Shown piece by piece: positions 1-45,501 of a stretch of DNA of 45,501 nucleotides. The first letter of the stretch is position 1. Each line of letters begins with the position of its first letter. Both the position numbers and the translations under genes were made by a program. The stretch covers positions 1 to 45,501 of the IMG/VR virus record IMGVR_UViG_3300044832_000092. One strand, written 5' to 3'. The stretch comes from a virus. The notes below the pieces were generated by a model. That model had not been told where the DNA came from. It saw nothing but the letters and a program-made list of their open reading frames with translations, and searched no databases.

Positions 1-127
1 TGTCGCCGATCTCGGCGGCCATCTCCGCATCATCCGAAGAAGAAGGCCAGATCATGCGCATGATGGCCCTGGCCGAGCCCAATTTGACCAACGTCGAATC
101 AGGCACAGAATCGAATCCGCAAGCTGG
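1..127. repeat. 127-bp terminal direct repeat, left copy
   Basis: These bases are identical to 45375-45501. The repeat lies inside the portal gene, whose reading frame runs unbroken from one copy into the other. 127 is the largest odd k-mer used by SPAdes-type assemblers, so this is most simply the overlap left when a circular or circularly permuted genome is assembled. It need not be a packaged terminal repeat. Removing one copy gives a 45,374-bp circle. Confidence 0.95.
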
Positions 128-830
128 CAAGACTGCTACGACGGCAGTGCTGGCCGCCAAATCCGCCGACGCGCTGACGCAGTTCGAACTCGATTCACTC
201 AACTGGTACCTGAAAGAGCAGGGCGAAAAGAAGCTCTGGATGCTCCAACAGCAAGAGACCGACGACCCTTACCAGATCGCTGCCAAGTACGCGAATAAAG
301 TGAAAGGCCTGACCGAGCAGCATGGAAAGACTGCATCGGTCTCGATCGATCTGATGGAAATTCAGGAAGAATTCGAAGTCGAGCCCGCCGCCATGTCCAT
401 GCTTTCAGTGGATGACGATATCCGCAGACAGGCCGCCCAGCAGATGATGCAAGCCGCCTCCCAGCAGCCGGGAATCTGGGACCCGCACTATGTGGCCAAA
501 TTTTACGCGGGAACAATTCGCGGAGTGGACCCGGACAAAGCCGTGCCGCCTCCGCAGCCGCCGCAACCGCCGCCGCCGAAAGTGGGCGTCAACGTGGCCG
601 TGAAATGGCCGGAACTGCCGTCGGAAGCCCAAGAGCAACTTCTCACCGGTGCCGGGATCAAGGTCACGCCTGAACTCTCGCAGGAACTCGGCCACGAGGA
701 CACGATGGGCGATCTGGTCAAGGCCGACGCTGCCGCAACCGCCGCTGACAATCTGATGGGGCCAGCACCGAGCGAAAGTCCCGACCTTCCATCTGAACCG
801 GAAACCAATCTTAGCCGGGGCGTCGATTGA
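1..830 (+). CDS. Portal protein, C-terminal part (continues from 44141-45501)
   Basis: The first complete codon in frame is at base 3. The frame is the same as the open frame that begins at 44141 and runs off the right end. Joined across the 127-bp overlap, the gene encodes about 687 residues. This part holds the C-terminal 275 or so residues. They include an acidic stretch and a proline run (PPPQPPQPPPP), which suits a flexible portal tail. The portal call rests on position directly after the terminase nuclease gene, on length, and on the later scaffold and capsid genes; I do not see a diagnostic short motif. It ends in a TTGA overlap with the next gene. Confidence 0.75.
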   Translation, partial: SPISAAISASSEEEGQIMRMMALAEPNLTNVESGTESNPQAGKTATTAVLAAKSADALTQFELDSLNWYLKEQGEKKLWMLQQQETDDPYQIAAKYANKVKGLTEQHGKTASVSIDLMEIQEEFEVEPAAMSMLSVDDDIRRQAAQQMMQAASQQPGIWDPHYVAKFYAGTIRGVDPDKAVPPPQPPQPPPPKVGVNVAVKWPELPSEAQEQLLTGAGIKVTPELSQELGHEDTMGDLVKADAAATAADNLMGPAPSESPDLPSEPETNLSRGVD

Positions 831-1066
831 ATCAGGGCGAAATTCACGCACTAGTCAGGGCTTGCGAAGATCCCGACTTCCGTACAGGTTTTCAGAAGTT
901 TTGCGAGCAGCAAGCCAATGACGCCGGCGGAGAATGTTACCGGGCCATGCAGCAAGTTCCAGCCCAGATCGAGACTGCCATCGGAGCGGCAGCCCGAGCA
1001 CGTGCGGCAGAAGAATGCTTCAACAAGCTCGAAGAGTTTACCCGCCAGGAATTAGCGAAGGGATGA
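827..1066 (+). CDS. Small hypothetical protein downstream of portal (79 aa)
   Basis: Starts at a TTG that overlaps the portal stop codon (TTGA), a layout that implies translational coupling, and ends in an ATGA overlap with the next gene. The product is short, charged and alpha-helical in character, with four cysteines (residues about 13, 26, 37 and 63) and an Ala/Glu-rich second half. No family is recognised. Its place between portal and spike fits a small virion or assembly factor, but this is inference. Confidence 0.7.
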   Translation: MNQGEIHALVRACEDPDFRTGFQKFCEQQANDAGGECYRAMQQVPAQIETAIGAAARARAAEECFNKLEEFTRQELAKG

Positions 1067-3387
1067 AAGCCAGATTTATTCTCGCGATTTTCGCCGTGCT
1101 CATAGCTTGCGTCGCGAGTTCGCATGGGCAGCAATTCGCGGGGCAGTCGGGCGGAACGGTGCGCGTCATTCCTCCCTATCGCTTCTGCTTAGGCCCAGAC
1201 AACGGGACGGACGCCTGTTTTATCCAGAACGGCTCCAACATGGCTACCTTTATCGGGGCCCTGACGGTTACGGGAGGATTGATTCCCGGAAGCTACACGG
1301 TAGCGACCTTGCCATTGACGGCATTCACGGGAGCGGTGGTCTCGGTAACAGATGCCTTGACGCAGGGCAGTTGCACGGTGGGCGGGGGAACTGCGCTAGC
1401 TTCGTGCCGATGGAGTGGGAGCGCTTGGCAACCGCTGGGTGGTGGTGGCACGCTTCCCAACTCGCTGTCTTTTGTTGCTACGAATAGCGGAGGGGCTGCC
1501 GTGGCCGCGCCTCTCCCTTCTGGATCAGTCGTTGCCGGAAACGCTTCAAATGTCGCCACAGCGCAATCCAAGCCAGTGATTGACGTAAGAGACTACGGAG
1601 TCAAGGGGGATGGAACAACCGACGATACGACAGCAATGCAGAATGCAGCCAATGCGGCATGCAACACCGAACCGTTAGCAGGCACCCGCGTCGCTCTGCC
1701 CAATGGTTCTAGGATTAAAGTAAGTTCCACGATTGTGTTTAGCAAATGCTGGGGCGTGACTTTAGAGGGGCAAAATTCTCAGGGGCAAACAACGGACGGA
1801 GCCAACAGTAACGCCGCATTTGTGTGGGCCGGAAGCGCGGGGGGAACCGTTCTAGAAGTAGATAAAACAAGGGATTCCCGATTTGCCAATTTCTCTATCG
1901 CGGCTGGAACTGCAAATATTGGGCTGTTAATTGATGAAATAGGTACCGTGACAACGATCACAACGAACAACATATTCGACAACTTGGCGATTACGAGTTC
2001 GGGTTCGAATTCTAGTTGGATTGGCATTGATGTATGCCCCTCGGCTCCAGGAAATTGTGAAGCGCAGAATTTTCAAAGGCTACTTTTAACTTGCGGTGGA
2101 GGCGTAGCAACGTTGAGCAACAACGGAATTGGGGTTAAATATGAAATAACCGCAGGAGCCGAGCCGTATTACGAGGAACTAAGAGATTTGGAGATTTCAA
2201 ACTGTAGTACAGGAATTGACATTGAGGGTGGCTTCAACTTCAACATTGATGGCGGGTTAATGGGCTCGAATTATACCGACCTGCTACTAAATGCCGGAAG
2301 GATCGTTCGTTACGCCAATTTTCGCAGCGAGAGCGCTGTCGCCCAGATCGTGATAGGAAACGCTTCAGCCTCGGGGCTGATTGACGCAAGATTTGAGTCT
2401 TTATCCTTTTCTGGCCTTACTAACAGCACTACTACAATTTCATACCCGTTTGGCACTACGGGCGGAAAGCTGACGTTTTTACATTTGCAATGGGACTCCA
2501 ACGGCACAGTAATTCCGTTTGGGCACTCCGGCGCCGGGGCATTTTCAGGGAACGTTGTCTCCATAAATAATACGTATCCGAATCAAACCAATTGTCTGAG
2601 TGCGGCATTTGCTTCCAGCGGCTTCAATTACATAAGCATTGGCGACGGACCTTATGGGGCGTGCTATCCGGGTGGAGTTGTGATGGGCGCTCCACACGGA
2701 ATTCTCGGGATTGTTCCAACCGTGTTCGGCAACGTGGCGGCATGTGGAGCGACTGGGGCACCGGAAGGTAGCGTTAAAGGCTTCACGGACTCAAAGAGCG
2801 ACGTGATTGGACAAACGATCACAGGCAGCGGAGCAAAGCACGTGCTTGGCTATTGCAACGGGACCAACTGGATCGTGGCGTCCAGCGCTCCGACTTATGT
2901 TAAAGGTACGTCGCAAACTACTGCAACAGCTGCGGACGTGACTTGCGGAACGGGCGGAACAATCGCGGACTGCTCAACCGCCCAGACAATCACGGGGCTA
3001 AGTTTTACCCTGCCTCTCATTGCAACAAACTGGGCAATGGACTGTGACCTGGTAGTCGGGCAAGCAACGGCTGCGACAGCGAATCAATGGCTGATTCAGA
3101 CAGCCACAAACGGCGCGACGAATACAGCGGCTTCGTACACGATGGCTACGGCAGCAACAGCCTCAGCATTCGGAGCGCTAACAGGGCAAGGCACGACCAC
3201 CACAGCATTCCAGATCGCGCCCTCATGGACGCTGGGCGGAACGGCTACGAAGATGCCGGTGCACATCCATGCTTACTTTGAAGGAGTCTCAGTTTCAGGG
3301 ACGGTGATCAACCTTCAAGTATTAGCGCCAACTGTTGCGGATTTGCTGACAATTTATCGAGGGTCGTCGTGCTCGCTTCATCCGTAA
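1063..3387 (+). CDS. Signal-peptide-bearing spike/fibre with pectate-lyase-3-type beta-helix (774 aa)
   Basis: The ATG at 1063 overlaps the previous stop (ATGA) and is chosen over an in-frame start at 934, which would lie inside the upstream gene. Residues 1-23 form a Sec signal peptide (KARF, hydrophobic core, ending SSHGQ). At about residue 172 comes the motif DVRDYGVKGDGTTDDT, the hallmark start of Pectate_lyase_3 beta-helices found in phage tailspikes, followed by a long Asn/Gly/Thr-rich solenoid. About residues 555-606 form a two-cysteine cap (..EGS...GYCNGTNW). The last 130 residues form a second C-terminal module ending YRGSSCSLHP. The likely role is host polysaccharide binding or cleavage. 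A signal peptide on such a protein, and its place between portal and scaffold, are unusual. Confidence 0.8.
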   Translation: MKARFILAIFAVLIACVASSHGQQFAGQSGGTVRVIPPYRFCLGPDNGTDACFIQNGSNMATFIGALTVTGGLIPGSYTVATLPLTAFTGAVVSVTDALTQGSCTVGGGTALASCRWSGSAWQPLGGGGTLPNSLSFVATNSGGAAVAAPLPSGSVVAGNASNVATAQSKPVIDVRDYGVKGDGTTDDTTAMQNAANAACNTEPLAGTRVALPNGSRIKVSSTIVFSKCWGVTLEGQNSQGQTTDGANSNAAFVWAGSAGGTVLEVDKTRDSRFANFSIAAGTANIGLLIDEIGTVTTITTNNIFDNLAITSSGSNSSWIGIDVCPSAPGNCEAQNFQRLLLTCGGGVATLSNNGIGVKYEITAGAEPYYEELRDLEISNCSTGIDIEGGFNFNIDGGLMGSNYTDLLLNAGRIVRYANFRSESAVAQIVIGNASASGLIDARFESLSFSGLTNSTTTISYPFGTTGGKLTFLHLQWDSNGTVIPFGHSGAGAFSGNVVSINNTYPNQTNCLSAAFASSGFNYISIGDGPYGACYPGGVVMGAPHGILGIVPTVFGNVAACGATGAPEGSVKGFTDSKSDVIGQTITGSGAKHVLGYCNGTNWIVASSAPTYVKGTSQTTATAADVTCGTGGTIADCSTAQTITGLSFTLPLIATNWAMDCDLVVGQATAATANQWLIQTATNGATNTAASYTMATAATASAFGALTGQGTTTTAFQIAPSWTLGGTATKMPVHIHAYFEGVSVSGTVINLQVLAPTVADLLTIYRGSSCSLHP

Positions 3388-3457
3388 AAAGCGGCACGCT
3401 AAATTTCTTCCCGGACCCACCGGGATGCAGCGGAACCCACCCGCGAAGGAGTAACAC

Positions 3458-4555
3458 ATGGCAGACGTAACTGAAGCAATCGAGCAGGATCAAGTAGCAG
3501 AGTCTTTGCTCGGCGATTCCCCAACGGAAACGACAACGGACAATGCCACGGCTGGCACCGAGGCCGAAGTCCAACCACTTGAAGAATCGCAAGCGGAACC
3601 TGAGCAGGAAACTCAACCCGAAGAAAGTGCCGAAGACTGGCTCCCCACAGAGCAGGACAGGACTTTCTCGGACGAGGCCTTGCTGCGGTACGCCGAACGC
3701 TATCAGAAGGACGCGCAATGGCTTTCAGACCCACTGAACCGCCAGCTTCTTACTGATAAATTAAATTCCGATATCTACCTGCGCCAGCAGCAGGAGCAAG
3801 AACCGCTTGAAGAATTGGAGTCCGAACTTCCGCAGCAGCAGCTTCAGGAAGTAAAGCCTCCCACGCTCGACGAGCACATGGCTAATTTGGGGAAGTGGTC
3901 TGAGCAATACACTGACCCGAAAGTCGCGCAGATGTTCGCCGATTCTTTTATGAAGGCCTTCGGAGTGAACGAGCCAGCGAAACCGGAAACGGCGATCGCC
4001 CTCGCCCGCACGATGTCGACCTTCGGCGTGAATCTGGTGCAAACCGTTTTGCCGCAAGTCTTGCCCATGATGCTCGATAACGTCATGCCGGGATTTTCCG
4101 GGATGTACTATCAGGCCTCGCGGGCATCCAGTTGGGATCAGGTCAGAAACTCCACTCCACAATTCGCCGAACTGCCGGATTACGGATCGAAGGCATTTGT
4201 GGAAATCTGCGAACAACTGGCGAACGAGTACCCGGCCCTGACTGAAATGGGCACGGCTCTGGAACGCGCGAACGGCGGGCAATTGCATGGGCCAGCCGCA
4301 GACAAGTTCTACGGGACTCTGGCAAAACTGGCAACGAAGCAACAGATTGATCCTCAGCTATTGCAACAGGCTGCTCAAGCAGGAGCACGCAGCGCCCGTC
4401 GCGGAGAAGTAAGACGCTCGGCGGGCAATCTCGGAGCCGGCCAATCCAAAGGCGCGGTACGAAATCCTTCCGGATCTTCCAAGTTCCAAACCAACTCCGA
4501 CCTCTTCGATGATGAGGCCATGAGTATCTACCAAAGGGAACACGGCAAGATGTGA
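3458..4555 (+). CDS. Putative scaffolding protein (365 aa)
   Basis: Good ribosome site (AAGGAG) before ATG 3458. The first 100 residues are very rich in Glu, Gln, Thr and Asp with no aromatic core, then come helical segments, and the C-terminus is basic (SARRGEVRRSAGN). An acidic, disordered N-terminus, a helical middle and a basic tail, placed directly before the major capsid gene, are the usual marks of phage scaffolding proteins. The family has little sequence conservation, so the call rests on composition and position. No protease motif is seen. Confidence 0.7.
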   Translation: MADVTEAIEQDQVAESLLGDSPTETTTDNATAGTEAEVQPLEESQAEPEQETQPEESAEDWLPTEQDRTFSDEALLRYAERYQKDAQWLSDPLNRQLLTDKLNSDIYLRQQQEQEPLEELESELPQQQLQEVKPPTLDEHMANLGKWSEQYTDPKVAQMFADSFMKAFGVNEPAKPETAIALARTMSTFGVNLVQTVLPQVLPMMLDNVMPGFSGMYYQASRASSWDQVRNSTPQFAELPDYGSKAFVEICEQLANEYPALTEMGTALERANGGQLHGPAADKFYGTLAKLATKQQIDPQLLQQAAQAGARSARRGEVRRSAGNLGAGQSKGAVRNPSGSSKFQTNSDLFDDEAMSIYQREHGKM

Positions 4556-4591
4556 AGTTTTTCGCGACCGGGCAGAAACCCGAGAAAACTA

Positions 4592-5884
4592 GTGAACCTT
4601 TTTAAGTTATTGGCTGGGCGGCTTCGCTTCTCAGATTTGGGAGAAACTTTACTCTCCTTCTTCTGTCTGGGCGTGCTGCAAGTCACGCGCAGTTTCAACC
4701 AAATGGTAACCGACACGACCCAGGTCAGGGACGTGTCTGAGCAAATGGTGTTGCTCGAACCGGACGCCTCACCGCTGTTCGTTTTGACCAATGCCGCGAA
4801 ACGTAAACAACCTTCCATCGCTCCCCGATTTGAGTGGATTGAAGACAACGAAGTTGCGCTCTGGGGCCAATCGAATAACGGCGCAGACGCGGCCAGCATT
4901 GCCACAACCATCACCGTGGCCGATGGAACCGTATTCGGCGTGGGCGATATCGTGGCCGTGCCGAAAGCAATTTCCTCAAACGCTGCGCCCGAAGTCGTAC
5001 TCGTCACGGGCATTGCCACCAACGTGATCACCATCACCAGGGGCGTAGGCGGCTCCGGCGCTGACACCATCTCGAATACCGGCTCATTGAAAATTTTGGG
5101 CTCGGCATTTAAAGAAGATGACAACATCGGGTCGCAACGCTACACGGCAAAAACCGCCCAAATCTCCTATTGCCAGATTTTCAAAACTCCGGTCAAGGTC
5201 ACACACACGGCTGCGAGCACCAAGCAATACGGAGCGCCACAGGGCGAAAGGAAATACCAGTTGGTCAAGGCTTTGATCCGGCATCGGTCGGAAATCGAAG
5301 CCGTTGGCCTCTGGTCGCGCGCGTCAGAATCTCTCGCCTCGCCCAGTTCCCGCTGGACGAGCATGGGATGGTTGCCGCGCATCGTCACCAACAAAACCGA
5401 CGGATCAACCACGCTCACCCTGACGGGCTTCAACACCTTTGGGGAGACGGCGTTCCGTTGGGGCGAGAAGCAGAAGCTATTCCTGTGCTCGGCCAAAATT
5501 CTGAGCGCATTGAATTTCTTCTCGCAGAACAAATTGCTGACCCGCGTCGGCGATACCGTATTCGGCGTAAAGATCAGCCGCTTCCAGTTGGCGCTTGGGG
5601 AATTCATGCTGGCCAACGACTATCGACTGTCCACCGCTGAAATCGGGTATCCGGCTGGCGGCAACAACTTCTACGGGCACGCCTACTCGGTCGATCTTCC
5701 GTCGGTCGCGTGGCGCTACCTGTCAGGAGGCGGCGACAACCTGATTGGCGATACGAAGCTGTTCGAGAACGTGGTGCCGGATGGCTCTACGACTCGGACT
5801 GACGAGTATAGAACACAGGGAGGGTGGGAAATTAGGCACGAGAGGAAGCATGCATTTTTGTACGATGTCTCTTCTTACGCCTAG
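4592..5884 (+). CDS. Major capsid protein, SU10/DUF5309-like
   Basis: The body of the protein resembles SU10-type (DUF5309) HK97-fold capsid proteins. From about residue 190 a segment reading CQIFKTPVKVTHTAAST, then a Tyr-Gly and a long helix of charged residues (RKYQLVKALIRHRSEIE), matches the family's 'TQIFRKTFEVS...' spine. The C-terminus (WEIRHERKHAFLYDVSSYA) is also typical. The true start is unclear. The open frame begins at GTG 4592, but its first 27 residues look unlike a capsid, and GTG 4673 or ATG 4703 give a more usual N-terminus. None has a clear ribosome site. A strong terminator follows the gene, as expected for a highly expressed product. Confidence 0.82.
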   Translation: MNLFKLLAGRLRFSDLGETLLSFFCLGVLQVTRSFNQMVTDTTQVRDVSEQMVLLEPDASPLFVLTNAAKRKQPSIAPRFEWIEDNEVALWGQSNNGADAASIATTITVADGTVFGVGDIVAVPKAISSNAAPEVVLVTGIATNVITITRGVGGSGADTISNTGSLKILGSAFKEDDNIGSQRYTAKTAQISYCQIFKTPVKVTHTAASTKQYGAPQGERKYQLVKALIRHRSEIEAVGLWSRASESLASPSSRWTSMGWLPRIVTNKTDGSTTLTLTGFNTFGETAFRWGEKQKLFLCSAKILSALNFFSQNKLLTRVGDTVFGVKISRFQLALGEFMLANDYRLSTAEIGYPAGGNNFYGHAYSVDLPSVAWRYLSGGGDNLIGDTKLFENVVPDGSTTRTDEYRTQGGWEIRHERKHAFLYDVSSYA

Positions 5885-5903
5885 ACTTACAGCTTAACCA
5901 CTT

Positions 5904-5933
5904 GGGGCGGTCGCCCAGGGCCGCCCCGTTTTT
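5904..5933 (+). terminator. Intrinsic terminator after the capsid gene
   Basis: GGGGCGG (5904-5910) pairs with CCGCCCC (5920-5926), followed by GTTTTT. A GC-rich 7-bp stem and a T-tract form a textbook Rho-independent terminator. It separates the capsid gene from the next gene, which has its own AAGGAG site. Confidence 0.85.
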
Positions 5934-5941
5934 AAGGAGCA

Positions 5942-6418
5942 ATGATGGCAGAAAAGAAAAGGAAGTTTCGCTGCAGTGAATGCGGGGTCGAATTCGATCC
6001 GCCCAATTTTGAATGCATGCCGGGAGTCATGCACACGGTTCCGGCGAAGCGCTACTACATGGACGACGCGCCCACGGTGCCGGAAATCCGCGACGGCAAG
6101 AGCTACATCAACAAGGGAGCCTCGCAAACTGTGGTGCTGAATATTCCCCCGGAAAGACAGATTAGAGAAGGGGAGCAGATCACGCGCATTCCCGGAGGCT
6201 CGGTACTCTTCATCCGGGGACTGTTTGAGACTTCGAGCCCCGAGGAGCAATTCTGGCTTGACCGCAAGGCGGGCCTGGTCTCCGAAGCGCGCTGGAACGA
6301 AGTCTATCTGAACGACGACGAGAAAATTAACATCAAGAATCTCAACCTTGCAGCGCGTGAGGCTCGCTTGCAGGAACGGGAGAACGACCTGCTGGCCGGG
6401 GTGAAATCCAGAGGCTAG
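5942..6418 (+). CDS. Zinc-finger-bearing hypothetical protein (157-158 aa)
   Basis: Two adjacent ATGs exist (5942 and 5945). The AAGGAG at 5934-5939 is better spaced for 5945. The N-terminus is basic (EKKRKFR), followed by CSEC, then a third Cys and a His within 20 residues, as in a small zinc finger. The middle (VLNIPPERQIREGEQITRIP) looks like a beta domain, and the end is a charged helix. No named family is recognised. It lies directly after the capsid gene, so a head-completion or decoration role is possible but unproven. Confidence 0.7.
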   Translation: MMAEKKRKFRCSECGVEFDPPNFECMPGVMHTVPAKRYYMDDAPTVPEIRDGKSYINKGASQTVVLNIPPERQIREGEQITRIPGGSVLFIRGLFETSSPEEQFWLDRKAGLVSEARWNEVYLNDDEKINIKNLNLAAREARLQERENDLLAGVKSRG

Positions 6419-6435
6419 TGTCTGACCTGCAAATT

Positions 6436-6513
6436 ATGACGGCGATACTCTATGTGCTGTTCGCGGCCTGTCTAACTTTGATTTGCATGGAGATTCATGG
6501 CGATTTGCGCTAA
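6436..6513 (+). CDS. Possible 25-aa membrane peptide
   Basis: ATG 6436 opens a 25-residue frame (MTAILYVLFAACLTLICMEI...), almost all hydrophobic, that overlaps the start of the next gene by 17 bases. No ribosome site is visible. It may be real, since small membrane peptides are frequent in this genome, or it may be a chance frame in an 80-base gap. Confidence 0.3.
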   Translation: MTAILYVLFAACLTLICMEIHGDLR

Positions 6514-6913
6514 TTGCGGGGCAGAGACTACGCGGGTTAGATCGCGCTGGGAAAAGAATGTGCAACTGGCCGACGAATGCCCGCAGTGCGCCCCGCAATC
6601 TTTCGAGAAGCAGTCCGACCCTTCGGACAAGAAAATCTGGATTGGCCCGGAAGTCAGGCCGAACGACTACGAAAAACTCTATGACTCTGACGGCGTCTAC
6701 TACGAACCGAAACCTGAGATTACGGCTGAACTGGAAGCCCAAGTTTTTAAGGACTCGGACGAAGAAGCTAGTTACCGGCAGGCCTTGGCGAAGAAGCGAG
6801 CCGAACGCAGAACCCGAGAGATGACGGCGGCGGAATTGCACGAAGCCGTCGCGAAAGTTGACCGCTGGTTCCGTCCGCTGATTGAAGACGAAGAAATTGC
6901 TTACGACGCATGA
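6497..6913 (+). CDS. Zinc-ribbon hypothetical protein (138 aa)
   Basis: ATG 6497. The N-terminus has two Cys pairs (CANC at residues 4-7 and CPQC at about 28-31), a short zinc ribbon. The rest is a charged region ending in a helix (MTAAELHEAVAKVDRWF). It ends in an ATGA overlap with the glycosyltransferase gene, so it is likely co-translated with the sugar cassette. Function unknown. Confidence 0.7.
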   Translation: MAICANCGAETTRVRSRWEKNVQLADECPQCAPQSFEKQSDPSDKKIWIGPEVRPNDYEKLYDSDGVYYEPKPEITAELEAQVFKDSDEEASYRQALAKKRAERRTREMTAAELHEAVAKVDRWFRPLIEDEEIAYDA

Positions 6914-7842
6914 GCACCTACGACGAAGACGCCAAGCGAATGCTGCACTCAACCAAGGGCAGGGAAGCCCTAGGGAAACTTCTGGGGATTGACATTATTC
7001 CGCCTGGCGAACAGCCGAAGGACGATCTACCGATTGTGGCGGCCTGCGTTCCGGTCTATGACCATCCCGAGCCCAGGATGAGCGAAGCTTACAACCTGAT
7101 GCAGCGGGCCTCGGCGGGCGTCTGCAAATTGTTCTCCGTGCCTTCGGTCTCGACTTCGGCCATTCACTTCTCGCGAAATTATCTGCTGGCGAATCTGATC
7201 AAATCGCAGAAGCCTTGGACGCACGTTCTGTTTATTGACGATGACATCATCTTCCCGCCCGACGCGCTGAACCGATTACTCTCGCATCGTAAAGATATCG
7301 TCGCGGGGCTCTGCACTTGCCGCACTGATCCGCCCATTCCCAACATTCGCCATTTCAACTCCGAGACCGGGCGTTACTCGGAATATCTGCACTGGCCCGA
7401 AGGCCTGATGGAAGTCGGGGCGGTCGGAACGGGCATGATGCTGATCTCGCGGCACGCGCTTGAACAAGTGGCAAACGCATGGTTTACCTGCCTTTATGAG
7501 CGGGAATTCTACGGCATGAGCGATGAGCGGGCGCTGGCCTTGCAGGAAAAACGGCTTGCATACTTCGACGAAACGGCGAATGCTTACTGGTTCCAATGGC
7601 TGCCCTGCATGGACGGAACCTATCAGATGGGGGAAGATACATCCTTTTGCTTCATGGCCAAACGCTACGGAGATATCAAGGTCTATTGCGACACCACCGT
7701 GGCGTGCGGGCATGTCGGGAAATACGTTTACTCCATCGCAGATTTCCTGCCCTACCGGGACCAGATGGTCGAGCAGGCCAAGGCGGAGGGGCGATATGTG
7801 CCGCTGCCTAAAGTGGACGCGGAGCTTGAAATTGTCGGCTAG
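6910..7842 (+). CDS. GT-A-fold glycosyltransferase (310 aa)
   Basis: ATG 6910 overlaps the previous stop. The core reads WTHVLFIDDDIIFPPDAL: a beta strand ending in Asp110-Asp112, the DXD nucleotide-sugar/metal site of GT-A (family 2-like) transferases, followed by VAGLCTCR and GTGMMLISR, the usual acceptor-loop pattern. A late GEDTSFCFMAKRYG matches the 'xED' catalytic region. It probably transfers a sugar from a nucleotide donor. It lies with a methyltransferase, a GT-B protein and a sugar epimerase, so it may glycosylate a virion protein, a cell-surface glycan or DNA. The target cannot be read from sequence. Confidence 0.8.
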   Translation: MSTYDEDAKRMLHSTKGREALGKLLGIDIIPPGEQPKDDLPIVAACVPVYDHPEPRMSEAYNLMQRASAGVCKLFSVPSVSTSAIHFSRNYLLANLIKSQKPWTHVLFIDDDIIFPPDALNRLLSHRKDIVAGLCTCRTDPPIPNIRHFNSETGRYSEYLHWPEGLMEVGAVGTGMMLISRHALEQVANAWFTCLYEREFYGMSDERALALQEKRLAYFDETANAYWFQWLPCMDGTYQMGEDTSFCFMAKRYGDIKVYCDTTVACGHVGKYVYSIADFLPYRDQMVEQAKAEGRYVPLPKVDAELEIVG

Positions 7843-8323
7843 GACGAGCTACGAATACTGGCTGAAGAACTGGTCGGACATTCAGGACCATTTGCCACTG
7901 CTCTACAACGCGGCGAAGGGCCAATGCCTTGAAATCGGCGTCCGGAGCGGGGTTTCGACCTCGGCAATTCTCGCGGGGCTCGAAGTGAACGGCGGGCATC
8001 TGTGCTCGGTTGACCTCATGGACTGCTCGGGAGTGTTTCAGGGACACCCGCAATGGAGTTTCAAGCAGGGCAATAGCCGCCTGGTCGATCCCCTGCCAAT
8101 TCCCGCGAAGATTGACTTGCTCTTTATTGACGGAGATCACAGCTTCGATGGAGCCCTGATGGACCTCATGCACTTCGGGCACCGGGCGGAGAAAATCTTC
8201 GTGCACGACGTAGATAATGTGGCCGAGTTCCCCGGAGTCCGGCAGGCAGTCGAGGAATATTCCAAGCGGAACGAGCGCAAGGTGATCTATCATTCGGGCA
8301 GTTTTGGGATGGCGGAATTATGA
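7832..8323 (+). CDS. Class I SAM-dependent methyltransferase (163 aa)
   Basis: The TTG at 7832 is chosen because GGAG (7821-7824) lies 7 bases upstream. The gene overlaps the glycosyltransferase by 11 bases. Motif I is CLEIGVRSGVSTSAIL, a SAM-binding glycine loop, and LLFIDGDHSFDGALMDL is the acidic DGDH segment characteristic of the Methyltransf_24 group, which often acts on sugars or small molecules. It is short but contains the complete Rossmann core. Context suggests methylation of the sugar handled by the neighbouring transferases. Confidence 0.75.
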   Translation: MSARTSYEYWLKNWSDIQDHLPLLYNAAKGQCLEIGVRSGVSTSAILAGLEVNGGHLCSVDLMDCSGVFQGHPQWSFKQGNSRLVDPLPIPAKIDLLFIDGDHSFDGALMDLMHFGHRAEKIFVHDVDNVAEFPGVRQAVEEYSKRNERKVIYHSGSFGMAEL

Positions 8324-8499
8324 AGAAACCGACCGGGCCAATATACGAAACTGAGAAACTGCCGGGACTGTTTAACTTGTACACGCGGGCGCATCGAGGC
8401 TTGGTTTTCTCCGCACGGATGCGCGTCATCCGGGCGATGACTGAGGCGATGCTGAAGGCTGAGGCCCGCTCAGCCAAAGGGAAAAAAGAGAGGCTATGA
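8320..8499 (+). CDS. Small basic hypothetical protein (59 aa)
   Basis: ATG 8320 overlaps the methyltransferase stop, and its own stop overlaps the next start (ATGA), so it is firmly inside the chain of coupled genes. The product begins MKKPTGPIYETEK and ends in a very basic helix (KAEARSAKGKKERL). No family recognised. It could be a small nucleic-acid or virion-associated protein. Confidence 0.6.
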   Translation: MKKPTGPIYETEKLPGLFNLYTRAHRGLVFSARMRVIRAMTEAMLKAEARSAKGKKERL

Positions 8500-8660
8500 C
8501 GCCACGTCTGTGGTTTCTGACGGTGGTAGCCGTTGGGGCAATAGTTACGATTAATTTCAGCCTGTGGCTTCACAGCGAAACGGGCGTCGCTGTAGGCTTC
8601 GGCATATTCCTGGCATTCATACTTCCTATGTTTCGCATCGGCTGGCCTAAAGACAAATGA
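8496..8660 (+). CDS. Two-helix membrane protein, paralogue A (54 aa)
   Basis: ATG 8496, coupled to both neighbours by 4-base overlaps. It has two predicted membrane segments (about residues 5-24 and 31-48) and ends in RIGWPKDK. It is clearly related to the 55-aa protein at 42102-42269: both begin MTPRLW and share LTV, AV, TIN and a final RIGW block. The first 15 bases are identical and similarity continues beyond them, so one copy arose by duplication. Function unknown. Confidence 0.7.
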   Translation: MTPRLWFLTVVAVGAIVTINFSLWLHSETGVAVGFGIFLAFILPMFRIGWPKDK

Positions 8661-9616
8661 AGATTGCCGCCTTCTATTCCGCCTCTCCCTTCGCTGGCTG
8701 GGTACAATGTGAAGGTTTTGTTGATGTCCTGAAACGCATGGGGCATTGGGTCATAGGCATCGGAGTTCCGCCGGTCTCGAAGATTGACCGGAACTTGGCC
8801 GAAAAGATCAACCAGCCAATCGATGACTGCGACTTGATTCTGGTTTCCGGGCCGGAACATCTCAGAAAATGGATTACGGCCTTCTATCCGAACTGGGAGA
8901 ACTTGAAGATTCCCAAAGTCGCTTGGTATCACGAAAGTTTCGTCCGGGACGACTACACCCTCGATTACAAAGATTACGAGCGGATGTTCGACTTCCACTT
9001 TTTTCCCGACCGGGCGGACGCGGAGAAATATAAAGGCGAGTGGCTTCCGCTGGGCGTGGATACGGAGATGTTCAACCTAACGAACCAGTGCCGCTATCCA
9101 GAGCGTGATATCGATGTGGCCTTCATCGGCCTGATGTATCCCAAGCGCGAGAAATTTGTGCAGGAACTCCGGCCACATCTGGGCGATATCAAAATTGACT
9201 TTCGAACGGCGATCCAATCCGAGCGCGGCTTAATTCCGGCAATTGCAGTCTATGACTTTGAAGGCTTAAACACTCGCAGATCCATGCAATTGCTGGCCGA
9301 GACCTACCGGAGAATTAAGGTGTTTGTGACCTTTCCCAGCTTGTCGAATGTGCTGGTAGCGAAGGTGTTGGAGTCGCAAGCCTGTGGCTGTAAACTTGTT
9401 GCTCCAAAACAGGAAACGCTTCTGCAATATCCCTACGTCGGTGCTTACGAGTGCGCGCAGCAAATCCGCAAAGCGCTGGGCAATAAACAGGATGAAGGAC
9501 AATCGCGATACGTCTTCGATCATCACCGCATGGAACGACGGTTCGACCAAATCTTCTCTCTCGTTTTCCCATCGCTCGTCGCTAACGAGGTGCATGCAAA
9601 ATGGCAAACATCCTAG
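8657..9616 (+). CDS. GT-B-like glycosyltransferase (319 aa)
   Basis: ATG 8657 overlaps the previous stop. The N-terminal half (KIAAFYSASPFAGWVQCEGF) looks like the acceptor lobe of a GT-B transferase. The C-terminal half contains WLPLGVDTEMF, DVAFIGLMYPKREKFV and the donor-site block FPSLSNVLVAKVLESQACGCKLVA, which match the Glyco_trans_1_2 / CgeB-like pattern (here an SQACGC in place of the more usual E.A.acG). It overlaps the epimerase gene by 16 bases. Probably acts with the GT-A enzyme to build a short glycan. Confidence 0.75.
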   Translation: MKIAAFYSASPFAGWVQCEGFVDVLKRMGHWVIGIGVPPVSKIDRNLAEKINQPIDDCDLILVSGPEHLRKWITAFYPNWENLKIPKVAWYHESFVRDDYTLDYKDYERMFDFHFFPDRADAEKYKGEWLPLGVDTEMFNLTNQCRYPERDIDVAFIGLMYPKREKFVQELRPHLGDIKIDFRTAIQSERGLIPAIAVYDFEGLNTRRSMQLLAETYRRIKVFVTFPSLSNVLVAKVLESQACGCKLVAPKQETLLQYPYVGAYECAQQIRKALGNKQDEGQSRYVFDHHRMERRFDQIFSLVFPSLVANEVHAKWQTS

Positions 9617-10674
9617 TCACCGGGGCAGGCGGATTCATCGGGCATCATTTGGTCCGACATCTGGTTAAACTTGGTCATCGCGTGATCGGGGCTGATCTGA
9701 AATGGCCCGATTTCTCCGTGCCCACTACTGATAAGTTTGTCGAAGGCGATTTCCGCTATGGGCCGGAAGCTCAACGTATTTTCGATCTTTACCCCGACAT
9801 TGATCACGTCTACCACTTGGCCGCCGACATGGGCGGAATCGGCTGGATCACGACGCATCACGCGGAAATTCTGCGGAATAATCTTTTGATCGACTTGAAC
9901 ATGATCGAAGCCGCACGCCAATCCGAGGTCAAGAAATTTCTGTTCTCATCTTCGGCCTGCGTCTACCCCGAGTACCGTCAGAGCCATCCCCACGCCGCGT
10001 CGCTCAAAGAAAGCGAAGTTTACCCGGCGCAACCAGAAGCCGCCTACGGATGGGAGAAATTGACGACCGAAAAACTCTGCGAGCACTACCAGAAAGACTA
10101 CGGATTAGAAACAAGAATCACCAGATTTCATAACGTTTATGGACCAGAGGAAACCTGGCAGGGCGGACGGGAGAAAGCGCCAGCAGCTCTCTCGCGGAAA
10201 ATTGCGCTGGCCAAAATACGCGGCGAAAAAGAAATCGAAGTCTGGGGAGATGGAGAACAGCGGAGAAGCTTTATCTATGTCTCAGACGTGTGCAAGGGCT
10301 TGGTCGCACTGATGGAATCGGATTACTCCGGGCCGGTCAATATCGGGAATGATGAAACCGTCTCGATCAATGTGCTGGCCGCGATCCTGATGGACGTTGC
10401 CGGGTATCAAGTCAAGATTAAGCACATTGAAGGTCCGCAGGGCGTGCGCGGGCGAAATTCCGACAACACTCTGGCGAGAAAAGTACTGCCCAACTGGAAG
10501 CCGGAAATTGTTTTGTTCGAAGGCCTGCGCGAAACTTACAACTGGATTGAATCGCAAGTGAAAGCCTCCAAAATCGCGCTCATCGGTGATCGCGATCCAA
10601 CTCCTGACGAAATCAAGCGCGGCCTGGAATTGGAACCGCTGGCGCAGGAATGCCTGGCCCGCAATCGCAAGTGA
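9601..10674 (+). CDS. NAD-dependent epimerase, GDP-mannose 3,5-epimerase-like (357 aa)
   Basis: An extended short-chain dehydrogenase: GAGGFIG at residues 8-14 binds NAD, and Tyr149-x3-Lys153 is the catalytic pair. The surrounding sequence is not generic. HLAADMGGIGWI, SSSACVYPE, AYGWEKL, RFHNVYGP and GGREKAPAA follow the plant GDP-D-mannose 3,5-epimerase signature, and Cys120 and Lys192 sit where that enzyme has its acid/base residues. The likely reaction converts GDP-mannose to GDP-L-galactose or GDP-L-gulose, supplying a donor to the adjacent transferases. The last 35 residues (from SKIALIGDRDPT) lie beyond the usual end and look like an added segment. Confidence 0.82.
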   Translation: MANILVTGAGGFIGHHLVRHLVKLGHRVIGADLKWPDFSVPTTDKFVEGDFRYGPEAQRIFDLYPDIDHVYHLAADMGGIGWITTHHAEILRNNLLIDLNMIEAARQSEVKKFLFSSSACVYPEYRQSHPHAASLKESEVYPAQPEAAYGWEKLTTEKLCEHYQKDYGLETRITRFHNVYGPEETWQGGREKAPAALSRKIALAKIRGEKEIEVWGDGEQRRSFIYVSDVCKGLVALMESDYSGPVNIGNDETVSINVLAAILMDVAGYQVKIKHIEGPQGVRGRNSDNTLARKVLPNWKPEIVLFEGLRETYNWIESQVKASKIALIGDRDPTPDEIKRGLELEPLAQECLARNRK

Positions 10675-10686
10675 AACAGAGAAGAA

Positions 10687-11394
10687 ATGTTACGCGCTGA
10701 CATTATCGAGTTGGTCCACGAATTGACCGAGCGCAAGGCCGAGAAAATTCTCGACATGAACGCTCTGCTGAATGCCGTGTGCCAAGACATCTGCAAGCGG
10801 GGAAGACACTGGTGGAGACGGGCCGACGTAACCTTCCAGATTTCGATTGCGGGGGGAACGACCTACGACCTGACGAATCCGGCACTTTTCACGCCGAATC
10901 TGACTGACATTGCGGTAGAAGAAATTTCCTCGATCATTCTGGTTCTGCAAGCGAGTCCCTTGCAGACTACAGAGCTTACTCCGATCTTCGACCCGGCCGG
11001 AATCATCGCCATGAAAAACAATGTCACCCAGGCCCAGCCATCGCGCTACATGATCGACCCGAACACCTGGTCAAGCCTGAGAATTGATCCCCCGGACACG
11101 ACGTACTTGGCGGAAATGACCTTCTGGGCCATGCCCAATCTGGGCAAGGAAAGCGTATCGCCGAACGTGCCGATTATTCCGCCGTTCTATCACAACATCA
11201 TCGTCGAAGGCTTGGAAAAGACAATCGCAAAAAGAGTCTACGGCCCGGACGACGCGCGCTATTTGTCGGCGAAAGAATCGTACGAGTCATCCATTCTGAC
11301 CATGATGATGCGGCCAAGGTTCTCGCCCAATTATTCAAATCGGTGGGTCACGGATGAGAGCGCAACTCGCTCCACATCTCCCAATTCTCCGTAA
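10687..11394 (+). CDS. Putative head-tail adaptor/structural protein (235 aa)
   Basis: ATG 10687, 12 bases after the epimerase. A helical N-terminus (IIELVHELTERKAEKILDMNALLNAVCQDIC), a beta-rich middle with YDLTNPA, and a late helical segment with AKRVYGPDDARYLSAKESYES recall the small adaptor proteins that dock on the portal in podovirus-like particles. The match is in general layout and in position before the large tail protein. No precise family is claimed. Confidence 0.6.
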   Translation: MLRADIIELVHELTERKAEKILDMNALLNAVCQDICKRGRHWWRRADVTFQISIAGGTTYDLTNPALFTPNLTDIAVEEISSIILVLQASPLQTTELTPIFDPAGIIAMKNNVTQAQPSRYMIDPNTWSSLRIDPPDTTYLAEMTFWAMPNLGKESVSPNVPIIPPFYHNIIVEGLEKTIAKRVYGPDDARYLSAKESYESSILTMMMRPRFSPNYSNRWVTDESATRSTSPNSP

Positions 11395-11423
11395 TCTTTA
11401 AGATCTTTACATTCTTATAAGTT

Positions 11424-11762
11424 ATGCAGCCCATCAAAATCACGCGGCAAACTTTAGCGAACGAAGTGTCGCATCGCTGGGAGTCTCAATACCGCAACAG
11501 CACAATAGCGGACAAGGTGGATATCGGCGTAAAACTTAAGGAACTTGGCGACTCGCCAGACCCCGACAAGGTCGATGAAATCATAGGCAATCGTAGCTGG
11601 ACGCGAATTCATTGTGATAGCTGCAACAAGGAAAAAGATGCCGTGATTCAGCTGGGGGAGGAGCAAGACTACGAATCGGCCACAGCTAATGTTTGCGTGG
11701 ACTGCTTGCGGGAAGCACTGAGCCTTTGCGCCGATACTTCTGAATGCCTCTCTCGCCAATAG
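11424..11762 (+). CDS. Zinc-binding hypothetical protein (112 aa)
   Basis: ATG 11424 follows an AT-rich 30-base gap. CDSC (about residues 64-67) and CVDC (about 91-94) form a four-cysteine zinc site in the C-terminal half, and the N-terminus is charged. The gene overlaps the next by 19 bases. Its AT-rich leader differs from its neighbours, so it may be a late acquisition. Function unknown. Confidence 0.65.
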   Translation: MQPIKITRQTLANEVSHRWESQYRNSTIADKVDIGVKLKELGDSPDPDKVDEIIGNRSWTRIHCDSCNKEKDAVIQLGEEQDYESATANVCVDCLREALSLCADTSECLSRQ

Positions 11763-13708
11763 AGCAGGTGGAATTCGGTGGTGTAGACAGCCGCTCGAAT
11801 CCAATCAACCTTCCGCCGAACCGACTACTGCGATGCCTAAACTGGGTACCCCGAGAAGCCGGATACATGGAGCAGCGCTGGGGATACTCGGGGGTCGCCA
11901 TGTCAGCCGTGGCCAACGTTCCGATCAGTGGATTGATTCCCTACAAGAAATGGGACGCTACCAATTTCATTTTGATCTTTCAGAATTTAAGCTGGACGAC
12001 CTACGCAGTGGCGAGCTTTGTGGTATCCACGCCGACGGTCAGGGGTCAAGCAATTGCGTCGAGCGCGGCGGGCAATGCCTACCTTTTTAACAACCGGATT
12101 CATTACGGAAATGGCTCGGATGCCAAGTTTTTCGACGGCGTGGTCTGGCGGGATAACGGAGTCCGGGCACCTTCAGCCGCAGAAGGGGCGGCGGTCACGG
12201 TCTCGGCGGGAGCCAATGACGCCAACGGACTCGTGCCCTGCATCCTCTCGGGCTACCAGTTTTACATGGCCTACTACAACCCGACGACCGGCCACATCGG
12301 GAACCGCATCGCCATCGGAGCACGACTCGCAAACTCAGCCACGACCGTGGATGTCAGCTTTGTCGGCCTGCCTTCCATGTTCAGCGTGGGCGGAAATTTC
12401 TCCGCTGGGGATTCGGAGTGGAATATCGTCCTGGCGAGAACCGGCGACGGCGCTCAGGTGCCCTACATCTGCGTGGACTCGGGAAATAACCGCATCACCG
12501 TACCGAATGCGGCGACGGCGTTTACTTTGACTTCCGGCCTGATTGACGGGACCCAGGAATTGCCCACGCGCAACGGCATCATTCCGAATATCTGCACCAT
12601 GTTCGCAGTCGTTGGCAATTACGTCCATGCCTGCGATCCGGCCTCGCCCACGGTCCGAATTTCCGGCAGCTCGCTCAATTCATCGAATGCCGCAACCGGA
12701 ATTTTCGTAGGACAGCCCGAGCAATCATGGGCTCCCGATGATATCGAAACCTTTCCCACGGTCGAAGCCGTTACCTGCTTGGCGGAAGTTGATCTAGAAG
12801 CCTTCGTCGCAACTCTGACGGACTGTGCAATTCTGACGGATTTGGCGGGGCCGAGAGTATGGCGCGGACCATGGCCGGTAGGAGCGGCTGGCGCGCGGGC
12901 TAAAACCAAGACGCACCACGGCTTTTTCTGGCTCTCGGGAGACAAGGAACTCTGCACGTTTGTGAACGGCTTGCCGCTCGTCATCTCGGAAGAATACGAA
13001 GCGGCCTTGCTCTCGCAGATTGGCGATGCCTACCTCTCAACCACAGAGCTGGTGTATTTCCGGGATAAGGCGCGCGGCAAAGATGAAATTAGGATCGAAG
13101 CGCGGGAAGCGGACGGCACTCCGACCACCATCATTCACGATTTCCGCTTGATGAGTCAGCGAAGCCCCTTCGGGCAAGGCTACGAAGCGGAATTTCTGGG
13201 GCCGCTCGCGACCGTCTTCACCTCCGCAGTCGTTCGGGACGCGAACAAACGCTTGCAAGTTTTCGTTGGCGCTTCGAACGGGCAGATTTACCAGCAGTAC
13301 TCCGGGGCAAATGACTCAGGGAATGAATTCACCTCTGACGCGATTGGACTCGTGAACGTTGGACCGCAAAGACCCTCGGTCCCCTTTATCGACTGGTACG
13401 GAGACGGAAACGTGGTGCTCTCGATCGGCAAAACCCTGAGCACGGATCTCGCCAGCGACCAGTTCATCTTTGAAGATTTGACGCCGGTCGATAATCCCGG
13501 TCAGGTAGTCCAAGGATATGAGAACGATTTCCGTTTCCGGGCCTATCTTTCCGCGCCGGAACTCCACCACACATATCTTAGATTCCGGCTGACTTCTCAC
13601 TCGGCAGATGGCTCTCTGGCCTTGAACATTCCGCCCCACATACCGCTTGAGGACTACGGGCGAATTTACGCCTTCATTCCGTCGAAGGGCGGAGAGCGCG
13701 GGGTCTGA
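11744..13708 (+). CDS. Large tail/tube structural protein (654 aa)
   Basis: ATG 11744. The N-terminus (VEFGGVDSRSNPINLPPNRLLRCLNWVPREAGYMEQRWG) follows the common opening of large podovirus-type tail tube or nozzle proteins: F-G-G-x-N/D-x-R, then a Pro-rich turn, an N-x-x-P stretch and a final R-x-G. The rest is beta-rich with many short repeats of the kind seen in beta-propellers. It follows the adaptor gene and precedes an FN3-like gene, which supports a tail-hub or tube role. Confidence 0.65.
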   Translation: MPLSPIEQVEFGGVDSRSNPINLPPNRLLRCLNWVPREAGYMEQRWGYSGVAMSAVANVPISGLIPYKKWDATNFILIFQNLSWTTYAVASFVVSTPTVRGQAIASSAAGNAYLFNNRIHYGNGSDAKFFDGVVWRDNGVRAPSAAEGAAVTVSAGANDANGLVPCILSGYQFYMAYYNPTTGHIGNRIAIGARLANSATTVDVSFVGLPSMFSVGGNFSAGDSEWNIVLARTGDGAQVPYICVDSGNNRITVPNAATAFTLTSGLIDGTQELPTRNGIIPNICTMFAVVGNYVHACDPASPTVRISGSSLNSSNAATGIFVGQPEQSWAPDDIETFPTVEAVTCLAEVDLEAFVATLTDCAILTDLAGPRVWRGPWPVGAAGARAKTKTHHGFFWLSGDKELCTFVNGLPLVISEEYEAALLSQIGDAYLSTTELVYFRDKARGKDEIRIEAREADGTPTTIIHDFRLMSQRSPFGQGYEAEFLGPLATVFTSAVVRDANKRLQVFVGASNGQIYQQYSGANDSGNEFTSDAIGLVNVGPQRPSVPFIDWYGDGNVVLSIGKTLSTDLASDQFIFEDLTPVDNPGQVVQGYENDFRFRAYLSAPELHHTYLRFRLTSHSADGSLALNIPPHIPLEDYGRIYAFIPSKGGERGV

Positions 13709-13718
13709 GAATTAACTT

Positions 13719-14204
13719 ATGAGGTTTCCGGGAAAATGGCCGAGCAAGGGTTCGTCTCCGGCCTCGATTCAGCAGGAGCGGATATTGACCACCGACCGAT
13801 TGCGTGACCGGGGAACTTCCGCCAAGCCCCAGCCGCCCAGGGGCATCATCGTCCAACCCGCGCCCCGTGGAGTCTTTCTGACCTGGCAACTTCCGGCCGT
13901 TTATTCGGATATTCAGGGTTGGCGAGTCTACAAGACCGACGAACAGACGCTCTATCAGAATTTAGCCGACCGGGGAGTAAGAAAATTATTCGTCGAATGC
14001 ACGGCGGCGACGATTTCACCGATCACCAATTTCTTCGTGTCGAGCCTTAACGGCCTCGGAGTGGAATCGCTCAAGGTGCAGACTCAGGGCGCGGCATTGA
14101 ATGAGGTGGGAGCGCCGGCCATGCCTGGCGTGCCTCCGGGATACAACACCGGCTCAGGCGGCGGCGGGGATACCGGAACAAGGCACGGGAGACAGTTGGT
14201 ATGA
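13719..14204 (+). CDS. FN3-like virion protein (161 aa)
   Basis: ATG 13719. Residues about 40-120 read as one fibronectin type III-like domain (PPRGIIVQPAPRGVFLTWQLP, GWRVYKTDE, then an SSLNGLGVES strand). The C-terminus is a Gly/Pro-rich tail ending GGGGDTG. FN3-like domains are common on phage surfaces and tails, where they aid binding to carbohydrate or to other virion proteins. It overlaps the next gene (ATGA). Confidence 0.65.
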   Translation: MRFPGKWPSKGSSPASIQQERILTTDRLRDRGTSAKPQPPRGIIVQPAPRGVFLTWQLPAVYSDIQGWRVYKTDEQTLYQNLADRGVRKLFVECTAATISPITNFFVSSLNGLGVESLKVQTQGAALNEVGAPAMPGVPPGYNTGSGGGGDTGTRHGRQLV

Positions 14205-14617
14205 TCCGCATTTTCCCCTTGGATTTTCTGGCCGGTCCGGGAGCGATGTTCACTCCCAGCGATCCCAAATTGCATGATCAGGCGGTTGAATTCTGCCGGA
14301 AGGAATTGACGCGCGAAGTTAATCTAACGGAACTGGCAAAAGTTTGGGTCGCGAAAGACTCGGAAACAGTCGTTGGGATCTTCGGCTATGTTTTGAAACC
14401 GGATGTACCCCTGATGCGGGCCACGTCTGTCGAAGCCCTGCGCATGATGGCGAACCGCTACAACGATTACCTGGCAGACATGGGAGCGCGCGGAAAAGAA
14501 ACATTCATTTACGTCTCACGCAAGGAAAAGCCTGAATGCAAGTGCCCCGGCTGGGCGGAAGTTCTGAAAGAGTGGGACGCGGAATTGGCAGATCGAGTCA
14601 CAGTGAAGGTGAGGTAG
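14201..14617 (+). CDS. Hypothetical protein, possibly GNAT-like (138 aa)
   Basis: ATG 14201 overlaps the previous stop. The segment LAKVWVAKDSETVVGIFGYVL resembles the strand-turn-strand of GNAT acyltransferases ('V-A-x-D-x-x-x-V-G'), followed by a helix and a strand (GKETFIYVS). The usual acetyl-CoA loop (Q/R-x-x-G-x-G/A) is not visible, so catalysis is doubtful. Similar small proteins occur in the tail regions of other phages. Confidence 0.55.
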   Translation: MIRIFPLDFLAGPGAMFTPSDPKLHDQAVEFCRKELTREVNLTELAKVWVAKDSETVVGIFGYVLKPDVPLMRATSVEALRMMANRYNDYLADMGARGKETFIYVSRKEKPECKCPGWAEVLKEWDAELADRVTVKVR

Positions 14618-14619
14618 TC

Positions 14620-15165
14620 ATGGGCGGCGGGCCAACTGGGCAGCAGAAGCAAGCTGCGACGGATCAACAGAACCTTGCAAATCAGCAGGGCGCAGCAGCG
14701 GGACGGCAAGAGCAGTTCACGGAAGCGCAACAAAATAAAGTTAATCCGTTTTACAGCAGCATGATGCAGAACGGACTTCCTTACGCCTCCCAGATGACCG
14801 ACGCCGCATCCGGTCTCAACGCTCGCGCCTTCGCCCCGGCTCGTCAAGCTCTCAATCAGCAGCTCGGGACGCAACAAGGTTTGCCTAGCGGATTCGCGAC
14901 ACAAGCCCGCACCGACCTGAACTCGAATCAGGCGCAAGGATTCGATCAGCAATTACTCAGCGGACTGCAAGCGAATCAGGCGGCCAAACAGCAAGGGGCA
15001 GCGGGGCTCATGGGCCAGGCGCAGATGGCAAACGCCACCGGGCTCTATAGCGGAGCATCCTCGGCCAACAATTCAGTCATGCAGGCACCCCTTCAGAGTC
15101 CGGGGATGATGGGCGTACTGGGCGGGGTAGCGGGCGGATTGGCCAGCAACGCTAAACTTTTCTAG
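14620..15165 (+). CDS. Gln/Ala-rich internal virion-like protein (181 aa)
   Basis: ATG 14620 lies just after AGGTGAGG and right after the previous gene. An in-frame open stretch extends upstream to 14536 but overlaps the previous gene. The product is rich in Gln, Ala, Asn and Gly (QQKQAATDQQNLANQQGAAA) and ends in a hydrophobic glycine-rich helix (GMMGVLGGVAGGLAS). This composition is typical of podovirus internal or DNA-ejection proteins that insert into membranes. No exact family is recognised. Confidence 0.6.
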   Translation: MGGGPTGQQKQAATDQQNLANQQGAAAGRQEQFTEAQQNKVNPFYSSMMQNGLPYASQMTDAASGLNARAFAPARQALNQQLGTQQGLPSGFATQARTDLNSNQAQGFDQQLLSGLQANQAAKQQGAAGLMGQAQMANATGLYSGASSANNSVMQAPLQSPGMMGVLGGVAGGLASNAKLF

Positions 15166-15190
15166 ATTTAGATAACTCAGGAGCAATCTT

Positions 15191-15478
15191 ATGGGGCAAT
15201 CAATGGGGGGCATCGGTAGTTCGTTGGGAGACATGTTCGCGAAGGGCGGCGCGGGCAATTCGGCCCTTCAGAGCGGCCTGCAGGGAGCCTCTAAGAGCGC
15301 GCAAAATCAGCCCATGCAGCGTCCGGGTGGGGCTCCGCAGATCAGCGCTCCGCAGGCTCCGATGGTTGATCCCTCCATGTTCCAGAGCGCGCAGGCTCCG
15401 CAGGGCGTGCAGTCACCCATGGGCAACGGCCCCATGTTCGGGCTACAGAAGCCTAAGAATCTGTTCTTCGGCCAATAA
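15191..15478 (+). CDS. Low-complexity small protein (95 aa)
   Basis: ATG 15191 with AGGAG upstream. Rich in Gly, Gln, Pro, Ser and Met (QAPMVDPSMFQSAQAPQGVQ), ending KNLFFGQ. No fold is evident. It lies between two other Gln/Ala-rich genes and is probably part of the same internal virion set. The 78-aa product of 19165-19401 has a similar make-up. Confidence 0.55.
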   Translation: MGQSMGGIGSSLGDMFAKGGAGNSALQSGLQGASKSAQNQPMQRPGGAPQISAPQAPMVDPSMFQSAQAPQGVQSPMGNGPMFGLQKPKNLFFGQ

Positions 15479-15481
15479 TTT

Positions 15482-17026
15482 ATGGGACTCGCAGGAATTC
15501 TCCCCTTTCTTCAGCAGTACGCACAGGCCCAACAATCTGCCCCTCCGGGCGGAATTCCGCCGCCAACCGCGCCAACTCCAGGGCCGCAAAGTTTCCCGAT
15601 GCCCGATCCTTCCCAGATGGCCGCGAATGCTCCGCCCGCCCCGCCTACGCCTGCCGCTCCTGCCCCTATTCAGCCGGCAGTTCAGCAGCAAGCCGCCGCG
15701 CCCGCTCCGCCTCCGGTCGCAACCAAGGGTCATAAACTTCTGGCCATTCTCCAGGCGGGAATTCAGGGAGCCTTAGACGGTCAGGCAGCCAATGCAGAGG
15801 CATATCAGAGAACAGGACGAAGCGGAGGATTCGGAGCAGGAGTCGGGGGAGCGCTTCAAGGGCCTCTGCAAAGAGCGCAGGCGCAAGCCCAGACGGCCCA
15901 GACACAGCAGCAGACGGCCATGTCGAAGTCGGAGATGGATCTGGTCGACCTTCCGGGAATCGGCAAGACTCCGGCATGGCTCGCAAAAGCCTACGGCCCG
16001 GCCTACATTCGGGCGAAGGCAGCGGAAACCGTGCAGGGAATGAAGGGCGACACCCAGGAAACCGTAGCGCAGACCAGTGCCGCAGCCAGAACGGGAGCGG
16101 CCCAGATTGGGGCTCAAGGTCGCACAGGCGCTGCCCAGATCGGTGCGGATGCCCGAATCGCAGCGGCCAAGCTAAACCTGGGACCAATAGCGGACGTCCC
16201 GCAAGATTTACAAGAGCAGTTCGGTCTGCCAGCGCAATTACCCTTGCGGATGCTGAATCAGGCCGAAACCGCCGCAAACAAGCCGCTGACGATAGCGCAA
16301 GGCGAAGCCGGGCCATCCTTGGTAAACAAGCAGACCCGCAAGACCGAAAATCTCGGATTAGGCGCGCCTGCGCAATCTCGTGTGGTGCAGGCCGCGCCAG
16401 ATCCAAGCAATCCCGGAAACATCTCGTTCATGTCCGCTGGGCAGGCAATCAAGACTGGCGCAGCGGCTCCAGGGTCGGCTCCCTCAATCACCGCGAAAGC
16501 TACGGCTAAGGCAGTCGCCCCTGGCGGAAAGGTTGGAGAGGAAGTCAACGCCTTCAATACCGCCATCCGTCATGCGGATCTACTCTCGACTGCGGCAGAG
16601 GCTTTGCACAACGGTGACCAGCAAACCTTGAACGGCCTCAAAAACAGGTTTAAGAACGAATTCGGATCAACCGAGCCGATCACCGCCAACACCATCGCCG
16701 GGGCCTACACGCGGGAAGTCACGAAGATGCTATCGGGCGGACATATGACCGACTCGGAAATCGGGACGGTAGGCTCAACGCTCGATACCAACCGCCAAAG
16801 CCTCCCGCAGATGATGGGAGTTCTGAACGCTTACAAGGCTTTGGCCTCGAGCAAAATGCAGGTGCGACAGCAGGGGGTAGAGCAGGGAATGAAGGGAAAG
16901 GCTAATTTCCCGTCACAGCCAACTCAGCAGAAAGGCGAAGTGACCGCGACAGGACCAAACGGGCACAAAATCGCAGTACGTGGCGGAAAGTGGGTAGATG
17001 CCGCAACAGGCAATCCAATCCAGTAG
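15482..17026 (+). CDS. Ala/Gln/Pro-rich internal virion-like protein (514 aa)
   Basis: ATG 15482. The first 80 residues are a Pro/Ala-rich linker. A glycine-rich hydrophobic stretch follows, then a long helical region with an 11-residue repeat at about residues 202-231 (RTGAAQIGAQG, RTGAAQIGADA, RIAAAKL). The C-terminal third has a more globular helical domain (NAFNTAIRHADLLSTAAEAL) and a final beta hairpin (NGHKIAVRGGKWVDAATG). It fits an internal or ejection protein and overlaps the next gene by 29 bases. Confidence 0.6.
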   Translation: MGLAGILPFLQQYAQAQQSAPPGGIPPPTAPTPGPQSFPMPDPSQMAANAPPAPPTPAAPAPIQPAVQQQAAAPAPPPVATKGHKLLAILQAGIQGALDGQAANAEAYQRTGRSGGFGAGVGGALQGPLQRAQAQAQTAQTQQQTAMSKSEMDLVDLPGIGKTPAWLAKAYGPAYIRAKAAETVQGMKGDTQETVAQTSAAARTGAAQIGAQGRTGAAQIGADARIAAAKLNLGPIADVPQDLQEQFGLPAQLPLRMLNQAETAANKPLTIAQGEAGPSLVNKQTRKTENLGLGAPAQSRVVQAAPDPSNPGNISFMSAGQAIKTGAAAPGSAPSITAKATAKAVAPGGKVGEEVNAFNTAIRHADLLSTAAEALHNGDQQTLNGLKNRFKNEFGSTEPITANTIAGAYTREVTKMLSGGHMTDSEIGTVGSTLDTNRQSLPQMMGVLNAYKALASSKMQVRQQGVEQGMKGKANFPSQPTQQKGEVTATGPNGHKIAVRGGKWVDAATGNPIQ

Positions 17027-18332
17027 CATTCCACCGCTGCCTCCGGGCTACGCTTTGGATTCGGCTGGGACTCCGCCGCTGCCTCCTGGCTATGCGCTCG
17101 ATTCCGCGCCGACTGCCACGCCAACGCCAGCAGCGCCTCCGCCTCCCAGTGGAATCGCTGGCGCATGGGGCAAATTCAAGAGCGCGGTTCAAGGCCCCAT
17201 CAATATCTCGGGCTTTCCAAACATCTCTCGCCAAGCGAATGAAGTAAAAGACATGGCGACGGGTGCCGTGAAGGGCATGAGCGAAATGACCGCGCCGTCT
17301 ATGGCGGGCGAACTCTACAATCGCCTCACCGGACAGCCGAACAACCTCAAGCAATTGCCGGGGAAGATCGTTACGCAGGGCGTCCCAATGATGCTGGGTG
17401 ATCCTGAAGCGGACGCGGGAGAAACCGCCGCTCAGCCTGCCCGGCCCGCCGCTCAAGCGCCAGCCGCCGCACCTGCACCCGCCCCGCCTGGACCGCCTGG
17501 ACCTACGTTGCCCGGAATTCTAGCGCGCCACATTCCCGTCGTCGGAAAAGTTCTCCGGGGAATGGACACGATTAACGACCTGAAGACTTTATTCAGCAAA
17601 AGTGCGGAGCCCGCTCCTGCTCCTCCTGCCCCTAAGCCATCGGCCCAGCCAATCCCGGAGACCAACGGAATTCCTTGGGGCAGCGGCGGCAAGGGGACTC
17701 TCGACATGCGGGGGAAGATGATCCCGAAGGCGCAGGAGCCGCTCCCGGACCAGCCGAGCGCCGCCCCACAGTGGCCAGCGAACTATCAAGCGGGCGCGCA
17801 AACTCCGGATGCCACAGGCGGAGGCGGCGCTAATTACTCTTCGGCGGACCTCGCAGCATTCAAAGCGAAACACGGCATCACCGCGCCAGCGCCCAACCAG
17901 CTCGACACTTTATTACAGAATGCGGTGGGTAACAAACCGATCAAGCCCGGCGTTACGATGAAGAATCAGGGTAGTGCGCCCGCTCCTGCTCCATCGGATA
18001 TCCCCGCAGGCCACACGCCTGTAACGTCCGAAGCTCTGAAATCTTATAAGTACGACCCGGATGCGCGTGAGTTTCATGCTCAGTACAACAGCAATCCCGG
18101 CAAGATCCACGTATTCGGCGACGTGAGTTCGGAAGACGCTCAGGCTTTCGAGCAAGCTAAATCAAAGGGTGGAGCAATGCAGATGATCCGCAAAAATCCA
18201 GAAGTTGCGCGGATTATTGGCGGGAAACGAGTGGCCCTTACACCATCAGGTAGGGGCTCGACAAATGACTTAGGTCCGACTCTTCAGAAGATGCTTGATC
18301 AGGCAAAGGCTGGGAATGCGGCAACTGAGTAG
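16998..18332 (+). CDS. Proline-rich virion protein with C-terminal KTSC-like domain (444 aa)
   Basis: ATG 16998. Near the start a motif PPLPPGYALDSA occurs twice in tandem, then several Pro/Ala-rich linkers separate short helical segments. From about residue 342 (SEALKSYKYDPDAREFHAQY, then ..IHVFGDVSSEDAQAFEQAKSKGGAM, IRKNP) the sequence matches the small KTSC domain often found near phage or lysyl-tRNA-synthetase-linked genes; its function is not known. Probably another ejected or internal protein. A minus-strand gene overlaps its 3' end. Confidence 0.6.
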   Translation: MPQQAIQSSSIPPLPPGYALDSAGTPPLPPGYALDSAPTATPTPAAPPPPSGIAGAWGKFKSAVQGPINISGFPNISRQANEVKDMATGAVKGMSEMTAPSMAGELYNRLTGQPNNLKQLPGKIVTQGVPMMLGDPEADAGETAAQPARPAAQAPAAAPAPAPPGPPGPTLPGILARHIPVVGKVLRGMDTINDLKTLFSKSAEPAPAPPAPKPSAQPIPETNGIPWGSGGKGTLDMRGKMIPKAQEPLPDQPSAAPQWPANYQAGAQTPDATGGGGANYSSADLAAFKAKHGITAPAPNQLDTLLQNAVGNKPIKPGVTMKNQGSAPAPAPSDIPAGHTPVTSEALKSYKYDPDAREFHAQYNSNPGKIHVFGDVSSEDAQAFEQAKSKGGAMQMIRKNPEVARIIGGKRVALTPSGRGSTNDLGPTLQKMLDQAKAGNAATE

Positions 18333-18498
18333 CGCCTTTGTAGAGGCTCATGGCTGCGTCACGATCCCACTCCGCTTTTTCCAGCCGGGAGAGAGCGGCG
18401 CGCATGTCAGGGGCTACTTTATCGAGCAAGCGAGAGTAGAAGAAGAAAACCGCACCCGCTCCGAGAACAGCACCAGCAATAAAGCTCAATATCCACAT
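18238..18498 (-). CDS. Minus-strand small membrane protein (86 aa)
   Basis: ATG at 18498, reading leftward. A single N-terminal membrane segment (WILSFIAGAVLGAGAVFFFY) is followed by a charged helix (LSRLEKAEWDRDAA) and a polar tail. It overlaps the end of the KTSC-domain gene by about 95 bases. It is the only convincing minus-strand gene in the late region and sits next to an HNH endonuclease, so the two may have arrived together. It could be spanin-like or superinfection-related; no family is recognised. Confidence 0.55.
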   Translation of the reverse strand: MWILSFIAGAVLGAGAVFFFYSRLLDKVAPDMRAALSRLEKAEWDRDAAMSLYKGATQLPHSQPLPDQASSEESDLSHLSSPYLMV

Positions 18499-18557
18499 AC
18501 CCCGATTCTGTTCTTAAATCATCCCGTTGTCAATGGAACTATGGTAATGTTCGAAGC

Positions 18558-19139
18558 ATGAGCGAACAAACTACGAAACTCTGCGAATGCGGTTGCGGAA
18601 AACCCACTAAGCCTGCCCCTGATACGCGCCGTAAGCTCGGCCAAGTTAAGGGCCAGCCGATGCGGTATATCTACCAGCACGGCAGGCGTCGACCCTGGGA
18701 GCAGCGATTTTGGGAAAAAGTCAACAAGACTGAAGGCTGCTGGCTTTGGACTGCCGGACTTACTAGCACCGGGTACCCCTCTTTTGAGAGTCGGGTTGGA
18801 ACGCGAGTTCTCTGGGAAAAACTGAACGGCCCAATTCCTCCCGGCCTATTCGTTATGCACAAGTGCGACACCCCGAAGTGTGTAAGGCTCGATCACCTGA
18901 TGCTCGGCACGCGCCAGGACAACACTAATGATGCGACCGTAAAGGGCAGGATGAGCCACGGGATGAAGCATTGGTGCGCAACCCTAACACCTGAAATCGT
19001 CATACAAATTAGGGCTCTCTACAAGCCGCGGATTTTCACCAAGAATGACATTGCTGCCAAGCTCGGCGTCTCTAAATGGGCCGTGGAGGACGTGCTTAGG
19101 GGCAGGTCATGGAAGTGGGTCAATCGGACAGCAGCCTAG
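18558..19139 (+). CDS. HNH homing endonuclease (193 aa)
   Basis: ATG 18558. The N-terminus has a Cys-rich knuckle (CECGCG). The core (GLFVMHKCDTPKCVRLDHLMLGT, then RQDNTND) is the HNH_3 pattern, with His101, zinc cysteines at 103 and 108, His113 and Asn122. The C-terminus (IAAKLGVSKWAVEDVL) is a helix-turn-helix for DNA recognition, as in free-standing homing endonucleases. It lies between structural genes with no partner and probably spreads itself by cutting phages that lack it. Confidence 0.88.
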   Translation: MSEQTTKLCECGCGKPTKPAPDTRRKLGQVKGQPMRYIYQHGRRRPWEQRFWEKVNKTEGCWLWTAGLTSTGYPSFESRVGTRVLWEKLNGPIPPGLFVMHKCDTPKCVRLDHLMLGTRQDNTNDATVKGRMSHGMKHWCATLTPEIVIQIRALYKPRIFTKNDIAAKLGVSKWAVEDVLRGRSWKWVNRTAA

Positions 19140-19164
19140 TAAGGTTTTTCAGTGGCCTACGCCC

Positions 19165-19401
19165 ATGGGGAGTTCTCCGGACCCAGGGGTGCTCAATCAG
19201 GCTATGGCCGCGCCACTGTCGCCGCAAAATTCCTTCCTGCCCCTGAACCCGCCCAGCCAACCCACGGCAGCGGCTCCGGCAGCCCCAGCCAACCCTATGA
19301 ATCCCCTGCAACCGGCTCATGGCGGCCAGCTGAACTCTAAACTGCAAGACCTGGTCAATCCGCAGAAATTCGGCAAGTTTTTCAACGGGTACGGACAGTG
19401 A
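19165..19401 (+). CDS. Small Pro/Ala-rich structural-like protein (about 78 aa)
   Basis: The open frame runs back to 19045, inside the HNH gene. The first Met in sequence that fits the protein's composition is at 19165. There is no ribosome site there, so the original start may have been lost when the HNH gene was inserted. The product is rich in Pro, Ala and Asn (APAAPANPMNPLQPAHGG) and ends KFGKFFNGYGQ, resembling the 95-aa protein at 15191. It ends in a GTGA overlap with the next gene. Confidence 0.5.
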   Translation: MGSSPDPGVLNQAMAAPLSPQNSFLPLNPPSQPTAAAPAAPANPMNPLQPAHGGQLNSKLQDLVNPQKFGKFFNGYGQ

Positions 19402-21515
19402 GACGACTTCTGGCAATTCTATTTTTGTGTGCGAGCGCCTTTGCCACGACCACGGTGACTGGGAACATGCAATCCCTCGCAGGCTCAAAAGTTACGGGGG
19501 GTTTCGTGCGGTTTTACCTTCGCGGCTGCCAAGGAAATCAGCCGAGAGTGGCAGGGCAGACACTGATTGCTCCCACGCTGGGCGGAGTCTTCTACGTGGA
19601 TTTTGCCGCCGATGCAAACGGCAATATCGCAGGAGTTCTCTATTCCAATCGAGACTCGACCGGAGTACTCGGCGGAGAAATCGAGTGCGGCGGATCGAAA
19701 ACCGCGACATGGTATGGCATGGTTGCATTCTTGGGCGGGAAAGCTGGGCCAGAAGTGGCGGTCTATGCGAGAAATTCTGGGCTGCTTGACATCTCCACCA
19801 TCACACCAATCACCACTCAACCGGTGATCGTTGCCCCCACGGGAGATGGTACCTACTTACGGCTAGACGGCGGGAATGGTCCGTTAACAGGCGACCTCAC
19901 GCTGACCGGGGCGATGACCTCCGCCTCCCTTACCACAGGTTCCCTAACCATCCTTGGCCCCCCGACGATCAATTTCCCGCCACAGGCACCGTGCATATTT
20001 GAAGGCTCGGCGGGCCTAGATCAATTCTCAAGCGCAACAGATGCCAACGGAGTGGATCGGCCCATGTTCGCGGATTCCACCGGATCAGGCTGTATGGAAA
20101 TCCTTACCGCGCGCAGCACTACGGGGCTGGTCGCGAACAGTTTCCCCGGAGCCGATATTGGAGCGCAAATCAATGCCGCCGCCGCCACTTGCATCTCTGG
20201 CGCGCAATGTCACATCGTGATTGCGCCGGCCGCTCAACAATCTTTTTCTACCCCCATCGTCTACGTGGATAACGAAACGATTGAATGCACCGCAACCGGC
20301 ACGCTCGACAACACGACGGCCACCAATTTCTTAGCAAATTTGAATTACACCGGAAGCGCAGTCGCGGTCACGATGGGAGCGAGAAGCGGCCGGTTCAAAG
20401 GCTGCGGCTTGCTGCTCTCCTCGACCACGACCACCGGCATATTGCTGGCGGCTTACGGCGGGAAAATCGAGGACGCGGACATTCGCGGCGGCGGGGCGAC
20501 AACCAAGCTGATCAACGCCTCGGGAAGCGCCCTGTCGACCAATGTAGACGATGTGGAAATAATCAATTCCCGCATCAACGCCTTTACCGGAATCGCGGTC
20601 GCCTGTGACAACGTTAACGACTTGCGAATTATGAATGTGTCGGCGGTCGGAATTGTGAGCAACACCACGAACGTCATGCTGCTGGTGGATTCGGCCTGCA
20701 CGGGCGTAACCGTCTCCGACTACTTTGGCTACAACACCGGACTGCACGGTCTGTTCATGCGCAAGACTCTGACCGGCCTGCCTCCGCAATCATTTTTCTT
20801 CAGAAACTTTGAATCTGATCTGGCGTCGTCTGACGGCTTCCTGTTCGATTCAACGTTGGGATCTTTCCCGCTGCATTTCGCCTGCGATAACTGCTGGGCC
20901 GCAGGTTCAGGCGGTGCCGGGATTCACGTCGCCGGAGGAGCCGAGATCTCTTTCTCCCATGCCCAAATCAGATCGAACGCGCATGACGGCGTGCTAATCG
21001 ATGGCGCACTGGTCGAAGAAGTGATGATCACCTCCAGTCTGATCGGAGGAAACAACACAGCCAACGGCGGATTCAATGGAATTTCGATTCGCAATCATCC
21101 CGCGCAAATTGTCATTGTCGGAAACGAGATCTCGAGTGCCACAGAAACCGGTGGCTTCCAGCAGTACGCCATAAACGCTTATGCAGATGTTGAAGGTCTG
21201 GTGTTCTCGTCAAATGACTGCGGGCAGAATGTCGTCACCTGCGCCAACCTGGCAAGCGTAGTTGCGAGCAAGCTGACGTATTCCGGGAACATGAATGTGG
21301 TTTCTGGAATCAGCAGCGAGCCTAGTTTCTTCCCTGGCCCCGTACAGATCAAGGCGGTTGCGGTCGGAGCCCTGCCCACCTGCACGTCAGCCCTCGAAGG
21401 AACGTCCTGGCCGGTCAATAACACCACGACAACTACCTATAACGCCACAATCGTAACTGGCGGCTCGAACCACATGAATGCCTATTGCAACGGTTCGGCG
21501 TGGGTCGCGCACTAA
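19398..21515 (+). CDS. Signal-peptide-bearing beta-helix spike/fibre (705 aa)
   Basis: GTG 19398 overlaps the previous stop (GTGA). Residues 1-17 form a Sec signal peptide (RRLLAILFLCASAFA, then TTTV). An N-terminal beta domain (about residues 18-120) precedes a long right-handed beta-helix-like solenoid with many short Asn/Ser/Gly turns. The C-terminus (LPTCTSALEGTSW...NAYCNGSAWVAH) is the same two-cysteine cap as in the 1063-3387 spike. It is probably a receptor-binding or glycan-binding protein. The signal peptide implies export across the inner membrane. Confidence 0.78.
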   Translation: MRRLLAILFLCASAFATTTVTGNMQSLAGSKVTGGFVRFYLRGCQGNQPRVAGQTLIAPTLGGVFYVDFAADANGNIAGVLYSNRDSTGVLGGEIECGGSKTATWYGMVAFLGGKAGPEVAVYARNSGLLDISTITPITTQPVIVAPTGDGTYLRLDGGNGPLTGDLTLTGAMTSASLTTGSLTILGPPTINFPPQAPCIFEGSAGLDQFSSATDANGVDRPMFADSTGSGCMEILTARSTTGLVANSFPGADIGAQINAAAATCISGAQCHIVIAPAAQQSFSTPIVYVDNETIECTATGTLDNTTATNFLANLNYTGSAVAVTMGARSGRFKGCGLLLSSTTTTGILLAAYGGKIEDADIRGGGATTKLINASGSALSTNVDDVEIINSRINAFTGIAVACDNVNDLRIMNVSAVGIVSNTTNVMLLVDSACTGVTVSDYFGYNTGLHGLFMRKTLTGLPPQSFFFRNFESDLASSDGFLFDSTLGSFPLHFACDNCWAAGSGGAGIHVAGGAEISFSHAQIRSNAHDGVLIDGALVEEVMITSSLIGGNNTANGGFNGISIRNHPAQIVIVGNEISSATETGGFQQYAINAYADVEGLVFSSNDCGQNVVTCANLASVVASKLTYSGNMNVVSGISSEPSFFPGPVQIKAVAVGALPTCTSALEGTSWPVNNTTTTTYNATIVTGGSNHMNAYCNGSAWVAH

Positions 21516-21532
21516 AAACTTCGCCAATCTCT

Positions 21533-22531
21533 ATGAAAAAACTTTTAGTCTTTCTCTCTCTCCTAATCTCCTGCACCTGTGCTGGTCAGGTTGTCTTTGG
21601 GGGCGGCGGAGGCAGCGGAGGCAGCAGCGGTCCTCCCACTTTCTCTACCGTGGTGCCCGGAACAAACACTTCATCGGCTACTTGGAAGTGGCAGCCCAGT
21701 TTGGCAGTCGGCGGCTCGCAAGCCAATATCAGCTTCCTTGGATTTCTGAACGACTCCAACACTGGGCCGGTTGTGAACATCGATACCCCTGTTGGGACCA
21801 GCGGCCCGCAGCAGGGAGCCTTGCGAGTTTCGACTAACGGCTTCGCGCAATATCAAGCCTGTAATTTCGGCAATGGCGCTGCGTCCTTTGGCGCTAACAT
21901 CTTCGGCTCAACGGTCGCTTGTCCTTCGATCTACACCACGGTCCCCGCAAAAAATGTCCTGATGTCTGGCAACGGCAACCACCAGATGATGAGAATTTGG
22001 CAGGCAAGCACCGGCCTGGTGCAACCATTCATCGGCATGAATACCGCAACCGTCGCGGGAACCGGCTTTAACTTTCTTGAAGGCTGGACTGGAGTAGCCG
22101 GAACAGATACCTGGCATAGCGGCGGAACCCAGACGTTCGCCATTAAAGGTAACGGGAGTTACGTCATTAACGGCGCTGGCGCTGGAACCTACGTCAAGGC
22201 AGACGGAACGGGATATGGCGTTCCGACGGGCGCAGGCACGACCATTACGGTCGCAAACGGAACCGCCACGCTAGGAACGAGCGCGATCGGCTCCGGGACG
22301 TGCGCCGCAGTCGTTACTGTGACCGCAACCGGAACGGCAACGACCGACAACATCATGGCGGATTTCAACGCCGATCCTACGGGCGTCACCGGCTATACGC
22401 CGAGCGTGAGCGGAATGCTGAGCATCATCAAATATCCAACGACAAATAATATCAACGTAAAAGTTTGCAACAACACCAGCGCGTCCATTACTCCGGGAGC
22501 CATCACGCTGAACTTTAGAGTTGTCCGTTAG
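21533..22531 (+). CDS. Signal-peptide-bearing fibre-like protein (332 aa)
   Basis: ATG 21533 is chosen over an in-frame start at 21485 because the signal peptide begins there (KKLLVFLSLLISCTCAGQ). A glycine linker (GGGGGSGGSSG) follows the cleavage region, then a beta-rich body and a C-terminal module of about 85 residues (GTCAAVVTVTATGTATTDNI, ..GYTPSVSG, ..CNNTSASITPGAITLNFRVV) that resembles trimerising C-termini of phage fibres and exported proteins. A Cys close to the end of the signal peptide leaves open a lipoprotein, but no good lipobox is present. Confidence 0.75.
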   Translation: MKKLLVFLSLLISCTCAGQVVFGGGGGSGGSSGPPTFSTVVPGTNTSSATWKWQPSLAVGGSQANISFLGFLNDSNTGPVVNIDTPVGTSGPQQGALRVSTNGFAQYQACNFGNGAASFGANIFGSTVACPSIYTTVPAKNVLMSGNGNHQMMRIWQASTGLVQPFIGMNTATVAGTGFNFLEGWTGVAGTDTWHSGGTQTFAIKGNGSYVINGAGAGTYVKADGTGYGVPTGAGTTITVANGTATLGTSAIGSGTCAAVVTVTATGTATTDNIMADFNADPTGVTGYTPSVSGMLSIIKYPTTNNINVKVCNNTSASITPGAITLNFRVVR

Positions 22532-25500
22532 CCCCCCCCCTGTGTATTTCTACGAGTTACAAATTAAAAAACTTCTAGCCATCATCGGGCTGTTTTGGGC
22601 CTTGTTGGGTAGCGCCTTTGCGTCAGTCCCGTGTGTTGCCATTTCGGTGGCAGGGTCGGGAACCAAAGACGGTTTAAGTTGGACCAACGCCAAAGCTGCG
22701 TTTCCGGGCACCGGTCCGACGTTTACCTTTGTGAGAGGGACTAGGTATTATTTGGCCGATGGAACGGGTTACCCCGCCATTGACTTCACGCAAGCCGCTT
22801 CCGGGGCTCTCACCATAGAGTTACGCAAGGCGCAGCCTTACGACTTTGGGCGCACCGCTGACGGCTGCTCGAACGATATCTCCACTGGCTTTAGCGCAGC
22901 CACGATGGCGTCTGGGCAAGCGATTTGGAGTGGCTCAAGCACCTACTTCGGCCATTTCTTCTACCTTGAAACCACTAATTTCGTACTCAACGGAAACGGC
23001 CAGCAGACGGCTGCCGGATGCGGGGGCAGCGTCGGCTCGAATCCAGCATTGTCACCAGCAACTCCGCAGGACTGCGGGATTAAGATTGACGACACCGCAA
23101 GCTGTGCCGGTGAGGTAATCAGCGACATCGCCAACTCAGGATTAAACTTCACCGCTACCTATATAGACGTGCTGGGTTGCGGGAACGCCACCACCGAGCA
23201 ATTTATGTTTCGCACTGGCTCAAGCGCCGGAGGCCCATCTATATCGCACGTGTACATGCACTTCTACGGTTCGGTGTGCATGACCGTAGACGGCAACTCG
23301 GGGACGACGGTCGCAAACAGCTACTTTTGGCGGAATCAGATTACTCTTGGAGCCTCCCCCGCGCACGGTCAATGCATTCAGGATGACAGTGGAACGACGA
23401 ACGGCGTAGTTACCGCCAACGTTTTCCGCGATTTGAGCGGCACGGCGGCAGTTGCGGTGTTTGGCAGCACAGGGACTAGTTCCGGCTGGCAAATTTACGA
23501 CAACGTGGTTTGGAAGACTGCGGGATACTCCCCCGCATTTCCTCCTAGCGACGGAATCGTGGCCTGCATCAACTCCCACATTTGCAACTCGATGAACTTC
23601 TCGCAGAACACCATTACTGGCATGACCGGCAATGTGTCAATCGAGAACGAAGTCAGCGGTACGTGGACCGTGCAGAATAATCTCTGGTACAGCAACAGCG
23701 GAGCGCCTACTTACGGCCCTAGTGGAACCACCACCCAGGACCACAATTCAGTTCTGGCTTCAGGAACGAGCTGCCCGGCAGGAACAGCCAACGTCTGTAA
23801 CAACGCAGCAGCCAATCCTTTTACCAGTTCATCCACAGGAGACTCCACTCTAGCCTTAGACAGTTCGGATGTTAATAATCGCGCTCCACTGAGCGCCCCC
23901 TATACGGCGGATATTCTGGGATTTACCTTCGCCACGGATCGTGGAGCCTATCAGTTCGGTACTCCGGGAGCATCAGCATTGCCCCAACTCTGGGTAAACA
24001 ACAACGAATGCAATACGAACTACACCTACACGCTGACTTTCCCCGGTACTTGGGTGAGTAGCGCTCCCGCAGGCTGGCCGACGACGCTGCCCTACGCGAA
24101 CACCGCAGCAGGCGTGCAGCAAGCCATCCTCGACATGGAGACGTACCGTACCGCAAACGGTACTGGCACGCGGATGCACATTCCAGCGGGCTTCCTCTTC
24201 TCCGCCGCGAATGGCCCCTATATCCCGCAGACCTCAACGGTCGCAGCCACGCAATGCAACGTCATCGACTCGACGCACGATGCCAACCTTCCAGTCGGAC
24301 GAACAGTTGGCTCGCATGGCATCCAGGATAACTTGGCAACATCCACCGATATCGGCCTGCACAATCCCAGCGGCGACGGGCTGAACATGTACGACGAACT
24401 AGGTCCGCAGACCATCGCTGGCATCATCACCGGAATCACCACACTGAGTTCGCACACGACGACGCTGGCCGCGATCACGCTGAATGCCTCCCCTCAACTG
24501 GTCGCGCTCAAGAACGGCTACGTCTCTCCGGGGAACTCCTACGTGGTGGATACTGGCGTAAACGCAGAAACCGTGGTCGGAGTAAGCGGCGCAAATAAGA
24601 CTGGTCTCTTCGGCGTGTTTACTAAGAACCATGCGTCCGGAGTGTCGGTCACCTACGACGTGGGCACGATCACCCTGGCCAATGGCTCCGTCGTGACCAC
24701 AGCAAGCTACAACGACGTGCAGCACATGTGGACGGTAGAGAGCACCACGGCCAATGGCTCGGCGCTGCGCTTCTGCTCTCCGGTCGGCGGCCAGACAACC
24801 AGCCAGCCATCTCCCGCGTGTGGCTCGGGAACGCTCGCGCCCGACCACTGGTTGATAGCGGACATGGAAGATCGCCCGCAGGCTACGTTTACATTCGGCT
24901 CAACTCCGACCCCGGTTCTGATGACCGGCTCAGGATCGGAGACCACTTTCAGTCAGTTCCCGCAGCACATCCACTTCCGCAAGCTCTTTGTGCACTCCGA
25001 TTGGACCTCGCTCAACTCGGGGTTGAACCCTATCGGCAATCTCCTTTACCTGAACGGTTCCTACGTCTCCCTTCTCGACACGCAGGCATCCCAAGCTATT
25101 CGAGCGGGGGCGGAGGGGCACGTCCTTCTCATGCAAGGTGGAGGACCGTACAAGATCGTTCACGACTGGCTGGAGGGGCAGAGTATAGGGATGTTCTCAG
25201 GAGGCCCAGGCGGGACGCTCCCGATCGGCCTGCAGCAGATATTTCAGGACGTAGAAGCTCGCAGGAACCGTGAAACTCGACCCTTCTCGTGGCTAGGCGG
25301 GGGACTAGCCAGCAACCCTCACTTCGCGGGACAGTCGACCGTATTCAAGAACCTGAATGAGATCAAGAACGGCCAGCGGATTTTGCACGACGGCTTCATT
25401 TGGGAGGGCATGGACGGCTCGGGCGGACAGTCGGGACCCGCCGGAGACGTGACTGACAGAAATTGCTCGGCGGCGACAGCCTGCGCCAACTACCTTACCA

Positions 25501-27140
25501 TCGTCACTGATGTCATCCTCTCGAACGGCATCCAGCGAAATACCTGTCAGGGGATGGAATTCGACCGCTCGAATCTGACCGTAGGAAACGGAAACGGAAT
25601 AGCCTACGGCGTCTATCGCTCAACGTTGCGGAACCTCCTCACCTACGGGATCAGCGGGCACAACCCAGGATGCGCCGTCCAGAACAATCGTGGAATAGCC
25701 TTGTCAAACGGCTCGAAGACGCAGTTTCAGGGCACCATCGTCGGCAACGGCACAACCGCAACGTTCACCGCTAATTGCGTCGTGCAGCAGGCGGGATGTC
25801 CGGGACGCATCGCCTCGATCGCCGTGAATTCTACTGGAACCGGATGCGCGGCGAACGGCAATCTGACCTTCAGTGCTCCGAATATCGCTGGGGGTGTTCA
25901 GGCTACCGGAACCCACACATGCACTGGGGGAGCGCTCTCGACGGTAACACTTACCGCAGCCGGATCGGGCTATACCTCGGCTCCGACAGCAACGCCAGCC
26001 ACGGGCACGGGCACTCTCACCATCACTATGGTCGGCTCTCCCGTGCCTCCAGCCATTGGCGCTCAGGCACTCGATGTGCTGGTGGGCGATCCGATCGCGG
26101 TCACGCTTTGCAACGGCATCCCGGCGTTCAATAACGTCACGACAGCCAACTTCTCCGGCAACATAATCCCCACTCAGAGAGGGCCGCTGGTTACGGTAGC
26201 CTCGACCCCTTGGAACGGAACGCCATCTGTCCCTGGCTATCTTACCGTTTCGTTCCCGTCTACTGTAGTCGGAACCGACTCCGGAGGCTTCTGTACTTTA
26301 AGCACGCTACAAGGCGGCCCCTACAACTTCACCCTCCAGCACATGACACAGATCACGGACAACGGCGGCCCTGCGCTGAGTAGTAACGATGCCCCGTCGA
26401 ACGGCTTCAACTTCCAAATGAATGCGGGGATTCTCGACAGCATCATGTTGGGCGGCTCGGGCTGGCTAGGCGGCTCGGTCACCGAAGGCACCCAGACGGA
26501 GAACCTTAATTACGACTCGACTACCATGTCGGCGCATCACCTGGTGTGGCCAACGCGCGCGGCAGCTAACTATACCGAGTACGGCAACAACGCACTCTAT
26601 CCGGATGCGGCAGGTTGCACGGGCGCGGGATGCCACAATCCGGTGACGATGTACTTCCCGGCAACGACCTACTGCACAGGTGCCAGCGCTACCTCCGGGT
26701 GCGTGGGATTCACTGGAGCCATGAGCCTGCCGTCTGGTCCGATGCCGATCACGCTGCCCGACTACCACAACTTTGCCCTGCACTCCTCCAGTTTGTTCAA
26801 GAGCGGCGGAACTCAGCAGGCCTCAGACGGAACGGACATGGGCGCAAACATCCCGGCGATCGATGCAGCGCAGACTCTAAATCAGTATCTTTGCGCAACG
26901 GCTTGCGGTTCCGGGCCATATCCCGACGTTCCTGCCGCTGGAACCATCGCGCCGACTTCGCCTTTTGTGATTATCGGTCGCGGTGCAATTCTAAATGACT
27001 TATGGGAAAACTTGGGTGACGACGACACCCATGCGGGAGGCTGCAATGATTACGAATGCCATGATCTAGTGACTATAGGAAGACCGACTTTCCCTGGCAG
27101 ATCAGATTCCAGTTACGTCGAAATAGGGAGGAAAAAATGA
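22521..27140 (+). CDS. Giant signal-peptide-bearing beta-helix protein (about 1,530 aa)
   Basis: The frame can start at TTG 22521 (1,539 aa) or at GTG 22542 (1,532 aa). The latter gives a compact signal peptide (YFYELQIKKLLAIIGLFWALLGSAFA, then SVPC) and lies just after a run of nine Cs. The mature protein is a very long Gly/Ser/Thr/Asn-rich beta solenoid with scattered Cys pairs. It has at least two parts: one before about residue 490, and one that opens LPQLWVNNNECNTNYTYTL and contains further solenoid turns (NVTTANFSGNIIP). The C-terminus ends FPGRSDSSYVEIGRKK. It is the largest gene in the genome and is likely the main host-contact or glycan-acting protein. Confidence 0.75.
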   Translation: MSVSPPPVYFYELQIKKLLAIIGLFWALLGSAFASVPCVAISVAGSGTKDGLSWTNAKAAFPGTGPTFTFVRGTRYYLADGTGYPAIDFTQAASGALTIELRKAQPYDFGRTADGCSNDISTGFSAATMASGQAIWSGSSTYFGHFFYLETTNFVLNGNGQQTAAGCGGSVGSNPALSPATPQDCGIKIDDTASCAGEVISDIANSGLNFTATYIDVLGCGNATTEQFMFRTGSSAGGPSISHVYMHFYGSVCMTVDGNSGTTVANSYFWRNQITLGASPAHGQCIQDDSGTTNGVVTANVFRDLSGTAAVAVFGSTGTSSGWQIYDNVVWKTAGYSPAFPPSDGIVACINSHICNSMNFSQNTITGMTGNVSIENEVSGTWTVQNNLWYSNSGAPTYGPSGTTTQDHNSVLASGTSCPAGTANVCNNAAANPFTSSSTGDSTLALDSSDVNNRAPLSAPYTADILGFTFATDRGAYQFGTPGASALPQLWVNNNECNTNYTYTLTFPGTWVSSAPAGWPTTLPYANTAAGVQQAILDMETYRTANGTGTRMHIPAGFLFSAANGPYIPQTSTVAATQCNVIDSTHDANLPVGRTVGSHGIQDNLATSTDIGLHNPSGDGLNMYDELGPQTIAGIITGITTLSSHTTTLAAITLNASPQLVALKNGYVSPGNSYVVDTGVNAETVVGVSGANKTGLFGVFTKNHASGVSVTYDVGTITLANGSVVTTASYNDVQHMWTVESTTANGSALRFCSPVGGQTTSQPSPACGSGTLAPDHWLIADMEDRPQATFTFGSTPTPVLMTGSGSETTFSQFPQHIHFRKLFVHSDWTSLNSGLNPIGNLLYLNGSYVSLLDTQASQAIRAGAEGHVLLMQGGGPYKIVHDWLEGQSIGMFSGGPGGTLPIGLQQIFQDVEARRNRETRPFSWLGGGLASNPHFAGQSTVFKNLNEIKNGQRILHDGFIWEGMDGSGGQSGPAGDVTDRNCSAATACANYLTIVTDVILSNGIQRNTCQGMEFDRSNLTVGNGNGIAYGVYRSTLRNLLTYGISGHNPGCAVQNNRGIALSNGSKTQFQGTIVGNGTTATFTANCVVQQAGCPGRIASIAVNSTGTGCAANGNLTFSAPNIAGGVQATGTHTCTGGALSTVTLTAAGSGYTSAPTATPATGTGTLTITMVGSPVPPAIGAQALDVLVGDPIAVTLCNGIPAFNNVTTANFSGNIIPTQRGPLVTVASTPWNGTPSVPGYLTVSFPSTVVGTDSGGFCTLSTLQGGPYNFTLQHMTQITDNGGPALSSNDAPSNGFNFQMNAGILDSIMLGGSGWLGGSVTEGTQTENLNYDSTTMSAHHLVWPTRAAANYTEYGNNALYPDAAGCTGAGCHNPVTMYFPATTYCTGASATSGCVGFTGAMSLPSGPMPITLPDYHNFALHSSSLFKSGGTQQASDGTDMGANIPAIDAAQTLNQYLCATACGSGPYPDVPAAGTIAPTSPFVIIGRGAILNDLWENLGDDDTHAGGCNDYECHDLVTIGRPTFPGRSDSSYVEIGRKK
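22532..22540 (+). other. C9 homopolymer at the 5' end of the giant spike gene
   Basis: Nine Cs in a row directly follow the stop codon of the 332-aa gene and directly precede GTG 22542. If translation begins at TTG 22521 the run is inside the coding frame, and a gain or loss of one base would shift it. If it begins at GTG 22542 the run sits where the ribosome site should be. Such tracts slip readily during replication. Confidence 0.8.
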
Positions 27141-27170
27141 CAACTAAGCCGACCGGGAAGCGTGTAAGCC

Positions 27171-27476
27171 ATTACTAAATTCTGGGCGCTCGTAAGACTG
27201 AACTGGAAGACGTCCCTGGCGGGGCTCGCGGCCTTTCTCTTGAACGTTCCGGGCCTGGTGGAAGCAGTCACCGCCTGGGGAAAACATCAACCGATAAACT
27301 GGCGGGATCTCGGATCAAAGCTAGCCCTATCTATGCTGGCTCTCGGCCTCACCTACGCCAAAGCCAATAACGTCCATTCGACCGACGCGCAGGTGCAAGT
27401 TTCGACCGTGCAAAATCCGCAAATTCAGGCGGCTTCAATTGTGGAGCTAATAAAATCACCGGAGGTGAAACTATGA
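27171..27476 (+). CDS. Holin-like two-helix membrane protein (up to 101 aa)
   Basis: The frame opens after a stop at 27165. No ATG, GTG or TTG precedes the first membrane segment, so the start is uncertain: ATT 27171 or CTG 27198. TTG 27240 is possible but cuts the first helix. The reading is FWALVRLNWKTSLAGLAAFLLNVPG (helix 1), then LGSKLALSMLALGLTYAKANNV (helix 2). The 'NWKTxLAG ... AKxNNV' pattern is common in phage lysis-region membrane proteins annotated as holins. It is coupled to the next gene by an ATGA overlap and lies at the start of the lysis-like cassette. Confidence 0.6.
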   Translation: MTKFWALVRLNWKTSLAGLAAFLLNVPGLVEAVTAWGKHQPINWRDLGSKLALSMLALGLTYAKANNVHSTDAQVQVSTVQNPQIQAASIVELIKSPEVKL

Positions 27477-27637
27477 CTGCATTTTTGTACTTTGCGTTTG
27501 TGTTCTTCTGTATCGCTGCATTTTTCAACCCTACTCTTCCAGCCGGAACGCCTTGGTATGGGCGCTTTCATTTTGGCTGGGCTGGCCTCGCTTGCTGGCT
27601 GGCGACGATCATCTTCGGCGCGCACAAGCCCTTCTAA
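27473..27637 (+). CDS. Small two-helix membrane protein (54 aa)
   Basis: ATG 27473 has a strong GGAGG site at 27461-27465 and overlaps the previous stop. It has two hydrophobic segments (TAFLYFAFVFFCIAAFF and GWAGLACWLATIIFG) separated by a short Pro/Gly loop with several aromatic residues. Its stop overlaps the next start by one base (TAATG). It may be a holin, antiholin or pinholin partner; sequence alone cannot say. Confidence 0.65.
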   Translation: MTAFLYFAFVFFCIAAFFNPTLPAGTPWYGRFHFGWAGLACWLATIIFGAHKPF

Positions 27638-27972
27638 TGACGAACCCTTGGAACGGCGCTATCAACGACAACCTGATTGTCGGCTTCGTCACCGCGCTCT
27701 TGGTCGCTTGGAATACTTGGCGCGCGGCAAGAAGCGCGAAAGTCGTGCGCTCCATCCATACCCTGACCAATAGCGCAATGGCCTCGCAGCTCAAGGTCAA
27801 CGTGGAATTCTCCCAGCAGAATGCAGTTTTGTCGCACCGGCTGGCCGACATTAGTAAGTCAGAAGGGGACATTGCGGCCGCAGTCGCCGCCGATGTCGTG
27901 GTGGAAGCGCAGAAACAGATTTATCAAGAGCACATGCTGAAACAGGCGAAAGTGGACGCACGAGACGAATGA
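27637..27972 (+). CDS. Membrane-anchored coiled-coil protein, lysis region (111 aa)
   Basis: ATG 27637. An N-terminal membrane segment (NLIVGFVTALLVAWNTW) is followed by a long charged helix (HTLTNSAMASQLKVNVEF...). The 'TNSAMxxQL' segment recurs in phage lysis-region proteins. The layout, one anchor plus coiled coil, resembles an inner-membrane spanin or a holin partner. The lipoprotein encoded at 28703 is the natural candidate for an outer-membrane spanin. It ends in an ATGA overlap with the hydrolase gene. Confidence 0.6.
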   Translation: MTNPWNGAINDNLIVGFVTALLVAWNTWRAARSAKVVRSIHTLTNSAMASQLKVNVEFSQQNAVLSHRLADISKSEGDIAAAVAADVVVEAQKQIYQEHMLKQAKVDARDE

Positions 27973-28706
27973 AGACCCTCCGCGAAATTCTGGGCAAGCC
28001 GGTACTCTTCCATGTCGTGTTTTGGCACGGAAAGGACGGCACCCCTTCGCCCACAGGCTATTCATCGAACGATCCGAACGTAATCGGGGATCAGCTGTCA
28101 GCCATGCAGAATTTGGGCGGCGAAGGCGCCGGCGTCATAGCGCTCACCTACGGCCCAACGGTGAGCCCTTGGATACACGGGGCGGTTATGGAGGCTTGTA
28201 GGCAAGCTAATGAGCGGCAAATGCCATTCTGCTTGTGCTTTGACCCGTGGACCGTGAAAGCTTCGCCCGACAAGACGGCGGCCATGATCGCTGCCCTGAA
28301 ACATCCGGACACGCAACTGATGCTGAATTCCCGCTCCTACCTCAACGGAAGGCCAGTTTTAGACTTCAATACGGGAGCCAACAAGGTCGTAGTGCTCTCG
28401 GCAGTTCCGGGAATCGACTTCTGGCAAATTCAGCAGGATTACGATTGGGTGATGATCCCGCCTGTGGCAAATAAGACACAGTTACCTTGCGTGTATCTGC
28501 AATTTGACGATGGCACCGGGCCCGACCGAAACAAGAGCGTATGGGATCAGTCGAAGCCTGCCAGAACCATCCCAGCCCTGGCAGGATCGACCTTCAATCA
28601 AATCAAGTTGAGCATGGGGAACTACGTGCAATTCGCGACGTGGAACGATGTTTCGGAAGGAACGGATATCGAGAAATTCGCCTCAATACTTAGGAGCCCA
28701 AAATGA
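27969..28706 (+). CDS. GH71/GH99-like TIM-barrel hydrolase, candidate endolysin (245 aa)
   Basis: ATG 27969. The product reads as a small TIM barrel: strand-end motifs VLFHVVFWHG, GVIALTYGP, MPFCLCFDPW, and near the C-terminus VQFATWNDVSEGTDIEKF. The closing 'TWND-x-x-EGT-x-IE' is the hallmark of GH71/GH99-like glycosidases, which use that segment for catalysis or binding. Acidic residues at strand ends are present (Asp, Glu). No signal peptide is seen. It lies between the membrane proteins and the lipoprotein where the endolysin is expected, and no other lysozyme-like gene exists. It may cleave peptidoglycan or another cell-wall glycan. Confidence 0.65.
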   Translation: MKTLREILGKPVLFHVVFWHGKDGTPSPTGYSSNDPNVIGDQLSAMQNLGGEGAGVIALTYGPTVSPWIHGAVMEACRQANERQMPFCLCFDPWTVKASPDKTAAMIAALKHPDTQLMLNSRSYLNGRPVLDFNTGANKVVVLSAVPGIDFWQIQQDYDWVMIPPVANKTQLPCVYLQFDDGTGPDRNKSVWDQSKPARTIPALAGSTFNQIKLSMGNYVQFATWNDVSEGTDIEKFASILRSPK

Positions 28707-29053
28707 AACAAGTACTTTTGATCTGTATTTTGCTGATTTCGGTCGGATGCGCCAAGGAAACTCCGACCCCGCCCGTACCCGGCGCAATCAACACCTTCGA
28801 CTCCACCAGCTACCGAGCACTTATGGATGCTCAGGCCGCTATCAATTCCTTCAAGGCAGACATAGCTTCAGGGAAATTGACGGAAACGCCGACCATTAAA
28901 ACCGTGCTCAATCAGGTAATTCAAGACTATGACGCGGCCGATGCGCTCTGGCAGCAATACCATGCCTCGGCAGGAACAGCGGCTCAACCTCCCGTGCAGG
29001 CAGCCATCACCAAACTTCAGACCGATATCAATGGATTGGCAGGTGCTAAATGA
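28703..29053 (+). CDS. Lipoprotein, possible outer-membrane spanin (116 aa)
   Basis: ATG 28703 overlaps the previous stop. KQVLLICILLISVGC is a lipoprotein signal peptide with the acylated Cys at residue 16. The mature part starts AKETPTPPVPG, a Pro-rich linker common in o-spanins, and continues as two helices. At about 100 mature residues it is in the size range of spanins. Pairing with the anchored coiled-coil protein at 27637 is inference. Confidence 0.65.
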   Translation: MKQVLLICILLISVGCAKETPTPPVPGAINTFDSTSYRALMDAQAAINSFKADIASGKLTETPTIKTVLNQVIQDYDAADALWQQYHASAGTAAQPPVQAAITKLQTDINGLAGAK

Positions 29054-29385
29054 ACTGGATAACCTTAATCACGTCTCTCTTGCCGGTAGTGGTCAGCGCA
29101 ATTCCTTCGATCTCGGCGGAAATCAAAAAGATCATCACTGACATTGCTTCCTCTTTGGGAGCGGTCGCCGCCTCGGGAGTAATTCAGACGCAGAATGTTT
29201 CAACAATTCTGCTGGCTCTCTCGGGCGTAATCGCAGCGCTGAAGTCTGAACCCGCAATTCCGGCAGCCGTCCTGCAATTGATTGATGCTCTGGACCGGGC
29301 AGCACAAGCAGCCCTAGCAGCGGATCAGCAAGCGCAAGTTTCGGTTGATCCGGGGCTATTGCATCCGATTACGCCTATCGCGTAG
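29050..29385 (+). CDS. Small hydrophobic/helical protein (111 aa)
   Basis: ATG 29050 overlaps the lipoprotein stop. A hydrophobic N-terminal segment (ITLITSLLPVVVSAIPSI) is followed by an amphipathic Ala-rich region (LLALSGVIAALKSEPAIPAAV, LDRAAQAALAADQQAQ). It closes the rightward late operon; its stop codon abuts the stop of a minus-strand gene. It could be another lysis or membrane factor. No family recognised. Confidence 0.6.
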   Translation: MNWITLITSLLPVVVSAIPSISAEIKKIITDIASSLGAVAASGVIQTQNVSTILLALSGVIAALKSEPAIPAAVLQLIDALDRAAQAALAADQQAQVSVDPGLLHPITPIA

Positions 29386-29490
29386 TTATTTCCCGACTCC
29401 CGCTATCGACACTATGATGGCCACGTCTAGTACCACCAAAACAATCAGAGATACCCACCACAAAGGGTGATTGTCGTCAGGGGAGGTCAC
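29386..29490 (-). CDS. 34-aa single-pass membrane peptide
   Basis: Leftward frame from GTG 29490 to TAA at 29388-29386. The product is MTSPDDNHPLWW followed by one membrane segment (VSLIVLVVLDVAIIVSIAGVG). An AAAGGAAA ribosome site precedes the start, and it overlaps the upstream minus-strand gene by 14 bases, as its neighbours do. It is the last gene of the early arm. Function unknown. Confidence 0.5.
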   Translation of the reverse strand: MTSPDDNHPLWWVSLIVLVVLDVAIIVSIAGVGK

Positions 29491-29659
29491 GGGAGTTTCC
29501 TTTGAGGTGTGTAGCAATGATCTGGGCCGCTATCGCAATCTGCTCATCTCGACTATAGAATGCAATCTTGCCCATTTCTCCATTCATCTTGCAGGGAATC
29601 GGAGCGGAACGAAACAGATCATACAAAATTTCTGCTAGCTCTCCTGCTTCATTTGGCAT
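29477..29659 (-). CDS. Small conserved protein, paralogue 1 (60 aa)
   Basis: ATG 29659. The core (GELAEILYDLFRSAPIPCK, ..GKIAFYSRDEQIAIAAQII) is repeated with a few changes in the 64-aa product of 32392-32586, so the two are paralogues from a duplication in this genome. It is a mixed helix/strand mini-protein with one Cys. Function unknown. It overlaps the upstream gene by 11 bases. Confidence 0.65.
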   Translation of the reverse strand: MPNEAGELAEILYDLFRSAPIPCKMNGEMGKIAFYSRDEQIAIAAQIIATHLKGNSRDLP

Positions 29660-30065
29660 AGCTGGTCCCTTTAACTGGCTGAACTTGAGTTGGTTTCTTG
29701 TCCCACGCCAAGAGCGCTTCTACAAACCATTTAGTCAAGTCGCCGCGCTTGAAATCGACAACCTGGCTACTGACAACCATGCGCATCAGCGACAGCGCAG
29801 CTCGCGCTTGATCGTTAAGGTTATACGTCATTGGGAGTTCTTGGTAGCGGGCGCTTTCCGGCTCGGCGCATTCAATGATGCAGATTCCAGACTGCCGCTC
29901 CGCGCGAGAGATGTCTTTGCGGCTGACAGATCCCGGCTTTACCAAGAACAACGGCTTTAACATTTTAGGATCGCTCACATCGACCACCTTTCCGGTTGTC
30001 CAATTTTGGACTTTCGTACTCCCACAATCCCCACCATCCCCAGTCAAATTCCGTTCGGCAGCCAA
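29649..30065 (-). CDS. Hypothetical early protein (138 aa)
   Basis: TTG 30065 has an AGGGA just upstream and overlaps the HNH gene by 22 bases. An N-terminal beta region (TKVQNWTTGKVVDVSD) is followed by a helical C-terminus (NDQARAALSLMRMVV, DLTKWFVEALLAWDKKP). No family is recognised. Its place among early genes suggests a role in takeover or lysogeny. Confidence 0.6.
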   Translation of the reverse strand: MAAERNLTGDGGDCGSTKVQNWTTGKVVDVSDPKMLKPLFLVKPGSVSRKDISRAERQSGICIIECAEPESARYQELPMTYNLNDQARAALSLMRMVVSSQVVDFKRGDLTKWFVEALLAWDKKPTQVQPVKGTSYAK

Positions 30066-30400
30066 TCCCTATGCGGCTCAAGTTTTCGCCGATTCAGCGT
30101 GTCCTCAACATGGCATTTTTCGCAGACAAATAAAACATTCTTCATTTCGTCCGATCCGCCCTGCCCTCTACTAGTTAGATGTGCAAGCTGTCCGGTCATC
30201 CAAAATATTCTGGCCGAGCAGCGCAATCCCTTTACTGAGTTTTCGCAGTACCCTTGAGACCGCGCGAAGGCGTTCTGGCGTAGCTCGGCCATCTCTCTAC
30301 CGTCTAAGCGGATCTTCTTTCTTCGCCAAGGGGCCGATTCTCGATGTTGCTTAGCCTTGGGCTTGATGGGGCTGCGGCGGATGGGGTTCCAACTGCTCAT
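30044..30400 (-). CDS. HNH endonuclease (118 aa)
   Basis: ATG 30400. The basic N-terminus (RRSPIKPKAKQHRES) precedes an HNH core: Cys52 region (GYCENSVKGLRCSA), then GQLAHLTSRGQGGSDEMKNV (His and Asn), then VCEKCHVEDT (zinc Cys pair and final His). This is close to the VRR/NinG-like recombination-associated HNH proteins of lambdoid phages. In this early arm it may act in recombination with the ERF protein rather than as a homing enzyme. Confidence 0.75.
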   Translation of the reverse strand: MSSWNPIRRSPIKPKAKQHRESAPWRRKKIRLDGREMAELRQNAFARSQGYCENSVKGLRCSARIFWMTGQLAHLTSRGQGGSDEMKNVLFVCEKCHVEDTLNRRKLEPHRDWLPNGI

Positions 30401-30486
30401 TGTCTACGCCTTTCGTCTCCGAACTTTGACCAGATGGGATGGGTCCCTGCCCAACACACGGTGAGTGCTCGTGGCTATTTTTCAAC

Positions 30487-30537
30487 GGGCCAGTTCACCA
30501 GCACCGACTAGTACGGGAACATCTAGCAAACTGGCCC
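30487..30537. repeat. Inverted repeat in an early-arm gap
   Basis: GGGCCAGTT (30487-30495) and AACTGGCCC (30529-30537) are perfect 9-bp arms around a 33-base loop. The 154-base gap between the genes at 30555 and 30400 holds no convincing frame. On the minus strand no T-run follows, so it is not a standard terminator; it may be a structured leader for the HNH gene. Confidence 0.5.
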
Positions 30538-30554
30538 TTTACGTGGGTTGTAAC

Positions 30555-30986
30555 TTAGTCGCGGGCGAGTGCATCCTCTTCCGCGTCATAGCCTTCGTCG
30601 TTATCGTCTTCACCCGGTAGCGTCGTAGCGAGCTGCCTTGGCTTGACGAGTTCCACCACTTTAACTTCGCGCTGAGACATGGATTCAAGCGCTTGGAATG
30701 CGGCATCTTTGCTGCATGGATTCATCGCATAGACTGCGCCGGGGCCGATGAACCGCGTGCGGCCTTCGACGGCTCCGCGCACAATCTTGCTGCCCGCGCC
30801 AACCATCTCGTTCTCAACCCATTCAGGGCGGATGAGTGTAACTTCGCGCTCCGGTAGCGGAGGGACTTCGATGCGAAATAGCGCGCCTGCTCCGAAATAC
30901 TCAGTCGTGATATAACCGACCTCGCGGGAGTGACCGAACATCTCAACCACCGCCCAACCTTCAAACTTGCTGGTTTGGTTTTCCAT
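30555..30986 (-). CDS. Conserved hypothetical protein (143 aa)
   Basis: ATG 30986 with AGGAG upstream. The N-terminus (KFEGWAVVEMFGHSREVGYI, TTEYFGAGALFRIEVP, LPEREVTLIRPE) is that of a small protein seen widely in phages and mobile elements, with a Trp-Ala-Val-Val-Glu-Met core, a later GPGAVYAMNPC segment and an acidic C-terminus. I recall the family as uncharacterised. It is often near recombination genes, as here. Confidence 0.75.
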   Translation of the reverse strand: MENQTSKFEGWAVVEMFGHSREVGYITTEYFGAGALFRIEVPPLPEREVTLIRPEWVENEMVGAGSKIVRGAVEGRTRFIGPGAVYAMNPCSKDAAFQALESMSQREVKVVELVKPRQLATTLPGEDDNDEGYDAEEDALARD

Positions 30987-31068
30987 CTCTCACCATCTCC
31001 TCTCAAGATCGTAGGTAGGTACCTATCCCAAAGCTCTATTTCAGGAACCAACTGCGTAGAAAACAAAG

Positions 31069-31347
31069 TCAAGCGACCTGCAATTCTGCCTGAGCACCCA
31101 ACTCTCTCTCAGGCTGTTGCTGCCGGATTACTCCGTAAATAAATCTTCTCTCTACACAGTCTGGCGGCATTTCCATCCAGCATTTCTTGCAGACCATCAG
31201 AGTAGACAGTGGCAGCCTAGAGTTCATGGCTACCGTGTCCCAAAGAAAACAGATTTGGGCGGGATAGATGGTTTCGCCGCAGATCGAAATTACGAGCGAT
31301 CCCGGCGATAGGGGAAATTCCGTAACTACAAGATGCGCTTTTGGCAT
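31069..31347 (-). CDS. Hypothetical early protein with a Cys pair (92 aa)
   Basis: ATG 31347 preceded by AAAGGA. The N-terminal half is beta-like (AHLVVTEFPLSPGSLVISI). CKKCWMEMPPDC in the second half gives a possible metal-binding cluster with Cys23 or Cys33. No family recognised. Confidence 0.55.
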   Translation of the reverse strand: MPKAHLVVTEFPLSPGSLVISICGETIYPAQICFLWDTVAMNSRLPLSTLMVCKKCWMEMPPDCVERRFIYGVIRQQQPERELGAQAELQVA

Positions 31348-31370
31348 GTCATCCTTTCTTCAGCACAACT

Positions 31371-31408
31371 CGGGGGCGGACCCGTTACCCGGAATTTCCC
31401 CGCCCCCG
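31371..31408. repeat. GC-rich inverted repeat before the 92-aa gene
   Basis: CGGGGGCGG (31371-31379) pairs with CCGCCCCCG (31400-31408) around a 20-base loop in the gap after the ERF gene. It lacks a T-tract on either strand. It could slow transcription or act as an mRNA 3' barrier. Confidence 0.5.
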
Positions 31409-31439
31409 CTGTGCGCTCGGGGGAGCAACTCGTAAAAAT

Positions 31440-32204
31440 TTAATCTCCGGCTACTTCGTCCCTGATTGGTCGGTCCATAACTGCGACGATTGGCTGCTTC
31501 TTGCCGTTCACGGCGTCCGTGCTGGTCTGCAAAGTTTTCGCCAAATCTTCCGAGCCTACCGCCCACTTAATCGCTTCGTTGAACTCGTCCGGCGTCAGTT
31601 CTACGACCGAAGTTGCCGAGTACCTTGCGGTCAGAAAGGTAGCAATCTGCTGGGCGGTTTTCCCGGTACTGCGGCAAGCCGATTCCCAGCCTCGGGCTTG
31701 AAATTCCTGAATCTTCTGCTTGCGCTTGCCGTTTTTGGCTTCGGCGTGGGTGGCTCTCGGGTCGGTCATTTCGTCCACTGATTCATCAAATTCGGGATCA
31801 TCTTTTTCGTCAGGAATCAGGCCGATGCCGCGCAGGGCGTACTTTAGAAGGCCAGTCTTTGCCTTGTAAACCGCCTTGTCACCCTTATCGAAGGCTGTGG
31901 CAAAGGCGGTCGTGGTGATTGAGTCTTTTTCGTCCCGGAAGATCACTTCGGCCTCCAGGACCATGAGCGGCATTTCAGCCCCGGAGTTCGTCTTGATTCG
32001 CGAAATCTCAGACCACTTCTTTTCATTGACCAGGCAGAGGATTCCGCGCTTGAACAGTTCGTGGCGGATAGCCTTGGCGACATCGGCAGCTTTGAGGTAG
32101 GGGTAGTTCTGGATTTCGTTGCGGCCTTTTTTCTCGACGCCTCCGACGGCATCACAGGCTGCGGCTAATTTGGCGATAAGAGTTTGTTCGGCTACGTTCG
32201 ACAT
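31440..32204 (-). CDS. erf: ERF-family single-strand annealing protein (254 aa)
   Basis: ATG 32204 with GGGAG upstream is chosen. The open frame extends further, but that part overlaps another gene in a different frame. The N-terminal half (LIAKLAAACDAVGGVEKKGRN, NYPYLKAADVAKAIRHELFKRG, then GLLKYALRGIGLIPDEKDDPE) is the ERF DNA-annealing domain, including the Y-ALR/K-hxL segment before a Asp/Glu-rich linker. The C-terminal part is charged and helical. The protein anneals complementary single strands and would circularise or recombine phage DNA after entry. No partner exonuclease is seen next to it. Confidence 0.85.
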   Translation of the reverse strand: MSNVAEQTLIAKLAAACDAVGGVEKKGRNEIQNYPYLKAADVAKAIRHELFKRGILCLVNEKKWSEISRIKTNSGAEMPLMVLEAEVIFRDEKDSITTTAFATAFDKGDKAVYKAKTGLLKYALRGIGLIPDEKDDPEFDESVDEMTDPRATHAEAKNGKRKQKIQEFQARGWESACRSTGKTAQQIATFLTARYSATSVVELTPDEFNEAIKWAVGSEDLAKTLQTSTDAVNGKKQPIVAVMDRPIRDEVAGD

Positions 32205-32218
32205 TTGGGCTCCCCGTT

Positions 32219-32395
32219 TTACAGATTTAAAAAGTTTGTTTCGAGTATTTTGCGAATTTGCTGCTCGGCTAATTTCTCGGATTCTTCCTTCGATAGCTGC
32301 TTCTCTGACTGCAAGCGCACGGCCCTCATCTCGTAAATTTTCTTCCAGTTGGGCGGCCACTGGCCTACGTCTGCCGGGAGCTTGATGGTTCTCAT
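32219..32395 (-). CDS. Small helical protein (58 aa)
   Basis: ATG 32395 overlaps the stop of the upstream gene (ATGA). The product begins MRTIKLPADVGQWPPNWKK and continues as one long charged helix (SEKQLSKEESEKLAEQQIRK). It precedes the ERF gene by 14 bases and is probably co-transcribed. Function unknown. Confidence 0.6.
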   Translation of the reverse strand: MRTIKLPADVGQWPPNWKKIYEMRAVRLQSEKQLSKEESEKLAEQQIRKILETNFLNL

Positions 32396-32586
32396 AACTT
32401 CTTGCCTGCTCTTCGGGCTAGCTTCTCAATGATCTGGGTCGCTTGCGCAATCTGCGCATCTCGGCTAAAGAACGCAACCTTGCCTATCCCGCCGTTCACC
32501 TTGCAGGGAATCGGCGCAGAGCGGAATATGTCATACAGTAGTTCGGCTAGTTGTCGTGCAGGCACGTTCATCTTGATAGTGGCCAT
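32392..32586 (-). CDS. Small conserved protein, paralogue 2 (64 aa)
   Basis: ATG 32586 with GGGGAG upstream. Its core (QLAELLYDIFRSAPIPCK, ..GKVAFFSRDAQIAQATQII) repeats that of the 60-aa product of 29477-29659. The N-terminus (MATIKMNVPAR) is different. Two copies kept in one early operon suggest a useful but unknown role. Confidence 0.65.
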   Translation of the reverse strand: MATIKMNVPARQLAELLYDIFRSAPIPCKVNGGIGKVAFFSRDAQIAQATQIIEKLARRAGKKL

Positions 32587-32587
32587 C

Positions 32588-32782
32588 TCATCTCCCCGCG
32601 CGATGACACCAACATGAGCAATTCGCCATCGGACAGGAGCCAGCATGTCTCCCCTGCTTGCAAGACGCCGAAATCCGTATAGCCTTATCCCCGTTCAGTT
32701 TGGGCTTACGAACTTTGGCAGATTCCGAAAGCTTTGCTGCTGCTAGGGGCCATTCCGTTAGAAATCTTGTACGAGCAGTCAT
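32588..32782 (-). CDS. Cys/His-rich mini-protein (64 aa)
   Basis: ATG 32782 overlaps the upstream stop. A basic N-terminus (RKPKLNGDKAIR) precedes a C-terminal cluster CKQGRHAGSCPMANCSCWCH, with five Cys and two His that would bind zinc. No named family, though the CxCxCH ending is a recurring phage mini-protein pattern. Confidence 0.6.
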   Translation of the reverse strand: MTARTRFLTEWPLAAAKLSESAKVRKPKLNGDKAIRISASCKQGRHAGSCPMANCSCWCHRAGR

Positions 32783-32982
32783 AAGTTCCTCTCAATTCTG
32801 TTCAAGTAGCGATCCACCGAACTTGCTGAAAGTAAATGCACGTGCCAGCAGGCCGGGCAGAGAATATGGCGCTCGGAGCATTTATTGCACCAGAGATTCA
32901 CGACGAGCTTTCCTTTATGGAAGTCCAGGCTGTCCGGGAAGTAGAACTCCTGGCAGGACTCGCAGATGAGTTCTAGGATCAT
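32779..32982 (-). CDS. Zinc-ribbon protein (67 aa)
   Basis: ATG 32982 overlaps the methyltransferase stop. Three CxxC pairs are present: CESC (about 7-10), CNKC (about 32-35) and CPAC (about 42-45), followed by WHVH. This allows at least one zinc ribbon. Function unknown; it may bind nucleic acid or host RNA polymerase. Confidence 0.65.
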   Translation of the reverse strand: MILELICESCQEFYFPDSLDFHKGKLVVNLWCNKCSERHILCPACWHVHLLSASSVDRYLNRIERNL

Positions 32983-33725
32983 TGGGCTACCTTCTGTTCA
33001 ATCAGTCTCTCTGCATAGTCAGCAACACAATTTGCTAGTTCGGGAGGGATAGTCGCCACTTGAGCGGTTAATTCGGCGCGCGCTTTACTTCCGGACCATG
33101 CTTGCCGAGTTCCCGTCATCCCGTATCTTTCACGAAGTCGCTTTTGATGCTCTGGGAAGATTCGCGGAAACTCTTTGCGGTGTTCGGCTCTCTGCTCTGG
33201 GCTCATTCGGGCCACGGTCGGGCCGTCTTTATCGCCTCCGACTTTTACAATTCCTTGATGCATTAGCGGAGGCACGCCGTTCCCCCAGAGGTAGAATGAT
33301 CCGCAGTGGTGCGCCGCCTTGCCTACAAACTGCTGCGCTGCTCTAACGTTCTCCATCACGTAAGGCACGCCTGACTCTTCGCAGATTTCCCGAGTGTGAT
33401 TGAAAAGCTTTATTCCTAGTTCCGGGTATGGCGGGTTTGGGTGGAAGTGCTTCATCCCATGTACCGAGAATTGCTCACAAGGGGAAGAGGCGCAGATGAA
33501 ATCGAACTGCCCGAGCGGTGTCAGGTAGTCAGGAGCTACCGGATTCGGCCTAAAAGCATATCCGCCCTCGCCGATCCGAATCTCCAGCACATCGCACGCA
33601 AAGAACTGAAAGCCCTGGGGAATCTCTGGCGGCTCTACTAAGTCCACTCCTACACACTCCCAGCCTCGCGCCAGAAACGCCTTCGACCAGCCCAAGCGAC
33701 CACAGAAGAGATCGAGCATCCTCAT
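32979..33725 (-). CDS. C5-cytosine DNA methyltransferase (248 aa)
   Basis: ATG 33725. Motif I is LDLFCGRLGWSKAFLARGWE at residues 4-23, followed by VGVDL. The catalytic Pro-Cys is at 82-83 (SSPCEQFSVHG), the Glu-Asn-Val motif at 125-127 (VMENV), and the motif X-like end is VATIPPELANCVADY. It is shorter than most m5C enzymes, with a small target-recognition region, but all catalytic blocks are present. No partner restriction gene is adjacent except an HNH protein overlapping its start. Likely role: self-protection against host restriction. Confidence 0.85.
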   Translation of the reverse strand: MRMLDLFCGRLGWSKAFLARGWECVGVDLVEPPEIPQGFQFFACDVLEIRIGEGGYAFRPNPVAPDYLTPLGQFDFICASSPCEQFSVHGMKHFHPNPPYPELGIKLFNHTREICEESGVPYVMENVRAAQQFVGKAAHHCGSFYLWGNGVPPLMHQGIVKVGGDKDGPTVARMSPEQRAEHRKEFPRIFPEHQKRLRERYGMTGTRQAWSGSKARAELTAQVATIPPELANCVADYAERLIEQKVAQ

Positions 33726-34183
33726 GCCTGAACCCTTTCCTTCATGGGATGGCGCCAGGCGTAACTCGGAGGATGCGGCTCTTTGTAGCTCGGGATGCGC
33801 GGAAAGGACTTGGTTTCAGCCATGCGCCGGACTTCCTTCAAGAGCGGATCGTGGGCGGCTTCGCAGATAGGTTTTAATAAAAGTATGCTTGTATAAAACT
33901 CGCCGGTCGTGTCCACAAGGCCCGGTTTCATCTTCAAGAATTGGGCCACAGTCTTATTCTTTTTCATGGAGTTGCAGCGCATGCAGGAACTCACAATATT
34001 TCCACAGCAGTCGCAGCCCTTGTGGAAAAGCGGTACAAGGTGATCCTTCGTCGTGTCGTCCGGGATCAGAATTTTCGCGCAATAAAAGCAGCGGAAGCAG
34101 CAGGCAGTCAGCACCTTCAGCCACTCGCGCTCTGACATCGCTGGCCGAGTACATCCTTTGCGTCTGTGGCCCATGAAAATCAT
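33722..34183 (-). CDS. HNH endonuclease (153 aa)
   Basis: ATG 34183 overlaps the upstream stop and is chosen over a longer in-frame stretch that overlaps other genes. The core CFRCFYCAKILIPDDTTKDH, then LVPLF, GCDCCGNIVSSCMRCNSMKK, is the classic HNH layout: CxxC, DH (His), Asn, CxxC-N. The C-terminus is helical and polar. It overlaps the cytosine methyltransferase by 4 bases, so the pair could be a restriction-modification-like unit. It could equally be a recombination nuclease. Confidence 0.78.
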   Translation of the reverse strand: MIFMGHRRKGCTRPAMSEREWLKVLTACCFRCFYCAKILIPDDTTKDHLVPLFHKGCDCCGNIVSSCMRCNSMKKNKTVAQFLKMKPGLVDTTGEFYTSILLLKPICEAAHDPLLKEVRRMAETKSFPRIPSYKEPHPPSYAWRHPMKERVQA

Positions 34184-34392
34184 TTCGCCAGTCCTCTCCG
34201 TCTCGCTACGTCGTAAGGCGGTACATAGCCCAGAACTCGCCGGCAATTGGCCTGTTCCCGTTTGACTTCGGCCTGAATGGCGAGGGTCCATTCGTCGTAC
34301 TGGGTATGGCCGCAGAACTCGCAATGCGCCCAGCGGCCTTCTTCGTCTTGGGGAATCCAATCTTCGACTGATCCGCACTCCGGACATTTCAT
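34180..34392 (-). CDS. Zinc-ribbon protein (70 aa)
   Basis: ATG 34392. CPEC at residues 3-6 and CEFC at about 24-27 form a zinc ribbon with HCEFCGHTQYDEW between strands. A charged helix follows (IQAEVKREQANCRRVL). Unknown function. Confidence 0.65.
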   Translation of the reverse strand: MKCPECGSVEDWIPQDEEGRWAHCEFCGHTQYDEWTLAIQAEVKREQANCRRVLGYVPPYDVARRRGLAK

Positions 34393-34395
34393 GGG

Positions 34396-34599
34396 CTAGC
34401 CTCCCACTGCTTCGTCGCGAACTTTGTCCATGATCGTGTAGTCGACTTCCGCTTTTTTCCCCACGCGCCGGAGAATTCTCTGGCAGGCCTCTAAGTTCCT
34501 TTGGCCTTCCGGGGATAGCTTGTGGGGCTGGGGCTTCGACTTCATTACGCGCTCGACCGCGTCGAAGAGTTGAGAGATGGTTCGGTCTAGGTTGGTCAT
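34396..34599 (-). CDS. Small helical protein (67 aa)
   Basis: ATG 34599 overlaps the upstream stop. All-helical character (LDRTISQLFDAVERVMKSK, NLEACQRILRRVGKK), basic overall. No family recognised; could be a small regulator. Confidence 0.6.
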   Translation of the reverse strand: MTNLDRTISQLFDAVERVMKSKPQPHKLSPEGQRNLEACQRILRRVGKKAEVDYTIMDKVRDEAVGG

Positions 34600-34817
34600 G
34601 CAACCTCCACTTTTTCAGGGCGTTCGGTCAATTCCTCGATCGCTTTGTCGGCCGCGTTGTACTTGTCGAGAGCTTCCTGCAGCGCCTTGGCGTCGACGGG
34701 CTCATTGAATTCCTGCGCTATGTGCAGGCACGCGCTCACGCATCCGACCATGCTGAAGGCTGCATGACGGCGTTCGGTGCAGAGAGTTTTGTAAGTTTCG
34801 AATTCGGTGTCGTTCAA
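34596..34817 (-). CDS. Small helical protein (73 aa)
   Basis: TTG 34817, preceded by AGAGGAAA. Helical with three Cys in the first half (LCTERRHAAFSMVGCVSACL) and a charged second helix (LQEALDKYNAADKAIEEL). It is the first gene after the attP segment on the early strand. Unknown function. Confidence 0.6.
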   Translation of the reverse strand: MNDTEFETYKTLCTERRHAAFSMVGCVSACLHIAQEFNEPVDAKALQEALDKYNAADKAIEELTERPEKVEVA

Positions 34818-34926
34818 GCTATTTCCTCTTTCTTTCGGGAGCGGCAGGACGAGGCGAGGGCAAGAGCCGTCGCATCGGATGGCTTTAAGTTGTTGTTTGC
34901 TTGGGTAACTGCTTGGAAAGAAAGGC

Positions 34927-34970
34927 TGGTAGGCGCGGCAGGATTCGAACCTGCAACCGCCGGATTAGAA
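34927..34970 (-). other. attP: attP core: 3' half of tRNA-Arg(UCU)
   Basis: On the minus strand this reads as the 3' half of a tRNA: anticodon TCT, AA, stem TCCGG, variable CGGTT, T-stem GCAGG, loop TTCGAAT, CCTGC, acceptor CGCGCCT, discriminator A and CCA. The 5' half is missing: no AGGCGCG lies upstream, and the sequence stops matching a normal tRNA just 5' of the anticodon, where an extra T appears. It sits 0.3 kb from the integrase gene. A tRNA 3' half beside an integrase is the standard attP core of phages that integrate into tRNA genes and restore them. Confidence 0.85.
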
Positions 34971-35007
34971 AGTCGGCGACCGTTGCCAATCATCCGTTGC
35001 TTGTAAG

Positions 35008-35166
35008 TCATGCGATTGCGCCTTCCTTGGTGGCTTTCTTCTTTCGATCCCAGTAAGGCGATGTGCACTTGGCGCAGCGTATCGGTTTCTGGCGAGTTTC
35101 CCAATCGTGCCCGCAGACTTCGCAATGGCATCTGACTAGGTTGACTTTGACAATCTTTGTTCCCAT
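35008..35166 (-). CDS. Zinc-ribbon protein (52 aa), possibly leaderless
   Basis: ATG 35166, stop TGA at 35010-35008. The product starts MGTKIVKVNLV, then CHCEVCGHDWETR and IRCAKCTSPYWDRK, a tidy zinc ribbon with a basic tail. No ribosome site precedes the start, but a promoter-like pair ends only a few bases upstream, so the mRNA may start at the ATG. It is the first gene of the early transcript between the integrase and attP. Confidence 0.65.
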   Translation of the reverse strand: MGTKIVKVNLVRCHCEVCGHDWETRQKPIRCAKCTSPYWDRKKKATKEGAIA

Positions 35167-35173
35167 GCAGAAG

Positions 35174-35203
35174 ACTGTACAGCCACTAGAACAGGCATGT
35201 CAA
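35174..35203 (-). promoter_or_regulatory. Promoter, leftward
   Basis: On the minus strand a consensus -35 box TTGACA (35203-35198) is followed, 18 bases later, by TACAGT (35179-35174) as -10. The -10 region overlaps a palindrome CTGTACAG, a possible operator. Expected transcription start is at or beside ATG 35166. Confidence 0.55.
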
Positions 35204-35262
35204 GGATTTTATGTAGCTTGTTTTGATGGAGATGGAAATCGACCCGATTTTGCACCGGGGTT

Positions 35263-36357
35263 TCAACGGTCGGATTTCGGTCCAATTCTCTCCAGGGCAT
35301 CCACGGCTGCGCGCTTCACTTCAATTCGGGTGTGTGAGTAGCGCTTCTTCATGCGCTCGGAGATGTGGCCAGCGATGGCTTCGGCAGTTTGTTCGGAAAC
35401 GTCTGCATTTTCTAAGAGTTTGGTGATGGCGTGATGGCGGAATGAGTAGGCGGAAATGTGGAGGTTTGCGCAGACCAGCATTTCATTGAGCGCATATCTC
35501 CAGCCCATCGCAGGACGCTCCGGCTCGTAGGTGCCCTTCTTGAGCCGGAACGGAATCAGATAGTGGTGCGGCTCGATGCAGCCTAGTTTCTCGGCGCGCT
35601 GCCACAAATGCTCTATGGCCCGCCAGGCGCTCGAATTCAGCGGGATCACGCGGATGCGGTGCTCGTTCTTTGCGCCTTCCGGCTGGACGCGCATTGTGTG
35701 GCGCTCGAAGTCGACGTCCATGCGGCGCAAATGACGAATCTCTCCCGGCCCGCATGTCGTGTTGATGGAGATCACGAAGGCGCAGTAGGCAACTTCCCAT
35801 TGCGGATTCGCGGCGCCCACGCGATAGAGGCGATCTTCTTCAACTGGCGTCAGTGCGCGATGCGGGCTTTCCTTGGGCAGCGGCAACGGCTGGTACTGCG
35901 CCTTGATCTCCGGCCAGCGTCCGATGCGCTTCAGCATCTGCTGCAAGATCGAGCATTCCTTGTTGATGCAGGTTGCTCCGGCGCGAGCCATGCGCATGCG
36001 CTGGTAGGCTCTGATCTCGTCCGGACCGATGTCCGGCAGGCGCATCTCTGCGAAGAATCCGTTCAGGATGTGGATGTAGTTGCGGTAATCCTTGTGGCTT
36101 CGGACCGATAAATAGGGCTTGCGGTCGTCGAGCCAGGCCAGAGCGGCATACTGAAAAGACGCCTGAGAAAGGACTTGTGTCCGCACGAGATGTTCCTTGC
36201 GAACTATTTCGGATTTTGTAACAAGATCGGAAAAACTTGTTACTATTTCCGGACAAAGACTATGTACCCCCTCTGTCGGTTTGTAAAGTGAATAAGTTCC
36301 AGGGAGCGCGCGGGGGTGTTTGTCTTTCGGGGCCGGGGGCAATTTCGATTCTACCAA
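35263..36357 (-). CDS. int: Tyrosine integrase (364 aa)
   Basis: The frame starts at TTG 36357; later starts are possible, as the first 60 residues are not clearly part of a domain. A SAM-like core-binding domain (about 65-145, SFQYAALAWLDDRKPYLSV) precedes the catalytic domain. Tyr340 is the nucleophile (GHISERMKKRYSHTR), with Arg307-His308 in YSFRHHAITKL and a GH at 330-331. Two boxes are non-canonical: the usual first Arg (T-G-x-R-x-x-E) is Gly203 (TTCGPGEIRHL), and the His of HxxR is Tyr304. The neighbouring tRNA segment identifies it as the phage integrase. Confidence 0.88.
   Translation of the reverse strand: MVESKLPPAPKDKHPRALPGTYSLYKPTEGVHSLCPEIVTSFSDLVTKSEIVRKEHLVRTQVLSQASFQYAALAWLDDRKPYLSVRSHKDYRNYIHILNGFFAEMRLPDIGPDEIRAYQRMRMARAGATCINKECSILQQMLKRIGRWPEIKAQYQPLPLPKESPHRALTPVEEDRLYRVGAANPQWEVAYCAFVISINTTCGPGEIRHLRRMDVDFERHTMRVQPEGAKNEHRIRVIPLNSSAWRAIEHLWQRAEKLGCIEPHHYLIPFRLKKGTYEPERPAMGWRYALNEMLVCANLHISAYSFRHHAITKLLENADVSEQTAEAIAGHISERMKKRYSHTRIEVKRAAVDALERIGPKSDR
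36218..36243. promoter_or_regulatory. Inverted repeat in the 5' part of the integrase gene
   Basis: GTAACAAG (36218-36225) and CTTGTTAC (36236-36243) are perfect 8-bp arms, 10 bases apart. They are flanked by a near direct repeat, ACTATTTCGGA before and ACTATTTCCGGA after. This looks like a protein-binding site, perhaps a repressor operator or recombination arm site. If the integrase starts further downstream it would be upstream of the gene. Confidence 0.5.
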
Positions 36358-36542
36358 CCACTGCGCGAGAGCTGGAATAGTATGTTTGTGCCATGTGGGC
36401 CACTAAAAACATCACACCACCTGTAGTGTTATCAATGTAGATACCTGCCTGGCTGGTGCTAGTTCTTTCGAGAAGTGAATAATATTGCGCAGACTCGCAT
36501 TTGGGATATATTTACCCTGATGGCACATCGGAGCCCAGCTCC
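36358..36542 (+). promoter_or_regulatory. Divergent intergenic region with rightward promoter
   Basis: This 185-base gap lies between the leftward integrase and the rightward operon. A promoter-like pair is TTGCGC (36485-36490), 16-base spacer, TATATT (36507-36512). A GGAG at 36530-36533 serves ATG 36543. This is the most probable lysogeny control region, but no clear repeated operator is visible. Confidence 0.45.
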
Positions 36543-36872
36543 ATGCGCGCCGGTAGGCCGCACCCATCCGTTCCGCCCAAACCCTTGGATTTCTCCGTCT
36601 ACCTAACCCAACAGACCATTCTCGACCCGGATTGCGCGCAAATTTCGCCAATCTGGGCAAAACGGGCGATCGCAGCCGAGCTAGCCGTTAAGTGCGGACA
36701 GAGCGCGATCCGTCTCACAGTGAGAAACATGAAATGGCGCGAGGCTAAGGCCATCATGCGAGGCAACCCGAGCCTCTTGAATCCGGCCGGGTATCACGTG
36801 GCACCGTACAATTACCCCTTGCCGTATTCGCTCCTTAGGCACTATCAGCACGCCAATTTTGACAGGGAATGA
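36543..36872 (+). CDS. Hypothetical protein (109 aa)
   Basis: ATG 36543 with GGAG upstream is preferred over TTG 36501, which would overlap the promoter. The middle reads ISPIWAKRAIAAELAVKCG, followed by TVRNMKWREAKAIMRGNPS, helical and basic. It is coupled to the LuxR-type gene by an ATGA overlap. It may be a DNA-binding partner, but no fold is certain. Confidence 0.6.
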   Translation: MRAGRPHPSVPPKPLDFSVYLTQQTILDPDCAQISPIWAKRAIAAELAVKCGQSAIRLTVRNMKWREAKAIMRGNPSLLNPAGYHVAPYNYPLPYSLLRHYQHANFDRE

Positions 36873-37234
36873 AACGGAAGTTAGGGCCACGTGGCAAGGA
36901 AGTGGTCGATCTTCTGTGTCGAGGCTACACCAATAAACAGATTGCCAGAGCGCTCGACATTGCGGAACGCACAGTCAAAATGCATCTCAACCGAGCCTTC
37001 GTTATGTATGACATTGATCCGAGCGTCTATGTGCCGCGCGTGGCTCTGGCTACAATCCTCCTTTATCAGAAAAATCCCGAATTGGTGCCTTTCTTCGACG
37101 GAGATCGGGCCTCCCAGTACGGATTGCCTTCAGCCTGCGACCATCTGCGAACTCTCGACGAGGCCGAAGCTTACCGCGAAGGCGGATCTGCCCCACGGGA
37201 AACGGCGAGACTAAGTGACAGAGAATACAAGTGA
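36869..37234 (+). CDS. LuxR-type HTH regulator (121 aa)
   Basis: ATG 36869. Residues about 3-55 (LGPRGKEVVDLLCRGYTNKQ, IARALDIAERTVKMHLNRAF) form a GerE/LuxR-type helix-turn-helix with the typical 'T-N-K-x-I-A-x-x-L-x-I-x-x-x-T-V-K-x-H' pattern. No receiver or ligand domain is attached; the rest is a short tail. As the only clear DNA-binding regulator beside the integrase, it is a candidate for lysis-lysogeny control in a phage that lacks an evident cI-like repressor. Confidence 0.75.
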   Translation: MKRKLGPRGKEVVDLLCRGYTNKQIARALDIAERTVKMHLNRAFVMYDIDPSVYVPRVALATILLYQKNPELVPFFDGDRASQYGLPSACDHLRTLDEAEAYREGGSAPRETARLSDREYK

Positions 37235-37364
37235 CTGCCCGCACGTAACCCTGAAGCGCTGCAATTCCGGGCACTGGCACTGGTATGAGTGCCCCGTCTG
37301 CGAGCAGAAATTTAAAGCGCATGAATGGGACGGAAGAATGACGGTAAAAGTTCCCGAGAGATAA
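37215..37364 (+). CDS. Zinc-finger mini-protein (49 aa)
   Basis: GTG 37215 overlaps the HTH gene end by 20 bases. Cys8, His10, Cys16, His20, His22, then CPVC (about 26-29) and a later His form a compact Cys/His-rich fold. The stop directly precedes the next ATG. Function unknown. Confidence 0.6.
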   Translation: MTENTSDCPHVTLKRCNSGHWHWYECPVCEQKFKAHEWDGRMTVKVPER

Positions 37365-37661
37365 ATGGCTGCCGCTACCCAACCCGTTAGACCCAAAGCT
37401 CTGGTGATCGATTTTGCCGTGGCTCGCCAATATCAGAAATGGCAGGAGGCCGACGCCCAGGCGCACGAATTGTGGAAGAGAGTTGACCGGGAAATGGCCA
37501 AACTCGTGCGCGTGGCCAAGGTAGGGAGAAAGTCGAGCATTACTATCCCTATCTCAGAGTCGAAGGCGGTCGAGATCGTCAATCAGTTCCGCGGCGTCGA
37601 GAAGGTTTTTGCGCCGGCCTTCGCGCGAAAATGGCGAGTCAAAGAAGTCTCGACCGAGTAA
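37365..37661 (+). CDS. Hypothetical protein (98 aa)
   Basis: ATG 37365, directly after the previous stop. Helical N-terminal half (ARQYQKWQEADAQAHELWKR), then a beta segment (SSITIPISESKAVEIVNQF) and a basic end. No recognised family. Confidence 0.6.
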   Translation: MAAATQPVRPKALVIDFAVARQYQKWQEADAQAHELWKRVDREMAKLVRVAKVGRKSSITIPISESKAVEIVNQFRGVEKVFAPAFARKWRVKEVSTE

Positions 37662-37723
37662 TGCGTCATGCTTCCCAGTGGCCCTGTTCCGTATTGTGAT
37701 GGCCCGGACTCTGAACCGCGAAA

Positions 37724-38239
37724 ATGGAACACATTAAAGTTGAGGTCACGGGCTTTGGGCAATTCGCTCAGACAGTGGCCGAGCTGCGCGACGAACTGCG
37801 GCAGATACGGATACTTATCGAGAAAGAGGCAGCGCCGGGCTCCATGAAGCTCAGCTTCGGCCAGCCAGTCGACCAGATCACCCAATTTCGCACTGAATTC
37901 CAAAAGGAGAATCACAATATGCCAGGCAAAGAGACCGATACCCAGACAGTACCCTGCTCGGAAATCGAAACCGACGGCGCAGGCAATCCCGTTACCCTCA
38001 ACCCCGCGAACGTAGTGTGGGCGATCGACGATCCAACCATTGCCACGCTGACGCAGAACGCCGACGGATCTGCAACATTCAAGGCCGTGAAACCGGTCGC
38101 GCCGGCCGTCAACCCGCGCACAGCTCACGTGACCTGCACCGACACAGTCACCAACGTCGTGGGCGCCGATACTTTGGAAGTCGACGACAGCCCCACATTG
38201 CCCGGCAAGATGGTGCTGACGTTCGGCGCGGCTGCCTGA
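37724..38239 (+). CDS. Coiled-coil plus Ig-like protein (171 aa), internal start likely
   Basis: ATG 37724 opens the full frame. The first 65 residues are helical (FAQTVAELRDELRQIRILIE). A strong AAGGAG (37904-37909) precedes an in-frame ATG at 37919, which would give a 106-aa product consisting of one Ig-like (BIG2-type) beta domain (VVWAIDDPTIATLTQNADGS, AHVTCTDTVTNVVGADTLEV). Ig-like domains of this kind decorate phage capsids and tails. Two products from one frame are possible. A strong terminator follows. Confidence 0.7.
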   Translation: MEHIKVEVTGFGQFAQTVAELRDELRQIRILIEKEAAPGSMKLSFGQPVDQITQFRTEFQKENHNMPGKETDTQTVPCSEIETDGAGNPVTLNPANVVWAIDDPTIATLTQNADGSATFKAVKPVAPAVNPRTAHVTCTDTVTNVVGADTLEVDDSPTLPGKMVLTFGAAA

Positions 38240-38248
38240 TAATAGGAC

Positions 38249-38281
38249 AAGGTCCCATAATTACGTTTTGGGACCTTTTTT
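38249..38281 (+). terminator. Intrinsic terminator
   Basis: AAGGTCCCA (38249-38257) pairs perfectly with TGGGACCTT (38269-38277) and continues into a run of Ts. It closes the 36.5-38.2 kb operon just before the second recombinase. Confidence 0.92.
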
Positions 38282-38286
38282 GATTC

Positions 38287-38817
38287 ATGGAGCACCTGTC
38301 AAAGCGGCAATTACTGGCGATTCTCGGGGCGGCCCGCAAGCACCGGGAGCGCGATTGGTTGATGATTCTGGTAGGCTTCGCACACGGTCTAAGGCCCAGT
38401 GAAGTCATTGCAATCAAAGCAGGTGACATCCAAGACGGGTTTCTTTCTGTCGCGCGGCTCAAGGGCTCTAATCGCACCATACAGCCGCTCGTTAGGGACG
38501 AGAATCCGCTATTGGATGAGGCTTGTGCGCTCGTTGATTACGCGACGAAAAGCGTCGCCAATCAACGTCTATTTCCTGTCACTCGGCGGACTCTGGGTCG
38601 TATCTGGGAACGACACGCGGCCACGGCTCATATCCCGCGACATCTCGCTCACCCCCATGTGGCGAAGCACAGTATTGCCATGCAAACCATAAAGTTAGCG
38701 GGGATCGAGAACGTGCGGCAGTACCTCGGCCACAAATCCATAGCGAGCACGGGCGCATATCTAAAAGTCTCTGACACGGATGCATCCGCAGCAATACACA
38801 AAGCTCGGCGCGGTTGA
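38287..38817 (+). CDS. Small tyrosine recombinase, catalytic domain only (176 aa)
   Basis: ATG 38287, six bases after the terminator and without a ribosome site. The protein is a bare catalytic domain: Arg36 (GLRPSEV), Lys59 (ARLKGSNR), His124 and His128 in HPHVAKHS, GH at 148-149 (YLGHKSIAST) and Tyr158 (GAYLKV). The second Arg of the HxxR box is Lys127. The N-terminal SAM-like domain is absent, as in FimB-type or other minimal recombinases. It lies directly before the terminase genes and overlaps the next gene (TTGA). Its substrate is unknown; it may resolve dimers or invert DNA. Confidence 0.82.
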   Translation: MEHLSKRQLLAILGAARKHRERDWLMILVGFAHGLRPSEVIAIKAGDIQDGFLSVARLKGSNRTIQPLVRDENPLLDEACALVDYATKSVANQRLFPVTRRTLGRIWERHAATAHIPRHLAHPHVAKHSIAMQTIKLAGIENVRQYLGHKSIASTGAYLKVSDTDASAAIHKARRG

Positions 38818-39158
38818 ATGCTTGTTTGGATCTCGTAAATCAAAACCCGAACCAAAAAGTGACCGGCAGGGGCGGCCCAGGACGCGGACAGGGCAGAAAG
38901 CCGAATCCGCTCAAAGACTTGCAGGCTGGAACCGCAACGGCCCTAAAGCTTCTCACCGAACTGAAGGCGGAGAAAGAGATCGTTGAGCTTTACCGTAATT
39001 GCGGGGATGCGCGGCTCAAGATATACATTCTGTTCCGTTTGCGGGAATGGGCTTACGGCAAAGCTCGAGAGACGATAGAAGAGAATGTCAACCTCACCCT
39101 CCCTGATCGACGCGATCGAGCAAAAGCAGCTCTCGCCATCGTTTCTCGATCGGCTTAA
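38814..39158 (+). CDS. terS: Putative small terminase subunit (114 aa)
   Basis: TTG 38814 overlaps the recombinase stop. The basic N-terminus (GRGGPGRGQGRKPNPLKDLQ) is like that of many small terminases and related DNA-binding proteins, and LKIYILFRLREWAYGKA resembles the terS helix pair. It lies directly before, and overlaps, the large terminase ATPase gene. The call rests on this position and general composition. Confidence 0.65.
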   Translation: MNACLDLVNQNPNQKVTGRGGPGRGQGRKPNPLKDLQAGTATALKLLTELKAEKEIVELYRNCGDARLKIYILFRLREWAYGKARETIEENVNLTLPDRRDRAKAALAIVSRSA

Positions 39159-39783
39159 TGATCGTGACTTTACAGTCCTCGAAACGCAGCTTTATGACGA
39201 ACTGGACGCGAAATGCGGCTCAAGCCCTCTCTACTGGGGCCAGAACTGGACCTTTACCGAGAATCCCAAGTGGAAAGAGCAGGGCTTAACATGGCGCGAG
39301 AAGTTCCCCACAAAGGGCTATTTCGTCCCGCTCTTCGAAGCCTTTCAGACCCACAAGCGGCTGTTCGTACCGAAAACCCGCGAAATGATGACGAGCTGGT
39401 GCGCTATGCTCTGGGCTACCCACCAGGCCCAATGGCACCAAGCAGAAGTGATCGTTCAGGCGGACGCGGAAGATAAGGCCGACGAACTCATCGGGTACGC
39501 CGGCTGTCTTTATCGCAATCAGGCGGAGTGGCTCTTGGAGCGGCACCCGCTGATCTCGACCGGGAACAGGGAATTGAAGTGGGCGAGCGGCGGAAGGGTT
39601 TTCGGCATACCGCACGGTGAGCACAAGATCAGGCTATTCCATCCAACGATTTACATCATGGACGAGGCTTCATTTCTCAGAGAGGCGCAACAGTGCTACG
39701 ACGCGGCCGAACCAGTTGCGGGCCAAATAGTTGCCGTCTCTTCGGCGGGACCTGGCTGGTTTGGAGATCAGGTCGCGCGCTGA
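39085..39783 (+). CDS. terL: Large terminase, ATPase domain only (232 aa)
   Basis: ATG 39085, overlapping the small terminase gene by 74 bases. The Walker A-like loop is PKTREMMTSW (96-105), Walker B is TIYIMDEAS (188-196, with Asp193-Glu194) and the coupling motif is SSAGPGWFG (219-227). In intact terminases the chain continues into a nuclease domain; here a stop codon follows eight residues after SSAGPG. The nuclease domain is encoded 3.4 kb downstream (43153). The two products probably assemble into one packaging motor. Confidence 0.85.
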   Translation: MSTSPSLIDAIEQKQLSPSFLDRLNDRDFTVLETQLYDELDAKCGSSPLYWGQNWTFTENPKWKEQGLTWREKFPTKGYFVPLFEAFQTHKRLFVPKTREMMTSWCAMLWATHQAQWHQAEVIVQADAEDKADELIGYAGCLYRNQAEWLLERHPLISTGNRELKWASGGRVFGIPHGEHKIRLFHPTIYIMDEASFLREAQQCYDAAEPVAGQIVAVSSAGPGWFGDQVAR

Positions 39784-40285
39784 ACATTTGGTTATTCCCA
39801 TCGGAATCCAGACCCTAACCCCGCCCCGGCCAAACGCCGAAGTGACTAGCCTAATGGTTGATCTTTTGGAATTGAAGCCGACTGACAAGTTGCTAGAAAT
39901 TGGCACCGGAACGGGATCGCAGACGGCTGTATGGCAGAAATTCGTCAAGGAAGTGCATTCGGTTGAACTGCATCCGGAGTACAAAGTCTATGAACCTTTG
40001 GGCGGCCACGTTTACCTGTCCTACGGAGACGGGGCGAAAGGCAAGCCCGAGGCAGCGCCCTATGACGCAATTGTGGCGACTTGCGGATGCCCGGAAATTC
40101 CGCCGGCTTGGGTTGATCAGTTGAAGGAAGGTGGAAGGCTGGTAGCACCTGTGGGTACGAATGCCATTCAGAAGTTGACGCTTTTCAGGAAGAAAAAAGG
40201 CTTTCTGGCCCCGGAGCGGATTGTGGCCTATCTTCGGTTTGTGATGCTCGAAAGAGAGGCAGATAAATGGCAAGCGGGAATCTAG
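39731..40285 (+). CDS. Protein-L-isoaspartate methyltransferase-like protein (174-184 aa)
   Basis: The longest start is TTG 39731; TTG 39761 is also possible. Either overlaps the ATPase gene. VIPIGIQTLTPPRPNAEVTS resembles the PCMT opening ('PIG.GQTISQP'). KLLEIGTGTGSQTAVWQKF is SAM motif I, and YDAIVATCGCPEIPPAWVDQ then LKEGGRLVAPVG match the second half of the domain. It is somewhat shorter than cellular PCMT. In a phage it could repair damaged aspartates or modify another protein. It is the first gene of the block separating the terminase halves. Confidence 0.75.
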   Translation: MPSLRRDLAGLEIRSRAEHLVIPIGIQTLTPPRPNAEVTSLMVDLLELKPTDKLLEIGTGTGSQTAVWQKFVKEVHSVELHPEYKVYEPLGGHVYLSYGDGAKGKPEAAPYDAIVATCGCPEIPPAWVDQLKEGGRLVAPVGTNAIQKLTLFRKKKGFLAPERIVAYLRFVMLEREADKWQAGI

Positions 40286-40286
40286 T

Positions 40287-40538
40287 TTGGTTCCAAACGC
40301 TAGGACTAGGGGAATTAAAATTCCCCCAATAAAACAATTAGGGGAATCCCAATTCCCCCTGTCAAGCTTTTGGCGCGTCGGGTCAAAAGTTCCGATAAAC
40401 GTTTACGAAGGAGATCGGCCCGTCTGTCAGTGCCAAACTGCGATGGATGCGAAGCGCATCGTAGAGGCGGTAAATGCGTCCTGGGCTAGCATAGATCTGC
40501 GGCGTAAAGCATGGGCGGAAAAAGCGGAAAAGGAGTAA
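40287..40538 (+). CDS. Small hypothetical protein (up to 83 aa)
   Basis: The frame opens at TTG 40287 directly after the previous stop, but its first 25 codons run through two palindromes and read unnaturally, so the real start may be later, at about FWRVGSKVP. The body (INVYEGDRPVCQCQTAMDAK, RIVEAVNASW) is a small protein type seen in other phages. Function unknown. Confidence 0.5.
   Translation: MVPNARTRGIKIPPIKQLGESQFPLSSFWRVGSKVPINVYEGDRPVCQCQTAMDAKRIVEAVNASWASIDLRRKAWAEKAEKE
40309..40358. repeat. Two palindromes, GGGGAATT/AATTCCCC
   Basis: GGGGAATT-AA-AATTCCCC at 40309-40326 is a perfect 8-bp palindrome. A second copy, GGGGAAT-CCC-AATTCCCC, lies at 40341-40358. Both are preceded by TA or TTA. 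Tandem copies 32 bases apart suggest a binding site for a dimeric protein, a replication iteron, or a mobile palindromic element. Confidence 0.7.
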
Positions 40539-40542
40539 CCAC

Positions 40543-40758
40543 ATGGCAACCAACAATCTCTACGATGTAGTGTATGAGTACGGAAACAAGGTGATGAAGC
40601 GAGATCTGGTCTTGGCCGCGTCAGGCGACGAGAACGCGATCAAGGCGGTTCTTTCCACCAATCAAGCCACCAACACCAATGGCCGCGAATCTGTCTCGGG
40701 CGGTATTAAGATTATCGCCATACGAAATGCGTCGATCCCCAACGGAGTTCTCAGCTAA
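40543..40758 (+). CDS. Small hypothetical protein (71 aa)
   Basis: ATG 40543 preceded by AAGGAG. Begins TNNLYDVVYEYGNKVMKRDL; the second half (INGR..SGGIKIIAIRNASI style) is beta-like. No recognised family. It lies in the block between terminase halves. Confidence 0.6.
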   Translation: MATNNLYDVVYEYGNKVMKRDLVLAASGDENAIKAVLSTNQATNTNGRESVSGGIKIIAIRNASIPNGVLS

Positions 40759-40770
40759 AGGAGCTAATTT

Positions 40771-41157
40771 ATGACCGATCCAGTTCCCGCAGTTCAGCCC
40801 GAAGTTCCTCCACAACCTCAGCCCATGCAGCCAGCACCCGCGAAGGTCGTCGCGCCCGCCAAGCCCACCGGCAAGGTCTACCGCGTGTCCTATCACTACG
40901 CCGATAACTCGGTTGACCGGCGAAAAGCGGCGGACCAGAAATACCTCGGCCCACAGCGGCGGGTACACTATACTTTCGGCTCGGCGACGTCCGAGGAATT
41001 GCGGCAGAACGTCTTTGCGCTCGATCCGGCGAAAGGCGCGCTTTCCGTATCGCCCGACTTCCTGGCTATCATGACCGAGAACGGCTACGACAAGAGGCGG
41101 CCGGGCAAGATGGTTATTGACGGAATCGTGGAAGTTGTCGGTAGCGTCATAGCTTAA
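40771..41157 (+). CDS. Hypothetical protein with Pro-rich N-terminus (128 aa)
   Basis: ATG 40771 with AAAGGAG upstream. The first 33 residues are a Pro/Gln/Ala linker (PEVPPQPQPMQPAPAKVV), followed by a small basic alpha/beta domain (KVYRVSYHYADNSVDRRKAA, ..DFLAIMTENGYDKRRPGKM). Pro-rich linkers of this type recur in the virion proteins of this genome, so it may be a structural protein. Confidence 0.6.
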   Translation: MTDPVPAVQPEVPPQPQPMQPAPAKVVAPAKPTGKVYRVSYHYADNSVDRRKAADQKYLGPQRRVHYTFGSATSEELRQNVFALDPAKGALSVSPDFLAIMTENGYDKRRPGKMVIDGIVEVVGSVIA

Positions 41158-41167
41158 TGACCGCTTA

Positions 41168-41530
41168 ATGGCGATTGACCATACATGCGAAGCCGACATT
41201 CCGGTCGATACGGCCGGGGTGACCCAGAACACGAACGGAGTGTCTGGCGGCTTCATGAACTCGGCCGGATTGCACATCAATGCCGACGGGACGCTGGCCA
41301 CGAACACGGTCAAGAATGGCGCGGCGTTCATCAACTCGCGGGGCTGGCTGATTAATCCGGATGGCAGTCTGGTCGTCAGTGTAACCAAGCTCGGCGGGGC
41401 GGCGATCGGCCAATGTGGGGTGCTGACGAATCCGGACGGAACCGTGGTCAATGCCACGTCGGGCGGAGTCTTCATCAACTCTCAGGGCTTGCTCGTCAAG
41501 GGTGATGGCACGCTCGTTACGCTTGCATGA
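41168..41530 (+). CDS. Tandem-repeat protein (120 aa)
   Basis: ATG 41168. From residue 33 the sequence consists of about four degenerate repeats of some 25 residues: 'G-L-H/L-I-N-x-D-G-T/S-L ... G-A-x-F-I-N-S' (GLHINADGTLATNTVKNGAA, GWLINPDGSLVVSVTKLG, GVLTNPDGTVVNATSGG, GLLVKGDGTLVTLA). The NPDG turns spaced by beta strands suggest a short beta-solenoid. No family is recognised. It ends in an ATGA overlap with the next gene. Confidence 0.65.
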   Translation: MAIDHTCEADIPVDTAGVTQNTNGVSGGFMNSAGLHINADGTLATNTVKNGAAFINSRGWLINPDGSLVVSVTKLGGAAIGQCGVLTNPDGTVVNATSGGVFINSQGLLVKGDGTLVTLA

Positions 41531-42105
41531 CCACGATTTACCACGTCGAGCACGGTGACACGAAGTACGACACCGAGGGCAAGGCGCAAGGCCTGCTCAA
41601 TGACGGCCTGGTCGAGAAGGGCAAGCGGGACGCTCGGCAAGCTGGCAGGGCATTGAAGGGCAAGGGGATAGATTGCGTGTACTGCTCTCCCTTGACCCGA
41701 ACAAAGCAAACCGCCCAGATCATTGCCGACATGCTGGGAGCAAAGGTGATTCCGCGCGCAGGCCTGACGCCTTTGGACATCGGGCGATTGCAGGGAAAGA
41801 AGAATTCCGTGGTAGGCAAGTACCTCGAATTCTTTTCGAAGCGTCCGACTTTACCCTTTCCCGAGGGCGAGTCCTTTGGGGAAATGTATGCACGCCTGCG
41901 GAAAGAATGGATTCACCAGTTCCAAGACGACGACCCCGTGATTGCGGTCGTATCCCATTCGCGAGATCACCAACTCTTGAAGCACTGGCAGCGCAACGGG
42001 CTGGATGCCGGACCGGAAGGCGTGAATTTCGACGAGCCCAGCTCCGGGCAAGTCTCGAAGGTTACCAAGTCAGGGAATTCCATCGCAGTGAGGAAAATCG
42101 CATGA
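41527..42105 (+). CDS. Histidine-phosphatase-fold protein with altered RHG motif (192 aa)
   Basis: ATG 41527. The fold is that of the phosphoglycerate mutase/histidine phosphatase group: YCSPLTRTKQTAQIIADML (the conserved Arg), PLDIGRLQGKK, FPEGESFGEMYAR and VVSHSRDHQLL (second His). The first catalytic motif should read RHG but reads VEHGDT, so the nucleophile His9 is kept and the phosphate-binding Arg is replaced by Glu8. It may be inactive or act on another substrate. An unusual gene for a phage. Confidence 0.8.
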   Translation: MTTIYHVEHGDTKYDTEGKAQGLLNDGLVEKGKRDARQAGRALKGKGIDCVYCSPLTRTKQTAQIIADMLGAKVIPRAGLTPLDIGRLQGKKNSVVGKYLEFFSKRPTLPFPEGESFGEMYARLRKEWIHQFQDDDPVIAVVSHSRDHQLLKHWQRNGLDAGPEGVNFDEPSSGQVSKVTKSGNSIAVRKIA

Positions 42106-42269
42106 CGCCACGTCTATGGATTCTGACGGTAGAGGCAGTCTTGGCAATACTGACGATTAACTTAGGGCTAGGCTTTGGCTACCGGCCCGCTATCTATGTA
42201 GGTTTGGGAGTGTTCATTGCGGCCCTAATCCCAATTATTCGCATCGGCTGGTTCAAAGGTAAAGCCTGA
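42102..42269 (+). CDS. Two-helix membrane protein, paralogue B (55 aa)
   Basis: ATG 42102 overlaps the previous stop. Two membrane segments (LTVEAVLAILTINLGLGFGY and IYVGLGVFIAALIPII) and a RIGWFKGKA end. It is the paralogue of the 54-aa product of 8496-8660; the two share the first 15 bases and the MTPRLW and RIGW ends. The copies lie in separate parts of the late operon. Confidence 0.7.
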   Translation: MTPRLWILTVEAVLAILTINLGLGFGYRPAIYVGLGVFIAALIPIIRIGWFKGKA

Positions 42270-42282
42270 AGGAGAAAATCGC

Positions 42283-42843
42283 ATGAAGGGCAGAAATCCA
42301 CTCAAAGGCCGTCACTTCGCAGGCTCGAATCCCGCGCCCGGTTCTCCGGTTAAACCGCCATCGCGCACCGGCAGCGCCTCCGGTAACTTCGTCGGCGGCG
42401 GGACCAACCGAAAGACTGCCCAGAAGCCGGAATACACACGCCGGAAGCCCGCCCCGGCGACGAACTACACCTCGCAGGCCGAGCAGTTCACCCGATCCGC
42501 GCCTGAGCCCTTCCGCAATCCCCAGCCGAGCGCCAATCCGAAAGTCCAGGCGCCCTACGAAACTGGGTCGTCGAAGCCCTACCCAACCTTTGCCGGGACG
42601 CGCGTCTCGATCAATGACGGGGTAAATCCGTCGAAAGCTCCATCGCCCAGCCGGTCGAAGTCTGTCTCGGGCGGCTATCCGGGAGCGAATATCGCGGCAG
42701 TCGGAATTTCGGGCTCGAAGGGTCGCGGCTCGGAGAATGGCAAAGTGGCAGGCCGTGCCCAGCCAAGGAAGTCAGGCAATCCTTTTACGCAGGGGAGATT
42801 CACTCAGGCGAAGTCTACTAGTCCGATGTTTTACGGGAGATAA
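42283..42843 (+). CDS. Disordered basic protein (186 aa)
   Basis: ATG 42283 with AAGGAG upstream. Rich in Ser, Pro, Gly, Lys, Arg and Asn without a hydrophobic core (PSRTGSASGNFVGGGTNRK), ending SPMFYGR. The 105-aa product of the next gene has the same character and ends PSFYGK, with a shared 'YPGxNxxAVGxS' segment, so they are probably related. They may bind DNA or virion surfaces. Confidence 0.6.
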   Translation: MKGRNPLKGRHFAGSNPAPGSPVKPPSRTGSASGNFVGGGTNRKTAQKPEYTRRKPAPATNYTSQAEQFTRSAPEPFRNPQPSANPKVQAPYETGSSKPYPTFAGTRVSINDGVNPSKAPSPSRSKSVSGGYPGANIAAVGISGSKGRGSENGKVAGRAQPRKSGNPFTQGRFTQAKSTSPMFYGR

Positions 42844-42845
42844 CT

Positions 42846-43163
42846 ATGGCATTCCGAAATACCAACGTCGGGCGGAAATTTCAGGGTACGCCGCTCGCCA
42901 AAAACACCCACAAGCCGTCCAGTCTAGGCTCAACGGCAATGGAGCAGAGCCCGGACTCTGGCGGAAATCGCTTCAACCCCGTTCAGAAGCCACAGGCCAA
43001 CCTGCAGAACATGAACATACCCGTGACCGGTGGCCAGCCTCCCGCAGCCTATCCGGGCATGAATACGGGAGCCGTGGGAAACTCCAGCTTGGGCAATATC
43101 GGGGCAGGCAGGGTCTCAAAGAAGAAAGTAGCGGTCGCCAAGCCTTCGTTCTATGGCAAGTGA
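42846..43163 (+). CDS. Disordered basic protein (105 aa)
   Basis: ATG 42846, two bases after the previous stop. Low-complexity Asn/Gly/Pro/Lys-rich (NPVQKPQANLQNMNIPVTGG), ending KKKVAVAKPSFYGK. It is related to the preceding gene by its 'YPGMNTGAVGNSS' segment and C-terminus. It overlaps the terminase nuclease gene by 11 bases, so that gene is translated in coupling with it. Confidence 0.6.
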   Translation: MAFRNTNVGRKFQGTPLAKNTHKPSSLGSTAMEQSPDSGGNRFNPVQKPQANLQNMNIPVTGGQPPAAYPGMNTGAVGNSSLGNIGAGRVSKKKVAVAKPSFYGK

Positions 43164-44139
43164 ATTTCCCGGCATAAACGAATGGACGAACCCCAACGGG
43201 ATCCACATCTTCCGCCTGCACTACTCCGCAGACGAAGAGAAAGGCCAAGGGGAGAAGGTTTTCGTACCAGAAGAAAATGCCTGGCTCAGTCCGTGGGCAA
43301 AGGCTCAATATGACGGATTCACCAATAAGCGAAGCTTTTTTCAAGAAATCGAGATCGACTTCTCTGCCAAATCGGGCGCTCTCATTTATCAGTTGGATGA
43401 CGCCGCGACTTTGGAACCGCTATCTGCTCTGCCTGGCGATGGTACCGATTATTATTTTCTCGACCCGCACCCTCGCGTTCCTCATGCTCATCTCTGGATT
43501 CGGGTTGATCGCTGGGGGGATGCTTGGGCATTTCGCGAACTCTGGCCCAGTAAAATCTGTGGCAAGCCCGGAGATTCGCCCGAAGATGACAACAGATACA
43601 GAATCCGAGACTACGTCGAAACCGTGAAGTGGATGGAGTCGAAGGACAATCCCAAAAACCACGGCAAAGACCTGACCATCTTCAAGCGCGTGATTGACTA
43701 CTCCGCCCGAGGCTTTGTGGCCGACGAAGAAAAGCACATCTCAGTCCAGCAGCGCTATCAAGACGTGGCGAACGAGATCGGGCACTACATGACGTTTGAC
43801 GACGCCATCAAAGACATTGACGCAGGCATTGAAGCAGTGAACGAATGGCTGAAGCCGCGCTTTGTCGAAATGCCGGATGGATCGTTCAAGGGCAAATCTA
43901 AGCTGCACATCATCAAGGAAGAGTGCGTCGAGCTGATCTGGGAATTGCGGAATAATCGCTTCGAGAATCTGACGCCGGTCATGCTGGAGAAATCTGACCC
44001 GTCCGGGCAGCCGCGAAAGAAGCGCAATCATATGACCGATCTTCTGAAATACGCCTGCCTGTGCGGGTTACAGTACGTTACTCCGCCGCGCAAGAGCCTG
44101 AATCCGTGGAAGCCGCTACACCCCGGAATCGCCTACTAA
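43153..44139 (+). CDS. terL: Large terminase, nuclease domain only (328 aa)
   Basis: ATG 43153. The N-terminus (IHIFRLHYSADEEKGQGE) is the strand that normally follows the ATPase linker. FFQEIEIDFSAKSGALIYQ is the usual entry to the RNase H-like nuclease, Asp104 in YYFLDPHPR is the first metal ligand, and NHMTDLLKYA near residue 300 holds the last. There are no Walker motifs. It supplies the headful-cutting nuclease to the ATPase encoded at 39085. The stop is followed after one base by the TTG start of the portal gene. Confidence 0.85.
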   Translation: MASEFPGINEWTNPNGIHIFRLHYSADEEKGQGEKVFVPEENAWLSPWAKAQYDGFTNKRSFFQEIEIDFSAKSGALIYQLDDAATLEPLSALPGDGTDYYFLDPHPRVPHAHLWIRVDRWGDAWAFRELWPSKICGKPGDSPEDDNRYRIRDYVETVKWMESKDNPKNHGKDLTIFKRVIDYSARGFVADEEKHISVQQRYQDVANEIGHYMTFDDAIKDIDAGIEAVNEWLKPRFVEMPDGSFKGKSKLHIIKEECVELIWELRNNRFENLTPVMLEKSDPSGQPRKKRNHMTDLLKYACLCGLQYVTPPRKSLNPWKPLHPGIAY

Positions 44140-44140
44140 C

Positions 44141-45501
44141 TTGCCCGGCCAATTCCAAGCACATCCTAGCGCAGCCGAACTCTCCGACATTCTAGACCGG
44201 AGAAATGAGGCGCGCCGCTGGATGCAAATCAACTACTGGGACGAGTGGGAGGAAGTGTACCGCTCTTCGAAATGCCTCACCAAGAAGATCATGGTCACGG
44301 CGCGCGACGGCTCCCAAGTAGAAGACACGACGCGGACCAACGTCTGCATGCCCGAAACTTCCCTGATTCGCCGCAGAAAGACAGCGAGACTCACCGCCAA
44401 CATGCCCGAGATCCGCTACTTCTCCGGATCGGGCAATACGGAAGTCGAGCAGAAATTGACCGCGTGGGCCTTCCAGCAATTTGACCGCTCGGGAGAAAAT
44501 CAGCAGCACCGAAAACTCGTCAGCTCAGGCGTAACCTTCGGCTTCGCGGTAGGCAAGTTATTCTGGGACACCATCGAAATTGAGCGGAAATTCCAACGAC
44601 AGACGCAGACCCAGCAGGAAGTCATGCAGTACGGCTCGATCATGCCTGACCCAAAGACGGTCAAGAAGTACGAAGGGCCAGTCTCGAAAAATCTCTTCAT
44701 CGGCGATTTCTTCATGGAGCCGGGCTGCGCGTCGGTCAATGAATCGAGCTTCTGTGTCGAAAATTACTGGGAGACGGATCTGTGGCTGAAGAAGATGCTC
44801 AAGAAGGTCTATATCGATCCGGAATCAGGCGAAGAAAAGCCGGTCTTCGACCCGAAGGCTTGCTCTGATCTCTACGAGATGGGGACGTGGAATCCGAACT
44901 TCGGCACGCAGCAGCCCTACGATTTGCGCACGCGCTTCAGAACGTCAGTCCTCGGCCAGCAGGTGCCGCTATTCCCGACCAAACTGATTCCGGGCAAGCG
45001 CTTCGATATCCTGGAGCACCACGCGCGCGACGAATCGGGCAAGATGTGGATTACCTGGCTGGGGAATGAGAAGCAGATTTTGGGCGCAATGCCTTATCCT
45101 TGGGATCTCTATGGCAAATATCTATACACGGAATTTGTACCGTTATTTGACGAGCTTTCGGCGTACGGGGATTCGACCCCCCGCTTACTACGCTTTCTAC
45201 AGGCACTGCACAACGCCACCGTCGGTGCGCGTAAGGATTTGGTGGCAAATATACTGCGTCCGATCGTTCTTCGGCAGGTGGGCGAAGATATACCGGATGA
45301 GCTCACCGACCGGAAACTCTTCAAAGAAGTAGTCGTCAAAAATCTCAACTCCTTCAAGCTCCTGATCGAGAACATGTCGCCGATCTCGGCGGCCATCTCC
45401 GCATCATCCGAAGAAGAAGGCCAGATCATGCGCATGATGGCCCTGGCCGAGCCCAATTTGACCAACGTCGAATCAGGCACAGAATCGAATCCGCAAGCTG
45501 G
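44141..45501 (+). CDS. Portal protein, N-terminal part (continues at base 1)
   Basis: The frame opens at TTG 44141, one base after the terminase stop, and is open to the right end, joining base 1 in the same frame after removal of the repeat. The start is followed by PGQFQAHPSAAELSDILDRR, then ARRWMQINYWDEWEEVYRSS. Portal-like features are the long helical N-terminus and the wing segments (YDLRTRFRTSVLGQQVPLFP). Full length is about 687 residues, in the range of larger podovirus portals. See the 1-830 entry. Confidence 0.78.
   Translation, partial: MPGQFQAHPSAAELSDILDRRNEARRWMQINYWDEWEEVYRSSKCLTKKIMVTARDGSQVEDTTRTNVCMPETSLIRRRKTARLTANMPEIRYFSGSGNTEVEQKLTAWAFQQFDRSGENQQHRKLVSSGVTFGFAVGKLFWDTIEIERKFQRQTQTQQEVMQYGSIMPDPKTVKKYEGPVSKNLFIGDFFMEPGCASVNESSFCVENYWETDLWLKKMLKKVYIDPESGEEKPVFDPKACSDLYEMGTWNPNFGTQQPYDLRTRFRTSVLGQQVPLFPTKLIPGKRFDILEHHARDESGKMWITWLGNEKQILGAMPYPWDLYGKYLYTEFVPLFDELSAYGDSTPRLLRFLQALHNATVGARKDLVANILRPIVLRQVGEDIPDELTDRKLFKEVVVKNLNSFKLLIENMSPISAAISASSEEEGQIMRMMALAEPNLTNVESGTESNPQA
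45375..45501. repeat. 127-bp terminal direct repeat, right copy
   Basis: Identical to bases 1-127. It lies inside the portal gene, showing that the contig closes on itself. Confidence 0.95.

What the first reader, a model, noticed from the sequence alone, without database searches (positions are those of the whole stretch)
39085..44139. Large terminase split into separate ATPase and nuclease genes 3.4 kb apart
The gene at 39085-39783 has Walker A-like, Walker B and coupling motifs and stops eight residues after SSAGPG. The nuclease domain starts its own gene at 43153 with the strand that normally follows (RLHYSADEEK). Almost no terminase sequence is missing, so the cut falls in the linker between the domains. 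Nine intact genes lie between. Both halves have kept their motifs and are embedded in overlapping, coupled genes, so this looks like a working two-subunit motor. Motors in which ATPase and nuclease are separate polypeptides are rare.
Basis: partly seen in the sequence, partly recalled or inferred. Interest (0 to 1): 0.8.

Follow-up and report, generated by a model that had tools for sequence, protein, structure and literature searches.

The report
DNA-packaging motor split into two genes
A soil-phage lineage makes its DNA-packaging motor protein as two separate proteins, cut inside the energy-coupling part and encoded up to 5.6 kb apart; this looks real, old and widespread in environmental phages, though every cultured relative found here makes it as one protein.

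Summary
Confirmed and extended. The window is a complete phage genome (127-bp terminal repeat). It encodes its only large terminase (TerL) as two genes: ATPase 39085-39783 and nuclease 43153-44139, with nine ORFs between, and the portal directly after the nuclease. This is not an assembly artefact. At least 99 non-redundant environmental contigs have the same two-gene form, broken at the same place, with spacing from a 17-bp overlap to 5.6 kb. Catalytic residues are conserved in both halves and dN/dS is about 0.03-0.23. No intron, split intein or second terL was found.

By structure the ATPase chain ends at T4 gp17 residue 303 and D6E residue ~186. It stops after the ASCE core, and the lid (transmission) subdomain plus linker travel on the nuclease chain.

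Cultured relatives are fused. Within the wider clade fused and split forms interleave (one split clade rejected, p-AU 7e-5), so fission or fusion recurred. The inserted genes are not random: a PCMT-like methyltransferase recurs, and small proteins sharing a C-terminal F[YF]G tag concentrate between the halves. That the two chains reassemble is inferred, not shown.

The parts
39085..39783 (+). TerL chain 1: ASCE ATPase core (Walker A-like K97/R99, Walker B D193 E194, motif III S219), without the C-terminal lid
   Evidence: AF2 model pLDDT 82.6, pTM 0.83; T4 gp17 Z 18.7, model 32-232 = gp17 101-303; 19/19 Foldseek hits at E<1e-3 are TerL or packaging ATPases; residues conserved in 98-99 of 99 split rows
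43153..44139 (+). TerL chain 2: lid and linker (about residues 1-70) plus RNase H-like nuclease (D104, D182, D296)
   Evidence: Best structural matches are TerL nucleases only: P22 Z 8.6, D6E, SPP1, G20c, T4, HSV-1 pUL15 (the model is poor, pLDDT 48.8); D104 99/99, D182 97/99, D296 87/97
39731..40285 (+). PCMT-like (protein-L-isoaspartate) methyltransferase gene directly after chain 1; the start codon is uncertain
   Evidence: PF01135 E 1e-31; found in 23 of 33 close relatives just after the ATPase gene
40287..40538 (+). small ORF between the halves, unknown
40543..40758 (+). small ORF between the halves, unknown
40771..41157 (+). ORF between the halves, unknown
   Evidence: no Pfam match
41168..41530 (+). 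ORF between the halves, repeat-like NPDGT motifs
   Evidence: no Pfam match
41527..42105 (+). histidine-phosphatase-like gene between the halves
   Evidence: PF00300 E 2e-27; a like gene between the halves in 10 relatives
42102..42269 (+). 55-aa hydrophobic ORF, ATGA overlap with the previous gene
   Evidence: read from the ORF listing
42283..42843 (+). low-complexity Pro/Ser/Gly protein ending in FYGR (C-terminal tag)
42846..43163 (+). low-complexity protein ending in FYGK (C-terminal tag); overlaps the nuclease start by 11 bp
44141..45501 (+). portal (head-tail adaptor) gene directly after chain 2, running across the circular junction
   Evidence: phrog_332 E 1e-4; portal-like match downstream of the nuclease in 32 of 33 close relatives, mostly within 200 bp
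38814..39158 (+). ORF upstream of chain 1, overlapping it by 74 bp; position suggests a small terminase but no test supports it
   Evidence: no significant family match; not found in relatives

Best explanation
This is the phage's only large terminase, made as two polypeptides. Chain 1 is the ASCE ATPase core, ending just after motif III. Chain 2 is the lid (transmission) subdomain, linker and RNase H nuclease. Both genes lie on one strand in the packaging/head region, with the nuclease gene next to the portal gene, as terL normally is. Mechanism (inferred): the two chains associate non-covalently on the portal, the chain-2 lid packing onto the chain-1 core as in an intact TerL, so that ATP hydrolysis still moves the lid without a backbone link from motif III. 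The nuclease cuts at initiation and termination. Shown here: the split, its position, its conservation, selection on both halves and the absence of another terL. Not shown: chain association, stoichiometry and packaging.
For: Both halves in one complete genome with no other terL. The same order and break in 99 non-redundant contigs, spacing -17 to 5,576 bp, 22 with the ORFs overlapping, 12 of these by ATGA. Catalytic residues: K97 99/99, R99 99/99, D193 98/99, E194 99/99, D104 99/99, D182 97/99. dN/dS 0.03-0.23 in both halves. ATPase model = T4 gp17 101-303, Z 18.7. Nuclease model matches only TerLs at the top, the match starting at model residue ~70. Split and fused forms have much the same motif III-to-Asp length. 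Portal follows the nuclease gene in close relatives.
Against: No experiment shows that the chains bind each other or package DNA. The nuclease model is low-confidence (pLDDT 48.8) and its fold rests on re-aligned weak matches. The isolated P22 nuclease is reported to have reduced or no activity without its ATPase domain (PMC7617512), so a separated nuclease needs an association not demonstrated here. Three relatives (L002, L015, L054) lack a standard start codon for the nuclease.
Confidence: 0.82

Rival explanations
1. The two chains do not rebuild one TerL. The ASCE core alone drives translocation, phi29-like, and the lid-nuclease is a separate cutting factor that joins only at initiation and termination.
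For: In D6E the ATPase domain alone hydrolyses ATP about 50-fold faster than the full protein (PMC5727402). Genes kilobases apart allow different expression levels. phi29-type motors lack an active nuclease (own knowledge).
Against: The lid, which current models move to drive DNA, is on the nuclease chain. Both chains stay together in order and strand in the split contigs.
Confidence: 0.12
2. The halves are rejoined at RNA level by an intron or trans-splicing, as herpesvirus UL15 exons are joined across genes.
For: The arrangement resembles UL15, whose exons flank a 3.5-kb intron holding UL16 and UL17 (PMC3079670). A few relatives lack a standard nuclease start codon.
Against: No Rfam intron or other RNA family in 88 kb of five loci nor a credible one in 39600-43400 at relaxed E-value. 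Spacing falls to ATGA overlaps. 96 of 99 nuclease ORFs have ATG/GTG/TTG starts. The interval is packed with ORFs.
Confidence: 0.03
3. The halves are rejoined as protein by a split intein (fractured gene).
For: Inteins do occur inside the nuclease gene of some relatives.
Against: Chain 1 ends 12-33 residues (median 16) after motif III in split rows and chain 2 begins directly with conserved TerL sequence, leaving no room for intein halves at the break.
Confidence: 0.01
4. Assembly artefact, or a decaying terL broken by insertion.
For: A single metagenomic contig taken alone could be chimeric; reads were not available.
Against: Same break in 99 non-redundant contigs from many metagenomes, purifying selection, three genomes with terminal repeats (window, G401, G403), catalytic residues retained.
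Confidence: 0.01

Closest known systems
Large terminase TerL of tailed phages (T4 gp17, D6E, P74-26, P22 type)
   Same: ATPase fold and motifs, RNase H nuclease with Asp triad, position before the portal gene, total length between motif III and first nuclease Asp
   Different: Two polypeptides instead of one; the break falls between ASCE core and lid, and nine genes lie between
Fused TerLs of cultured relatives (Pelagibacter phage Hodr, Pseudomonas phage Rollin, Burkholderia phage BcepC6B, Pasteurella phage Pmp11)
   Same: Detectable homology to distant split members
   Different: Single gene of about 475-515 codons
Herpesvirus UL15/UL89 terminase
   Same: Terminase coding sequence interrupted by other genes over about 3.5 kb (PMC3079670)
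   Different: Rejoined by mRNA splicing; here there are two separate ORFs with own starts and no intron found
Fractured genes with split inteins; intein-bearing TerLs (e.g. cyanophage Mic1, PMC7156551)
   Same: TerL is a known target of gene-breaking elements
   Different: No intein sequence at the break; ends are clean

Membership tests
Large terminase (TerL) | ASCE P-loop ATPase core of TerL type with Walker A/B and motif III | tested here: met
Large terminase (TerL) | RNase H-like nuclease with conserved acidic triad | tested here: met
   Residues; fold supported but from a low-confidence model:
Large terminase (TerL) | ATPase and nuclease on one polypeptide (usual, not strictly defining) | tested here: not met
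   Two ORFs 3.37 kb apart
Large terminase (TerL) | Lid subdomain between core and nuclease | tested here: met
   Present by length and alignment, but on the nuclease chain; the lid fold itself was not modelled with confidence
Large terminase (TerL) | Encoded next to the portal gene | tested here: met
Large terminase (TerL) | Ring assembly on portal and DNA packaging activity | not testable with these tools
   needs experiment
Interrupted gene with self-splicing intron | Group I or II intron structure in the interval | tested here: not met
   (no match to any described intron family)
Fractured gene with split intein | Intein N- and C-parts at the break | tested here: not met

The most novel reading that the evidence does not exclude
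An entire phage lineage runs a packaging motor in which the ASCE core and the lid-nuclease are separate chains, so the coupling motif III drives the lid without a backbone connection. The F[YF]G-tagged proteins encoded between the halves are recruited to the motor or prohead and take part in packaging or are loaded into the capsid.
Probability: 0.2. Interest if true: 0.88.

Novelty: new variant of a known kind. Interest (0 to 1): 0.68.

Why it matters
How ATP hydrolysis in the TerL core is turned into DNA movement is still argued; the models involve motion of the lid that follows motif III in the chain. A natural lineage that has cut the chain exactly there gives a direct test of whether a covalent core-lid link is needed, and a source of separately tunable motor and nuclease parts. 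It also warns that annotation pipelines will miss or mis-call terL in these phages: Pfam found neither half.

Tried and rejected
Tried: direct tblastn of both halves against 50,697 phage records found nothing. Sequence search against PDB chains found nothing. The AU test on 76 rows did not finish, so I used a 38-row set with a simpler model. Host assignment is weak: one Acidobacteriota MAG contig (L103) and 2 of 396 genomes of that phylum at E<1e-3, the second weak and to short stretches of a 455-aa frame. I assumed 38814-39158 to be the small terminase but could not support it. Ten literature searches found no description of a TerL split into core and lid-nuclease genes, but the library holds open-licence papers only, so prior description cannot be excluded. 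PHROGs also holds short 'terminase large subunit' families (phrog_7579 239 aa, phrog_5653 199 aa, phrog_10250 228 aa) whose members I could not inspect; some may be split TerLs in sequenced phages. Rejected: misassembly, intron, split intein, pseudogene (see rivals).

Full report
What is there. The window is a whole IMG/VR virus record of 45,501 bases whose ends share a 127-bp direct repeat, as circular assemblies do. Between them nine ORFs fit on the same strand. The portal-like gene follows the nuclease ORF within two bases and is cut by the end of the record; the relative L002 shows that it continues at the start of the record. No other TerL-like ORF is found in the genome with our profiles or with phrog_2.

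What the halves are. Pfam finds neither half and PHROGs finds the first only weakly (phrog_7579, E 0.004). Structure settles chain 1: the AlphaFold2 model (mean pLDDT 82.6) matches T4 gp17 first, and all 19 PDB chains at E<1e-3 are TerL or packaging ATPases. Chain 2 gave a poor model (pLDDT 48.8). Even so, the top 25 re-aligned matches are all TerL nuclease domains or whole TerLs, including P22, D6E, SPP1, G20c, T4 and HSV-1 pUL15 (Z 8.6 downwards), which agrees with the conserved Asp triad.

Where the cut lies. The ATPase model's last residue aligns to T4 gp17 303, D6E 185-186, P74-26 192 and HK97 204. The D6E paper gives that protein an ASCE core, a lid, and then a 12-residue linker at 230-241 (PMC5727402). 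Chain 1 therefore stops before the lid. In the other direction, the nuclease fold begins at about residue 70 of chain 2 (T4 361, D6E 233), so chain-2 residues 1-70 are lid and linker. The distance from motif III to the first nuclease Asp is 117 residues in the window, 111 (median) in split and 117 (median) in fused relatives.

Is it more than one odd contig. Searches with each half and then with alignments and with genome contigs gave many relatives. In every close relative that holds both halves they are separate ORFs on one strand in the order ATPase, nuclease, broken at the same site. In the enlarged set 204 loci are split and 26 fused (loci, not distinct contigs). After removing near-copies and adding nine fused loci from phage records, 99 split and 24 fused remain. 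Spacing in the 99 ranges from a 17-bp overlap to 5,576 bp: 22 overlap, 12 of them by ATGA, and 34 are 1 kb or more apart. Nuclease starts are ATG 71, GTG 15, TTG 10, none recognised 3.

Is it functional. Across the 99 split rows K97 and R99 are invariant, D193 98/99, E194 99/99, D104 99/99, D182 97/99, D296 87/97. Pairwise dN/dS is 0.04-0.15 for the ATPase half and 0.03-0.23 for the nuclease half where it can be estimated (one near-identical pair gives 0). Some relatives carry inteins in the nuclease gene, a kind of element that favours conserved genes (own knowledge).

Where it comes from. Cultured phages with detectable similarity have one-gene TerLs in every annotated case I opened. In a tree rooted on four of these, the environmental superclade is mostly split with fused members nested inside. 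Holding all split rows as one clade is rejected (p-AU 7e-5; simple model, 38 rows). The simplest history is one early fission with later re-fusions, but repeated fission at one site is not excluded. All 25 rows of the window's own starred clade (24 close ones and L046) are split. In close relatives the gap is never small (1.2-5.6 kb), while distant clades often have the genes overlapping, so genes appear to have entered after the split.

What lies between. A PCMT-like methyltransferase gene just after chain 1 recurs in 23 of 33 close relatives and a histidine-phosphatase-like gene in ten. Small basic or low-complexity proteins ending in F[YF]G plus 0-3 residues are strongly enriched: 58 ORFs against 2.4 expected in 24 close contigs, 0 against 2.6 in other split contigs; 51 of 54 same-strand cases lie between the halves, which make up 24% of those bases. 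Over the window and six long relatives, 13 of 22 same-strand tagged ORFs lie in the 7.6% of sequence between the halves, and each genome has at least one more elsewhere. They are not all one family: one matches DUF6496 and another weakly DUF3008. I did not establish what the tag does.

How it most likely works. Shown: two conserved, selected genes that together supply one TerL. Inferred: the chains pair through the lid on the core at the portal and act as the usual ring motor. The covalent core-lid link is then not essential. The main alternative is a core-only motor with a recruited lid-nuclease.

Limits. No reads, no RNA, no protein data. The literature library is open-licence only. The host is not established.

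Noticed in passing
window 42283-42843, 42846-43163, 15191-15478; relatives e.g. L003:8201-8653, L014:8190-8372, L026:8209-8454: Small basic or low-complexity proteins of different families share a C-terminal F[YF]G(E/K/Q/G) tag, about 20-50 times above chance in this clade only, and mostly encoded between the terminase halves. Possibly a virion- or motor-targeting peptide.
   Followed up: partly
window 39731-40285 and 23 of 33 close relatives: PCMT-like protein methyltransferase gene sits directly after the terminase ATPase gene across the clade.
   Followed up: partly
L222:4630-6669, L226:2922-4940, L133:886-2724, L269:4056-5858, L212:2584-3987: Inteins, some with HNH endonucleases, inside the separate nuclease gene of distant relatives.
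   Followed up: partly
L002:8339-9349, also L015 and L054 nuclease ORFs: Nuclease ORF has no ATG/GTG/TTG before the conserved start region, suggesting a rare start codon.
   Followed up: no
window 35263-36357 (-) and 38287-38817 (+): Two tyrosine-integrase-like genes, the short second one just upstream of the packaging genes.
   Followed up: no
L159, L168, L199: Fused TerLs nested within split clades; the contig names suggest isolate genomes, which could be a route to cultured relatives.
   Followed up: no
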